In this document: one piece after another, positions 1-40,840 of the stretch | Layout: every line of letters starts with the position of its first letter | Numbering within the stretch: position 1 is the first letter of the stretch | Assembly: GCA_017464305.1 (NCBI GenBank) | Contig: JAFUDS010000009.1 | Coordinates: forward strand, 1 to 40,840 | Reading direction: 5' to 3' | Length of the DNA: 40,840 nt | DNA from: Clostridia bacterium | GTDB lineage: Bacteria; Bacillota; Clostridia; Christensenellales; Aristaeellaceae | The notes under the pieces: model-generated | Seen by the model: only the letters and a program-made list of their open reading frames with translations | What the model was told of the DNA's origin: nothing | Database searches by the model: none | Made by a program: the position numbers and the translations under genes

Positions 1-116
1 ATGGCCTGGATTTTTGCAGCCCGGAGTGTGTCGCTATGCCACCAGCATCTTGTCGTTTGTACCGATTCCGCCGATGCGGGTTGTCCCGAGCAAATAAATA
101 AGCCTGTCGTTGTTAA

Positions 117-341
117 CCACGTCAGTCAGTCGGCGGACACTGGACGGATCAGTGTAACCTGATACTGATTGATTGCGACTCGATAGAAGATACATTTGCC
201 GACAATATGTACCAGCGTTCGGAACTGGATCGGTTGATCTATAAAGATCCCAAGGCTTATGCAGAACTTGTTTGGAATGAGTGCCCCGACCTTTATTTGC
301 AAGAATCGACGGATTATACGCATTTAAGCGATTTGAGGTAA
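117..341 (+). pseudogene. 3' fragment of an unrecognised gene
   Basis: An open frame runs from just after a stop at 114 to TAA at 339-341 with no convincing start codon or ribosome-binding site. Its last 55 codons read like real protein (IEDTFADNMYQRSELDRLIY, then a KDPKAYAELVW stretch), with the charged, Tyr-rich composition of proteins carried on Firmicute mobile elements. The first ~110 bases of the window give no continuing frame, so the gene has either lost its 5' part or is frameshifted. I do not recognise a family. It belongs to the A+T-richer left-end block shared with the XRE, KilA-N and recombinase-remnant genes, so a decayed mobile-element gene is the best guess. Confidence 0.3.
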
Positions 342-370
342 TAGCATCTGTGTGAAATGGAGAAAGCTTT

Positions 371-724
371 ATGAAAGAGATGGGCAAAAGATTAAAATAT
401 CTCCGTGAAGGGATCGGAGTATCACAGGAAAAACTTGCAAAAATGCTGGGCACGACACAGTCCAGCATTAATCGCTATGAGAATGGACAAAGTGAGCCCA
501 CTGTGGAGCTTTTTCGCAAGTATGCTGACCTTTTTGATGTGTCAATGGATTATATCTTCTGCAGGTCGGATGCTCCAGAGGGAAAAATGTATGAATATCA
601 TCCTGAGTTGCCGCCGGACAAGGAAAAAATGCGGCAGTTTTTGGAGATGTGCTTTCAGCCGGGGACGCCCGCGAATATAAAGTTGAAGGAAAGCATGCTG
701 CGGATCATGGAGGAAAAGGAATGA
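371..724 (+). CDS. XRE-family helix-turn-helix regulator
   Basis: A 117-residue Cro/CI-type DNA-binding protein. The HTH_3 domain fills residues ~6-62: GKRLKYLREGIGVSQEKLA leads into the recognition segment LGTTQSSINRYENGQSEP, and FDVSMDYIF closes the fold. The ~50-residue tail is charged and of unknown role; it could mediate dimerisation or ligand sensing. The start ATG follows a TGGAGAAAG Shine-Dalgarno-like stretch. The stop overlaps the start of the KilA-N gene by four bases (ATGA), so the two are translationally coupled and probably work together in regulating a mobile element. A role as repressor of its own operon is inference from the family and context. Confidence 0.85.
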   Translation: MKEMGKRLKYLREGIGVSQEKLAKMLGTTQSSINRYENGQSEPTVELFRKYADLFDVSMDYIFCRSDAPEGKMYEYHPELPPDKEKMRQFLEMCFQPGTPANIKLKESMLRIMEEKE

Positions 725-1581
725 GCGGGAAAAAGGCATCCCTGATCACAGTACAGGACACACCGATTACAGTTATGCGGATTGAGCGGGAGGACTTTAT
801 CTGCCTGACCGATATGGCTAAAGCACGTACAGATGCTGCACGTGCTGCGGATGTGATCAAGAACTGGTTGCGCTCCAGAACGACACTGGAATTTCTGGGA
901 ACATGGGAAGTTATGTATAACCCAGGGTTTAAAGTGGTCGAATTCGACCACTTTAAGGCAGAAGCCGGCCTGCATACTTTTACTCTCAGCGCTAAGGAAT
1001 GGATAGAAAAGACAAATGCAATCGGTATGTATGTTCAGGCAGGCCGCTATGGCGGTACTTATGCACATAAGGATATTGCTTTTGAATTTGGCTCAGCAAT
1101 CAGTCCGGTTTTTAAGCTGTATCTGCTCAAAGAATATCAAAGACTTAAAGATGAAGAAAACGACCGGCTGAAGCTCGAATGGGATGCAAAACGTTTCCTC
1201 TCAAAGAGCAATTACCTGATTCATACTGATGCGATTAAACATTATATTCTGCCCAACACAAATTTTAACCCCAGTACGGAATGGCTGGCATATGCAGATG
1301 AAGCAGATCTGCTAAATGTTGCTTTGTTCGGTTTTACTGCTAAGGCATGGAGAGAAGCTAATCCTGACCTGGCAAAAACGGGAAACGTTCGTGACTATGC
1401 TTCCATTGCAGAACTGACAGTGCTTTCAAATCTGGAAACACATAATGCTGAACTGATCAAAAGCGGAATGCCGAAAGCAGAACGATTCAAAGCTTTATTG
1501 GAAATTGCTCGTTATCAAATGCGCGTGCTGACTGAAGCAGAGGATATTAAAGGATTGCCGATTGGTGGTGAAAGCAAGTGA
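721..1581 (+). CDS. KilA-N domain protein
   Basis: A 286-residue protein starting at the ATG that overlaps the upstream XRE stop; a longer reading from 649 would run through the XRE gene and is less likely. Residues ~1-110 carry the KilA-N signature: a short beta region (TVMRIEREDFICLTDMAK), then ADVIKNWLRSRTTLEFLGTWE, NPGFKVVEFDHFK, and FTLSAKEWIEKTNAIGM. The rest is helical and charged (YLLKEYQRLKDEE). KilA-N domains occur in phage, plasmid and large-virus proteins and are thought to bind DNA; the cellular role of such Firmicute proteins is unknown. The recombinase remnant begins inside its stop codon, so an XRE-kilAN-recombinase operon once existed here. A perfect 28-bp palindrome lies within the coding sequence at 929-956. 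Confidence 0.8.
   Translation: MSGKKASLITVQDTPITVMRIEREDFICLTDMAKARTDAARAADVIKNWLRSRTTLEFLGTWEVMYNPGFKVVEFDHFKAEAGLHTFTLSAKEWIEKTNAIGMYVQAGRYGGTYAHKDIAFEFGSAISPVFKLYLLKEYQRLKDEENDRLKLEWDAKRFLSKSNYLIHTDAIKHYILPNTNFNPSTEWLAYADEADLLNVALFGFTAKAWREANPDLAKTGNVRDYASIAELTVLSNLETHNAELIKSGMPKAERFKALLEIARYQMRVLTEAEDIKGLPIGGESK
929..956. repeat. Perfect 28-bp palindrome inside the KilA-N gene
   Basis: The sequence is fully self-complementary around a central GAATTC, with 14-base arms (TTAAAGTGGTCGAA and its complement); pairing breaks at 928/957. It encodes the VVEFDHF part of the conserved KilA-N motif, so protein constraint explains some of it. It is long enough to serve as an operator for a dimeric HTH protein such as the adjacent XRE product, but nothing in the sequence proves that. 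Confidence 0.6.
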
Positions 1582-1740
1582 AAGCTGTAATCTATGCCCG
1601 GTATTCCTCTGATATGATGACAAAGTGGTTCTGACGTTTAATTAAAAGGAAGGCCAGAAGACGATCACGTTTGACGATGTGAATCAGAAGATGAATCCGC
1701 AAGAAAGCGGTTCGGATATGAAAATGTCTGGGGAGCACAC
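1578..1740 (+). pseudogene. Remnant of a large serine recombinase
   Basis: A GTG inside the KilA-N stop begins VKAVIYARYSSD, the typical first dozen residues of large serine recombinases, including the YARYSS catalytic-serine motif. Right after the Asp codon the frame changes and the text becomes DDKVVLTFN, stop, KEGQKTITFDDVN. This resembles the C-terminal strand motif of the same enzymes, where a Tyr codon would normally stand at the stop. About 450 residues between the two ends are missing. The junction lies at a short GATATGATGAC stretch, consistent with deletion between small repeats. The product cannot be active, so the element that carried this block is no longer self-mobile. The N-terminal match is strong; the C-terminal assignment is from memory of the family. 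Confidence 0.6.
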
Positions 1741-1777
1741 CCGGAAGCCCTTGATTCAAGGACTTCCGGATTTTTTT
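1741..1777 (+). terminator. Rho-independent terminator
   Basis: CCGGAAGCCCTTG (1741-1753) pairs with CAAGGACTTCCGG (1757-1769) with a single mismatch, and seven T follow at 1771-1777. It ends the old XRE-kilAN-recombinase transcript and insulates the toxin-antitoxin pair downstream. Confidence 0.85.
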
Positions 1778-1819
1778 GTACTTGTAACCGCGAACTCTGA
1801 AAATGGATATGTTAGCAGA

Positions 1820-1848
1820 TTGCAAAACGTAAAAAACAGGTGTAATAT
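1820..1848 (+). promoter_or_regulatory. Promoter of the Panacea toxin-antitoxin pair
   Basis: TTGCAA at 1820-1825 and TAATAT at 1843-1848 are separated by 17 bases, in an A-rich stretch 35 bases before the GTG start. A strong AAGGAGGG ribosome-binding site sits at 1869-1876. Confidence 0.6.
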
Positions 1849-1883
1849 AAGTCACAGTAATTTTTTGCAAGGAGGGAACCGAA

Positions 1884-2543
1884 GTGCTTAATTCAACCAG
1901 TCGAAAGCTTGCGTTGGCTGGATGGCTCCATGTGAATGCGCCAGATGCTTACAACAATTCACTTCGCTTGCAAAAGTTTTTGTTCTTATATGAAGCTCTT
2001 TGCAAGGCAGAGGGAAAAGAGTACGAGTTTTCACATTTAAAAGGCTATGAGAGAGGTCCGGTGTTCAGTACTGTTTGGGGAGATTATACCAAAGAGCAAG
2101 AGGCGTTCAATATAGCTTCCAGAAAACAGTTCGAAAAATTGGGGGACAAGATAGACGCTGAAAATGCTATCAAAATGGCCTTTATCGTAAAAACCTCAAC
2201 AGACAATGAATTGTCAGAACTGACTCATCAATTCGATATCTGGAAGAAGCAGGAGCCGCGTATTGTCGCCAAGGAAAAGCAGGTAGAGCTATTGGATTCT
2301 GATTTCCAGGAGAGGGATGTGCAGCTTATCACCCTGCTCGGGAACATGTACGATGTAGATCAAATCATCGATTCAGCCATTGTGCATTGCAACAATAAGT
2401 ATTATGTGTTTTCCACAGAAGACGCAAAGCGTCTTACGGAACAGCATTATGATGACTTGTATAAGCTCTCGGATAATGATGATCTCATAAACCCTGTGTT
2501 TACGGAAATTGACAGTGAGGGAGTGTTGACTTTCGTTGATTAA
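1884..2543 (+). CDS. Panacea-domain (SocA-like, DUF4065) antitoxin candidate
   Basis: A 219-residue protein with a GTG start seven bases after a near-perfect AGGAGGG site. The N-terminal half has the Panacea/DUF4065 pattern: ALAGWLHVNAPDAYNNSLRLQKFLFLYE, then FSHLKGYERGPVFSTVWGDY with the GPV motif. The C-terminal half (~100-219) is acidic and family-specific. Panacea domains are established as promiscuous antitoxin domains that neutralise unrelated toxins encoded beside them; SocA and the phage GepA family are relatives. The next gene overlaps by eight bases, is small and basic at its start, and is the expected position for the cognate toxin. Inferred role: antitoxin and perhaps autoregulator. 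Confidence 0.75.
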   Translation: MLNSTSRKLALAGWLHVNAPDAYNNSLRLQKFLFLYEALCKAEGKEYEFSHLKGYERGPVFSTVWGDYTKEQEAFNIASRKQFEKLGDKIDAENAIKMAFIVKTSTDNELSELTHQFDIWKKQEPRIVAKEKQVELLDSDFQERDVQLITLLGNMYDVDQIIDSAIVHCNNKYYVFSTEDAKRLTEQHYDDLYKLSDNDDLINPVFTEIDSEGVLTFVD

Positions 2544-2952
2544 AAAGAGAGATACGCTCCGGCTGCTTGTGCCATATCCAAACGCACAGTCTGTTCTGGC
2601 TAACACGCGACATATGTATGTCTGCATGAAGGAAAATCACGGGAATTATGAATTTGTAAAATGTCAAACCTTGAAGCCTTCCATGCTGATCAAAAGCCCA
2701 ATGGTGAATTATATCGATGAGAAGCCAGATAAAATGAGAAACCCTTTCGAACATGATACAAGAATTGACTGTGACAAGGTGTTCACGTCTTCTGGCGTGC
2801 TATATAAAGACGCATTGAAGACAACAGCAAGGCCAAATGTATGCGAAGATGTATTTCAGGCCATTGTTCAAAAGCTTCAAAGTCCGACAATAATTCCAAT
2901 GAACGAAACTGATCTTATTCGGCTGAACAGCCCAAATGTAATAAAGAAGTAA
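2536..2952 (+). CDS. Small unknown protein, putative toxin of the Panacea pair
   Basis: The 138-residue frame opens with TTG at 2536, inside the last codons of the antitoxin gene, so it is translationally coupled; there is no Shine-Dalgarno of its own. I do not recognise the family. The MYVCMKENHGNYEFVKCQ segment and NPFEHDTRIDCDKVF recall the beta-barrel of MazF/PemK-like RNases (a run of strands, then a D-x-R-ID-CDKVF strand). The similarity is only suggestive and no catalytic residues can be assigned. The C-terminus (VFQAIVQKLQ) looks helical. Position, size and coupling make a toxin role likely; the biochemical activity is open. Confidence 0.5.
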   Translation: MIKKRDTLRLLVPYPNAQSVLANTRHMYVCMKENHGNYEFVKCQTLKPSMLIKSPMVNYIDEKPDKMRNPFEHDTRIDCDKVFTSSGVLYKDALKTTARPNVCEDVFQAIVQKLQSPTIIPMNETDLIRLNSPNVIKK

Positions 2953-3053
2953 AATGGTACTTTCCCCGACAAAGAGTGTTGGGGATTTATTTGGGCCTGT
3001 TATTTTCCCGTGTAGCAGATTGCGGCTACGGTGGATGATTCATAAAATGTCTC

Positions 3054-3082
3054 TTGACAAACGGGGCTATATCATGTAGAAA
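3054..3082 (+). promoter_or_regulatory. Promoter of the aldo/keto reductase gene
   Basis: A consensus TTGACA (3054-3059) is followed after 17 bases by TAGAAA (3077-3082, 4 of 6 matches to TATAAT). It lies 85 bases before the ATG of the reductase and marks the left border of the G+C-rich chromosomal part. Confidence 0.5.
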
Positions 3083-3166
3083 GTATTTGACGCAATGTAT
3101 TGATTGCGGAATCTCCGGCTTGGATGGGATGCGGCCCCCAGGCTGGTTTGAGGAGGAAACTGAAGA

Positions 3167-4300
3167 ATGGAGCGTTATTTTACGGAGCATGCCCCCAAGC
3201 TGGGTTTCGGCTTGATGCGCCTGCCGCAGAAGGATGGAAAGATCGATATCGAACAGACGAAGAAAATGGTCGATCTCTTCCTGGCGGCGGGACAAACCTA
3301 CTTTGACACGGCCTATGTCTATGGTGCGGACGGCGCCTCGGAAAAGGCGGCGAAGGAAGCGCTGGTGGATCGGTATCCCCGGGAATCCTTTACCCTGGCC
3401 ACGAAGCTGAACGTCCACGCCAATGGCTGCAAAAGCGCGGAAGACGCCAAGCGCCAGCTGGAAATCAGCCTGGAGCGCACCGGGGCGAAGTACTTTGACT
3501 TCTATCTGCTGCACGCCATCGGCGAGGGCAATATCGGGGATTACGACGCCTATGGCATCTGGGATTTTGTCAAGGAAGCGAAGGAGAAGGGCTTGGTGAA
3601 GCACTGGGGCTTCTCCTTCCATGGGTCCACCCAGCTGTTGGAAAAGCTGCTGACGGATCATCCGGACGCGGAATTTGTCCAGCTGCAGATCAATTATGCC
3701 GACTGGGAGAACCCGGACGTGGCAAGCCACACGATTTATGATATCGCCCGCCGCCATGGAAAGCCAATCGTGGTAATGGAGCCCGTCAAGGGCGGAACCT
3801 TGGCCAATCCACCCCGCCGGGTGCAGGAAATTCTGAAGGCGGAAAATCCGGACGCCTCCTTTGCCTCCTGGGCGGTGCGCTATGTGGCCTCCATGGATGG
3901 CATTCTCTCTGTCCTCAGCGGTATGTCCAACATCGCCCAGATGGAGGATAACCTGTCCTACATGAAGGACTTCCAGCCCCTGTCCGATCGGGAAAAGGAG
4001 ACCATCTTCCGGGCTCAGGCGGCCCTGGCGGATGTGAAATCCATCCCCTGTACGGCCTGCCATTACTGCACCGAGGGCTGCCCCATGAAGATCCGGATTC
4101 CGGATATCTTCTCCGCCAGAAACACGGAGCTGATCTGGGAGCAGAAGGATCGGGCTCAGCGCAGATACGACGAGATTACCGAAAAGAGCAACAAGGCCTC
4201 CGCCTGCATCGGCTGCGGCCAGTGCGAAGCGGCCTGCCCGCAGCATATCGGCATCATTGACGCCCTGCGGGAATGCGCGAAGCAGTATGAGGCTTCCTGA
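3167..4300 (+). CDS. Aldo/keto reductase with C-terminal 2[4Fe-4S] ferredoxin domain
   Basis: A 377-residue enzyme. Residues ~1-280 form an aldo/keto reductase barrel: GFGLMRLP at the N-terminus, FDTAYVYG with the catalytic Asp/Tyr, TKLN with the catalytic Lys, and FYLLHAI with the His. The tail carries two cysteine clusters, CTACHYCTEGCP (near residue 295) and CIGCGQCEAACP (near 348), which bind two [4Fe-4S] centres. This AKR-ferredoxin fusion is common in anaerobic Clostridia; its physiological substrate is generally unknown, and electrons may come from ferredoxin rather than only NAD(P)H. The start follows an AGGAGG site 12 bases upstream. It stands alone, with its own promoter and a hairpin after the stop. 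Confidence 0.9.
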   Translation: MERYFTEHAPKLGFGLMRLPQKDGKIDIEQTKKMVDLFLAAGQTYFDTAYVYGADGASEKAAKEALVDRYPRESFTLATKLNVHANGCKSAEDAKRQLEISLERTGAKYFDFYLLHAIGEGNIGDYDAYGIWDFVKEAKEKGLVKHWGFSFHGSTQLLEKLLTDHPDAEFVQLQINYADWENPDVASHTIYDIARRHGKPIVVMEPVKGGTLANPPRRVQEILKAENPDASFASWAVRYVASMDGILSVLSGMSNIAQMEDNLSYMKDFQPLSDREKETIFRAQAALADVKSIPCTACHYCTEGCPMKIRIPDIFSARNTELIWEQKDRAQRRYDEITEKSNKASACIGCGQCEAACPQHIGIIDALRECAKQYEAS

Positions 4301-4331
4301 GTAATCAAAGCGAATGAAAACCCAAAGTGAA

Positions 4332-4357
4332 CGCTCTCCCGCGGAGCGGGGGAGCTT
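4332..4357 (+). terminator. G+C-rich hairpin after the aldo/keto reductase
   Basis: GCTCTCCCGC and GCGGGGGAGC form a 10-bp stem with one G-T pair, followed by a short TT only. It is one of several short CTCCCCCGC-type palindromes scattered between genes here. It may act as a weak terminator or be a dispersed repeat. Confidence 0.45.
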
Positions 4358-4429
4358 CAATCACACATATTTTGAGAAGTAAGCAGAAAGCTTTCACGCT
4401 GATTTGAAAAAACAGCGTTTTCAAAAAAG

Positions 4430-5035
4430 ATGAAGAAGAGCAATTGGTGGCGGGATCAGAAAATCTGGAAATGGGCAGGCAAGGCCCTGGGGGCGGCGCT
4501 GTCCGTGGCTGTGCTGGTGGGACTCTATTTTACCCTGGTCATCGCGCAGCCCCAATCCGCCGCGGAGGCTCCCCAGCCCACCCAGGCCCCCTGGCCGGGG
4601 GCGCCGGCCCAGCGCGTCAGCTTGGAGGGGGAGCTGAGAACCCTGGTGCAATCCTTCCCCGCGCCGGTGATGAGCTTTATGAGCGGCAGCGGCATGGTCT
4701 TTGTCTCCGGCGAAGCGGAGGACGCTGCGTATGAGGAGGGCCAGGGCCGAATTCTGACCCTGTACTGGCAAACGCAGCAGGGAACGCCCCTGATGCTGCA
4801 GAGCATTTACCCCGCCGACGCCCTGACCCTGCTGGGCGAGGGAGATTACCATTTCAGCGACCATGCCGGCCCGGCCCTGTGTGGGCAGAACTCCGTCCGC
4901 ATGGAAAATGCGGATACCGTCCGGGTGCATATTCAGCTGGCGGGGAATGGCATCTATGCTGTAACGATCCCTCAGGAGCTGTCCCGAGATCTCTCCGACA
5001 TCGTTCGATCCATTCAGCTGTTTACCGCTGAATAA
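4430..5035 (+). CDS. Membrane-anchored extracytoplasmic protein of unknown function
   Basis: A 201-residue protein I cannot assign to a family. A basic start (MKKSNWWRDQKIWKWAGK) leads into one hydrophobic helix, LGAALSVAVLVGLYFTLVI (~residues 20-38), with no signal-peptidase or lipobox motif, so the protein should stay anchored with its C-terminus outside. A Pro/Ala-rich linker follows (~40-62), then a ~140-residue globular part with alternating strands. The upstream region has only A-rich sequence and a TTTGAAAA/TTTTCAAA hairpin (4403-4423) instead of a good Shine-Dalgarno, so translation may be weak. The next gene also encodes an exported protein but has its own promoter. Confidence 0.7.
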   Translation: MKKSNWWRDQKIWKWAGKALGAALSVAVLVGLYFTLVIAQPQSAAEAPQPTQAPWPGAPAQRVSLEGELRTLVQSFPAPVMSFMSGSGMVFVSGEAEDAAYEEGQGRILTLYWQTQQGTPLMLQSIYPADALTLLGEGDYHFSDHAGPALCGQNSVRMENADTVRVHIQLAGNGIYAVTIPQELSRDLSDIVRSIQLFTAE

Positions 5036-5080
5036 ATGTTTCAAAAATATGTCAAATATTGCCTGAAATTGAATAATCTC

Positions 5081-5109
5081 TTGAAGAAAATGTAAAAATG
5101 CGGTAAAAT
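5081..5109 (+). promoter_or_regulatory. Promoter of the DUF3298-like gene
   Basis: TTGAAG (5081-5086), a 17-base spacer, and TAAAAT (5104-5109). Transcription would begin near 5116, leaving a leader of about 18 bases that already contains the GGAGGG site at 5121-5126. Confidence 0.65.
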
Positions 5110-5133
5110 ATCTCCGTTACGGAGGGATGCCGC

Positions 5134-6342
5134 ATGAAGATGAAACAGCTTTTCTGCGCCGCTCTGTCGGCGCTTTTTCTTTGGAGCGTGGGAGCTTCTT
5201 TCGCCGAAGCGGCGACGGAGGCTGTGCCCCTCCCTTCCCTGGAATGGTTCGAAGAAAAGGGCCTGACCCTGGGGGAAAACGCCCTGGCTTATCCCGCTCT
5301 GCGGGAAGGCTTGCTGGAAGCGGAGCTGACCCAAACCATCAATGAACAGATTTTGACGGACGGCCAGGTGCGGGAATATGTCACGCGCCTGAGCCAGCTG
5401 ATCTCCGGGGGGCGTCTGAATGTCTCCTGGAAGGGGACAGTCTTGGGCCCGGTGTTCTCCTTCGCCCTGGCGGCGGAAGGCGCGGTTTCGACGCCGCGGA
5501 ACAGCTTTGTTTGGACCGGCGGGAATATCGACCTGCGGGATGGGCATGAGGTGAGCCTGGCGGAAATTTTTACGGACCCGGAGGCCGCCCAGGAAGCCAT
5601 TGAGGAATATCTGGAGTGGGAGGTGGCGCCGGAGCTCAGCGCCCATCTGCTGAATAGCCAGCTGACGCCCCTGCCGGAAAGGTTTTTCTTCAATGAGCGG
5701 GGGATCATCTATCTCTATCCGATCGATCAGCTGAGCACCCTCAGCGACCGGGCGGGGGCGGTACTGATCCCCTGGCGGGTAGCGAAAGATCAGCTGGATC
5801 TTTCCGAGGAAGGATTGCTTTCCGCCATGGGCGTGGCGGCCTGGATGGCGGAGGACGAAGCGCGCGCGAAGGAGGTTCTGCGGAATAGCGCGGAGGAGCT
5901 GCGGTCCTGGGTGGAGAAGGGCGGGCTTCCGGGCATCCCGGCGAGCTTAGGAGACAGCCTCCAGGATTTGACGGAGGAGCATCATCTGCTGATCGATCCG
6001 GACGTGTACGCCCTGGGCCGGCTGTTCAGCCTGGAGGGGGCGGAATTCCGGGAGGTGTTCCTGATGACGGATTTCCTCAGTGAAAGCTGGGAAAACAGCG
6101 TCGTGGACGGGATTCGGATGGATCTGGGGAACTTCTTTGGCCTGGTGATCGGGGATACGCCCCGGGAAGCCTGGCTGGAGGCCCTGGGCGAGCCGGACCA
6201 TACCCTGGAGCTGGGGGAGGAACAGGCGGAGGCCTATCGCACCGAGCCAGGGGTCCGGGATTACTATGAAATCGGCGAAAATCGGCTGCAACTGCAGGCG
6301 AATGAAGATGGTATCCTCTGCAGCGTGATTATTTCGGAATAA
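5134..6342 (+). CDS. Secreted protein with an RsiV/PdaC-like DUF3298 domain
   Basis: A 402-residue exported protein. Residues 1-22 are a Sec signal peptide (basic start, hydrophobic core, AEA cleavage motif). Residues ~75-220 match the DUF3298 pattern seen at the C-terminus of the anti-sigma factor RsiV and in the deacetylase PdaC: FVWTGGNIDLRDGHEVSLAEIF, then FFFNERGIIYLYPID and AVLIPWR. Residues ~220-402 are acidic and unrecognised. There is no transmembrane helix besides the signal peptide and no catalytic deacetylase domain, so this is not a complete RsiV or PdaC. A lysozyme- or peptidoglycan-related binding role is possible by analogy only. It is monocistronic, with a clear promoter and a GGAGGG ribosome-binding site. 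Confidence 0.65.
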   Translation: MKMKQLFCAALSALFLWSVGASFAEAATEAVPLPSLEWFEEKGLTLGENALAYPALREGLLEAELTQTINEQILTDGQVREYVTRLSQLISGGRLNVSWKGTVLGPVFSFALAAEGAVSTPRNSFVWTGGNIDLRDGHEVSLAEIFTDPEAAQEAIEEYLEWEVAPELSAHLLNSQLTPLPERFFFNERGIIYLYPIDQLSTLSDRAGAVLIPWRVAKDQLDLSEEGLLSAMGVAAWMAEDEARAKEVLRNSAEELRSWVEKGGLPGIPASLGDSLQDLTEEHHLLIDPDVYALGRLFSLEGAEFREVFLMTDFLSESWENSVVDGIRMDLGNFFGLVIGDTPREAWLEALGEPDHTLELGEEQAEAYRTEPGVRDYYEIGENRLQLQANEDGILCSVIISE

Positions 6343-6357
6343 GCAGTTAGAAAGAGA

Positions 6358-6477
6358 TTTCTCCCCCGGAGGGGGAGAAATCAGATCAATCTCCTGCCTC
6401 AATGGGAAAGAACATAAACAAACATTCTCCCCCCGGAGGGGGAGAAACATAAACCAATCTCTGCCCCCGGAGGGGGC
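6358..6477. repeat. Three short CCCCCGGAGGGGG palindromes between genes
   Basis: Three near-copies of the same hairpin occur within 120 bases (about 6360-6380, 6427-6448 and 6463-6477). Each has a CTCCCCC arm and a GGGGGAG arm around CGGA or GGA, the third being a TGCCCCC/GGGGGCG variant. The first two are followed by AAAT or AAAC, and AACATAAAC recurs between copies. They lie between the DUF3298-like gene and ftsK. They could terminate transcription weakly in both directions or be a local expansion of the palindrome family also seen at 4332, 15498, 25378 and 36631. Confidence 0.6.
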
Positions 6478-6549
6478 GGAGAAAAGGAAGTCGCGAAAGA
6501 TTTTCTTTCGAAGAAGACAAGAAGAGAACAAGCACGATGGAGGAATGGA

Positions 6550-9500
6550 ATGGCTCAGAAGAGCAATAAACGACAACCGGTTTATTCCGCGGACGCCCTG
6601 GCCCTGCGCTATCTGGGGGGCCTGGCCCTGGCGGCCCTGGGCGTCATGATGTTTCTGGCGGTGGGCCTGGGGCTGAAGGGCAACGTCTTTGACGCCCTGC
6701 GCCGGGTCTGCTATGGGCTGACCGGCGGCCTGGCCCTGGCGTTGCCCGTGCTGCCCATTTGGGGCGGCGTGCTGGTGATCTGGTCCAGCCAGAAAAAAGC
6801 CCCGGTGAAGCCCTTTGTCTATGCGGCCCTGGCGTATCTGGCCCTGTGCGGGTTCATCGTGCTGGTGACGAAGATCGGCAGCGAGGAATTCCTCTCCGTC
6901 CTGAGCCGGGTTTCCGATGGCAGCTGGGGCGGAGTCATCCTGCAGGGATATGTCCAGAGCTATCAGCTGCGGGCCAGCGGCGGCGCCCTGGGCGTCATTT
7001 TAGGCTTTCCCTTCTGGAGCCTGGTGGGAACCATTTTAGGCGCGCTTGTACTCTTCCTGGCCCTGGTGTTTTGCCTCCTGATGGCCCTGGGGCTGACCCC
7101 TGCCCGCCTGCGGGATCTGGCCACGGGGAAGGGGCATTTCTCCTTCCGCCGCCCGGGAAAGGATCAGGCCTCCCAGGATGAGCGGCAGATCGCCTTCCAG
7201 CAGGAGCAGGAGCGCCAGCGGCAGATGGCCTATGCCGAGCAGCAGGCCTACCTTTTGCAACAACAGCAACAGCAGCAGGCCGCGGCCCAGGCGGCCCGGC
7301 AGAATTCCGCCCGCTGGCAGCAGCCGGCCCAGGCGGAGGCTGTGGCTGCGGGTGCCTCCCTGCGCCAGCCCTGGCCGGAGCCCACGCCCGCCCCCAGCTG
7401 GACCGGCGCTAATTCCGCCGTGACGGATGACAGCGTGCTGGATTGGCAGCAGCAGTTGACGGATCAAAAGGCGGCGGGGAAGAAGGGCCGGAAGAGCAGC
7501 ATCTTCGACGGGCCTGCCGAGGAGCACGCCGCCAATGAATATCCACAAAATCCGTCTTCCGAGGGGAAGGAATCCTCCTGGGCCAGCCGCATCTTCGGCG
7601 GCCGGAAGAATCAGGAGGATGGCCTCAGCGACCTTTCCCAGGCCCAGAAGCAGCGGGAGGGCATGGATTATCCCAGCGGAAGCCGCCTACGGAATTCGCC
7701 CCAGAGCGCCCGCCTGGCGTCGGATGGCCCGGCGGCCTCGGATCAGCAGGAGACGCCCATCGGCGTGGTTCGCAACAGCCGCGTCCGGGCGCAGCAGCAG
7801 AAGGTGGAGGAGGATCTGGATCGCTGGCGCAGGCCTCCGGCCCAGCAGCAGCGGATGACGCTGCCCCCGGAGGAGCCGGAGACACCCGCAGCGTCTGATC
7901 AATGGGAGGAGCAGCCCCTGGAGGCGCCCTCCGTCCGGAAAAACGCCCGCGCCCAGGAGAAGCCGAAGGCGCCGGAGCGGGAGAGTGCGAAGGCAACCTC
8001 CCCCTGGCTGGCGAAGGTCATCGCGGCGGAGAATGCCGCCCGGGAGGAGCCGGAGGAGCAGGAAGCGCCTCAGCCCCGGATGGAACGGCCGCCTCGGGAG
8101 GAAAAGCCCCGGGCGGAACAGGTGCCGGTACCCGTGGTGCAGCCCACCATCGCCGACCCCACCTGGAAGCCGGAATTGAAGCATGTGGAGCCCAAGGAGG
8201 AGGAGCCGGAGGAGGAATTCTGGGAACCTACGCCCTATTATGCGCCTCCCATTACGGACCTGAAAAAGCCGGACGCCAGCGTGCTGGATACCTCCGAGGA
8301 GGATGAGGAGCGGTCCCGACGGCTGGAGGCGACCCTGGCCAGCTTCAAGGTGCAGGCCCGGGTGGTCCATGTGACCCATGGCCCGGCCATCTCTCGGTTC
8401 GAGCTGGAGCTGGCTCCGGGCACGAAGGTGGGCAAGGTGGCGGAGCTGGAGAAGGACATCGCCTATGGCATGCAGGCCACCTCCGTCCGCATTGAGGCCC
8501 CCATCCCGGGTAAGGCCCTGGTGGGCGTGGAGGTGCCCAATCCCAAGCGGGCCACCGTGACCCTGCGGGAGGTGCTGGAAAGCCCCCAGATGCAGAACGC
8601 CAAGTCCATTCTGACCGTGGCCCTGGGTAAGGATATCGCCGGCGTGCCCATCATCTGCGACCTGGCGAAGATGCCCCATATGCTGATCGCCGGCGCCACC
8701 GGATCCGGTAAGTCGGTCTGTATCAATACGATTATCAACAGCCTGCTGTTCCGGGCGGGTCCGGAGGAAGTCAAGATGATCCTGGTGGACCCCAAGGTGG
8801 TGGAGCTGCAGTGCTATAACGGCATTCCCCATCTGCTGCTGCCGGTGGTGAACGATCCCCATAAGGCATCGGCCGCCCTGGCCTGGGCCGTGGCGGAGAT
8901 GATGGAGCGCTACGATAAGTTCTCGGAGCGGGGCGTCCGGAACCTGGAGGGCTATAACGGCATTCTGGGCCCCGGGGAGAAGCCCATGCCTCGCATTGTG
9001 ATTATCATCGACGAGCTGGCGGACCTGATGATGGTCTGCAAGAAGGATGTGGAAGAGTATATCTGCCGTCTGACCCAGCTGGCCCGGGCCGCGGGTATTC
9101 ACCTGATCGTGGCTACCCAGCGCCCCTCGGTGGACGTGATTACTGGCCTCATCAAGGCCAACATCCCCAGCCGAATCGCCTTTAAAACCGCCAGCTATGT
9201 GGATTCCCGGACCATCCTGGACCGGAACGGCAGCGAGCAGCTGCTGGGCTGGGGCGATATGCTCTATTTGCCCACCGGCTCCTTCGCCCCCACCCGGATT
9301 CAGGGCTGCTTCCTCTCCGACGAGGAGGTGAACCGCATCGCGGATCACGTGCGCCAGGCCAACCCCAGTGCCTATGATCCGGACGTGCTGGACAAGCTGG
9401 AGCAGCTGACCCAGGGCCAGGAGGAAGGCCCCTCCATGGATATGATCGGCGGCGCCCAGGATAGCGGCGCCGGGGACGCGGACCTGTTTGAACAGGCGGT

Positions 9501-9705
9501 GGAATATGCCATCGCCGATGGCCAGATTTCCACCTCCACCCTGCAGCGCAGGCTGAAGGTGGGCTATGCTCGGGCGGGCCGCCTGACGGACGAAATGGAG
9601 GAGCGAGGCATCGTCTCCGCCAAGGACGGCAGCAAGCCCAGGAAGTGCCTAATAACGAGAGAGCAGTGGGAAGAAATGAAGGCAATGACGACGGAGGCTT
9701 CGTAA
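6550..9705 (+). CDS. ftsK: FtsK/SpoIIIE-type DNA translocase
   Basis: A 1051-residue ATP-driven DNA pump that clears or segregates chromosomal DNA at the division or sporulation septum. Residues ~18-185 hold about four transmembrane helices. A ~400-residue low-complexity linker follows, rich in Gln, Pro, Ala, Arg and Glu and including a QQQQQQQ run. The motor begins near 600: Walker A GATGSGKS at 715-722, Walker B IIIDELADLMM around Asp821, and ATQRPSVDVITGLIKAN. A C-terminal winged-helix gamma domain (LFEQAVEYAIADGQISTSTLQRRLKVGYARAGRL, written here as a continuous ~34-residue region near 975-1010 by its edges LFEQAVEYAI and GYARAGRL) reads DNA polarity. The linker makes it longer than B. 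subtilis SpoIIIE (787). Whether it acts in vegetative division or sporulation cannot be told. The hydrolase gene follows after four bases. Confidence 0.93.
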   Translation: MAQKSNKRQPVYSADALALRYLGGLALAALGVMMFLAVGLGLKGNVFDALRRVCYGLTGGLALALPVLPIWGGVLVIWSSQKKAPVKPFVYAALAYLALCGFIVLVTKIGSEEFLSVLSRVSDGSWGGVILQGYVQSYQLRASGGALGVILGFPFWSLVGTILGALVLFLALVFCLLMALGLTPARLRDLATGKGHFSFRRPGKDQASQDERQIAFQQEQERQRQMAYAEQQAYLLQQQQQQQAAAQAARQNSARWQQPAQAEAVAAGASLRQPWPEPTPAPSWTGANSAVTDDSVLDWQQQLTDQKAAGKKGRKSSIFDGPAEEHAANEYPQNPSSEGKESSWASRIFGGRKNQEDGLSDLSQAQKQREGMDYPSGSRLRNSPQSARLASDGPAASDQQETPIGVVRNSRVRAQQQKVEEDLDRWRRPPAQQQRMTLPPEEPETPAASDQWEEQPLEAPSVRKNARAQEKPKAPERESAKATSPWLAKVIAAENAAREEPEEQEAPQPRMERPPREEKPRAEQVPVPVVQPTIADPTWKPELKHVEPKEEEPEEEFWEPTPYYAPPITDLKKPDASVLDTSEEDEERSRRLEATLASFKVQARVVHVTHGPAISRFELELAPGTKVGKVAELEKDIAYGMQATSVRIEAPIPGKALVGVEVPNPKRATVTLREVLESPQMQNAKSILTVALGKDIAGVPIICDLAKMPHMLIAGATGSGKSVCINTIINSLLFRAGPEEVKMILVDPKVVELQCYNGIPHLLLPVVNDPHKASAALAWAVAEMMERYDKFSERGVRNLEGYNGILGPGEKPMPRIVIIIDELADLMMVCKKDVEEYICRLTQLARAAGIHLIVATQRPSVDVITGLIKANIPSRIAFKTASYVDSRTILDRNGSEQLLGWGDMLYLPTGSFAPTRIQGCFLSDEEVNRIADHVRQANPSAYDPDVLDKLEQLTQGQEEGPSMDMIGGAQDSGAGDADLFEQAVEYAIADGQISTSTLQRRLKVGYARAGRLTDEMEERGIVSAKDGSKPRKCLITREQWEEMKAMTTEAS

Positions 9706-9709
9706 AACG

Positions 9710-10861
9710 ATGGCAAACCTGATGGATTACATGGCCTGGCGGGGGGAATTCGGCTTCGAGGTGTCTTCCTGGAACGATGTGGATGCCCTGATGATGGCGA
9801 ATCTGTGCTATCTGAACTTCCATGGCATTGATGACCAGCGGGGCTGGACCATCGCGGAGGCCAAGCGCCTGGATCTGGTGCGGGAAACGGTGGTGGCGGC
9901 CTTCGAGGGACGAAAAAGCCAGTTCGAGGCCATGGCGGATACCTTCCGCTTCGGCGGCGTCCGGATGCATCACTTCATCGCCCTGACGGATGAAAAGCAG
10001 GCGCTGCAGTTTTCCGCCACCTGCTATGATCTGCCGGATGGAACGCTGTGCATCGGCTTCCGGGGCACCGACGGCACCTTCGTGGGCTGGCGGGAGGATT
10101 TCAACATGTCCTGGCAGAGCGCCGTGCCCGCCCAGGAGGCGGCGGTGTTCTATCTGGAGCGGGCCGCGGAGATGGACGATCGGCCCATTCGCCTGGTGGG
10201 CCACAGCAAGGGCGGCAACCTGGCGGCCTACGCGGCGGCTTGCTGCAGCCCGGAGGTGCAGGATCGGCTGGAGGCGGTTTACTCCTTCGATGGCCCGGGC
10301 ATGGATCCGGAGGTCTTCCAAAGCGAGGGCTATCAGCGCATCGTGGGGAAAATTCGTTCCTTCGTGCCCCAGACCAGCATCGTGGGCATGATGATGGAAT
10401 ATCATCGGGTTTACACGGTGGTGAAGTCCGATGCCGTCGGCATCGCCCAGCACGATCCCCTGACCTGGCAGGTCTACGGCCCTCGGTTCGAAACCCTGGA
10501 AAAGATCGACGCCAACGCCGAAACCATCAGCGACACCCTGCACGACCTCCTGCAGAAGACGGACCGGGAGGAGCGGGCGGAGGCGGTGGACACCCTCTTC
10601 GGCCTGCTGGAAAACACCAAAGCCAGCAATTTCAACGAAGCCCTGGAGGGCCGACTGCGGACCCTGACGGGTGTGGCCATAGGCACCCGGGATTTGGGCC
10701 CCGAGGCCCGCAAGGCGGTGACCAAGCTGCTGGGCCTGTTCCTGAGCCTGGGCTTCGGTAACCTGGCGGAGAGGTATCGTCTCCGTCGCCCGGAGAACAG
10801 AACGGAGGAGACGCCTCCAGCGGAAATGGAAGCGGAAAATAAGCCTGAAATCAAGGCTTGA
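9710..10861 (+). CDS. DUF2974 (Mbeg1-like) alpha/beta hydrolase
   Basis: A 383-residue cytoplasmic protein of the DUF2974 group. Residues ~1-60 carry the family start (NLMDYMAWRGEF, then ANLCYLNF). FRGTDGTFVGWREDFNMSW is the lipase-like oxyanion region, and VGHSKGGNLA contains the nucleophile Ser of a G-x-S-x-G elbow. The next conserved block is YSFDGPGM. The C-terminal ~130 residues are helical and charged. The substrate is not known; lipase-like folding suggests an ester or acyl bond. It starts four bases after the ftsK stop and has no promoter of its own, so it is co-transcribed with ftsK; the yebC promoter overlaps its stop codon. Confidence 0.75.
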   Translation: MANLMDYMAWRGEFGFEVSSWNDVDALMMANLCYLNFHGIDDQRGWTIAEAKRLDLVRETVVAAFEGRKSQFEAMADTFRFGGVRMHHFIALTDEKQALQFSATCYDLPDGTLCIGFRGTDGTFVGWREDFNMSWQSAVPAQEAAVFYLERAAEMDDRPIRLVGHSKGGNLAAYAAACCSPEVQDRLEAVYSFDGPGMDPEVFQSEGYQRIVGKIRSFVPQTSIVGMMMEYHRVYTVVKSDAVGIAQHDPLTWQVYGPRFETLEKIDANAETISDTLHDLLQKTDREERAEAVDTLFGLLENTKASNFNEALEGRLRTLTGVAIGTRDLGPEARKAVTKLLGLFLSLGFGNLAERYRLRRPENRTEETPPAEMEAENKPEIKA

Positions 10862-10887
10862 CGCGGGTTTGCAGGGAATGATATAAT
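10858..10887 (+). promoter_or_regulatory. yebC promoter with extended -10
   Basis: TTGACG (10858-10863), an 18-base spacer, and a perfect TATAAT (10882-10887) preceded by TGA, an extended -10 motif. The -35 box overlaps the stop codon of the upstream hydrolase gene. Confidence 0.75.
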
Positions 10888-10926
10888 CCCCCTGTTTGAT
10901 TTTTCAAGTGTTTTGGAGGGAGAACG

Positions 10927-11673
10927 ATGTCCGGACATTCCAAATGGCATAATATTCAGGCGAAGAAGGGCAAGGCCGACGCCCAGCGCGGCGCGATTTT
11001 TACCAAGATCGGGCGGGAGATCGCCATCGCCGTGCGCGAGGGCGGGGCGAACCCGGAATCCAATGGCAAGCTGCGGGACGTGATTGCCAAGGCCAAGGCC
11101 AACAACATGCCCAACGATAACATTCAGCGGTCCATCAAGAAGGCCAGCGGCGAGCTGAGCAACGTGGTGTACGAAGAGATTACCTACGAAGGATACGCCC
11201 CCGGTGGCGTGGCCGTGATTGTGGACACCATTTCCGACAACCGGAACCGCACGGCCAGCGACATTCGGCACTGCTTCGCCAAGTACGGCGGAAACCTGGG
11301 GACCACGGGCTCCGTGGGCTTCATGTTTGACACCCGGGGCGTGCTGGTGATCGAGCGGGCCCCGGGCATGGACGAGGACGACCTGATGATGATGGCCCTG
11401 GACGCGGGCGCCGAGGATGTACGGCCGGATGAGGACGTGGTGGAGATTCTGACGGATCCCAACGAGTTCAGCAAGGTGCGCGAAGCGCTGGAGCAGCAGG
11501 GGCTGACCTTCCTGAGCGCCGAGGTGCAGAAGATTCCGCAGAACACCGTGGCGGTGGACGATCCTGAGACCCTGGAGAAGATTCAGAAAATGCTGGATCT
11601 GCTGGAGGAGAGCGACGACGTTCAGAACGTGTACCACAACGCGGAGCTGCCCGACGAAGAGGACGAGGACTGA
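10927..11673 (+). CDS. yebC: YebC/PmpR-family protein
   Basis: A 248-residue member of the widespread YebC family; recent work on the family links it to translation of proline-rich stretches, while older work describes transcriptional regulation. The N-terminus [20 protein letters not shown] is diagnostic. It is followed by [22 protein letters not shown], the [15 protein letters not shown] segment and [13 protein letters not shown] of the central domain. The C-terminus ends in the usual acidic tail (ELPDEEDED). Length is normal. It has its own extended -10 promoter, a GGAGGGAG site, and a strong terminator 14 bases after the stop, so it is monocistronic. Confidence 0.95.
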
Positions 11674-11686
11674 GTTTAGCAATTCG

Positions 11687-11724
11687 ATCGCCGGTGCCCC
11701 TGGGGCACCGGCGATTGCTTTCTT
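11687..11724 (+). terminator. Strong terminator after yebC
   Basis: ATCGCCGGTGCCCC (11687-11700) pairs perfectly with GGGGCACCGGCGAT (11702-11715), followed by the T-rich TGCTTTCTT. Confidence 0.9.
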
Positions 11725-11746
11725 GCGACAGTTGAGTGTTAGTCGC

Positions 11747-11938
11747 GCGCGCGGGAGTTCCCCTCCGGGGCACGCTCTCGCTTCGTTCCAGACGTAACGG
11801 CACAAAGCGGCTGTCTTCGCAATAGGATTCGCACGCGCACCGCGGGCGCAAGCGCCTCGCGCACCGCGCGCGGTATGCTCGCCACCCGCTAAGTGCCGAC
11901 GTCTTCCAAGGGCCCCTGAGTGAAACATCCCTTCGCAC
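11747..11938. repeat. Intergenic element, copy A
   Basis: One of two inverted copies of a ~190-base element; the partner is at 14338-14522. The two ends are exactly conserved between copies: 32 bases at 11747-11778 (containing GAGTTCCCCTCCGGGGCAC) and 33 bases at 11906-11938 (containing CCTGAGTGAAACATCCC). The 127-base interior is unrelated in sequence to that of copy B but is equally rich in G+C inverted repeats, such as GCGCACCGCGGGCGC. It fills most of the gap between the yebC terminator and the phosphorylase gene, which has no other visible promoter. There is no plausible protein and no transposase. Confidence 0.8.
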
Positions 11939-11968
11939 GACTTAGCTGAAAAATTGGAGGAAAGCCTC

Positions 11969-13294
11969 ATGACCATGCTGGAGATTATTGAGAAGAAAAA
12001 GCTGGGGAAGGTGCTGAGCCCGGCGGAAATTCAGTTTTTCGCGGAGGCGGCAGCCCAGAAGAGCGTGCCAGACTATCAGCTGGCCGCCCTGCTGATGGCC
12101 ATCCGGCTGAACGGCATGACGGACGAGGAGACCACGGAGCTGACTCTGGCCATGCGGGACACGGGGGACGTAGCGGACTTGAGCTCTCTTCCCGGCATCA
12201 AGGTGGACAAGCATTCTACCGGCGGGGTGGGGGACACGACGACGCTGGTGCTGGCGCCCCTGGTGGCGGCCTGTGGCGCTCCGGTGGCCAAGATGAGTGG
12301 CCGAGGGCTGGGGCACACTGGCGGCACGCTGGACAAGCTGGAGTCCATCCCCGGGCTGCGGGTTTCCCTGACGGAGGAGGAATTCATCCGCCAGGTGAAG
12401 GAAATCGGCGTGGCTGTGGTAGGTCAGACGGGGCGCCTGGCCCCGGCGGACAAGACCCTGTACGCCCTGCGGGACGTGACCTCCACGGTGGATTCCATCC
12501 CTCTGATGGTTTCCTCCATTTTAAGCAAGAAGCTGGCGGCGGGGTCCGACGCCATCGTGCTGGACGTGAAGACCGGGTCCGGCGCCCTGATGCAGCGGCT
12601 GGAGGACAGCATCCATCTGGCCCAGATGATGGTCAACGTAGGGACCCTGGCAGGCAAGCCCACCCTGGCCCTGATCAGCGGTATGGATCAGCCCCTGGGC
12701 ACCCACGTGGGCAACGCCCTGGAGGTGAAGGAGGCCATCGACATTCTGGCGGGCCGGGCCGGCGGGGATTTGAAGGAGGTTTCCCTGACCCTGGGAGGCC
12801 ACATGCTGGTGCTGGCGGGGCTGGCGGAGGATCATGCCCAGGCGGTGGAGCAGCTGCGGCAGGCGCTGGAAAGCGGCGCGGGGCTGGAAAAGCTGAAGCA
12901 GATGATTGCCGCCCAGGGAGGAGATCCCCGGGTGTGCGACGATGTAGGGCTGCTGCCCCAGGCTCCGGTGAAAAAGACGGTGCTTTGCGGCCGGGAGGGC
13001 TACGTGGCGGGGATGAACACCATGGCCCTGGGCACGGCGGCGCAGGCCATGGGCGCCGGGCGGACCCGGGTGGAGGAGCAGATCGATTATTCCGTGGGAT
13101 ACGTGCTGCGGGTTCGGGTGGGGGACCGGGTGACGCCGGAGACGCCCCTGTGCGAGCTGCACGCCCGGACGGAGGAGGACGCGGCGCGGGCGGAGGCGGC
13201 CATTCGGCAGGCCATCTCCTGGAGCGAAGCCCCCTGCGAGAAGGCGAAAAATTTCTATGCCCTGGTGACATCTAGCGGCGTTACCCGGCTGTAA
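11969..13294 (+). CDS. pdp: Pyrimidine-nucleoside phosphorylase
   Basis: A 441-residue enzyme that splits uridine, thymidine or deoxyuridine with phosphate to the free base and (deoxy)ribose 1-phosphate for salvage. The family signature appears from residue ~81: KHSTGGVGDTTTLVLAPL and then SGRGLGHTGGTLDKLESIPG. DVKTGSGALM (~190) and the C-terminal DYSVGYVLRVRVGDRV domain complete the normal three-part layout. The best start is the ATG at 11969, eight bases after GGAGG; an upstream in-frame TTG at 11954 overlaps that ribosome-binding site and is unlikely. The Firmicute enzyme (Pdp) usually accepts both uridine and thymidine. azlC follows after 13 bases, an odd functional partner. Confidence 0.93.
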   Translation: MTMLEIIEKKKLGKVLSPAEIQFFAEAAAQKSVPDYQLAALLMAIRLNGMTDEETTELTLAMRDTGDVADLSSLPGIKVDKHSTGGVGDTTTLVLAPLVAACGAPVAKMSGRGLGHTGGTLDKLESIPGLRVSLTEEEFIRQVKEIGVAVVGQTGRLAPADKTLYALRDVTSTVDSIPLMVSSILSKKLAAGSDAIVLDVKTGSGALMQRLEDSIHLAQMMVNVGTLAGKPTLALISGMDQPLGTHVGNALEVKEAIDILAGRAGGDLKEVSLTLGGHMLVLAGLAEDHAQAVEQLRQALESGAGLEKLKQMIAAQGGDPRVCDDVGLLPQAPVKKTVLCGREGYVAGMNTMALGTAAQAMGAGRTRVEEQIDYSVGYVLRVRVGDRVTPETPLCELHARTEEDAARAEAAIRQAISWSEAPCEKAKNFYALVTSSGVTRL

Positions 13295-13307
13295 GAAGGA
13301 TCGATTT

Positions 13308-14012
13308 ATGAGTTCGGAATTCAAAAAGGGAATTCAGCATGGAATTCCCATCGCGTTGGGATACTTGAGCGTGTCCTTCGCCTTCGGCATGAAGGCGGTG
13401 GGGGACGGACTGACTTGGCTGCAGGCGGTGCTGATTTCCATCACCAATGTGACCAGCGCCGGCCAGATGGCGGGCCTGCCCCTGATGCTGGGAGGCGCCA
13501 GCCTGGTAGAGATGGCGCTGACCCAGCTGACCATCAACCTGCGGTACGGGCTGATGGGCCTGAGCCTGGGGCGGAAGCTGGACGACAGCATGGGAACCTT
13601 GCAGCGGCTGATCTTTTCCTTCGCCAACACGGATGAGATTTTCGCCGTGGCCTCCTCCCAGCCTGGGAAGGTGGGCAAGCGGTACCTCTACGGGCTGATG
13701 ATTACGCCGATTCTGGGCTGGGCCCTGGGCACCCTGCTGGGGGGCGTGGCGGGGACGCTGCTGCCCGCCTTTGTGCGCACGGCCCTGGGCATCGCCATCT
13801 ACGGTATGTTCCTGGCCATCATTCTGCCCCCTTCCCGGGAGAAGAAGCCGGTGCGCTTCGTGGTGCTGCTGTCCGTGGGGATGAGCCTGTGCTTCCGGTA
13901 CATTCCGGGGCTGAACCGGGTTTCCAGTGGATTTGTGATCATCATCTGTGCGGTAATTTCCGCCGCCATCGGCGCCGCCCTGTATCCGGAGCAGGAAGGA
14001 GGCAACCCATGA
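13308..14012 (+). CDS. azlC: AzlC-family permease, large subunit
   Basis: A 234-residue integral membrane protein of the AzlC/YgaZ family. It carries the family start GIQHGIPIALGYLSVSFAFG, then TSAGQMAGL and LTQLTINLRYGLMGLSLGRKL, with six to seven predicted helices. Together with AzlD it forms an exporter of branched-chain amino acids or analogues, first known from 4-azaleucine resistance in B. subtilis. Its stop overlaps the azlD start (ATGA). It lies 13 bases after the nucleoside phosphorylase gene and shares its transcript. No regulator is adjacent, and the actual substrate is not shown by the sequence. Confidence 0.9.
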   Translation: MSSEFKKGIQHGIPIALGYLSVSFAFGMKAVGDGLTWLQAVLISITNVTSAGQMAGLPLMLGGASLVEMALTQLTINLRYGLMGLSLGRKLDDSMGTLQRLIFSFANTDEIFAVASSQPGKVGKRYLYGLMITPILGWALGTLLGGVAGTLLPAFVRTALGIAIYGMFLAIILPPSREKKPVRFVVLLSVGMSLCFRYIPGLNRVSSGFVIIICAVISAAIGAALYPEQEGGNP

Positions 14013-14326
14013 GCTGGAGCGCATTTGTGCCCTACGTGGCGGTGATGGCGGTGGTGACCTACCTGATCCGCATGCTGCCGCTGACGGCCTTTCGCCGGCC
14101 GATTCACAGCCGATTTATTCAATCCTTCCTGACCTATATTCCCTACGCGGTGCTGGGGGCCATGACCTTTCCGGAGGTGTTTTATTCCACGGGGGATCTG
14201 CGGACCGCCGCGGTGGGTGTGGTGGTGGCGGTGATTTTGGCCTGGCGGGGGAAGAGTTTGTTGACGGTGGCCATCGCCGCGTGTTTGGCTGTAGCCGCTG
14301 CACAAGGGATATTGTTGTTGGTATAA
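14009..14326 (+). CDS. azlD: AzlD-family small permease subunit
   Basis: A 105-residue partner of AzlC with three to four helices. The family pattern YLIRMLPLTAFRRPIHSRF is followed by YIPYAVLGAMTFPEV. The ATG at 14009 overlaps the azlC stop and follows an AGGAGG at 13996-14001, which fixes the start against longer upstream readings in the same frame. Copy B of the intergenic element begins 11 bases after its stop. Confidence 0.9.
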   Translation: MSWSAFVPYVAVMAVVTYLIRMLPLTAFRRPIHSRFIQSFLTYIPYAVLGAMTFPEVFYSTGDLRTAAVGVVVAVILAWRGKSLLTVAIAACLAVAAAQGILLLV

Positions 14327-14337
14327 ACGATTGCCAT

Positions 14338-14522
14338 GTGCGAAGGGATGTTTCACTCAGGGGCCCTTGGACGTCTGGAACGGGCGAACCTCTGGCGACC
14401 GCCAGTGGCGGAAATCTCGCCAGAGGTGAGGTCAACCGAAAGGAAGCGATCTCCACTGCGTGGAGTCGCGACCATTGAGGTTGCGGAAAGAGAGCGTGCC
14501 CCGGAGGGGAACTCCCGCGCGC
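14338..14522. repeat. Intergenic element, copy B (inverted relative to A)
   Basis: Its ends are the exact reverse complement of those of copy A: 33 bases at 14338-14370 and 32 bases at 14491-14522. The 120-base interior has a different, well-folded sequence. ACCTCTGGCGA (14388-14398) pairs perfectly with 14417-14427 around an inner CCGCC/GGCGG hairpin. CTCCA/TGGAG inside GCGA/TCGC forms a second hairpin at 14446-14469. It begins just after azlD and ends 15 bases before the ppk2 promoter. Confidence 0.8.
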
Positions 14523-14537
14523 ACGTGATGCAAGCCC

Positions 14538-14566
14538 TTGCAAAATCAAGGCTGGCTGTGTATAAT
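14538..14566 (+). promoter_or_regulatory. ppk2 promoter
   Basis: TTGCAA (14538-14543), a 17-base spacer, and a perfect TATAAT (14561-14566), 33 bases before the ATG. Confidence 0.75.
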
Positions 14567-14599
14567 GTGACTAATTTGCGATAAGGAGCGCTGACCATA

Positions 14600-15460
14600 A
14601 TGGCCCTGAAGGATTACTGTTTTGACGGGAAAAAACCTCTGAAGCTGAAGGAGATGCCCACGGGCGCTGGGGAATACAAGGTGCAGAAGAGCGACCTGGT
14701 GGCGAAGACGGAGGAGAACATGCTCCGGGCGGCGGAGCTGCAAGAAAAGCTTTACGCCGCGAAGCAGGAGGGGTTGATTTTCGCCCTGCAGGCCCGGGAT
14801 GCGGCGGGGAAGGACAGCCTGATCAAGAAGATTTTTTCCAAGCTGAATCCCGCGGCGCTGAAGATCACCTCCTTCAAGGTGCCCAACAAGACGGATCTGG
14901 CCCACGACTACATGTGGCGGATCAATCGGGCCATGCCCGAGCGGGGGAGCATCGGGGTTTTCAACCGCAGCCATTATGAGGATGTGCTGGTAGTGCAGGT
15001 GCACCAGATGCAGAAGGGATACGTGCTGGCCCCCCGATGCAAGACGGAGGATTTCTTCGCCCGGCGCTATCGCCAGCTGAACAACTGGGAGGAATACCTG
15101 TGGGAGAACGGCTTCCGCATGGTGAAGATCTTCCTGAACGTTTCCAAAGAGGAACAGAAGCAGCGGTTCCTGGACCGGATGGAGCTGCCGGAGAAGCACT
15201 GGAAGCTGTCCGTGGGGGACATGCAGGAGCGGGCGCTATGGGAGGAATATGACCGGGTGTTTGAGGACACCATCAACGCCACGGCGACGGAGCACGCGCC
15301 CTGGTACGTGCTGCCGGCGGACAACAAATGGTACACCCGCTATCTGATGAGTGAGATCATCCTGAAGACCCTGGAGGACATGGCGCCGGAGTTCCCGCCG
15401 CTGGACGCGGAGGAAGCGGCGAAGATCCCCATGGTCATGCAGGAGTTGGAAAAAGAGTAA
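14600..15460 (+). CDS. ppk2: Polyphosphate kinase 2 family protein
   Basis: A 286-residue PPK2 enzyme that transfers phosphate between polyphosphate and nucleotides. The Walker A-like loop RDAAGKD is at residues 66-72. The lid and Walker B region SIGVFNRSHYEDVLVVQVHQ (~113-132) is typical of the single-domain class III type, which phosphorylates AMP and ADP; FLNVSKEEQKQRFLDR follows and supports the family. Class III assignment rests on motif memory, so AMP- versus ADP-specificity is uncertain. It has its own strong promoter and a TAAGGAGC ribosome-binding site and appears monocistronic. A role in regenerating ATP from stored polyphosphate under energy stress is the usual view. Confidence 0.9.
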   Translation: MALKDYCFDGKKPLKLKEMPTGAGEYKVQKSDLVAKTEENMLRAAELQEKLYAAKQEGLIFALQARDAAGKDSLIKKIFSKLNPAALKITSFKVPNKTDLAHDYMWRINRAMPERGSIGVFNRSHYEDVLVVQVHQMQKGYVLAPRCKTEDFFARRYRQLNNWEEYLWENGFRMVKIFLNVSKEEQKQRFLDRMELPEKHWKLSVGDMQERALWEEYDRVFEDTINATATEHAPWYVLPADNKWYTRYLMSEIILKTLEDMAPEFPPLDAEEAAKIPMVMQELEKE

Positions 15461-15497
15461 AGCAAAGACTTTTGCTTTCTCGGCATATGTTTTTTTC
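15459..15497 (+). terminator. Possible ppk2 terminator
   Basis: AAAGCAAA (15459-15466) pairs with TTTGCTTT (15471-15478); a run of seven T occurs at 15490-15496, about ten bases later than ideal. A weak terminator. Confidence 0.4.
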
Positions 15498-15521
15498 ACT
15501 CCCCCGCTTCGCGGGGGAGCT
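15498..15521. repeat. CTCCCCCGC/GCGGGGGAG palindrome
   Basis: A short perfect hairpin with a TTC loop, matching the palindromes at 4332 and 25378. It lies directly after a T run, so it could strengthen termination on either strand. Confidence 0.55.
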
Positions 15522-15542
15522 TGTTAGATGAGATGTTTTTCG

Positions 15543-15596
15543 TGCCCGGACCGGTGATCTGGCGACAGCCAGCCCGATCCGGGCATTGCATTTTTC
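15543..15596 (+). terminator. Hairpin with T tract before the mgtC pair
   Basis: TGCCCGGA (15543-15550) pairs with TCCGGGCA (15578-15585), enclosing a TGGC/GCCA inner hairpin; TTGCATTTTT follows. It may be a terminator or a leader structure of the mgtC-like operon. It does not have the size or conserved loops of an M-box. Confidence 0.4.
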
Positions 15597-15647
15597 AGCA
15601 CAATCTGATAACATTCTCCCTGTTTATTGCTTTGGAGGAGGGCTTTC

Positions 15648-16376
15648 ATGGCACTGGAAAGCACAGGGAGTTTTTCTTTCGCCGCCGCGGCGCTCCGGCT
15701 GCTGCTGGCGCTGGCGGCGGGGGGAGTCATCGGATACGGCCGATCCAAGCGGGATCGGGCGGCGGGCTTTCGCACCTATATGCTTATCAGCCTGGGGGCG
15801 GCCATGGCTTCGCTGCTGACGCTGTACGAATATCAAATGCTGCAGGGCCCCTGGCAGGAAGTTCTGATTCAGGTGGGAGAAAAGTTTGACGCGGCCCGGC
15901 TGGTGAGCCAGGTGGTGGCTGGCATCGGCTTTCTGGGCGCGGGCATCATCATCAAATCCACCCATCAGCAGGTGAAGGGTTTAACCACGGCCACGGGGCT
16001 GTTTGCCACGGTGTGCATGGGCATCGCCGCGGGGATGGGATTTTACGCGGTGGTGGTGGCCAGCATCTGCGTGGTGACCCTGGTGCTGAACGTCATGTCC
16101 CCCCTGGAGGCGGCCTACAAGCGGCATTTGCGGAACATTACCCTCAGCGTGGAATTCAACAGCGTGGAGGATATCGACGTCATCAGTCAGGCCATCGAGG
16201 CGGAGCAGGCGAAGATCTATGACATCGACGTGGAGCGGACGGAGGTTCACAACGGGCGGCTGCCCTCGGCGGTGTTTATCCTGCAGCTGAGCCGGGAGAA
16301 TCATTCCCACTCCGGCATGCTGACGACCCTGGCGGAGCTGCCCTGTGTCAACTCCGTGCAGGAACTGATCGCGTAA
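15648..16376 (+). CDS. MgtC/SapB-family membrane protein, first copy
   Basis: A 242-residue protein with five N-terminal helices in the MgtC pattern: LRLLLALAAGGVIGYGRSKR, AAGFRTYMLISLGAAMASLL, GIGFLGAGIIIK, and GLTTATGLFATVCMGIAAGMG. A ~85-residue cytoplasmic domain follows (HLRNITLSVEFNSVEDIDVI). The ATG lies seven bases after GGAGGAGG, which rules out the upstream in-frame TTG. MgtC proteins are tied to survival in low Mg2+ and acid and, in Salmonella, to inhibition of the F-type ATPase; in Clostridia the role is not established. It is followed after 15 bases by a paralogue, and the two probably form one operon. Confidence 0.85.
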   Translation: MALESTGSFSFAAAALRLLLALAAGGVIGYGRSKRDRAAGFRTYMLISLGAAMASLLTLYEYQMLQGPWQEVLIQVGEKFDAARLVSQVVAGIGFLGAGIIIKSTHQQVKGLTTATGLFATVCMGIAAGMGFYAVVVASICVVTLVLNVMSPLEAAYKRHLRNITLSVEFNSVEDIDVISQAIEAEQAKIYDIDVERTEVHNGRLPSAVFILQLSRENHSHSGMLTTLAELPCVNSVQELIA

Positions 16377-16391
16377 GGGAGGGGAAGGAAG

Positions 16392-17075
16392 ATGCTTTCG
16401 TTTTTGAACGGGGTACGGGGCACCGGCCTGGCCGCCATCGGGCTGAAGATGCTGCTGGCCATCCTTTGCGGCATGGTGGTGGGGCTGGAACGCTCCGCCA
16501 AGAATCGGCCCGCCGGATTCCGGACCCATATCCTGGTGTGCCTGGGGGCCACGGTGGCGGCCTTGACGGGACTGTACATCTACCTGGACCTGCGGCTGCC
16601 TTCGGATATCTCCCGGCTGTCCAGCCAGGTGATTTCCGGCCTGGGCTTCATCCTGGCGGGGACCATCGTGGTGACCAAGAAACTGACCATCAAGGGGCTG
16701 ACCACGGCGGCGGGGCTGTGGACCACGGGCATCATCGGCCTGGCCATCGGCAGCGGATACTACGAGATCGGCATCCTGGGAACGGCCCTGGTGCTGATGG
16801 TGGAGGGATGGTTCGGCTGGTTCGGGGGGAACATTCGGCACCAGCCGGAATATACCCTGGAGCTGCTGTACAACGACAAAACCAGCCTGGACCACGTGTT
16901 GCGCTGCTGCAAGGATAACCATCTGGCCATCGTGAACCTGAAGATTCACGCCCTGACGGATCAGGGGGAGGCCAGCTACTCCGGCCTGGTGCAGCTGCGG
17001 GGCGGCCTGGCGGCGGAAAAATTACTGGACAAGATTCGGCTCATGCCCGGCATCGTGTCGGCGGACGAGCTGTAA
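16392..17075 (+). CDS. MgtC/SapB-family membrane protein, second copy
   Basis: A 227-residue paralogue of the upstream gene with the same motif order: LKMLLAILCGMVVGLERSAK, AGFRTHILVCLGATVAALTG, ISGLGFILAGTIVV, GLTTAAGLWTTGIIGLAIGSG. The C-terminal soluble domain (TLELLYNDKTSLDHVLRC) has an ACT-like pattern and differs from that of the first copy. It begins after a GGGAGGGGAAGG ribosome-binding site. Tandem, diverged copies suggest a heteromeric complex or specialised paralogues rather than a recent duplication. Confidence 0.85.
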   Translation: MLSFLNGVRGTGLAAIGLKMLLAILCGMVVGLERSAKNRPAGFRTHILVCLGATVAALTGLYIYLDLRLPSDISRLSSQVISGLGFILAGTIVVTKKLTIKGLTTAAGLWTTGIIGLAIGSGYYEIGILGTALVLMVEGWFGWFGGNIRHQPEYTLELLYNDKTSLDHVLRCCKDNHLAIVNLKIHALTDQGEASYSGLVQLRGGLAAEKLLDKIRLMPGIVSADEL

Positions 17076-17175
17076 AACGCGGGGCGCGAAGGGCCACTTG
17101 TTTTGGCGGGAGCTGTTGCGGGCGGACAACATCGTGTCCGGGAAGGAACAGAAAGGAAGAAAAACGGGTATCCAT

Positions 17176-20100
17176 ATGCGGGAATATACATTGGGAATAG
17201 ATGTGGGCTCCACCACCGTGAAGACCGTGCTGCTGGACGAGACCGGCAGCATGGTTTTTCATTGCTATCAGCGGCATCACGCCCACACGCAGGAGACCCT
17301 GGCGGAGATTCTGCGCCAGGCCCGGGAAGCCCTGGGGGCCTGCCGGGTTCGCTGCGCCATTACGGGCAGCGGCGGCATGGGGCTGGGTAAGGCGCTGGAG
17401 ATTCCCTTTGTGCAGGAGGTGGCCGCGGTGGCGGAGGCCCTGAAGGCTCAGGCGCCGCAGACGGACGTAGCCATCGAGCTGGGGGGCGAGGACGCGAAGA
17501 TCATCTACTTCACCGGCGGGCTGGAGGAGCGGATGAACGGGGTTTGCGCCGGGGGCACCGGCAGCTTCATCGACCAGATGGCCGCCCTGATGCAGACGGA
17601 CGCCCCGGGGCTCAACGCGGAGGCGGCCCACTACCAGGAGATTTATCCCATCGCCGCCCGGTGCGGCGTGTTTGCCAAATCGGACATTCAGCCCCTGATC
17701 AACGACGGGGCCACCCGGGCGGATCTGGCGGCCTCCGTGTTTCAGGCGGTGGTGAATCAGACCATCTCCGGCCTGGCCTGCGGCAAGCCCATTCGGGGCC
17801 ACGTGGCCTTCCTGGGCGGACCGCTGCATTTCCTGCCGGAGCTGCGGAACAGCTTTATCCGGACCCTGAAGCTGACGGACGAGACGGCCATCCTGCCGGA
17901 AAACAGCCATCTGTTCGCCGCCCTGGGGGCGGCCATGCAGGCGGCGGCGGGGGAGGCCCGGGAGCTGGACGCCCTGATCGACGCTCTGAGCCGGGGGGTG
18001 ATGCTGACCTTTGAGCTGAAGCGGATGGAGCCCCTGTTCGAAAACGAGGAGGCTTACCGGGCCTTTCGCCGCCGGCACGACCGGGCTCGGGTGAACCGGG
18101 GCTCTCTGGCGGAATACGCGGGGCCCTGCTTTCTGGGCATCGACGCCGGCAGCACCACCACGAAGCTGGCTCTCATCGGGGCGGAGGGGGAGCTGCTGTG
18201 GTCCTTCTACGCCGGCAATCAGGGCAATCCCATCCAGACGGCGCTGGACGCCCTGGGGGAATTGAAGGACCAGATGCCCGAAGGGGCTTACATCGCCCGG
18301 AGCTGCTCCACGGGATACGGCGAGGAGCTGCTGAAATCCGCCTTCTCCCTGGACGAGGGGGAGGTGGAGACCATCGCCCATGTCACCGCCGCCCGGTTCT
18401 TCGACCCGGAGGTGGACTGCGTGCTGGACATCGGTGGGCAGGATATGAAGTGCATCCAGCTGAAGAACGGCTCCGTGGACAATATTTTGCTGAACGAGGC
18501 CTGCTCCTCCGGGTGCGGGTCCTTCCTGGAGAACTTTGCCGTGTCCATGGGCTACACCGCCCCGGCCTTTGCCAAGGCAGCGCTGTTTGCGAAAAATCCC
18601 CTGGACCTGGGCACCCGGTGCACCGTGTTTATGAACAGCAATGTGAAACAGGCTCAGAAGGAGGGGGCGGACCTGCAGGATATCTCCGCGGGGCTGGCCT
18701 ATTCCGTCATTCGCAACGCCCTGTTCAAGGTCATCAAGCTGGCGGACGCCGCGGATTTGGGCCGCCGGGTGGTGGTGCAGGGCGGCACCTTCCACAACGA
18801 GGCGGTGCTGCGGGCCTTTGAAAAAATTTCCGGGGTGGAGGCGGTGTGCCCGGACATCTCCGGCATGATGGGCGCCTTTGGGGCGGCCCTGATCGCCCGG
18901 CAGCATTACGCGGGACAGGAAAGCGCGATGCCGCCCCTGGAGGCCCTGATGGGGCTGACCTGGAAAACCGCCACCACCCACTGCCAGCGGTGCGAGAACC
19001 ACTGCATGCTGACGGTGAACACCTTCCCCGGGGGCCGGCGGCACATCACCGGCAACCGGTGCGAGCGGGGCCTGGGGAAGACTGCGGAGGCGGCGGAGAA
19101 GGGCCCCAACCTGGCGGCCTACAAGCTGAAGCGGATGTTTGACTACGAGCCCTTGAAGATCGAGGAAGCGCCCCGGGGGGAGATCGGGATTCCCCGGGTG
19201 CTGAACATGTGGGAAAACTATCCCTTCTGGCATACCTTCTTTACCCAGCTGGGGTTCTCGGTGCGCCTGTCCCCGGTGTCCACGCGGAAAATCTACACCC
19301 TGGGCATGGAATTCATCCCCTCGGAAAGCGAATGCTACCCCGCGAAGCTGGCCCATGGGCATGTGCAATGGCTGATTAATCAAGGGGTGAAGACCATTTT
19401 CCACCCCAGCGTGTTCTACGAGCACCAGGAGGTGGAGGGCAGCCAGAACCATTACAACTGTCCCATGGTTTGCGCCTACCCGGAGAATTTGAAAAACAAC
19501 GTGGAGGACGTGACGGAGGGGCGGGTACGCTATATTCGGCCCTTCCTGGCCTTCACCAGCGAGAAGATTACCGCGGACAGGCTGGTACGCCTGGGCCGGG
19601 AGGAATGGGGCATTCCCGCCCGGGAGGTTCGGGCGGCGGTGCACGCGGCCTGGGAGGAACAGCGCCGGGCCAAGGCGGACGTGCGGGCGGAGGGCCAGCG
19701 GGCCCTGGCCTGGATGGAGGAGAAGGGCCGCCGGGGCATTATCCTGGCGGGGCGGCCTTACCACATGGATCCGGAGATTCACCACGGCATTCCGGAGATG
19801 ATCGCCGGATACGGCCTGGCGGTGCTGACGGAGGACAGCATTCCGGCGGATTTCGCCCCGGTCCGCCCCGTGCGGGTGAACGACCAGTGGGTGTACCATT
19901 CCCGGATGTACACCGCCGCCCAGTTTGCCGCCACCCGGGAGGACCTGGAGCTGATCCAGCTGAACTCCTTCGGGTGCGGGCTGGACGCGGTGACCACGGA
20001 CCAGGTCAGCGAGATTCTGGAGCAAAGCGGCCGGCTGTACACCGTGCTGAAGATCGACGAGGTCAACAACCTGGGGGCGGCCCGCATCCGGGTACGGAGC

Positions 20101-21405
20101 CTGCTTTCCGCCATGAGGCTGCGGCAGGAGCAGGGGATTTTGCCTGCCGGGGAGCCGAAGCCCTACCAGCGGGCGGAGTTTACCCGGCAAATGTTCCAGG
20201 AGGGGTACACCATCCTGGCGCCGGACATGATCCCCATGCATTTCGCCCTGCTGAAGCCGGTTTTCGAAAAGCATGGGTATCACCTGGCCTTCCTGACGAA
20301 CGAGGGCCGCTCGGCGGTGGATATGGGGTTGAAGTTCGTCAACAACGACGCCTGCTACCCCTCCATCATCACCGTAGGGCAGATGATGGAGGCGGTGCTC
20401 AGCGGGGAGTATGATGTGAACCGCCTGGCGCTGATCATGAGCCAGACCGGGGGTTGCTGCCGGGCCAGCAATTATGTGGGCTTTATCCGCCGGGCCCTGG
20501 AAAAGGCGGGGCTGCCCCAGATTCCCGTCATTTCCCTGAATTTTAACGGCATGGAGAAGAACGAGGGCTTCCAGCCCACCCTGCCCCTGCTGGTGGATGC
20601 GGGGAAGGCCCTGGTGCTGGGGGACCTGATGATGAAATGCGTCTATCGGGTGCGACCCTATGAGCTGGAGGAGGGCAGCGCCGACCGGATGCACGAAAAA
20701 TGGCAGGGGATTGTCCAGGAGGCCCTGGGCGGAAAGCGGAAGTACGCTTACGCCGCCCTCTGCCGGGATCTGGTGGCGGATTTCGACGCTCTGCCCCTGC
20801 GGGACATTCCCCGGAAGCCTCGGGTGGGCATCGTGGGGGAGATCCTGGTGAAATACATGCCCATGGCCAACAACCATCTGGCGGAGCTGCTGGAGCGGGA
20901 AGGCGCGGAGGCGGTGGTGCCGGATCTGATGGATTTCGTATACTATGTGCTGTACAACCAGCAGTATAAGACGGAGTATCTGGGCACCCGATGGACGGGA
21001 AAATACACCAGCAGCATCGGGATTCCCGGGCTGCGGGCCTTCTGCAAGCCGGCGGCGGAGGCGCTGCGGCGGTCGGAGCGGTTCCAGCCCCCGGTGCCCA
21101 TCGAGCACATCGCAGACCTGGCTCGGCCTTTCCTGTCCATCGGCAATCAGTACGGTGAAGGGTGGTTCCTCTGCGGGGAGATGGCGGAGCTGCTGGAGAG
21201 CGGCACGCCAAACATCGTGTGCATCCAGCCCTTTGGCTGCCTGCCCAATCACGTGGTGGGCAAGGGGGTTATCAAGGCCCTGAAGGCCGCCTATCCCCAG
21301 GCGAACATCGCTGCTGTGGATTACGATCCCGGCGCCAGCGAGGTGAACCAGCTGAACCGTATCAAGCTGATGCTCTCCCAGGCGGAGATGCAAAAAAAGA
21401 ATTGA
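17176..21405 (+). CDS. Giant acyl-CoA dehydratase activase (BcrA/BadF/HgdC-like, DUF2229)
   Basis: A 1409-residue fusion. Two ASKHA ATPase domains come first: residues ~1-300 (YTLGIDVGSTTVKTV, ELGGEDAKIIYF, CAGGTGSFIDQM, ARCGVFAKSD) and ~315-570 (FLGIDAGSTTTKLALIG, DIGGQDMKCIQL, ACSSGCGSFLENFA). Each keeps a Cys pair of the kind that binds the [4Fe-4S] cluster in HgdC. A DUF2229 region follows (GIPRVLNMWENYPFWHTFF, then SESECYPAKLAHGHV), and the C-terminal third resembles HgdB-type dehydratase subunits. Such activases inject electrons, driven by ATP, into 2-hydroxyacyl-CoA dehydratases, but the substrate of this large form is unknown and no hgdAB lies nearby. The ATG at 17176 matches the family N-terminus; an upstream TTG (17098) is unlikely. 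Confidence 0.88.
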   Translation: MREYTLGIDVGSTTVKTVLLDETGSMVFHCYQRHHAHTQETLAEILRQAREALGACRVRCAITGSGGMGLGKALEIPFVQEVAAVAEALKAQAPQTDVAIELGGEDAKIIYFTGGLEERMNGVCAGGTGSFIDQMAALMQTDAPGLNAEAAHYQEIYPIAARCGVFAKSDIQPLINDGATRADLAASVFQAVVNQTISGLACGKPIRGHVAFLGGPLHFLPELRNSFIRTLKLTDETAILPENSHLFAALGAAMQAAAGEARELDALIDALSRGVMLTFELKRMEPLFENEEAYRAFRRRHDRARVNRGSLAEYAGPCFLGIDAGSTTTKLALIGAEGELLWSFYAGNQGNPIQTALDALGELKDQMPEGAYIARSCSTGYGEELLKSAFSLDEGEVETIAHVTAARFFDPEVDCVLDIGGQDMKCIQLKNGSVDNILLNEACSSGCGSFLENFAVSMGYTAPAFAKAALFAKNPLDLGTRCTVFMNSNVKQAQKEGADLQDISAGLAYSVIRNALFKVIKLADAADLGRRVVVQGGTFHNEAVLRAFEKISGVEAVCPDISGMMGAFGAALIARQHYAGQESAMPPLEALMGLTWKTATTHCQRCENHCMLTVNTFPGGRRHITGNRCERGLGKTAEAAEKGPNLAAYKLKRMFDYEPLKIEEAPRGEIGIPRVLNMWENYPFWHTFFTQLGFSVRLSPVSTRKIYTLGMEFIPSESECYPAKLAHGHVQWLINQGVKTIFHPSVFYEHQEVEGSQNHYNCPMVCAYPENLKNNVEDVTEGRVRYIRPFLAFTSEKITADRLVRLGREEWGIPAREVRAAVHAAWEEQRRAKADVRAEGQRALAWMEEKGRRGIILAGRPYHMDPEIHHGIPEMIAGYGLAVLTEDSIPADFAPVRPVRVNDQWVYHSRMYTAAQFAATREDLELIQLNSFGCGLDAVTTDQVSEILEQSGRLYTVLKIDEVNNLGAARIRVRSLLSAMRLRQEQGILPAGEPKPYQRAEFTRQMFQEGYTILAPDMIPMHFALLKPVFEKHGYHLAFLTNEGRSAVDMGLKFVNNDACYPSIITVGQMMEAVLSGEYDVNRLALIMSQTGGCCRASNYVGFIRRALEKAGLPQIPVISLNFNGMEKNEGFQPTLPLLVDAGKALVLGDLMMKCVYRVRPYELEEGSADRMHEKWQGIVQEALGGKRKYAYAALCRDLVADFDALPLRDIPRKPRVGIVGEILVKYMPMANNHLAELLEREGAEAVVPDLMDFVYYVLYNQQYKTEYLGTRWTGKYTSSIGIPGLRAFCKPAAEALRRSERFQPPVPIEHIADLARPFLSIGNQYGEGWFLCGEMAELLESGTPNIVCIQPFGCLPNHVVGKGVIKALKAAYPQANIAAVDYDPGASEVNQLNRIKLMLSQAEMQKKN

Positions 21406-21429
21406 CAGATGAAATTGTCTGAATATAAT
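21402..21429 (+). promoter_or_regulatory. Near-consensus promoter at the end of the activase gene
   Basis: TTGACA (21402-21407, overlapping the activase stop codon), a 16-base spacer, and TATAAT (21424-21429). Both hexamers are perfect. Predicted transcription start is near 21436. Confidence 0.8.
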
Positions 21430-21435
21430 AAAGAC

Positions 21436-21525
21436 AGGGATTGTGTTGGCTCCTCGCGATGGACGCCCTACCGGGCTTAATCGCCAAAAACCGCCACGTA
21501 CCGCTAATACGTGACGGTTTTATTG
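21436..21525 (+). ncRNA. Candidate ~90-nt small RNA or attenuated leader
   Basis: The stretch between a perfect promoter and an intrinsic terminator contains no credible open frame. It folds into a GCGAT/ATCGC hairpin (21456-21484) with an internal loop and a GCCC-TACC-GGGC tip, followed by the terminator stem. I compared it with remembered consensus features of fluoride, THF, SAM, TPP and SRP RNAs and found no match. It could be a stand-alone small RNA or the terminated leader of the L,D-transpeptidase gene, which begins 91 bases after the terminator and has its own possible promoter. Confidence 0.5.
21487..21524 (+). terminator. Intrinsic terminator of the candidate small RNA
   Basis: AAAACCGCCACGTA (21487-21500) pairs with TACGTGACGGTTTT (21508-21521) with one C-A mismatch; the right arm itself ends in the T tract TTTTATT. 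Confidence 0.85.
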
Positions 21526-21529
21526 TGCC

Positions 21530-21559
21530 TTGCTTGCCTATTTCTTTGTTTTGTATTAA
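21530..21559 (+). promoter_or_regulatory. Possible L,D-transpeptidase promoter
   Basis: TTGCTT (21530-21535), 18 bases, TATTAA (21554-21559), in a T-rich stretch 57 bases before the ATG. A small GGGAAAC/GTTTCCC hairpin (about 21569-21586) lies in the leader. Moderate match only. Confidence 0.4.
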
Positions 21560-21616
21560 TATACCCCCGGGAAACGAGGTTTCCCTAAGTAGTGTCAGAA
21601 ACGAATGAGGTCATAG

Positions 21617-22903
21617 ATGAGATTGAATAGGTTTATCGCCATTTTGGCTGTGGTTTGCCTTTTGTGGCCCGTTGCTTTAGGGGAAGAGGACGATTTATTC
21701 ATTGAAGAAATCGTGGAGGATGTGCTGCTGGACGACGAGGGGGAGGAGATTCTGCTGCCCGCCGCCACGGCCGCGCCTGCGGTATATAGCGGCTGCTATA
21801 CGCCCTCCTACGGCAGCGCCTATGCCCCCCTCCCCGGGGAGAACAATTACTGGACCCTGCCCATGGACATCACCGACGAGGCCGCGGTTTGGGAGATGCT
21901 GACCGCCCCCATCACGGTGGTGGACATCGGAAAGAAGAGCGGGGAAAAGGTGCAGACCTACCTGTATCGGGAGCCGGACGAGAACAGCCTGAAGATCGGG
22001 GTGGTGACCTGCGAGAGCCAGGGGGTCCGGGTGATCGAAACCCTGGACAACGGCTGGAGCCTGGTGGAATGCTACTCCAGCTCCTTCCACGCCACGAAGG
22101 TGGAGGCCTGGAATCTGCTGGTCAGCGGCTATATCCAGACCAGCTATTTGAAGCAGGTGACCCCCAATCCCACCATGGGCATCGTGTGCGACAAGCTGAC
22201 CCAGCGGCTGTATATCTTCCAGGAGGGGAAGCTGTTGACCACCCTGCTGTGCTCTACGGGCATCGCCATGTGGAACGGCAGCAAGTATCAACCCTATAAC
22301 GAGACCCGGTCCGGGGAGTTCCTGCTGATGAGCAAGGTGGGCACCCTGATCAGCGACCGGCTGTACTGCGACATGGCGATCCGCTTCAACAGCGGCGACA
22401 TGATTCACGAGGTGCCCCATGTGAACAACGCCGACGGCACCCCGAATTATGGTACCACGGAGCCGAAGCTGGGCACCAAGTGCAGCCATGGGTGCATTCG
22501 GGTGCAGCGGAACAAGACCCCGGAGGGGGTCAATATGAAGTGGATCTGGAGCCAGCTGAAGAGCGGCAGCAAGGTGAAGTTCGTCATCTGGGAGGACTGG
22601 CAGGGCCGGCAGATCGACATCCCCGCCGGGGATACGACCCTGTATTACAATCCCAACAAGGGGCAATACTATCACCGCTCCTCCTTCTGCTACAGCGCTA
22701 AAGCCATTACCTTCCAGCCCTTTGCCTACAGCCAGCTGGAGGAGGCGCCCTTCGCCAAGCTGCACGCCTGCCCCTACTGCGTGCCCCCGATGCGGGAGAG
22801 CGAAATCGACGCCATCAACGAGCAATACGCCCCCGGCGGCGATCATGACGAGCTGCTGACCAGCCTGCGGGCCGGATATTTTGAGTATTTGGAGAACAAC
22901 TGA
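21617..22903 (+). CDS. Secreted L,D-transpeptidase (YkuD) with SH3-like domain
   Basis: A 428-residue exported enzyme that forms 3-3 peptidoglycan cross-links or anchors proteins. A signal peptide covers residues 1-22 (FIAILAVVCLLWPVALG). An acidic, Ala/Pro-rich linker follows to ~75. An SH3-like domain (~100-180: TYLYREPDENSLKIGVV, then GWSLVECYS) probably binds the wall. The YkuD catalytic domain (~185-325) has His264 in MIHEVPH and the catalytic Cys293 in SHGCIRVQ, preceded by KCS. The last ~85 residues contain a HACPYC pair and are unassigned. Expression would come from the promoter at 21530 or by read-through of the upstream terminator; a strong terminator follows the stop. Confidence 0.88.
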   Translation: MRLNRFIAILAVVCLLWPVALGEEDDLFIEEIVEDVLLDDEGEEILLPAATAAPAVYSGCYTPSYGSAYAPLPGENNYWTLPMDITDEAAVWEMLTAPITVVDIGKKSGEKVQTYLYREPDENSLKIGVVTCESQGVRVIETLDNGWSLVECYSSSFHATKVEAWNLLVSGYIQTSYLKQVTPNPTMGIVCDKLTQRLYIFQEGKLLTTLLCSTGIAMWNGSKYQPYNETRSGEFLLMSKVGTLISDRLYCDMAIRFNSGDMIHEVPHVNNADGTPNYGTTEPKLGTKCSHGCIRVQRNKTPEGVNMKWIWSQLKSGSKVKFVIWEDWQGRQIDIPAGDTTLYYNPNKGQYYHRSSFCYSAKAITFQPFAYSQLEEAPFAKLHACPYCVPPMRESEIDAINEQYAPGGDHDELLTSLRAGYFEYLENN

Positions 22904-22916
22904 GAAGCCTCTGCGA

Positions 22917-22945
22917 AAATCCCCGAAGGAAATCGGGGATTTTTC
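22917..22945 (+). terminator. Terminator after the L,D-transpeptidase gene
   Basis: AAAATCCCCGA pairs with TCGGGGATTTT around AGGAAA, ending in a run of T. It lies 13 bases after the stop. Confidence 0.85.
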
Positions 22946-22954
22946 GAAATCATC

Positions 22955-22997
22955 AAGACATTTTTCCATAGGAAGCCGAATGGAAACCGGATATAAT
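22955..22997 (+). promoter_or_regulatory. Kinase/GH13 operon promoter with AraC-type site 1
   Basis: AAGACATTTTTCCATA (22955-22970) is followed after exactly 21 bases by TATAAT (22992-22997). No normal -35 hexamer is present at the right distance; the last two bases of the site would overlap it, as expected of an activator-dependent promoter. The same 16-mer and the same spacing occur at 27991-28033, and the core recurs at 30225-30288. A weaker 9-of-12 match to the core lies 21 bases upstream (22938-22949), but it overlaps the terminator T run and may be fortuitous. Confidence 0.75.
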
Positions 22998-23030
22998 AAG
23001 GATCATCGCGGAAAAAGGAGGAATATGGGA

Positions 23031-23765
23031 ATGGATCTGGAGCATCTGATTCATGGAGATATGCCGGGGGACAAGATCGCCATCGAGCCTCAGCACGAGG
23101 AGAAGGCGGAGCGGATTTATCCCCTGCTACGGGGCCTGCTGCCGGAGGGCAAGGCCGTGGTCTGCGTCTGCGGCGGCAGCGGCGTGGGCAAGAGCGAGGT
23201 GGCCTCCCTGCTGGGCACGCGGCTGCAGGCGGAGGGGATCGGCGCCTATGTCATGAGCGGGGATAATTATCCCCACCGGATTCCTTCCCAGAACGACGCG
23301 GAGCGGGAACGGGTGTACGCCGAGGGCGGCCGGGCCGCCCTGGAAGGCTATCTGGGCACGCCTCAGGAGATTGATTTTGACCTGGTGAACCGGATTCTGG
23401 CGGATTTCAAGGCGGGCCGGAGCCCGGTGGCCTTGAAGCGCATGGGCCGGACGGAGGAGGAAAAGTGGTTTGATCAGGTGGACTTCTCCCAGACCCAGGT
23501 GCTGATTCTGGAATGGACCCATGGCAACAGCGACTATGTGAGCGGGGTGGACGTGCCGATTTTGCTGAACTCCACGCCGGAGGAAACCTTGGCCCATCGC
23601 CGGGCCCGGGCCCGGGACAAGGGGGTGGACAGCCCCTTCACCACCCTGGTGCTGGAAATTGAGCAGGAAAAGCTGAAGCGGCAGGCCCACAAGGCAAAGA
23701 TCATCGTCAGCAAGAGCGGAGAGGTGATCTCCTACGATCAGTATCGGGAACTGATGGGGGTGTGA
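23031..23765 (+). CDS. Small P-loop kinase (uridine kinase/APS kinase-like)
   Basis: A 244-residue ATP-binding protein. The P-loop GGSGVGKS is at 48-55. MSGDNYPHRIP is the substrate-lid aspartate region typical of phosphoribulokinase/uridine kinase-like folds. LILEWTHGN gives a Walker B-like strand, and LAHRRARARDKG has the Arg-rich lid. The substrate is not evident; uridine, adenylylsulfate and phosphoribulokinase specificity are not supported by diagnostic residues. AAGGAGG ends nine bases before the ATG at 23031 but only three before the in-frame ATG at 23025, favouring the former. The phosphorylase gene starts three bases after its stop, and both sit behind the regulated promoter at 22955, so a sugar or polyol acceptor related to that enzyme is a reasonable guess. 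Confidence 0.7.
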   Translation: MDLEHLIHGDMPGDKIAIEPQHEEKAERIYPLLRGLLPEGKAVVCVCGGSGVGKSEVASLLGTRLQAEGIGAYVMSGDNYPHRIPSQNDAERERVYAEGGRAALEGYLGTPQEIDFDLVNRILADFKAGRSPVALKRMGRTEEEKWFDQVDFSQTQVLILEWTHGNSDYVSGVDVPILLNSTPEETLAHRRARARDKGVDSPFTTLVLEIEQEKLKRQAHKAKIIVSKSGEVISYDQYRELMGV

Positions 23766-23767
23766 CC

Positions 23768-25261
23768 ATGATGGAAATGAACAACCGGCCCATGCTGAAC
23801 CTGTACCCGGACAGCCTGGGGAGCCGGCTTTCGGAGGCGGTGGCCTTCCTGTCCCGGCCGGAGCTGAAGGACGCCTTCGGGTCGGTGTACGTGCTGCCCA
23901 GCCTGTATCATTCCGATCTGGACCGGGGATTTTGCGTCGTGGATTATGACCTGAACGAGGAGCTGGCTTCACCCCAGGATGTGGAGGATCTGAAGGCCCT
24001 GGGGCTGGATCTGAAGCTGGATTTCGTGCTGAACCACGCTTCCGTGCAGTCCCCGCAGTTTCAGGACCTGCTGCGGAAGGGGGAGGATTCCGAGTATCGG
24101 GATTTCTTCATCGACTGGAACCAGTTCTGGCAGGGGCGGGGCGAAATGATTCCGGAGGGGTATATTCAGCCGGAGGAGCAATATCTATCCCAGATGTTTT
24201 TTCGCAAGCCCGGGCTGCCCATCCTGATGGTGCGCTTTCCGGACGGGCGGGAGGTGCCTTACTGGAACACCTTCTACCAGAAGGTCTGGGAGGAGGCGGG
24301 AGAGCGCCGCTATTTGGGCCAGATGGATTTGAACATTCGGTCGGAAAAGGTGTGGGCCTTTTATGACCAGACCCTGGCGAAGCTGGCCTCCTATGGCGCG
24401 CGGATCATTCGCCTGGACGCCTTCGCCTACGCGCCGAAGGCGCCGGGGAAGCGGAATTTCATGAACGAGCCGGAAACCTGGGAAACCCTGGCCCGGGTCA
24501 GGAAGATGGCGGATGAATACGGGCTGCGGCTGCTGCCGGAGATTCACGCGGGATACGAGGAGCAGGTGTACCGGAAGATCGCGGATCAGGGATACATGAC
24601 CTACGATTTCTTCCTGCCGGGGCTGATCCTGGACGCCATTGAGAATCACACCGGGGCTTACCTGGCGGCCTGGGCCCGGGAACAGGAGGAGCAGGGCATC
24701 CGGACGGTCAATATGCTGGGCTGCCACGACGGCATTCCCCTGCTGGACCTGAAGGGGCTGCTGCCGGACGAGCGGATTCAGGGCTTGGTTGATTTGACGG
24801 TGGCTCGGGGCGGGTATGTGAAGAACCTGCACGGGGCCAAGAACATGTATTATCAGGTGAACGCCACCTATTTCAGCGCCCTGGGCGAGTCAGAGGAGAA
24901 GATGGAGCTGGCCCGGGCCATTCAGCTTTTCATGCCGGGGAAGCCCCAGGTTTGGTATCTGGACCTGCTGTGCGGGAAGAACGATTACGCCGCCATGGAG
25001 CGGGCCGGCGAGGGCGGACACAAGGAGATCAACCGGACGAACCTGAGCTTGGCGGAGGCGGAGGGGCGGCTGGAAAATCCCTGCGTGCGGAAACAGCTGG
25101 AGCTGCTGCGGCTGCGGAGCACCCATCCCGCCTTTGGCGCGGAAAGCCGCGTGAGGGCGGAGGCGGAGGGCTCGGAGCTACGCCTGGTCTGGGAGAATGG
25201 GCCCCATCGGGCGGAGCTCCAGGCTCATCTGGTTACGGGGAAATATGAAATCCTTGTTTGA
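23768..25261 (+). CDS. GH13 subfamily 18 glycoside phosphorylase (sucrose phosphorylase-like)
   Basis: A 497-residue enzyme of the sucrose-phosphorylase group, which cleaves an alpha-glucoside with phosphate to alpha-glucose 1-phosphate. Catalytic residues fit the family: nucleophile Asp217 in RLDAFAY, acid/base Glu258 in LLPEIH, and stabiliser Asp321 in GCHDGIP. The start SLGSRLSEAVAFL, GSVYVLPSLYHSDLDRGF and FVLNHASVQSPQF also belong to GH13_18. The family includes enzymes acting on sucrose, sucrose 6'-phosphate, glucosylglycerol and glucosylglycerate; the acceptor cannot be told here. The ATG at 23768 follows GGGGGTG by about five bases; an in-frame GTG at 23762 overlaps the kinase stop. 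It is probably cytoplasmic, as no signal peptide is seen. Confidence 0.85.
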   Translation: MMEMNNRPMLNLYPDSLGSRLSEAVAFLSRPELKDAFGSVYVLPSLYHSDLDRGFCVVDYDLNEELASPQDVEDLKALGLDLKLDFVLNHASVQSPQFQDLLRKGEDSEYRDFFIDWNQFWQGRGEMIPEGYIQPEEQYLSQMFFRKPGLPILMVRFPDGREVPYWNTFYQKVWEEAGERRYLGQMDLNIRSEKVWAFYDQTLAKLASYGARIIRLDAFAYAPKAPGKRNFMNEPETWETLARVRKMADEYGLRLLPEIHAGYEEQVYRKIADQGYMTYDFFLPGLILDAIENHTGAYLAAWAREQEEQGIRTVNMLGCHDGIPLLDLKGLLPDERIQGLVDLTVARGGYVKNLHGAKNMYYQVNATYFSALGESEEKMELARAIQLFMPGKPQVWYLDLLCGKNDYAAMERAGEGGHKEINRTNLSLAEAEGRLENPCVRKQLELLRLRSTHPAFGAESRVRAEAEGSELRLVWENGPHRAELQAHLVTGKYEILV

Positions 25262-25312
25262 GAAGAAATGGCAAGCATCTCTCATGCCCCGCTGAGTTAT
25301 GACATTTTCATT

Positions 25313-25343
25313 AAGCACCCCCCCGTCTCGCGGGGGGTGCTTT
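25313..25343 (+). terminator. Terminator after the GH13_18 gene
   Basis: AAGCACCCCCC (25313-25323) pairs with GGGGGGTGCTT (25332-25342). A strong stem with a short T end. Confidence 0.7.
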
Positions 25344-25377
25344 GATCATCAAAGCATTGATTTGCGGCCATTCCTTT

Positions 25378-25400
25378 GCTTTCCCCGCTTCGCGGGGAGC
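25378..25400. repeat. CCCCGC/GCGGGG palindrome
   Basis: Another member of the short intergenic palindrome family (GCTTTCCCCGC and GCGGGGAGC around TTC). It sits between the + strand terminator and the terminator of the minus-strand ATPase gene. Confidence 0.5.
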
Positions 25401-25425
25401 TTTGCCCATCGTTTGCTTATAAAGA

Positions 25426-25454
25426 AGAGTCGCTGGCGGAAGGCCGGCGGCTCT
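25426..25454 (-). terminator. Terminator of the DUF4143 ATPase gene
   Basis: AGAGTCGCTGG (25426-25436) pairs with CCGGCGGCTCT (25444-25454), with two G-T pairs. Read on the minus strand it ends in CTCTTCTTT, 40 bases after the ATPase stop. A 23-base core (25431-25453) recurs exactly at 27018-27040, just after the next minus-strand gene. Confidence 0.65.
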
Positions 25455-25494
25455 TTGGGGCCATATTGGGGGAGCATATTCGTATCTTCCTGCG

Positions 25495-26808
25495 CTATAG
25501 AAACATGATCATATAATGCGGAATGGTGATGATTCGATTTTCGGAGACGCCGATATTCGCTCTCGCGATTTTGTATGCCAATGGCAGATCGTCCCTGCTT
25601 TTCATTAACTGATTCAGCGAGGCCGAAACCGCGTTGCGGCTCTTAAACTCCAGGGGAATGACCTGACCGTTCTGCTGCATAAGGGCGTCAATGTCCTTTC
25701 TGCTGGATTCATCCCTGAAATAATGAAGCGTGTGGCCATTCTTATGCAGCTGATCCATCAAAGCGCATTCATATACGCCCCCAACGGTATGCCCTGTCAG
25801 CACATCTTCTACGATTTGCCGCTTTAGGTCAAAGTCCCGCATAGCCATCAGGAGGCTGAGATCCGAAGGATAGATGCGGAAATTATCCGCCAGTTCATAA
25901 TCGGACAGATCATAGAGGATTCGATTTACATTCCGCGCCTGATAAACCATATCCGCCTTCATCAACCACTCCAGGCTGGAGTAATATTTTTGCGCTCGGC
26001 CTCCCTGTTCGACTTCCTTATATTGGAACTTATGGTTCTCCTTCTCCAGCAGCTGACGGGAGAGGGACAGATAACATTTTTCCGCTTTGATTTTCTCCTC
26101 TGGGGAAGCATAATGGGCAATATCGTACAGGTATCCTTGAAGCAGATCCCGCTGAACGCGGTCTGCGGCCAGGAAGTCGCGGGATTGCTGATACTGAAAC
26201 ACGACCTCCGGCATTCCGCCCAGCGCCGTGTATACTCTGAACAGCCGCAGAAGCTCGCCATGGATGGCCTGGGGAACCGGAGTGCGGGTTTCAAAGCATT
26301 CGCGCAGCTTCTCGATCAGGGACGAATCAATCCCCTGGCTCCAGAGGAATTCCTCAAAGTCCAGGCCGGCCATGGACAAATGCTCCACGTACCCCACGGG
26401 ATAGGAGGAAGGGCGTTTGTAATCAATCCCCAGCAGAGAACCGGAGGCGATGACATCGAAGCGCTGATCCTGGGCCCAAAACTTGAGAGAGGTGATGGCT
26501 TCCGGGCATTCCTGAATCTCATCCAGAAATAGCAACGTGCGATCAGGCTCCAGGGGAACCTGGGGATATCTGAATCGAATCGCTGTCAGCAGCGATTTCA
26601 CATCCAGATCTCCGCTGAAAATCTCCATGGCGGAGGGCGTTTCCTTAAAATTGATTTCCAGCACCTGATCATAGGCGGCTGCCCCGAAGGAACGAATCGC
26701 GTAAGTTTTCCCTACCTGCCTGGCGCCCTGAAGGATCAGGGCCTTCTTTTGGTCCCGCGGCTTCTGTTTCCAAGCCTGTAGCTGAGAAAGTATCTTCCGT
26801 TGCAGCAT
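25495..26808 (-). CDS. AAA ATPase with DUF4143 (AAA_14 family)
   Basis: A 437-residue protein. The N-terminal AAA_14 domain has Walker A QGARQVGKT (~28-36) and Walker B LLFLDEIQE, then IASGSLLG as sensor. The C-terminal DUF4143 domain (~220-437) ends with the usual nuclease-like core: DALMQQNGQVIPLEFKS, an E-x-K in a D-x(n)-E-x-K arrangement. These proteins are frequent in gut anaerobes and often horizontally spread; their function is unproven, though defence or mobile-element roles are proposed. It is an isolated minus-strand gene that splits the carbohydrate locus, with its own terminator and an upstream array of TTTTCGAA palindromes (26835-26920), all consistent with a mobile cargo gene. 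The ATG lies nine bases after a GGAGGG on the minus strand. Confidence 0.85.
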   Translation of the reverse strand: MLQRKILSQLQAWKQKPRDQKKALILQGARQVGKTYAIRSFGAAAYDQVLEINFKETPSAMEIFSGDLDVKSLLTAIRFRYPQVPLEPDRTLLFLDEIQECPEAITSLKFWAQDQRFDVIASGSLLGIDYKRPSSYPVGYVEHLSMAGLDFEEFLWSQGIDSSLIEKLRECFETRTPVPQAIHGELLRLFRVYTALGGMPEVVFQYQQSRDFLAADRVQRDLLQGYLYDIAHYASPEEKIKAEKCYLSLSRQLLEKENHKFQYKEVEQGGRAQKYYSSLEWLMKADMVYQARNVNRILYDLSDYELADNFRIYPSDLSLLMAMRDFDLKRQIVEDVLTGHTVGGVYECALMDQLHKNGHTLHYFRDESSRKDIDALMQQNGQVIPLEFKSRNAVSASLNQLMKSRDDLPLAYKIARANIGVSENRIITIPHYMIMFL

Positions 26809-26834
26809 CCCTCATGGCCCTCCAATCTCCGCAT

Positions 26835-26920
26835 ATCACGATTTTCGAATTCGAAAATCGTGATACATCAACATTTTCGAATTCGAAAATGTACGTTCAT
26901 CAACATTTTCGAAAATATTG
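26835..26920. repeat. Three iterated TTTTCGAA palindromes upstream of the ATPase gene
   Basis: A perfect 30-bp palindrome (26835-26864, ATCACG arms around ATTTTCGAATTCGAAAAT), a perfect 22-bp one (26871-26892, same core), and an imperfect 20-bp one (26901-26920, CAACATTTTCGAAAATATTG) lie in a row. CATCAAC occurs before the second and third. They are 27-114 bases upstream of the ATPase ATG, in its promoter region on the minus strand. They could be operators of an autoregulated gene or hairpins in its leader. Confidence 0.75.
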
Positions 26921-27013
26921 TAATCTGGGAAGCTGTTTTTGTCAAACTGAAAGACGGCAGACATCTTTCATGCTTCGATGATTTGCGACTATTTTCTTTT
27001 GATTGGTTGAAAA

Positions 27014-27040
27014 GAGCCGCTGGCGGAAGGCCGGCGGCTC
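27014..27040 (-). terminator. Terminator of the alpha/beta hydrolase gene
   Basis: GAGCCGCTGG (27014-27023) pairs with CCGGCGGCTC (27031-27040). On the minus strand it is followed by TTTTC, 30 bases after the hydrolase stop. Near-identical to the terminator at 25426. Confidence 0.7.
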
Positions 27041-27070
27041 CTCTGGGCATATGGGAAACACATTCTTCAG

Positions 27071-27952
27071 CTATTTCTGTTGACGGGAGATAGCGCTGAA
27101 CTGTTTGACGATCCAATCATGGATGACCTGGCGAACCTCGGGGCTCCAGAAATTCCCTTCATGCTCCGCACCATCCACGTAATAAGCGGTTACATCACTA
27201 TTGATTTCTTTCATGCGGGAATAGAGTGCCTCTGTCTGCTGAAAGGGAACCACGGGATCCGCTGTGCCATGGAGTAGAAGAAAGGGTGGGTAGCTCTTTT
27301 GGGCCTGCACCTGATGTACTGGGCTGCACAGGCGCAGCATCGCCTCCCATTTTTCCTTTTCCGGCCCCAGGCAGGCCGTCAGGAAAGGTTCCATCTGGGG
27401 GAAGGTATCCGGATAATGGAAAAGGACAGGTAAATCCGTCGGTGGGAAACAGGCCGCCACCGCGTTTACCGCGTCTTCCTGGGCTTCGTATTCCTCCGTG
27501 CGGAAACGAGGATCATTACCCGTCAACCCCAGCAGACAAACGGTGTTGCCACCGGAGGAGGTTCCGAAGGCGATGATCCGGTCAGGATCGATGGCATAAT
27601 CCTTCGCGTGGGCTCGGAGAAAACGAATCGCGGTCTTGACATCTTGCAGAAAAGCGGGGAAGGGGAACCCCTCCTGGGTGCTGCGATGGCTGACCGTGGC
27701 GACGGCGATGCCTTCCTCTGCGAAATGGGAGAGCATGGGTATTTCATAGTTCAGATTCGGCGTCGTCCAGGCGCTGCCCTGGACGAATAGGATCAGTGGT
27801 GCGGCTTCGACCTGAGAGCGATCGTCTCGAGGGGCCCAGGGAAGAATGAGCGTAAGCTCCTGGCCGTTTGCGGAGTAGGGAATGTGCTGAATGAGTTCCG
27901 CTTGGCCCTGCAGAGAAGGATTCATGGGAAGATGCGTGATTTCCGGAATCAT
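27071..27952 (-). CDS. Alpha/beta hydrolase, esterase-like
   Basis: A 293-residue enzyme of the BD-FAE/acetylesterase-like alpha/beta hydrolase group. LFVQGSAWTTP provides the oxyanion region, with QG in place of the usual HGG. AFGTSSGGNT (~140) holds the nucleophile Ser, LLHGTADPVVPFQQT the Asp, and GAEHEGNF the His. No signal peptide, so it is cytoplasmic; removing acetyl or other acyl groups from imported sugars is a reasonable role. The start is the ATG at 27952 (MIPEITHLP), preceded by AAAGGAGCT; a longer frame from 27997 has no ribosome-binding site. It diverges from the GH-D glycosidase gene and shares the intergenic space holding AraC-type site 2, 39 bases upstream of its start. Confidence 0.8.
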   Translation of the reverse strand: MIPEITHLPMNPSLQGQAELIQHIPYSANGQELTLILPWAPRDDRSQVEAAPLILFVQGSAWTTPNLNYEIPMLSHFAEEGIAVATVSHRSTQEGFPFPAFLQDVKTAIRFLRAHAKDYAIDPDRIIAFGTSSGGNTVCLLGLTGNDPRFRTEEYEAQEDAVNAVAACFPPTDLPVLFHYPDTFPQMEPFLTACLGPEKEKWEAMLRLCSPVHQVQAQKSYPPFLLLHGTADPVVPFQQTEALYSRMKEINSDVTAYYVDGAEHEGNFWSPEVRQVIHDWIVKQFSAISRQQK

Positions 27953-27990
27953 GAATAGATAGCTCCTTTCTATGAAAAAGCATTGAAAAT

Positions 27991-28033
27991 AAGACATTTT
28001 TCCATATGCAACAAGAGGAAAAGCACATATAAT
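27991..28033 (+). promoter_or_regulatory. GH-D glycosidase promoter with AraC-type site 2
   Basis: AAGACATTTTTCCATA (27991-28006), identical to site 1, stands 21 bases before TATAAT (28028-28033). No good -35 hexamer is present. Because the intergenic region is divergent, the same site could also control the hydrolase on the minus strand. The leader from ~28040 to the start codon is about 135 bases and carries no recognised motif. Confidence 0.75.
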
Positions 28034-28175
28034 GTCCTTGAAAGAATACGAGGAAATGGCGGGCCTGTCAAGTGCGTTGTGAAGAGGCGGACGGAAAGGC
28101 GCTGATGACGTGCGATGAAAGGGACGCGCCCGTGATTTTCAAAAAAAGAGAATGAAAAAGGAGTGGGTGAAGACG

Positions 28176-30104
28176 ATGAATTATCGGTGGCAAGTGGAAA
28201 CTGGAGGATATTTTGTTCTTTATGAAAATGAACAGCCCATCCTCATGGGATCCGCTCGGGCGGAAGATTGCGCGCGGGAGGAGATCATCGATACCCGGAA
28301 AGCCCAGCTGGTGGGGCAGGAACAGACAGAGAACGGATGGATCCTGACCTATGAAAACGAAGCCGGGCTGGTTCTGCGGGAGTATTTAGAGGTAACCTCG
28401 GCAGGGGCCACCGCTCGGTGCGGGCTATCCAGGAAGGACAGCCTTCCCGTGACCACCCGAAACCTGATTCCCCTTTCCGCTCAGGCCAAGGGGGATGAGA
28501 CGCCCTATCTTTGGCGGGATCTGGAGGCAAGAATGCTGCAGGTTCCCTATGATAATGATATGTGGATGCGATACGAGGCGGTGGCGTTGCGGGCCGGGCG
28601 GAAAAGCAGCGATTTAACCGTGCTATTTCGGGAGGACACCAGAGAGGGAATTTTGCTGGGAGCGCTGGATTTTGATTTGTGGAAAAATGCGGTGGCCTGC
28701 CCCGGCATGGACGCCCGCATTTTGGAATGCCGTTGCGGTCAAGGGGCCAGCGACGAAGGAACCCATGATTTTGAACCCCATGGCGTTGTAACGGACAAAG
28801 AGGTCTTTTCCGCTCGATTCCTAATTCAGCATGGACTGGATTGGCGGGAACTGCTGGAAAAATACGGGGACGTATTACAAGCCCAGCGGCCGATCCGCGC
28901 CTGGACGCAGGGAGTGCCTTTCGGGTTTAATAGTTATGCAGGGCTGGCAGCCACGCTGAACGCGGAGAATTTCCGGGAAAGCGGTCGCTTCGTCCGGGAA
29001 GAGCTGGTGAAACGGGGATTTGAGAACCAGGGAGTAACCTACATCAACCTGGACGGAGGTTGGCAGCGAATTCCGGAGGAGGAGATGCTGGCGATTCGGG
29101 ATGATTTGCATGCGGCTGGTCAAGGGGCGGGCATTTATGACGCGCCCTTTGCCTGCTTCTATCCGGATCTGAACACGGAAATTCCCCTGATGCCGGGGCA
29201 TACCTTCGCGGAGATCGTGCTGCGGGATCGCAAGGGAAATCCCCTGCCCCGGGTGGACCGATCCGTACCCTACGACGTGACGCATCCCCTGTGGCGGGAA
29301 TGGACGGAGAAAAAGGCGCGGCGGTTCATTGGTTGGGGATATGATTATCTGAAGATCGACTTCTTAAGCCATGGGGGAATGGAAGGAGTCCATTGGGATC
29401 CGAGGATCCGTACGGGACGGGAAGCCCTGGCTGTGGGATACCAGGCGTTAGAGGAGCTTTACAGCGAGGAAAGGATGGGACGGCCCTTCTTCCTGAGTCT
29501 GTCCATCGCGCCGCTGCTGCCCTTCGGCACGGGGAACGCCCGTCGAATTTCCTGCGACGCCTTCGGCCTGTCGGAGGATGTGGAATATGTATTGAATGCC
29601 CAGACCTATTCCTGGTGGACCCATGGCCGGCTGTATCAGTTCAATGATCCGGACCATATCGTGCTGCAGCGCAGCTTCTGCATGCTGCGGGACGCCACGG
29701 AGGGAGAGGCCCGGGCTCGGTATACCAGCGCGGTGATTGCCGGGTCGGTCATGTTGCTGTCGGAGGACTATGCTCGGCCGGGAACCCGGGAGAGGACGAT
29801 TCGCATCGCCGGCAACTCAGAGGTAAACCGGATCGCCCGGGCTGGCCGCGCCTTCCGTCCTATCGATGCCGCGGGATCCAGCGCCTGCTCTTGCTTTGTG
29901 GATCGGCAAGGGGAGGAATGCATGGCAGCCCTATTTGCTTGGCGGGAAAAGCCAGAAACAGTTCAAGTGTCTCTCGCGGAGGCGGATCTCCTGCCAGGTG
30001 TGTATGAGGATTTGTGGACAGGCCGGAGAGTATATGCCAAGGAGGGGCAGCTTTCCTGGGACTTTGAAGGGACGGACGCGGCCTTGCTGCGGAGAATTGA
30101 ATAA
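28176..30104 (+). CDS. Clan GH-D glycosidase (alpha-galactosidase-like)
   Basis: A 642-residue glycosidase. The N-terminal half (~1-250) is a beta-sandwich of the kind found in GH36-type enzymes. The barrel begins near 250 (GVPFGFNSYAGL, TYINLDGGWQ). YLKIDFLSHGG contains the presumed nucleophile Asp (KxD motif), ARRISCDAFG the presumed acid/base Asp, and YQFNDPDHIVL the NDPD motif shared with GH27/GH36. An all-beta C-terminal domain ends the chain. Alpha-galactosidase activity is the usual function of such proteins, but the exact family and substrate are unproven. No signal peptide. The start is uncertain: AAGGAG at 28158 serves the ATG at 28176, while an in-frame ATG at 28152 precedes that site. 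It is driven by the promoter at 27991. Confidence 0.75.
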   Translation: MNYRWQVETGGYFVLYENEQPILMGSARAEDCAREEIIDTRKAQLVGQEQTENGWILTYENEAGLVLREYLEVTSAGATARCGLSRKDSLPVTTRNLIPLSAQAKGDETPYLWRDLEARMLQVPYDNDMWMRYEAVALRAGRKSSDLTVLFREDTREGILLGALDFDLWKNAVACPGMDARILECRCGQGASDEGTHDFEPHGVVTDKEVFSARFLIQHGLDWRELLEKYGDVLQAQRPIRAWTQGVPFGFNSYAGLAATLNAENFRESGRFVREELVKRGFENQGVTYINLDGGWQRIPEEEMLAIRDDLHAAGQGAGIYDAPFACFYPDLNTEIPLMPGHTFAEIVLRDRKGNPLPRVDRSVPYDVTHPLWREWTEKKARRFIGWGYDYLKIDFLSHGGMEGVHWDPRIRTGREALAVGYQALEELYSEERMGRPFFLSLSIAPLLPFGTGNARRISCDAFGLSEDVEYVLNAQTYSWWTHGRLYQFNDPDHIVLQRSFCMLRDATEGEARARYTSAVIAGSVMLLSEDYARPGTRERTIRIAGNSEVNRIARAGRAFRPIDAAGSSACSCFVDRQGEECMAALFAWREKPETVQVSLAEADLLPGVYEDLWTGRRVYAKEGQLSWDFEGTDAALLRRIE

Positions 30105-30224
30105 AATATGTCAAAATGAAGCGCGCCAAAGGAGAAAGGGACCTAAAATCGACCAATAAATGTTCAAAATGAAGATGAACACAGGTAAATTTGACAAAAA
30201 TAACGGGACGGAATTGTTTGATAA

Positions 30225-30288
30225 AAGACATAATTCCATAAACTTGTGCCATTATTCCATAGACGGAAGAAACATGTTTCCATAAAAT
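30225..30288 (+). promoter_or_regulatory. Sugar ABC promoter with three AraC-type sites
   Basis: The core CATNNTTCCATA occurs at 30229-30240 (site 3, with the full AAGACAT prefix from 30225), 30250-30261 (site 4) and 30273-30284 (site 5); the start-to-start steps are 21 and 23 bases. Site 4 is 21 bases before TAAAAT (30283-30288), the same spacing as at sites 1 and 2. Site 5 overlaps that -10 box. Sites 3 and 4 thus look like an activator pair two helical turns apart, and site 5 like a repressing or competing site. The leader to the ATG at 30340 is about 45 bases. Confidence 0.8.
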
Positions 30289-30339
30289 GATCACAAGAAA
30301 TTCAGCAGTTCGCTGAAAAAATGAAGGAGGATTTTCCTG

Positions 30340-31902
30340 ATGAAGAAACTGCTTGGCCTGGCGCTGGCGGTCGTGATGGTTCTTTCCATGATGCTGCCGG
30401 CCGCGTTCGCGGACGATGCCGTGACGATTTCCTTTTTCGACAAGAACTCGGGCGTGCGGACCTTTGATGATCCGGTGGCCAAAGAACTGGAAGCCCGTAC
30501 GGGCGTGAAGATCGACCTGATCAGCCCCTCTGGCAACCCGGCTGAGAAGCTGTCCCTGATGTTGGCGGGCCAGAATTATCCTGATATCGTGCTGATGGAT
30601 CGGTCTTCCGACATCGTGAACCAGTACATTGAAGCCGGCGCGCTGGTGAATCTGTCCGACTATCTGGATCAGATGCCCAATGTGGTGGCTATGTATGGCG
30701 ACACGCTGAACAAGACCCGTTACAGCGATGGCAACAACTACTATCTGTCCAACTGGTACGGTTACGATCCCGATCCTGTCAACGGCTTCATCTGCCGGTA
30801 TGACTACATGATCGAGCTGGTAGGCCAGGAGCGGGCTGACTCCGACGAACCTTTCACCTGGAGCGAGATGCTGGACATCCTGAAGCGCTTTAAGGAAGCT
30901 CATCCGGAAAGCACCAACGCGGTGGTTATGAGTGAGCCCAACAGTGGCGCTATCAACGGCACCTTTGCCGGCATCAACGGGATCTATCCCTTCTACGTCT
31001 CCGATGGCAAGCTGCAGATGAGCGTGCGGGATCCCGCCTTCATCGAGGCCATCCATCAGATGAACGAGCTGTATCGGGAAGGCATCCTGGATCCGGAATG
31101 GACCAGCAACTCCCAGGAACTGCGGAACCAGAAACTGTCCAACAACGGCGCCTTTGCCTATGTTGGCGCTTATTGGGACACCTGGACCCCCAGCGCGGCG
31201 CTGATGGGTTCCGAAAATGCGAACGCGGAATATCTGTCCTATAAGGTAATTCCGGATGGCGTCACCTCTGCTGATCTACCCCTGGCGGGCCGTAGCAGCC
31301 TGGGTTGGGACGCGATCGCCATCACCACCAATTGTAAGAACATCGACGCCGCCATCAAGTTTGTAGATTATTGTGCCAGCCAGGAAGGCCAGGATCTGCT
31401 GCTGTGGGGTATCGAAGGCCAGGATTGGGAATTTGTGGACGGCGTCCGTACCCCCATTGGCGACATTGTTGACCGCTATCTGGCGGATCCCTCCAACACA
31501 GTGGACCAGACTGGTATCACCAAGTGGACCTGGTTCGTCAAGAATGACGTGCATCCCGATGATGGTACCGCCTGCCGTATCTGGTTCAACACCAAGGATC
31601 GCAGCGCCACCTATGCCTATCAGAACCTGACCAATGGCTACTACGACAGCGCCGAGTTCGCCGCGTTGGAGCCGGCGGGCAGCACCATCGAAGCGCTGCA
31701 GTTCCAGGGCGTAGTCGATGTATTTGATCAGTATCATCCCCGGATGGTCAACGCGGCTACTGTGGAAGAATGCGACGCCCTGTATGCCGAAATGCTGAAC
31801 GCGCTGGAAAATGCCGGCGAGGAGAGCGTGGAAGCTTACATGAGCGAGCTGTATTTCGCCCGGCTGGATCTGTGGGGACTGCAGCCCGTGTCCAGCAAGT
31901 AA
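30340..31902 (+). CDS. Sugar ABC transporter solute-binding protein
   Basis: A 520-residue family-1 extracellular binding protein of the LplA/YtcQ size class, which captures oligosaccharides for the two permeases encoded next. A Sec signal peptide spans 1-24 (MKKLLGLALAVVMVLSMM, then AAFA cleavage). There is no lipobox cysteine, which is unusual for a Gram-positive binding protein. ISFFDKNSGVRTFDDPVAKE, YPDIVLMDRS and AIKFVDYCASQEGQDLL are typical of the fold. Codon use is more biased than in neighbouring genes, suggesting high expression. It is the first gene of the ABC operon, under the three-site promoter, and is separated from the permeases by a long hairpin that could let it be expressed at higher level. 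Confidence 0.88.
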   Translation: MKKLLGLALAVVMVLSMMLPAAFADDAVTISFFDKNSGVRTFDDPVAKELEARTGVKIDLISPSGNPAEKLSLMLAGQNYPDIVLMDRSSDIVNQYIEAGALVNLSDYLDQMPNVVAMYGDTLNKTRYSDGNNYYLSNWYGYDPDPVNGFICRYDYMIELVGQERADSDEPFTWSEMLDILKRFKEAHPESTNAVVMSEPNSGAINGTFAGINGIYPFYVSDGKLQMSVRDPAFIEAIHQMNELYREGILDPEWTSNSQELRNQKLSNNGAFAYVGAYWDTWTPSAALMGSENANAEYLSYKVIPDGVTSADLPLAGRSSLGWDAIAITTNCKNIDAAIKFVDYCASQEGQDLLLWGIEGQDWEFVDGVRTPIGDIVDRYLADPSNTVDQTGITKWTWFVKNDVHPDDGTACRIWFNTKDRSATYAYQNLTNGYYDSAEFAALEPAGSTIEALQFQGVVDVFDQYHPRMVNAATVEECDALYAEMLNALENAGEESVEAYMSELYFARLDLWGLQPVSSK

Positions 31903-31946
31903 GGAGCGCATCTTTTCCAGAGATGAAAAAGTGAATTGATTGTATC

Positions 31947-31995
31947 GGAGCAGGGTCAGGGAGGGATGCCTTCGGGAGCTTCCCGACCCTGCTCC
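31947..31995 (+). other. Long intercistronic hairpin
   Basis: GGAGCAGGGTCAGGGA (31947-31962) pairs with TCCCGACCCTGCTCC (31981-31995) with one mismatch. There is no T tract. Such hairpins between binding-protein and permease genes usually stabilise the upstream mRNA or reduce read-through. Confidence 0.75.
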
Positions 31996-32027
31996 CTATA
32001 TATTGCAAACAGGAGGAGAGACGCAAT

Positions 32028-32975
32028 ATGAACGTGGCTTTGCCAAAGAAGCATAAAAAAGCGCTTCGTAGCCGCCTATGGGATCAGCGATATCTATTTT
32101 TGCTGATGATCCCGGGCATCATCTGGGTGCTGATCATTTGCTATGCTCCCATGACGGGACTGTATATGGCCTTCACGAATTATCGCCCCTCCCAGAATGG
32201 ATATTTCTATGATCTGTTCAATGGCAAATTCGTGGGCTTCCAGTGGTTTGATTATTTTTTTAAGAATGACTTCGCCATGATTATGCGGAACACGCTGGCC
32301 ACCAGCGTGCTGACGCTGCTCTTTTCCTTCCCGGCGCCCATTATCCTGGCGGTGATGCTTAATGAGTTGAAAAGCATCCGGATGAAGAAGTTCATTCAGA
32401 CCGCTTCCTATCTGCCTTATTTTATCTCCTGGGTTATCGCGTCCAATATTTTCCTGACCTTCCTGGCGGGAAATGGCCTGATCAATGATATTTTGTTGGC
32501 TCTGGGGCTTACCAGCGAGCGGATCCTCTTCTTCCAGCATGGCCCCTATTTCTGGTGGATCATCGCCATCGCCAATACCTGGAAGGGCATGGGGTACAAT
32601 GCCATCATTTATCTTTCCGCCATTTCCGGCATCGATGAACAGCTGTACGAGGCAGCGGAGATTGACGGCGCGACGCGGGTGAAGCGGATTTGGCATATCA
32701 CTCTGCCTACTATCCGGCCCACTATCTCCATCCTGCTGATTCTGGCCATTGGCGGCATCCTGTCCACGGGCTTTGAGCAGCAGCTGCTGATGGGAAATAA
32801 TGCGATTCTGAACTACTCGGATGTACTGGATACCTACGCCTACCGATACGGCCTGGCTAAGGGGATGTATTCCTACGGCACGGCGGTTGGCCTGTTCAAA
32901 TCCATTGTGTCCTTCATCCTGGTGATGAGCGCGAACAAAATTACGGCGAAGCTGAACGACTCCGCCCTGTTCTGA
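32028..32975 (+). CDS. Sugar ABC transporter permease, LplB-type
   Basis: A 315-residue inner-membrane subunit with six predicted helices. LFLLMIPGIIWVLIICYAPM and GLYMAFTNYRPS at the N-terminus are characteristic of the LplB/YteP group. The EAA loop EAAEIDGATRVKRIWHITLP (~209-228) contacts the ATPase. No ATP-binding subunit is encoded in the cluster; as is common in Firmicutes, a shared MsmX-like ATPase elsewhere probably energises it. AGGAGGAG precedes the ATG. Confidence 0.92.
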   Translation: MNVALPKKHKKALRSRLWDQRYLFLLMIPGIIWVLIICYAPMTGLYMAFTNYRPSQNGYFYDLFNGKFVGFQWFDYFFKNDFAMIMRNTLATSVLTLLFSFPAPIILAVMLNELKSIRMKKFIQTASYLPYFISWVIASNIFLTFLAGNGLINDILLALGLTSERILFFQHGPYFWWIIAIANTWKGMGYNAIIYLSAISGIDEQLYEAAEIDGATRVKRIWHITLPTIRPTISILLILAIGGILSTGFEQQLLMGNNAILNYSDVLDTYAYRYGLAKGMYSYGTAVGLFKSIVSFILVMSANKITAKLNDSALF

Positions 32976-32994
32976 GAAAGGAGGGAAGAAACCT

Positions 32995-33918
32995 ATGACG
33001 GCAATTGCGCGTAAACCCGTATCCAATAAAATCAAGGAGAAGCGGACGGCTGGCGAATGGGCGCTGGATATTTTCAAGGTGCTGTTTCTGGCTCTGGTCA
33101 CCATCGTGACGGTTTATCCCTTCTGGAACATTTTTGTGATCTCGCTGAATGACGCTACGGACGCGGTGCGCGGGGGGATCTATTTCTGGCCTCGGGTGTT
33201 CTCTCTGTACAGCTATCAGGAGATTCTGGGCCGCTCCGCCTTCCAGCATTCCATTTTGGTCACCTTGGCCCGAACCCTCATTGGCACGCCTTTGGCGGTG
33301 ATGGCGACCTCAATGCTGGCGTATCCCCTGTCCCGGAAGGATTTGGTGGGCCATAAGTTCTGGAGCTTGCTGTTTGTCTTTACCATGTATTTTGGCGGCG
33401 GCCAGGTGCCCTATTATATGGTGCTGAAGAATCTGGGCTTGCTGGATAATTTCCTGGTGTTTATTTTTCCGCTGATCATGAACGTGTACAACATGATTTT
33501 GATCCGCTCCTATATCGATTCCATGCCGGATTCTCTGTTTGAGGCAGTTCGTATCGACGGTGGCAACGACTTGGTAATTTTCTTCCGCATCGTGCTGCCC
33601 CTGGCCAAGCCCATCCTGATGACGGTGGCGCTGTTCGTGGCCATCAATCAGTGGAACAGCTGGTTCGATGCTTATCTGTATACATCGTCTCAGAACTTGA
33701 AACCTATGCAGTCCATCCTGGTGGAGATTCTGAATCAGTACCAGACCGGCGCTACCACCTCTCAGCAGATGTCCGCCGGTAAGACCGGCGCTACGGTGAC
33801 TCCGGACAGCATCCGTATGGCGGCCACCATGGTAGCTACCATCCCGATTATCCTGGTGTATCCCTTCATTCAAAAGTATTTCGTGAAGGGGATCATGCTG
33901 GGCGCAGTGAAGGGATAA
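32995..33918 (+). CDS. Sugar ABC transporter permease, LplC/YtcP-type
   Basis: A 307-residue permease partner with six predicted helices. TVYPFWNIFVISLNDATDAV at the N-terminus and the EAA loop EAVRIDGGNDLVIFFRIVLP (~182-201) identify the LplC/YtcP group; the C-terminus YPFIQKYFVKGIMLGAVKG is the canonical ending. It follows the LplB-type gene after 19 bases with an AAAGGAGGG ribosome-binding site. Together the two form the membrane channel for the upstream binding protein. Confidence 0.92.
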   Translation: MTAIARKPVSNKIKEKRTAGEWALDIFKVLFLALVTIVTVYPFWNIFVISLNDATDAVRGGIYFWPRVFSLYSYQEILGRSAFQHSILVTLARTLIGTPLAVMATSMLAYPLSRKDLVGHKFWSLLFVFTMYFGGGQVPYYMVLKNLGLLDNFLVFIFPLIMNVYNMILIRSYIDSMPDSLFEAVRIDGGNDLVIFFRIVLPLAKPILMTVALFVAINQWNSWFDAYLYTSSQNLKPMQSILVEILNQYQTGATTSQQMSAGKTGATVTPDSIRMAATMVATIPIILVYPFIQKYFVKGIMLGAVKG

Positions 33919-33953
33919 AACAACTTTCTTTCTGAGGGAAAGGAGGGCTTTCC

Positions 33954-34865
33954 ATCAGCGAAAAGAAGCGTTACGAGGCGGAGACTCCGGAGGTAAACAA
34001 AACCTCCACCTATCACATCATCGAGTATCTGCAAAATAAAAACAGCTCTCTGTATATGAAAAGCTGTGGTATGCAGCGCTGTCTGCCGGGGTATACCTAT
34101 CCTCACAATGCCCGGGAGGGCTATCATCTCCACGTGGTGCTGTCTGGCAAGGGGATATTGCGGACCGGTGGGCAGGAGTTTCAGATCCGGGCCGGGCAGA
34201 TGTTCGTGCTGAAGGATCGGGAAGAGGCATTCTATCAAGCGGATATGCAAGACCCTTGGCATTACGTCTGGGTGACCTATAGTGGGTTCAATGCGCTCCG
34301 GTATATTCAGAGCGCCGGCTTTGAGGAAGGAATCTACGTGCAGGATTGCAACTTGGATTCAAATCGCTTTGCCGGAGTGGTGCGGGAAATCCTGGAACGA
34401 CCGCATCTGAACATTTCCAGCGAGGTATACCGCACCAGCCTCGCCCTGCGCTTTCTGTCCCTGGCCATTGAGTCCTACGAGGTTAATGAGGAGGGGACCG
34501 AGCAGCGTGGCGGGCTGACGACGGACGAATATGTGGAGTATGCTATTCGGTTTATCGAGATGAATTTCGCCAGTGTGCGCATCAGCGATGTGGCGGAATA
34601 TATCGGTGTCAACCGCACCTACTTCACCTCCATCTTTAAGAAAAAGATGATGGTTTCTCCCCAGGAATATCTGATGAGCGTGCGCATGAGCAAGAGCAAA
34701 GAGCTGTTGCGCCGCACGGATGTTCCTATCAATGTGGTGGCCAGGGAGGTGGGGTACGAGGACCAACTGGCTTTTTCCAAGATGTTTCGAAAGAAATATG
34801 GCCTCAGTCCCGAGCAATATCGCAAACAGAAAAACGCGGAGCGCACGATAGAGCAATCTGAATAA
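33954..34865 (+). CDS. AraC-family regulator, probably starting at AUC
   Basis: A 303-residue regulator. A cupin-like sensor domain (~35-150: GYTYPHNAREGYHLHVVLSG, AGQMFVLKD) is followed by two AraC helix-turn-helix motifs (VRISDVAEYIGVNRTYF, then INVVAREVGYEDQLAFSKMF) and the FRKKYGLSPEQYR end. Open frame and family-like sequence (SEKKRYEAETPEVNK, TYHIIEYLQNKNSSLY) continue upstream of the first ATG (34056) to an ATC at 33954, seven bases after AGGAGG; no ATG, GTG or TTG lies between the upstream stop (33933) and it. The ATG at 34056 has no ribosome-binding site and would cut 34 residues. As the last gene of the sugar operon it is the natural candidate to bind the CATNNTTCCATA sites. Confidence 0.85.
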   Translation: MSEKKRYEAETPEVNKTSTYHIIEYLQNKNSSLYMKSCGMQRCLPGYTYPHNAREGYHLHVVLSGKGILRTGGQEFQIRAGQMFVLKDREEAFYQADMQDPWHYVWVTYSGFNALRYIQSAGFEEGIYVQDCNLDSNRFAGVVREILERPHLNISSEVYRTSLALRFLSLAIESYEVNEEGTEQRGGLTTDEYVEYAIRFIEMNFASVRISDVAEYIGVNRTYFTSIFKKKMMVSPQEYLMSVRMSKSKELLRRTDVPINVVAREVGYEDQLAFSKMFRKKYGLSPEQYRKQKNAERTIEQSE

Positions 34866-34873
34866 AAGCACTA

Positions 34874-34907
34874 TTCATCCCCGGCTTTTGCCGGGGATGA
34901 ATCTTTA
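34874..34907 (+). terminator. Terminator of the sugar ABC operon
   Basis: TTCATCCCCGGC (34874-34885) pairs perfectly with GCCGGGGATGAA (34890-34901), followed by TCTTTA. Confidence 0.85.
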
Positions 34908-34931
34908 CAATCCGACAAAACCATGTATAAT
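34904..34931 (+). promoter_or_regulatory. Promoter of the ECF S-component/coaX unit
   Basis: TTTACA (34904-34909), 16 bases, TATAAT (34926-34931). The -35 box overlaps the end of the preceding terminator. Transcription would begin near 34938, about 213 bases before the first gene. Confidence 0.7.
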
Positions 34932-34937
34932 AAACCC

Positions 34938-35150
34938 ATTCCACGGCTTTCGGCTGGGAGCTTCGGCCCCGGACCGTAGGAAGGAAATGCTGATTCTCGC
35001 TCCCTTGCGGAGCGAAGGCGAAAGAATCCATGGAAATGGGGGAAGCAAAATGCTTTCCGCCGGATTCGAAGCAGTTCGCATTTCCCAAAGGCGCGGAAAA
35101 TCTATTTTTACGACGGGCATCCCGGAAAGGGAGCTCGAACGGAGGAAACC
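34938..35150 (+). promoter_or_regulatory. Long structured leader of the ECF transporter gene
   Basis: A ~213-base untranslated leader with no credible open frame. GATTC (34992-34996) pairs with GAATC (35024-35028) around a perfect CGCTCC/GGAGCG hairpin. GGAAATGC (34983-34990) pairs perfectly with GCATTTCC (35078-35085), but GGAAATG at 35032-35038 can pair with the same strand, and CCCATTCC at 34935-34942 can pair with 35032-35040. Such competing helices are typical of riboswitch-like switches. I could not match it to TPP, FMN, THF, preQ1 or cobalamin consensus sequences. Given the genes downstream, a pantothenate or CoA-related signal is conceivable. Confidence 0.45.
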
Positions 35151-35756
35151 ATGTCTAAGTCTACGCGGAACACAAGAGTGACTCGGATGACGCTGCTGGC
35201 CATGCTGGCGGCGGTGTTGGTTGTTTTGGCATTCGTGAATATTCCCATGCCCTTCGGCCTCAGCATTACCTTTAATATGATCCCGGTGGCCATCGCGGCC
35301 ATCGCCATGGGTATGCCCGGGGGATTGATCATTGGCGGCGCCTTCGGGCTCATCAGCTTTCTGCAGTGCTTCGGGGTGTTCGGCTTCAGCGCCCTGGGGG
35401 CGGCGCTGGTGAATTACAGCCCGTTGCTCATGTTTGTGCAGCGGTTCGTGTCCCGCCTGGCGGTGGGGCTGCTGGCGGGCCTGGTGTATCGGCTGTTGAG
35501 CGGGACCCGGGCGCCCCTGTCCGTGAAGGGCGCGGTTACCGGGTTTGCTGCCGCCTTTTTCAATACGCTGTTCTTTATGGGGCTGCTGGTGCTGCTCTTT
35601 GGCCAAACGCCGGAGCTGCGGGATACCATCGCCGCCAAAGGCGTCGTCATGTATATCATCACCTCCGTGGGGATCAACGCCGTGGTGGAGATGCTGGTGG
35701 CGGCCCTGGTGACCGGCGGCGCCTGCGTCGCGCTGAAAAAAGCGCGGTTGATTTGA
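35151..35756 (+). CDS. ECF transporter S component, probably for pantothenate
   Basis: A 201-residue membrane protein with about six helices and the S-component architecture. The N-terminal basic segment and helix RMTLLAMLAAVLVVLAFV, the loop PFGLSITFNMIPVAIAAIAM and GGLIIGGAFGLISFLQ match the ECF substrate-binding subunit fold. The energising EcfA/A'/T module is not in the window and is normally shared. The specificity is inferred from coaX, 33 bases downstream, whose product phosphorylates pantothenate; the fold alone does not reveal the vitamin. The ATG follows GGAGG at 35141-35145, at the end of the folded leader. Confidence 0.75.
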   Translation: MSKSTRNTRVTRMTLLAMLAAVLVVLAFVNIPMPFGLSITFNMIPVAIAAIAMGMPGGLIIGGAFGLISFLQCFGVFGFSALGAALVNYSPLLMFVQRFVSRLAVGLLAGLVYRLLSGTRAPLSVKGAVTGFAAAFFNTLFFMGLLVLLFGQTPELRDTIAAKGVVMYIITSVGINAVVEMLVAALVTGGACVALKKARLI

Positions 35757-35789
35757 AGGGGAACGGTTTCAATCAGGGAGGGAAGCAAA

Positions 35790-36560
35790 ATGATCCTGGC
35801 CATGGATGTGGGGAACACGAATATCAAGACGGCGCTGTTCGACGGCAAGGAGATGTACAAGTATTGGCGCATGTCCACCAATATTAACTCCACCTCCGAT
35901 GAGTACGGCATCCGCCTGTCCTCCATGTTCGCCCATGAGGGGGTGCCCACCTCCAGCGTCGAGGGCATCGTGGTTTCCAGCGTGGTGCCCACCATCAACT
36001 TTACCCTGGACCATATGCTGCAGAATTACTTCGGCCAGACGCCGCTGTTCGTGGCGCCGGGGGTGAAGACGGGCATCAACATCCGCTATGAAAATCCCCG
36101 GGAGCTGGGCAGCGACCGTATCGCCAATGCCGTGGCCGCCTACGAGGAGTATGGCGGGCCCTGTATCTTTATCGATTTCGGAACGGCTACCACCTTCGGC
36201 GTGGTGGACGAGGGGGGCAGCTTCCTGGGCGGACTCATCTGCCCCGGCATCAAGCTGAGCAGCGAAGCCCTGGTGACGGGCACGGCCAAGCTGCCCCGGT
36301 TCGAGTTCATCCGGCCGGAATCCGTCATTGGCCGTACCACCCTGACCAACCTGCAAAGCGGCATGTATTATGGCTACGTGGGCCTGGTGAAGAACATCGT
36401 CCGCAAGATCAAGCAGGAGCTGGGCCGGGAAGCCTTTGTGGTGGCGACCGGGGGAATGGCGGTCATGATCGCCGAGGAAAGCCGGGCGATCGATAAGCTG
36501 GATGGGTTGTTGACGCTGAAGGGGCTGAGGACGATCTACGAGCGGAATCAGACAAAATAA
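35790..36560 (+). CDS. coaX: Type III pantothenate kinase
   Basis: A 256-residue CoaX that phosphorylates pantothenate in the first step of coenzyme A synthesis. It has the ASKHA fold with DVGNTNIKTALFDG (residues 6-19), SSVVPTIN, ENPRELGSDRIANAVAAYE and IDFGTATTFGVV, then GGLICPGIKLSSEAL and ATGGMA. All family motifs are intact and length is normal. Type III kinases need a monovalent cation, are not feedback-inhibited by CoA, and act as dimers in the cytoplasm. It lies 33 bases after the ECF S gene with a GGGAGG ribosome-binding site, so import and phosphorylation of the vitamin are probably one operon. Confidence 0.95.
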   Translation: MILAMDVGNTNIKTALFDGKEMYKYWRMSTNINSTSDEYGIRLSSMFAHEGVPTSSVEGIVVSSVVPTINFTLDHMLQNYFGQTPLFVAPGVKTGINIRYENPRELGSDRIANAVAAYEEYGGPCIFIDFGTATTFGVVDEGGSFLGGLICPGIKLSSEALVTGTAKLPRFEFIRPESVIGRTTLTNLQSGMYYGYVGLVKNIVRKIKQELGREAFVVATGGMAVMIAEESRAIDKLDGLLTLKGLRTIYERNQTK

Positions 36561-36630
36561 GCAATCACAGCGAATGGTATATTCGTCAAAGGTAGGTAGA
36601 CACCTTGGCTTTGTACGGATCAGCAGGGCT

Positions 36631-36651
36631 GATGGGGGCGCAGCCCCCATC
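36631..36651. repeat. GATGGGGGC/GCCCCCATC palindrome
   Basis: A perfect 9-bp stem around GCA in the coaX-hom gap, followed by a CCCC-TTTTA-GGGG hairpin near 36667-36680. It could end the coaX transcript although no T run follows. No convincing promoter for hom is visible; TTGGCA (36705) and TAGAAC (36729) are at best weak. Confidence 0.5.
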
Positions 36652-36760
36652 TTCCAAAGATCCCCGTCCCCTTTTAGGGGAAGGGGGCAGGGGGAAGAGG
36701 TCGTTGGCAAAACGAGAAGCTTGATCGGTAGAACAACAAGTAAGACGGGGAGGAAGAAAA

Positions 36761-38023
36761 GTGAAAGAAGTAGTACTTGGTCTGCTGGGCCTGGGCAACA
36801 TTGGCGGCGGCGTCTGGGACCTGATCCGCACCTACGGCGATGAAGTGGAAAAGCGTACCGGCCTCCACCTGCGGGTGAAGAAAGCCCTAGTGCTGGACAA
36901 AAAAATCCACGGCGGCCACGAGGTGCCGGACGCGGTGCTGACCACCGACCGAAATGATATCCTGGAGGATCCGGAAATCCAGATCGTCTGCGAATTCCTG
37001 GGCGGAGAGAATCCGGCAGCGGCCATGATGCTAAGGGCCCTGGAAAATGGCAAATCCGTGGTTACCGCCAACAAGATGGCCCTCTCCCTGCATTTCGACG
37101 AGCTGCGGGCCATGGCCGCGAAGACCGGCGCCGGCCTGTACTACGAAGCCAGCGTTGGCGGAGCGATCCCCATCATCAACGCCGTCCAGACGCCCCTCAT
37201 CGCTAACCATATTGAGCAGATGATGGGCATCGTCAATGGCACCACCAATTACATCCTGACCCGGATGGCTGCGGAGGGCGCGGAGTATGAAACCGTGCTG
37301 AAGGACGCCCAGCGCCTGGGCCTGGCGGAGCCGAACCCGGAGGCGGACGTGGAGGGCATGGACGCGGCCTATAAGCTGAGCATCCTGGGCAGCCTGGCCT
37401 TCCACAGCCGGATCCGGTTTGAGCAGATCTATCGGGAGGGCATCACTAAGATCTCTGCCGAGGATATCGCCTTCGGCCGGGAGATGGGCTATGTGCTGAA
37501 GCTGTTGGCCATCGGCAAGGATAACGGGGACGCCATCGAGGCGCGGGTGCATCCCGCCTTCCTGCCGGCGGATCATCCCCTGGCCCGGGTGGACGGCTCC
37601 CTCAACGCGGTTTACCTGTACGGCCATGCCTTCAAGGATATGATGCTGGAGGGCCGGGGCGCCGGGGATATTCAGACCGCCAGCGCCATCCTGGGGGATA
37701 TCGTCCAGGCGGCCCAGAACACGGTGCATCCCATGCCCTATCTGCAGGAGACCCCCATTCCCGTGGCGGACGACTGGCACAGCAAGTATTTTATCCGCAT
37801 GAAGGCCAAGGACGCTCCCGGCGTGCTGGCGGAGGTGACGGGCCTGCTGGCGGGGGAGGGCATCTCCGTTTCCGCCATGATGCAGAAGGGTGCGGAGCCC
37901 GGCGGCAAAGCGACCCTCATCGTCATTACGCACATCGCGCCGGAAAGCGCGGTGCGCCGGGTGGTGAAGGGACTGAATCCGGAAATTTGCCAGGTGGAAA
38001 ATGTGATTCGGGTGGAAGGCTGA
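36761..38023 (+). CDS. hom: Homoserine dehydrogenase with ACT domain
   Basis: A 420-residue monofunctional enzyme reducing aspartate semialdehyde to homoserine for threonine and methionine synthesis. The NAD(P)-binding motif is GLGNIGGGV (10-18). VVTANKMALS and YYEASVGGAIPIINAVQ, then GIVNGTTNYILTRM and EADVEGMDAAYKLSIL, are the catalytic-domain signatures. A C-terminal ACT domain (~345-420: YFIRMKAKDAPGVLAEVTGL) normally gives feedback control by threonine. The start is GTG at 36761, eight bases after GGGGAGGAAG. It is followed by one base and then the HAD-thymidylate kinase gene, so it leads a three-gene operon with mnmA. Confidence 0.95.
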   Translation: MKEVVLGLLGLGNIGGGVWDLIRTYGDEVEKRTGLHLRVKKALVLDKKIHGGHEVPDAVLTTDRNDILEDPEIQIVCEFLGGENPAAAMMLRALENGKSVVTANKMALSLHFDELRAMAAKTGAGLYYEASVGGAIPIINAVQTPLIANHIEQMMGIVNGTTNYILTRMAAEGAEYETVLKDAQRLGLAEPNPEADVEGMDAAYKLSILGSLAFHSRIRFEQIYREGITKISAEDIAFGREMGYVLKLLAIGKDNGDAIEARVHPAFLPADHPLARVDGSLNAVYLYGHAFKDMMLEGRGAGDIQTASAILGDIVQAAQNTVHPMPYLQETPIPVADDWHSKYFIRMKAKDAPGVLAEVTGLLAGEGISVSAMMQKGAEPGGKATLIVITHIAPESAVRRVVKGLNPEICQVENVIRVEG

Positions 38024-38024
38024 G

Positions 38025-40393
<2,369 letters not shown>

Positions 40394-40419
40394 ATGGATA
40401 CGGATGGAGCAAAAAAAGG

Positions 40420-40453
40420 AGACGACGGGATGAAGCCTGCCGTCTTTTTTCTT
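40420..40453 (+). terminator. Terminator of the hom-tmk-mnmA operon
   Basis: AGACGACGGG (40420-40429) pairs with CCTGCCGTCT (40436-40445) with two mismatches; six T follow immediately. Confidence 0.75.
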
Positions 40454-40498
40454 GGCCTGGATTCTTGGAAAAGGGAAATTCATGGGCCAAACGAACAA

Positions 40499-40575
40499 AA
40501 TTGTGGTGGCCATATTTCGGCACCACAATTTGTGGCGAAAAATCCGAACGTTTTCAAAATCCGAAATCCAAAACG
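40499..40575. repeat. Two inverted repeats upstream of the putative rrn promoter
   Basis: AATTGTGGTG (40499-40508) pairs perfectly with CACCACAATT (40521-40530). CCGAACGTTTT pairs with AAAACGTCCGG around 40536-40575 with one mismatch. They lie between mnmA and the strong promoter. They may be extra insulation before an rRNA operon or protein-binding sites; no gene is visible here. Confidence 0.55.
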
Positions 40576-40627
40576 TCCGGAAGCCTTGATTTTCCTCACT
40601 TTTTTTCAAAAAAATTCGAAAAATCGC

Positions 40628-40656
40628 TTGACAAAGGAGGGGAATTCTGTTATCCT
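40628..40656 (+). promoter_or_regulatory. Strong promoter, probably of an rRNA operon
   Basis: TTGACA (40628-40633), 17 bases, TATCCT (40651-40656), preceded by an A/T-rich UP-element-like stretch (about 40599-40625, runs of T and A). The sequence context downstream suggests stable RNA rather than mRNA. Confidence 0.7.
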
Positions 40657-40840
40657 ATGCAAGCTCGCTCGAGCGGGGAGCGAACCGAGGGTCAGCCCAG
40701 TGGGCTGTCCGGCGAAGCCGGAACCGAGGTGAACGAGTCATCCGAAACGAGCCATGGCGCCGCTCCAAGGCGACAGGGCGACGATTGAGGATGCGGACTG
40801 TAAGAGCAAGCGGACCGAACCTTGAAAACGATACAGAGAA
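40657..40840 (+). other. Leader, probably of an rRNA operon cut by the window end
   Basis: The last 184 bases contain no open frame with a ribosome-binding site and no tRNA cloverleaf. They form several G+C hairpins, for example AGCCCA/TGGGCT. They end in ACCTTGAAAACGATACAGAG, which resembles the boxA-type motif (TTTGAAAAC) found just before 16S rRNA in Firmicutes. The 16S gene should begin shortly after 40840. Assignment rests on promoter strength, absence of coding potential, and this motif. Confidence 0.5.

Follow-up and report, generated by a model that had tools for sequence, protein, structure and literature searches.

A repeated putative operator word and a predicted local AraC-type sugar regulon in a Clostridia bacterium

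A 12-base word, CATNNTTCCATA, recurs before sugar genes in a 40,840-nucleotide stretch of DNA (the window) from a Clostridia bacterium, and the question raised by this locus is whether the copies are operators and, if so, which regulator reads them. The initial annotation had counted five copies and taken them for a local AraC-type regulon. The count is correct: the exact word starts at 22959, 27995, 30229, 30250, and 30273, always on the + strand, neither strand of the window holds another exact match, and 100 dinucleotide shuffles gave a mean of 0.08 copies and a maximum of 1. AAGA stands directly 5' of the copies at 22959, 27995, and 30229, which bears out the longer word that three copies had been said to share. 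The word with up to two mismatches is uninformative by itself, with 39 matches in the window against a mean of 30.8 in shuffles. The window's own genome assembly (G000; 2.53 Mb, 68.6% complete) contains eight exact copies, five in the window and three elsewhere, namely in a 560-aa ORF, in a 72-bp gap whose two neighbouring genes both lie on the other strand, and in a 640-aa ORF that by eye codes for a GGDEF/EAL protein. Since the shuffle rate scales to about 5 copies in 2.5 Mb, these three are at chance level, and the genome scan that had been proposed as a check turned up no other stray copy. A scan of 21 relatives for the single site GACATNNTNCCATA gave 30 matches and the reversed control 29, so single copies are uninformative in relatives. 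Antisense CATTTTTCCATA in the GH-D coding sequence of three loci (L051, L053, and L054) was considered as an operator and rejected, as it falls on the conserved peptide WKNA.

Three promoters in the window combine the word with a -10 box at a fixed distance. Operator 1, GACATTTTTCCATA (22957..22970, +), has an exact core and lies before the kinase-phosphorylase unit, whose -10 TATAAT is at 22992..22997 (+). Operator 2, also GACATTTTTCCATA with an exact core (27993..28006, +), is the single site before the GH-D gene, where TATAAT is at 28028..28033 (+). The ABC promoter has a distal repeat with an exact core, operator 3a, GACATAATTCCATA (30227..30240, +), and 21 bp after it a proximal repeat, operator 3b (30250..30261, +), which abuts the -35 region and is followed by TAAAAT at 30283..30288 (+). 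A third copy there, site 5 (30273..30284, +), overlaps the -10 and is probably no operator; counting it, the copies repeat at 21 and 23 bases, as had been described. The core-to--10 distance is exactly 21 bases in all three promoters, again as claimed, and the hexamers at the 17-bp -35 position (TAGGAA, TATGCA, and TAGACG) are by reading not near TTGACA, which agrees with the reported lack of a normal -35. Genome-wide, the composite GACATNNTTCCATA-N21-TATAAT with up to two mismatches was found only at the kinase (0 mismatches), GH-D, and ABC promoters of G000, and the reversed-pattern control gave 0. The tandem pattern occurs in 5 of 200 family genomes, in four at the ABC promoter beside an AraC orthologue, against 0 in the control. 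Also set aside was a further tandem pair, on contig C103 of G196, with a period of 20 and no -10 at the right distance. In 20 relatives the composite with up to three mismatches matched 49 times and its reversed control 17 times; each of the three single-mismatch places is the promoter of an ABC operon (G119, G196, and G179). Some of the surplus over the control lacks an explanation, such as a two-mismatch place that is nearly identical in G132, G091, and G119.

The first unit begins with a P-loop (PRK/APS-kinase-like) kinase gene (23025..23765, +), whose product matches PF00485 and PF01583 just under their cut-offs, contains GGSGVGKS by reading, and matches at 55% the kinase of locus L051, which adjoins GH36 and SPP genes; we regard it as a candidate sucrose kinase. 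The ATG at 23025 is preferred as its start over the TTG at 22881, since the ORF from that TTG would span operator 1. The next gene (23762..25261, +) codes for a GH13_18 phosphorylase whose best PDB match is 6s9u at 615 bits, with the next at 298, and which has YYQVNAT in common with it. The account in PMC6720575 identifies 6s9u as IcSPP, for which the YYQ motif is named. The product of 23762..25261 is therefore predicted to be an IcSPP-like sucrose 6F-phosphate phosphorylase, the YYQ, matched by sequence, being a candidate for the loop-A one. At the second promoter, a 650-aa GH-D clan glycosidase-like protein (28152..30104, +) has no Pfam or NCBIfam match, and its PDB matches are weak (6lcj alpha-galactosidase, E 9.8e-6; 4nx0 GH27, E 2.5e-5). 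Divergent from it is the gene of an alpha/beta hydrolase, a BD-FAE type esterase (27071..27997, -; PF20434, 1.8e-42), whose ORF start overlaps operator 2. The ABC operon codes for a solute-binding protein (30340..31902, +; PF01547) with PDB matches to AlgQ1/AlgQ2 and other family-1 binding proteins, and for permeases 1 (32028..32975, +; PF00528) and 2 (32995..33918, +; PF00528). These genes suggest that a sucrose- or alpha-galactoside-type oligosaccharide is taken up and broken down inside the cell by way of sucrose phosphate.

The regulator gene (34056..34865, +) codes for an AraC/XylS-family protein with an N-terminal cupin (AraC_binding, PF02311, 6.8e-17) and a double HTH (HTH_18, PF12833, 5.6e-22; PF00165, 3.9e-15). 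Similarity to relatives points to a likely N-terminal extension (33954..34055, +), with which the protein would begin at ATC, 7 bp after AAAGGAGG. Orthologues in relatives are 56-68% identical, and a search of further genome contigs added one distant locus (43% over 71 residues). That AraC closes the ABC operon, as the initial annotation had it, is true of the window, where by ORF size no GH36-sized ORF follows it, but not of many relatives: a GH36 gene comes after AraC in 10 of the 13 that have an AraC of at least 56% identity.

The ABC promoter is the best conserved of the three. Among 16 readable orthologous ABC-operon promoters, the window counted, 14 have the proximal site 20-22 bp before the -10, so that a counterpart of operator 3b is present in 13 other genomes, where the -10 is TATAAT, TACAAT, TATAGT, or TACGAT. 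In a mononucleotide shuffle test the score of proximal site plus -10 was reached in 0 of 1000 shuffles for 13 of the 14 promoters and in 7 of 1000 for G048. A distal repeat exactly 21 bp upstream with up to three mismatches is present in 11 of these 14, and 21 is the best of the spacings 20-22 in 13. Conservation is lower at the kinase and GH-D promoters, each of which has a single good site. The GH-D site is kept with up to three composite mismatches in five of nine genomes, and the kinase site in two of the eight same-genus genomes that hold the kinase. No site was found at the kinase promoter of G026, and no AraC match at E 1e-40 in that genome. The 21 bp upstream position has 3 mismatches at the kinase operator in the window genome and 5 in G209, and 7 at the GH-D operator.

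We propose, with a probability of about 0.85, that these genes form a local sugar regulon in which the AraC protein encoded at 34056-34865 is predicted to activate the ABC, kinase-phosphorylase, and GH-D units via GACATNNTTCCATA. The restriction of the composite to three promoters, the proximal site in 14 of 16 ABC promoters, and an AraC-like HTH2 helix all favour this reading of the initial annotation, to which we hold as a prediction from sequence. The model is built on the sites, their spacing, their conservation, and their co-occurrence with the regulator; binding, activation, the inducer, and the sugar are its predicted parts. The AraC-family protein would bind the GACATNNTTCCATA sites, and at the ABC promoter the two direct repeats 21 bp apart would seat a dimer beside the -35 region. 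The dimer probably touches RNA polymerase there and replaces the missing -35 element, the class-II mode of activation known from araBAD of E. coli. Through lone sites at equal distance, this AraC would also control the kinase-phosphorylase unit and the GH-D glycosidase, and as its own gene comes last in the ABC operon, activation would be self-reinforcing.

It is also conceivable, though quite unlikely, that these are real AraC-type operators but that their reader is another of the genome's AraC-family proteins, with the linked gene there only by coincidence. G000 has 16 other AraC-domain matches; the ABC site is present in G307 and G261, where no orthologue was found; and orthologues occur without the expected sites in G138 (65% identity, no composite site in the genome at up to three mismatches) and in G205 (59%), one of the six same-genus kinase genomes without a site at the kinase gene. 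On the other hand, the contigs of G307 and G261 end inside the ABC operon, and in G138 that operon is mostly gone, with only a permease 2 fragment beside AraC. Moreover, AraC lies directly behind the solute-binding protein and both permeases on one contig in nine relatives and behind both permeases in G179, the AraC gene of G209 bears such repeats at its own promoter, and the two ABC promoters without a site, in G126 and G269, belong to genomes whose best AraC matches are only 32 and 30%.

The strict 20-22 bp to the -10 and the lack of a TTGACA-like -35 would also fit a core-promoter element, that is, an unusual -35 for a sigma factor, and no activator site at all. This is very unlikely, as the 12-base core starts 33 bp before the -10, beyond the -35 position, has a second copy 21 bp upstream that variable DNA separates from it, and is found at only three promoters in the genome at up to two mismatches. 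Site 5, exact in the window and 23 bp after 3b, had been taken as a possible repressor site over the -10, which would make the ABC promoter a triple operator. We consider this unlikely: in the 13 other genomes that position has 2-8 mismatches, it has up to two in 5 of the 14 promoters and none only in the window, and the match owes something to the CCA before the -10, which 10 of the 14 promoters retain. A repressor role is thus unsupported. The clustering of the copies in 7.3 kb could be put down to chance and local duplication of functionless intergenic DNA, but this is scarcely credible: by eye the sequences beside the copies show no similarity to each other, and genomes under six genus labels retain the ABC site and its spacing amid intervening and surrounding DNA that has diverged.

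The local regulon can further be compared with the sister species G209, whose flanks are 93-97% identical to the window but whose ABC cassette is different and has a 65%-identical AraC. G209 keeps the kinase operator as GACATTTTGCCATA, and its cassette has 21-bp repeats, weak ones with 1-3 mismatches, at both divergent promoters, including that of the AraC gene. Tentatively, the operator word may be a portable code, by which the resident kinase-phosphorylase operator is read by the related AraC of whichever ABC cassette has been exchanged, although we lean against it. If this is true, one uptake cassette could replace another at a single locus without loss of induction of the catabolic genes, and G209 and the window species would represent alternative states of such an exchange; the comparison indicates how a regulon could outlive the replacement of its transporter.

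The gene list resembles known loci. The Rgaga1 locus of Ruminococcus gnavus is described as agaR, an ABC transporter, SPP, and AgaSK (PMC6521584). A similar order, SBP-perm-perm-AraC-GH36-kinase-SPP, is found in G196, with a GH36 nearest AgaSK in PDB, a likeness of gene lists; in the window, by contrast, AraC is followed by no GH36-sized ORF, and kinase and SPP form a unit apart that has an operator to itself. In the streptococcal msm/raf operons, an AraC regulator of the MsmR/RafR type has as targets an ABC importer, a GH36, and a GH13_18 enzyme, target types like those of the window, the likeness being again one of gene types. The sensor domain of BgaR of Clostridium perfringens matches the window regulator with 52 bits over residues 3-99, a likeness of sensor-domain sequence. 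The motif of S. pyogenes MsmR is given as ACTGTGACCATAA (PMC9722767) and holds CCATAA, as does the window operator. The literature searched had no published description of this operator site, and we claim nothing wider; the site supplies a concrete, testable operator sequence for a group of AraC regulators at sucrose/alpha-galactoside-type loci.

The closest parallel is the E. coli arabinose switch. Direct repeats about 21 bp apart with the last at the -35, which characterize AraC-type class-II promoters, are found at the ABC promoter of the window; before the kinase and GH-D genes only a proximal site is present. The 21-bp period is that of araI1-I2 of araBAD, and the last repeat lies 20 bp from the -10 in E. 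coli (I2) and 21 bp in the window. The half-site of E. coli AraC is given as TAGC-N7-TCCATA (PMC4514859). The TCCATA second box of I1 is common to the window operator, whereas the first box is GACAT at closer spacing instead of TAGC-N7. Both proteins have a cupin and a double HTH, but their overall identity is 25%, the window regulator lies, unlike E. coli AraC, at the operon end, and it scores 100.2 bits with the E. coli-type arabinose AraC model NF007860 (NCBIfam), below the cut-off of 208. The HTH2 helices, GYEDQLAFSK in the window regulator and GFDDQLYFSR in E. coli AraC, have D-Q-L-x-F-S in common, while HTH1 differs. The proposed switch is well supported and of a familiar kind, its layout closely copying the E. 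coli arabinose switch and recurring in related species. Nature has in addition set up a test of how AraC proteins recognize DNA, as a 25%-identical protein keeps the HTH2 helix together with the TCCATA box, while the differences in HTH1 go with those in the first box.

The initial annotation had drawn a local AraC-type regulon from five exact copies of a 12-base word on the + strand, at 22959, 27995, 30229, 30250 and 30273. All five copies are at these positions and the whole window has no further exact copy on either strand, against a mean of 0.08 in dinucleotide shuffles. At two mismatches the word matched 39 times in the window with a background of 30.8; this being near background, the word is informative only when matched exactly or as part of the composite. 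Of the exact copies in the window's genome (68.6% complete), eight in all, five are those of the window. Two of the remaining three fall within ORFs, of 560 and 640 aa, and the third is in a 72-bp gap, where it has the opposite strand to both adjoining genes. A sharper test was the composite GACATNNTTCCATA-N21-TATAAT, scanned in the whole genome at up to 3 mismatches with a reversed control. It matched the kinase promoter and the GH-D promoter with 0 mismatches, the ABC promoter with 2, and one additional place with 3; the reversed composite gave no match in this genome at up to 3 mismatches. The tandem pattern was found in 5/200 family genomes (reversed control, 0), four times at the ABC promoter, next to an AraC orthologue, and once in an unrelated place in genome G196, which also has an AraC orthologue.

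Operator 1 (22957..22970) is upstream of a P-loop kinase gene (ATG 23025) that is followed by a GH13_18 phosphorylase gene. The TTG start at 22881 assigned by the ORF caller, which would place operator 1 within the kinase gene, is probably wrong. The best match of the phosphorylase is 6s9u (615 bits; next, 298), which is IcSPP, a highly specific sucrose 6F-phosphate phosphorylase of a clade with a YYQ motif according to PMC6720575, and YYQ is found in the window's enzyme. Operator 2 (27993..28006) has the gene of a divergent esterase (PF20434) on one side and on the other that of a 650-aa GH-D protein, which is weakly related to GH27/GH36 enzymes and has no Pfam match. An AAA_14/DUF4143 ATPase gene (25495-26808) lies between the phosphorylase and esterase genes. 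Operators 3a and 3b (30227..30240 and 30250..30261) are upstream of the genes for a solute-binding protein (SBP, 30340..31902), two permeases and the AraC regulator (34056..34865). The AraC reading frame runs 34 residues upstream of its first ATG (33954-34055) and there resembles its relatives; where its start would be expected, 7 bp beyond AAAGGAGG, stands ATC, for which a rare start codon and an assembly error are candidate readings.

AraC matches at E 1e-40 were found in 19 of the 200 family genomes sampled; full-length orthologues (56-68% identity) are in 9 genomes other than the window's, the rest being of lower identity or partial, and same-genus genomes gave three more orthologues (G202, G209 and G205). 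An SBP homologue at E 1e-120 or better is found in 17/308 family genomes, the window's own counted, and with G155 left out because it is cut at the gene start, 16 ABC promoters were compared. Site and regulator largely co-occur: the proximal site precedes the -10 in 14 of the 16, window counted, where the SBP is 78% or more identical across six genus labels, and is absent in G126 and G269 (SBP 73 and 68%), whose closest AraC has 32 and 30% identity. The distance from this site to the -10 is 21 bp in nine promoters, 22 bp in four and 20 bp in one. Its best upstream partner is at 21 bp in 13/14 (spacings 20-22 tried), and the distal repeat at 21 bp has 3 or fewer mismatches in 11/14, for which the random-position rate is 0.003. 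When the 160 bp upstream were mononucleotide-shuffled, 1000 times per promoter, the observed composite score was reached 0/1000 times in 13 of the 14 and 7/1000 times in G048, the weakest. Control windows from the same locus reached the score in 0 of about 2,800-2,950 for 11 promoters, and in 5/2973 for the window, 12/2930 for G120 and 8/2953 for G048; other candidate sites in the window and G120 loci may account for their control matches. With the 14 promoters aligned, the most frequent base of a position occurs 12-14 times in the proximal box (8 at its N position), 6-14 times in the distal box, 5-11 times between the boxes and 4-9 times further downstream. Site 5 (30273..30284), which overlaps the -10 TAAAAT and had been suggested to repress, is an exact copy in the window and is exact in no other of the 14, which leaves the repressor role without support; the CCA preceding the -10 is kept in 10/14.

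A full AraC orthologue is present in 11 of the 14 site-positive genomes and a partial one in G139; none was found in G261 and G307, whose contigs end within permease genes. Same-genus genome G026, whose kinase and phosphorylase are about 80% identical to the window's, lacks both an AraC match at E 1e-40 and a site upstream of the kinase. In G138 a 65% AraC is followed by GH36, permease 2 survives upstream only as a fragment, and the composite site was not found. G205 has a stand-alone 59% AraC (locus L178, 10239-11024) without the transporter; its neighbours, a Pyr_redox_2/Fer4_20 oxidoreductase gene and an AddB-like gene, are unrelated.

The other two targets are weaker. The GH-D promoter composite has 3 or fewer mismatches in 5/9 genomes (window, G120, G196, G252 and G307) and 4-6 in the other four, as raw mismatch counts. 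The kinase gene is present at E 1e-50 in 8/45 same-genus genomes, own included, and its promoter site only in the window and G209. Three of these eight have an AraC orthologue, namely the window's genome, G209 and G205; G205 thus has the regulator yet no kinase-promoter site, which counts against the regulon reading. In G196 the kinase and phosphorylase genes are inside the ABC operon, downstream of AraC and GH36, and therefore co-regulation there would come via a different arrangement; the phosphorylase frame of this copy is broken close to its end, and a second kinase-phosphorylase pair is on another contig. Judged from these sequence comparisons, the local AraC regulon is real and conserved, with the strongest comparative confirmation at the ABC promoter, and is of a kind already known.

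An attractive extension of the regulon reading is cassette exchange. Genome G209 is a sister species with 93-97% DNA identity to the window in both flanks. Between 25251 (phosphorylase end) and 34903, the only long match to G209 (locus L177, 8557-16281) is the AraC gene, which is in inverted orientation and shares 69.5% identity; two further matches are short, with 77 and 208 columns. The G209 cassette encodes a different SBP, two permeases, a 228-aa family-less protein, a DUF624 protein and an ABC ATPase. The kinase promoter of G209 retains GACATTTTGCCATA-N21-TATAAT, which alone is no sign of selection because identity is about 97% throughout this stretch. In the G209 cassette the two divergent promoters each carry 21-bp repeats, with 1-3 mismatches, followed 21 bp on by a -10, TACCAT and TATAAT respectively. 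This suggests that a single operator code may serve both cassettes. In G196 the sugar cassette that corresponds to the window's has genes for a MobA/MobL relaxase and a large serine recombinase close by (locus L051, 12776-14242 and 16454-18436), hinting at mobility.

Of the 13 relatives whose AraC is at least 56% identical, 10 have a GH36 gene after it, the exceptions being G120, G209 and G205. The GH36 alpha-galactosidase gene is directly after AraC at L051 2754-4946, and also in loci L047, L048, L176 and L182. AgaSK is the nearest PDB match of the G196 GH36, and the R. gnavus Rgaga1 locus, as described in PMC6521584 and PMC7688924, has the same gene types as these loci. Based on GH36 in the relatives and the likeness to Rgaga1, our leading guess for the sugar is a sucrose- or raffinose-type oligosaccharide. 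No GH36-sized ORF was found after AraC among the ORFs of the window, in a genome that is incomplete.

From the E. coli-like spacing, the shared second box and the similar HTH2 helix we infer class-II activation, in which a regulator dimer on 3a/3b would activate the ABC promoter; at the single-site promoters activation would be by regulator with one good contact. In E. coli the araI1-araI2 period is 21 bp and the -10 starts 20 bp past araI2, whereas in the window both values are 21. The AraC half-site is TAGC-N7-TCCATA according to PMC4514859. The second box, TCCATA, is the same in the window, but the first box is GACAT and closer in, unlike the TAGC-N7 of E. coli. The HTH2 helix is GYEDQLAFSK in the window's regulator and GFDDQLYFSR in AraC, whereas HTH1 differs. 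The window's regulator would in this way agree with its boxes, HTH2 being similar to that of E. coli AraC and HTH1 different.
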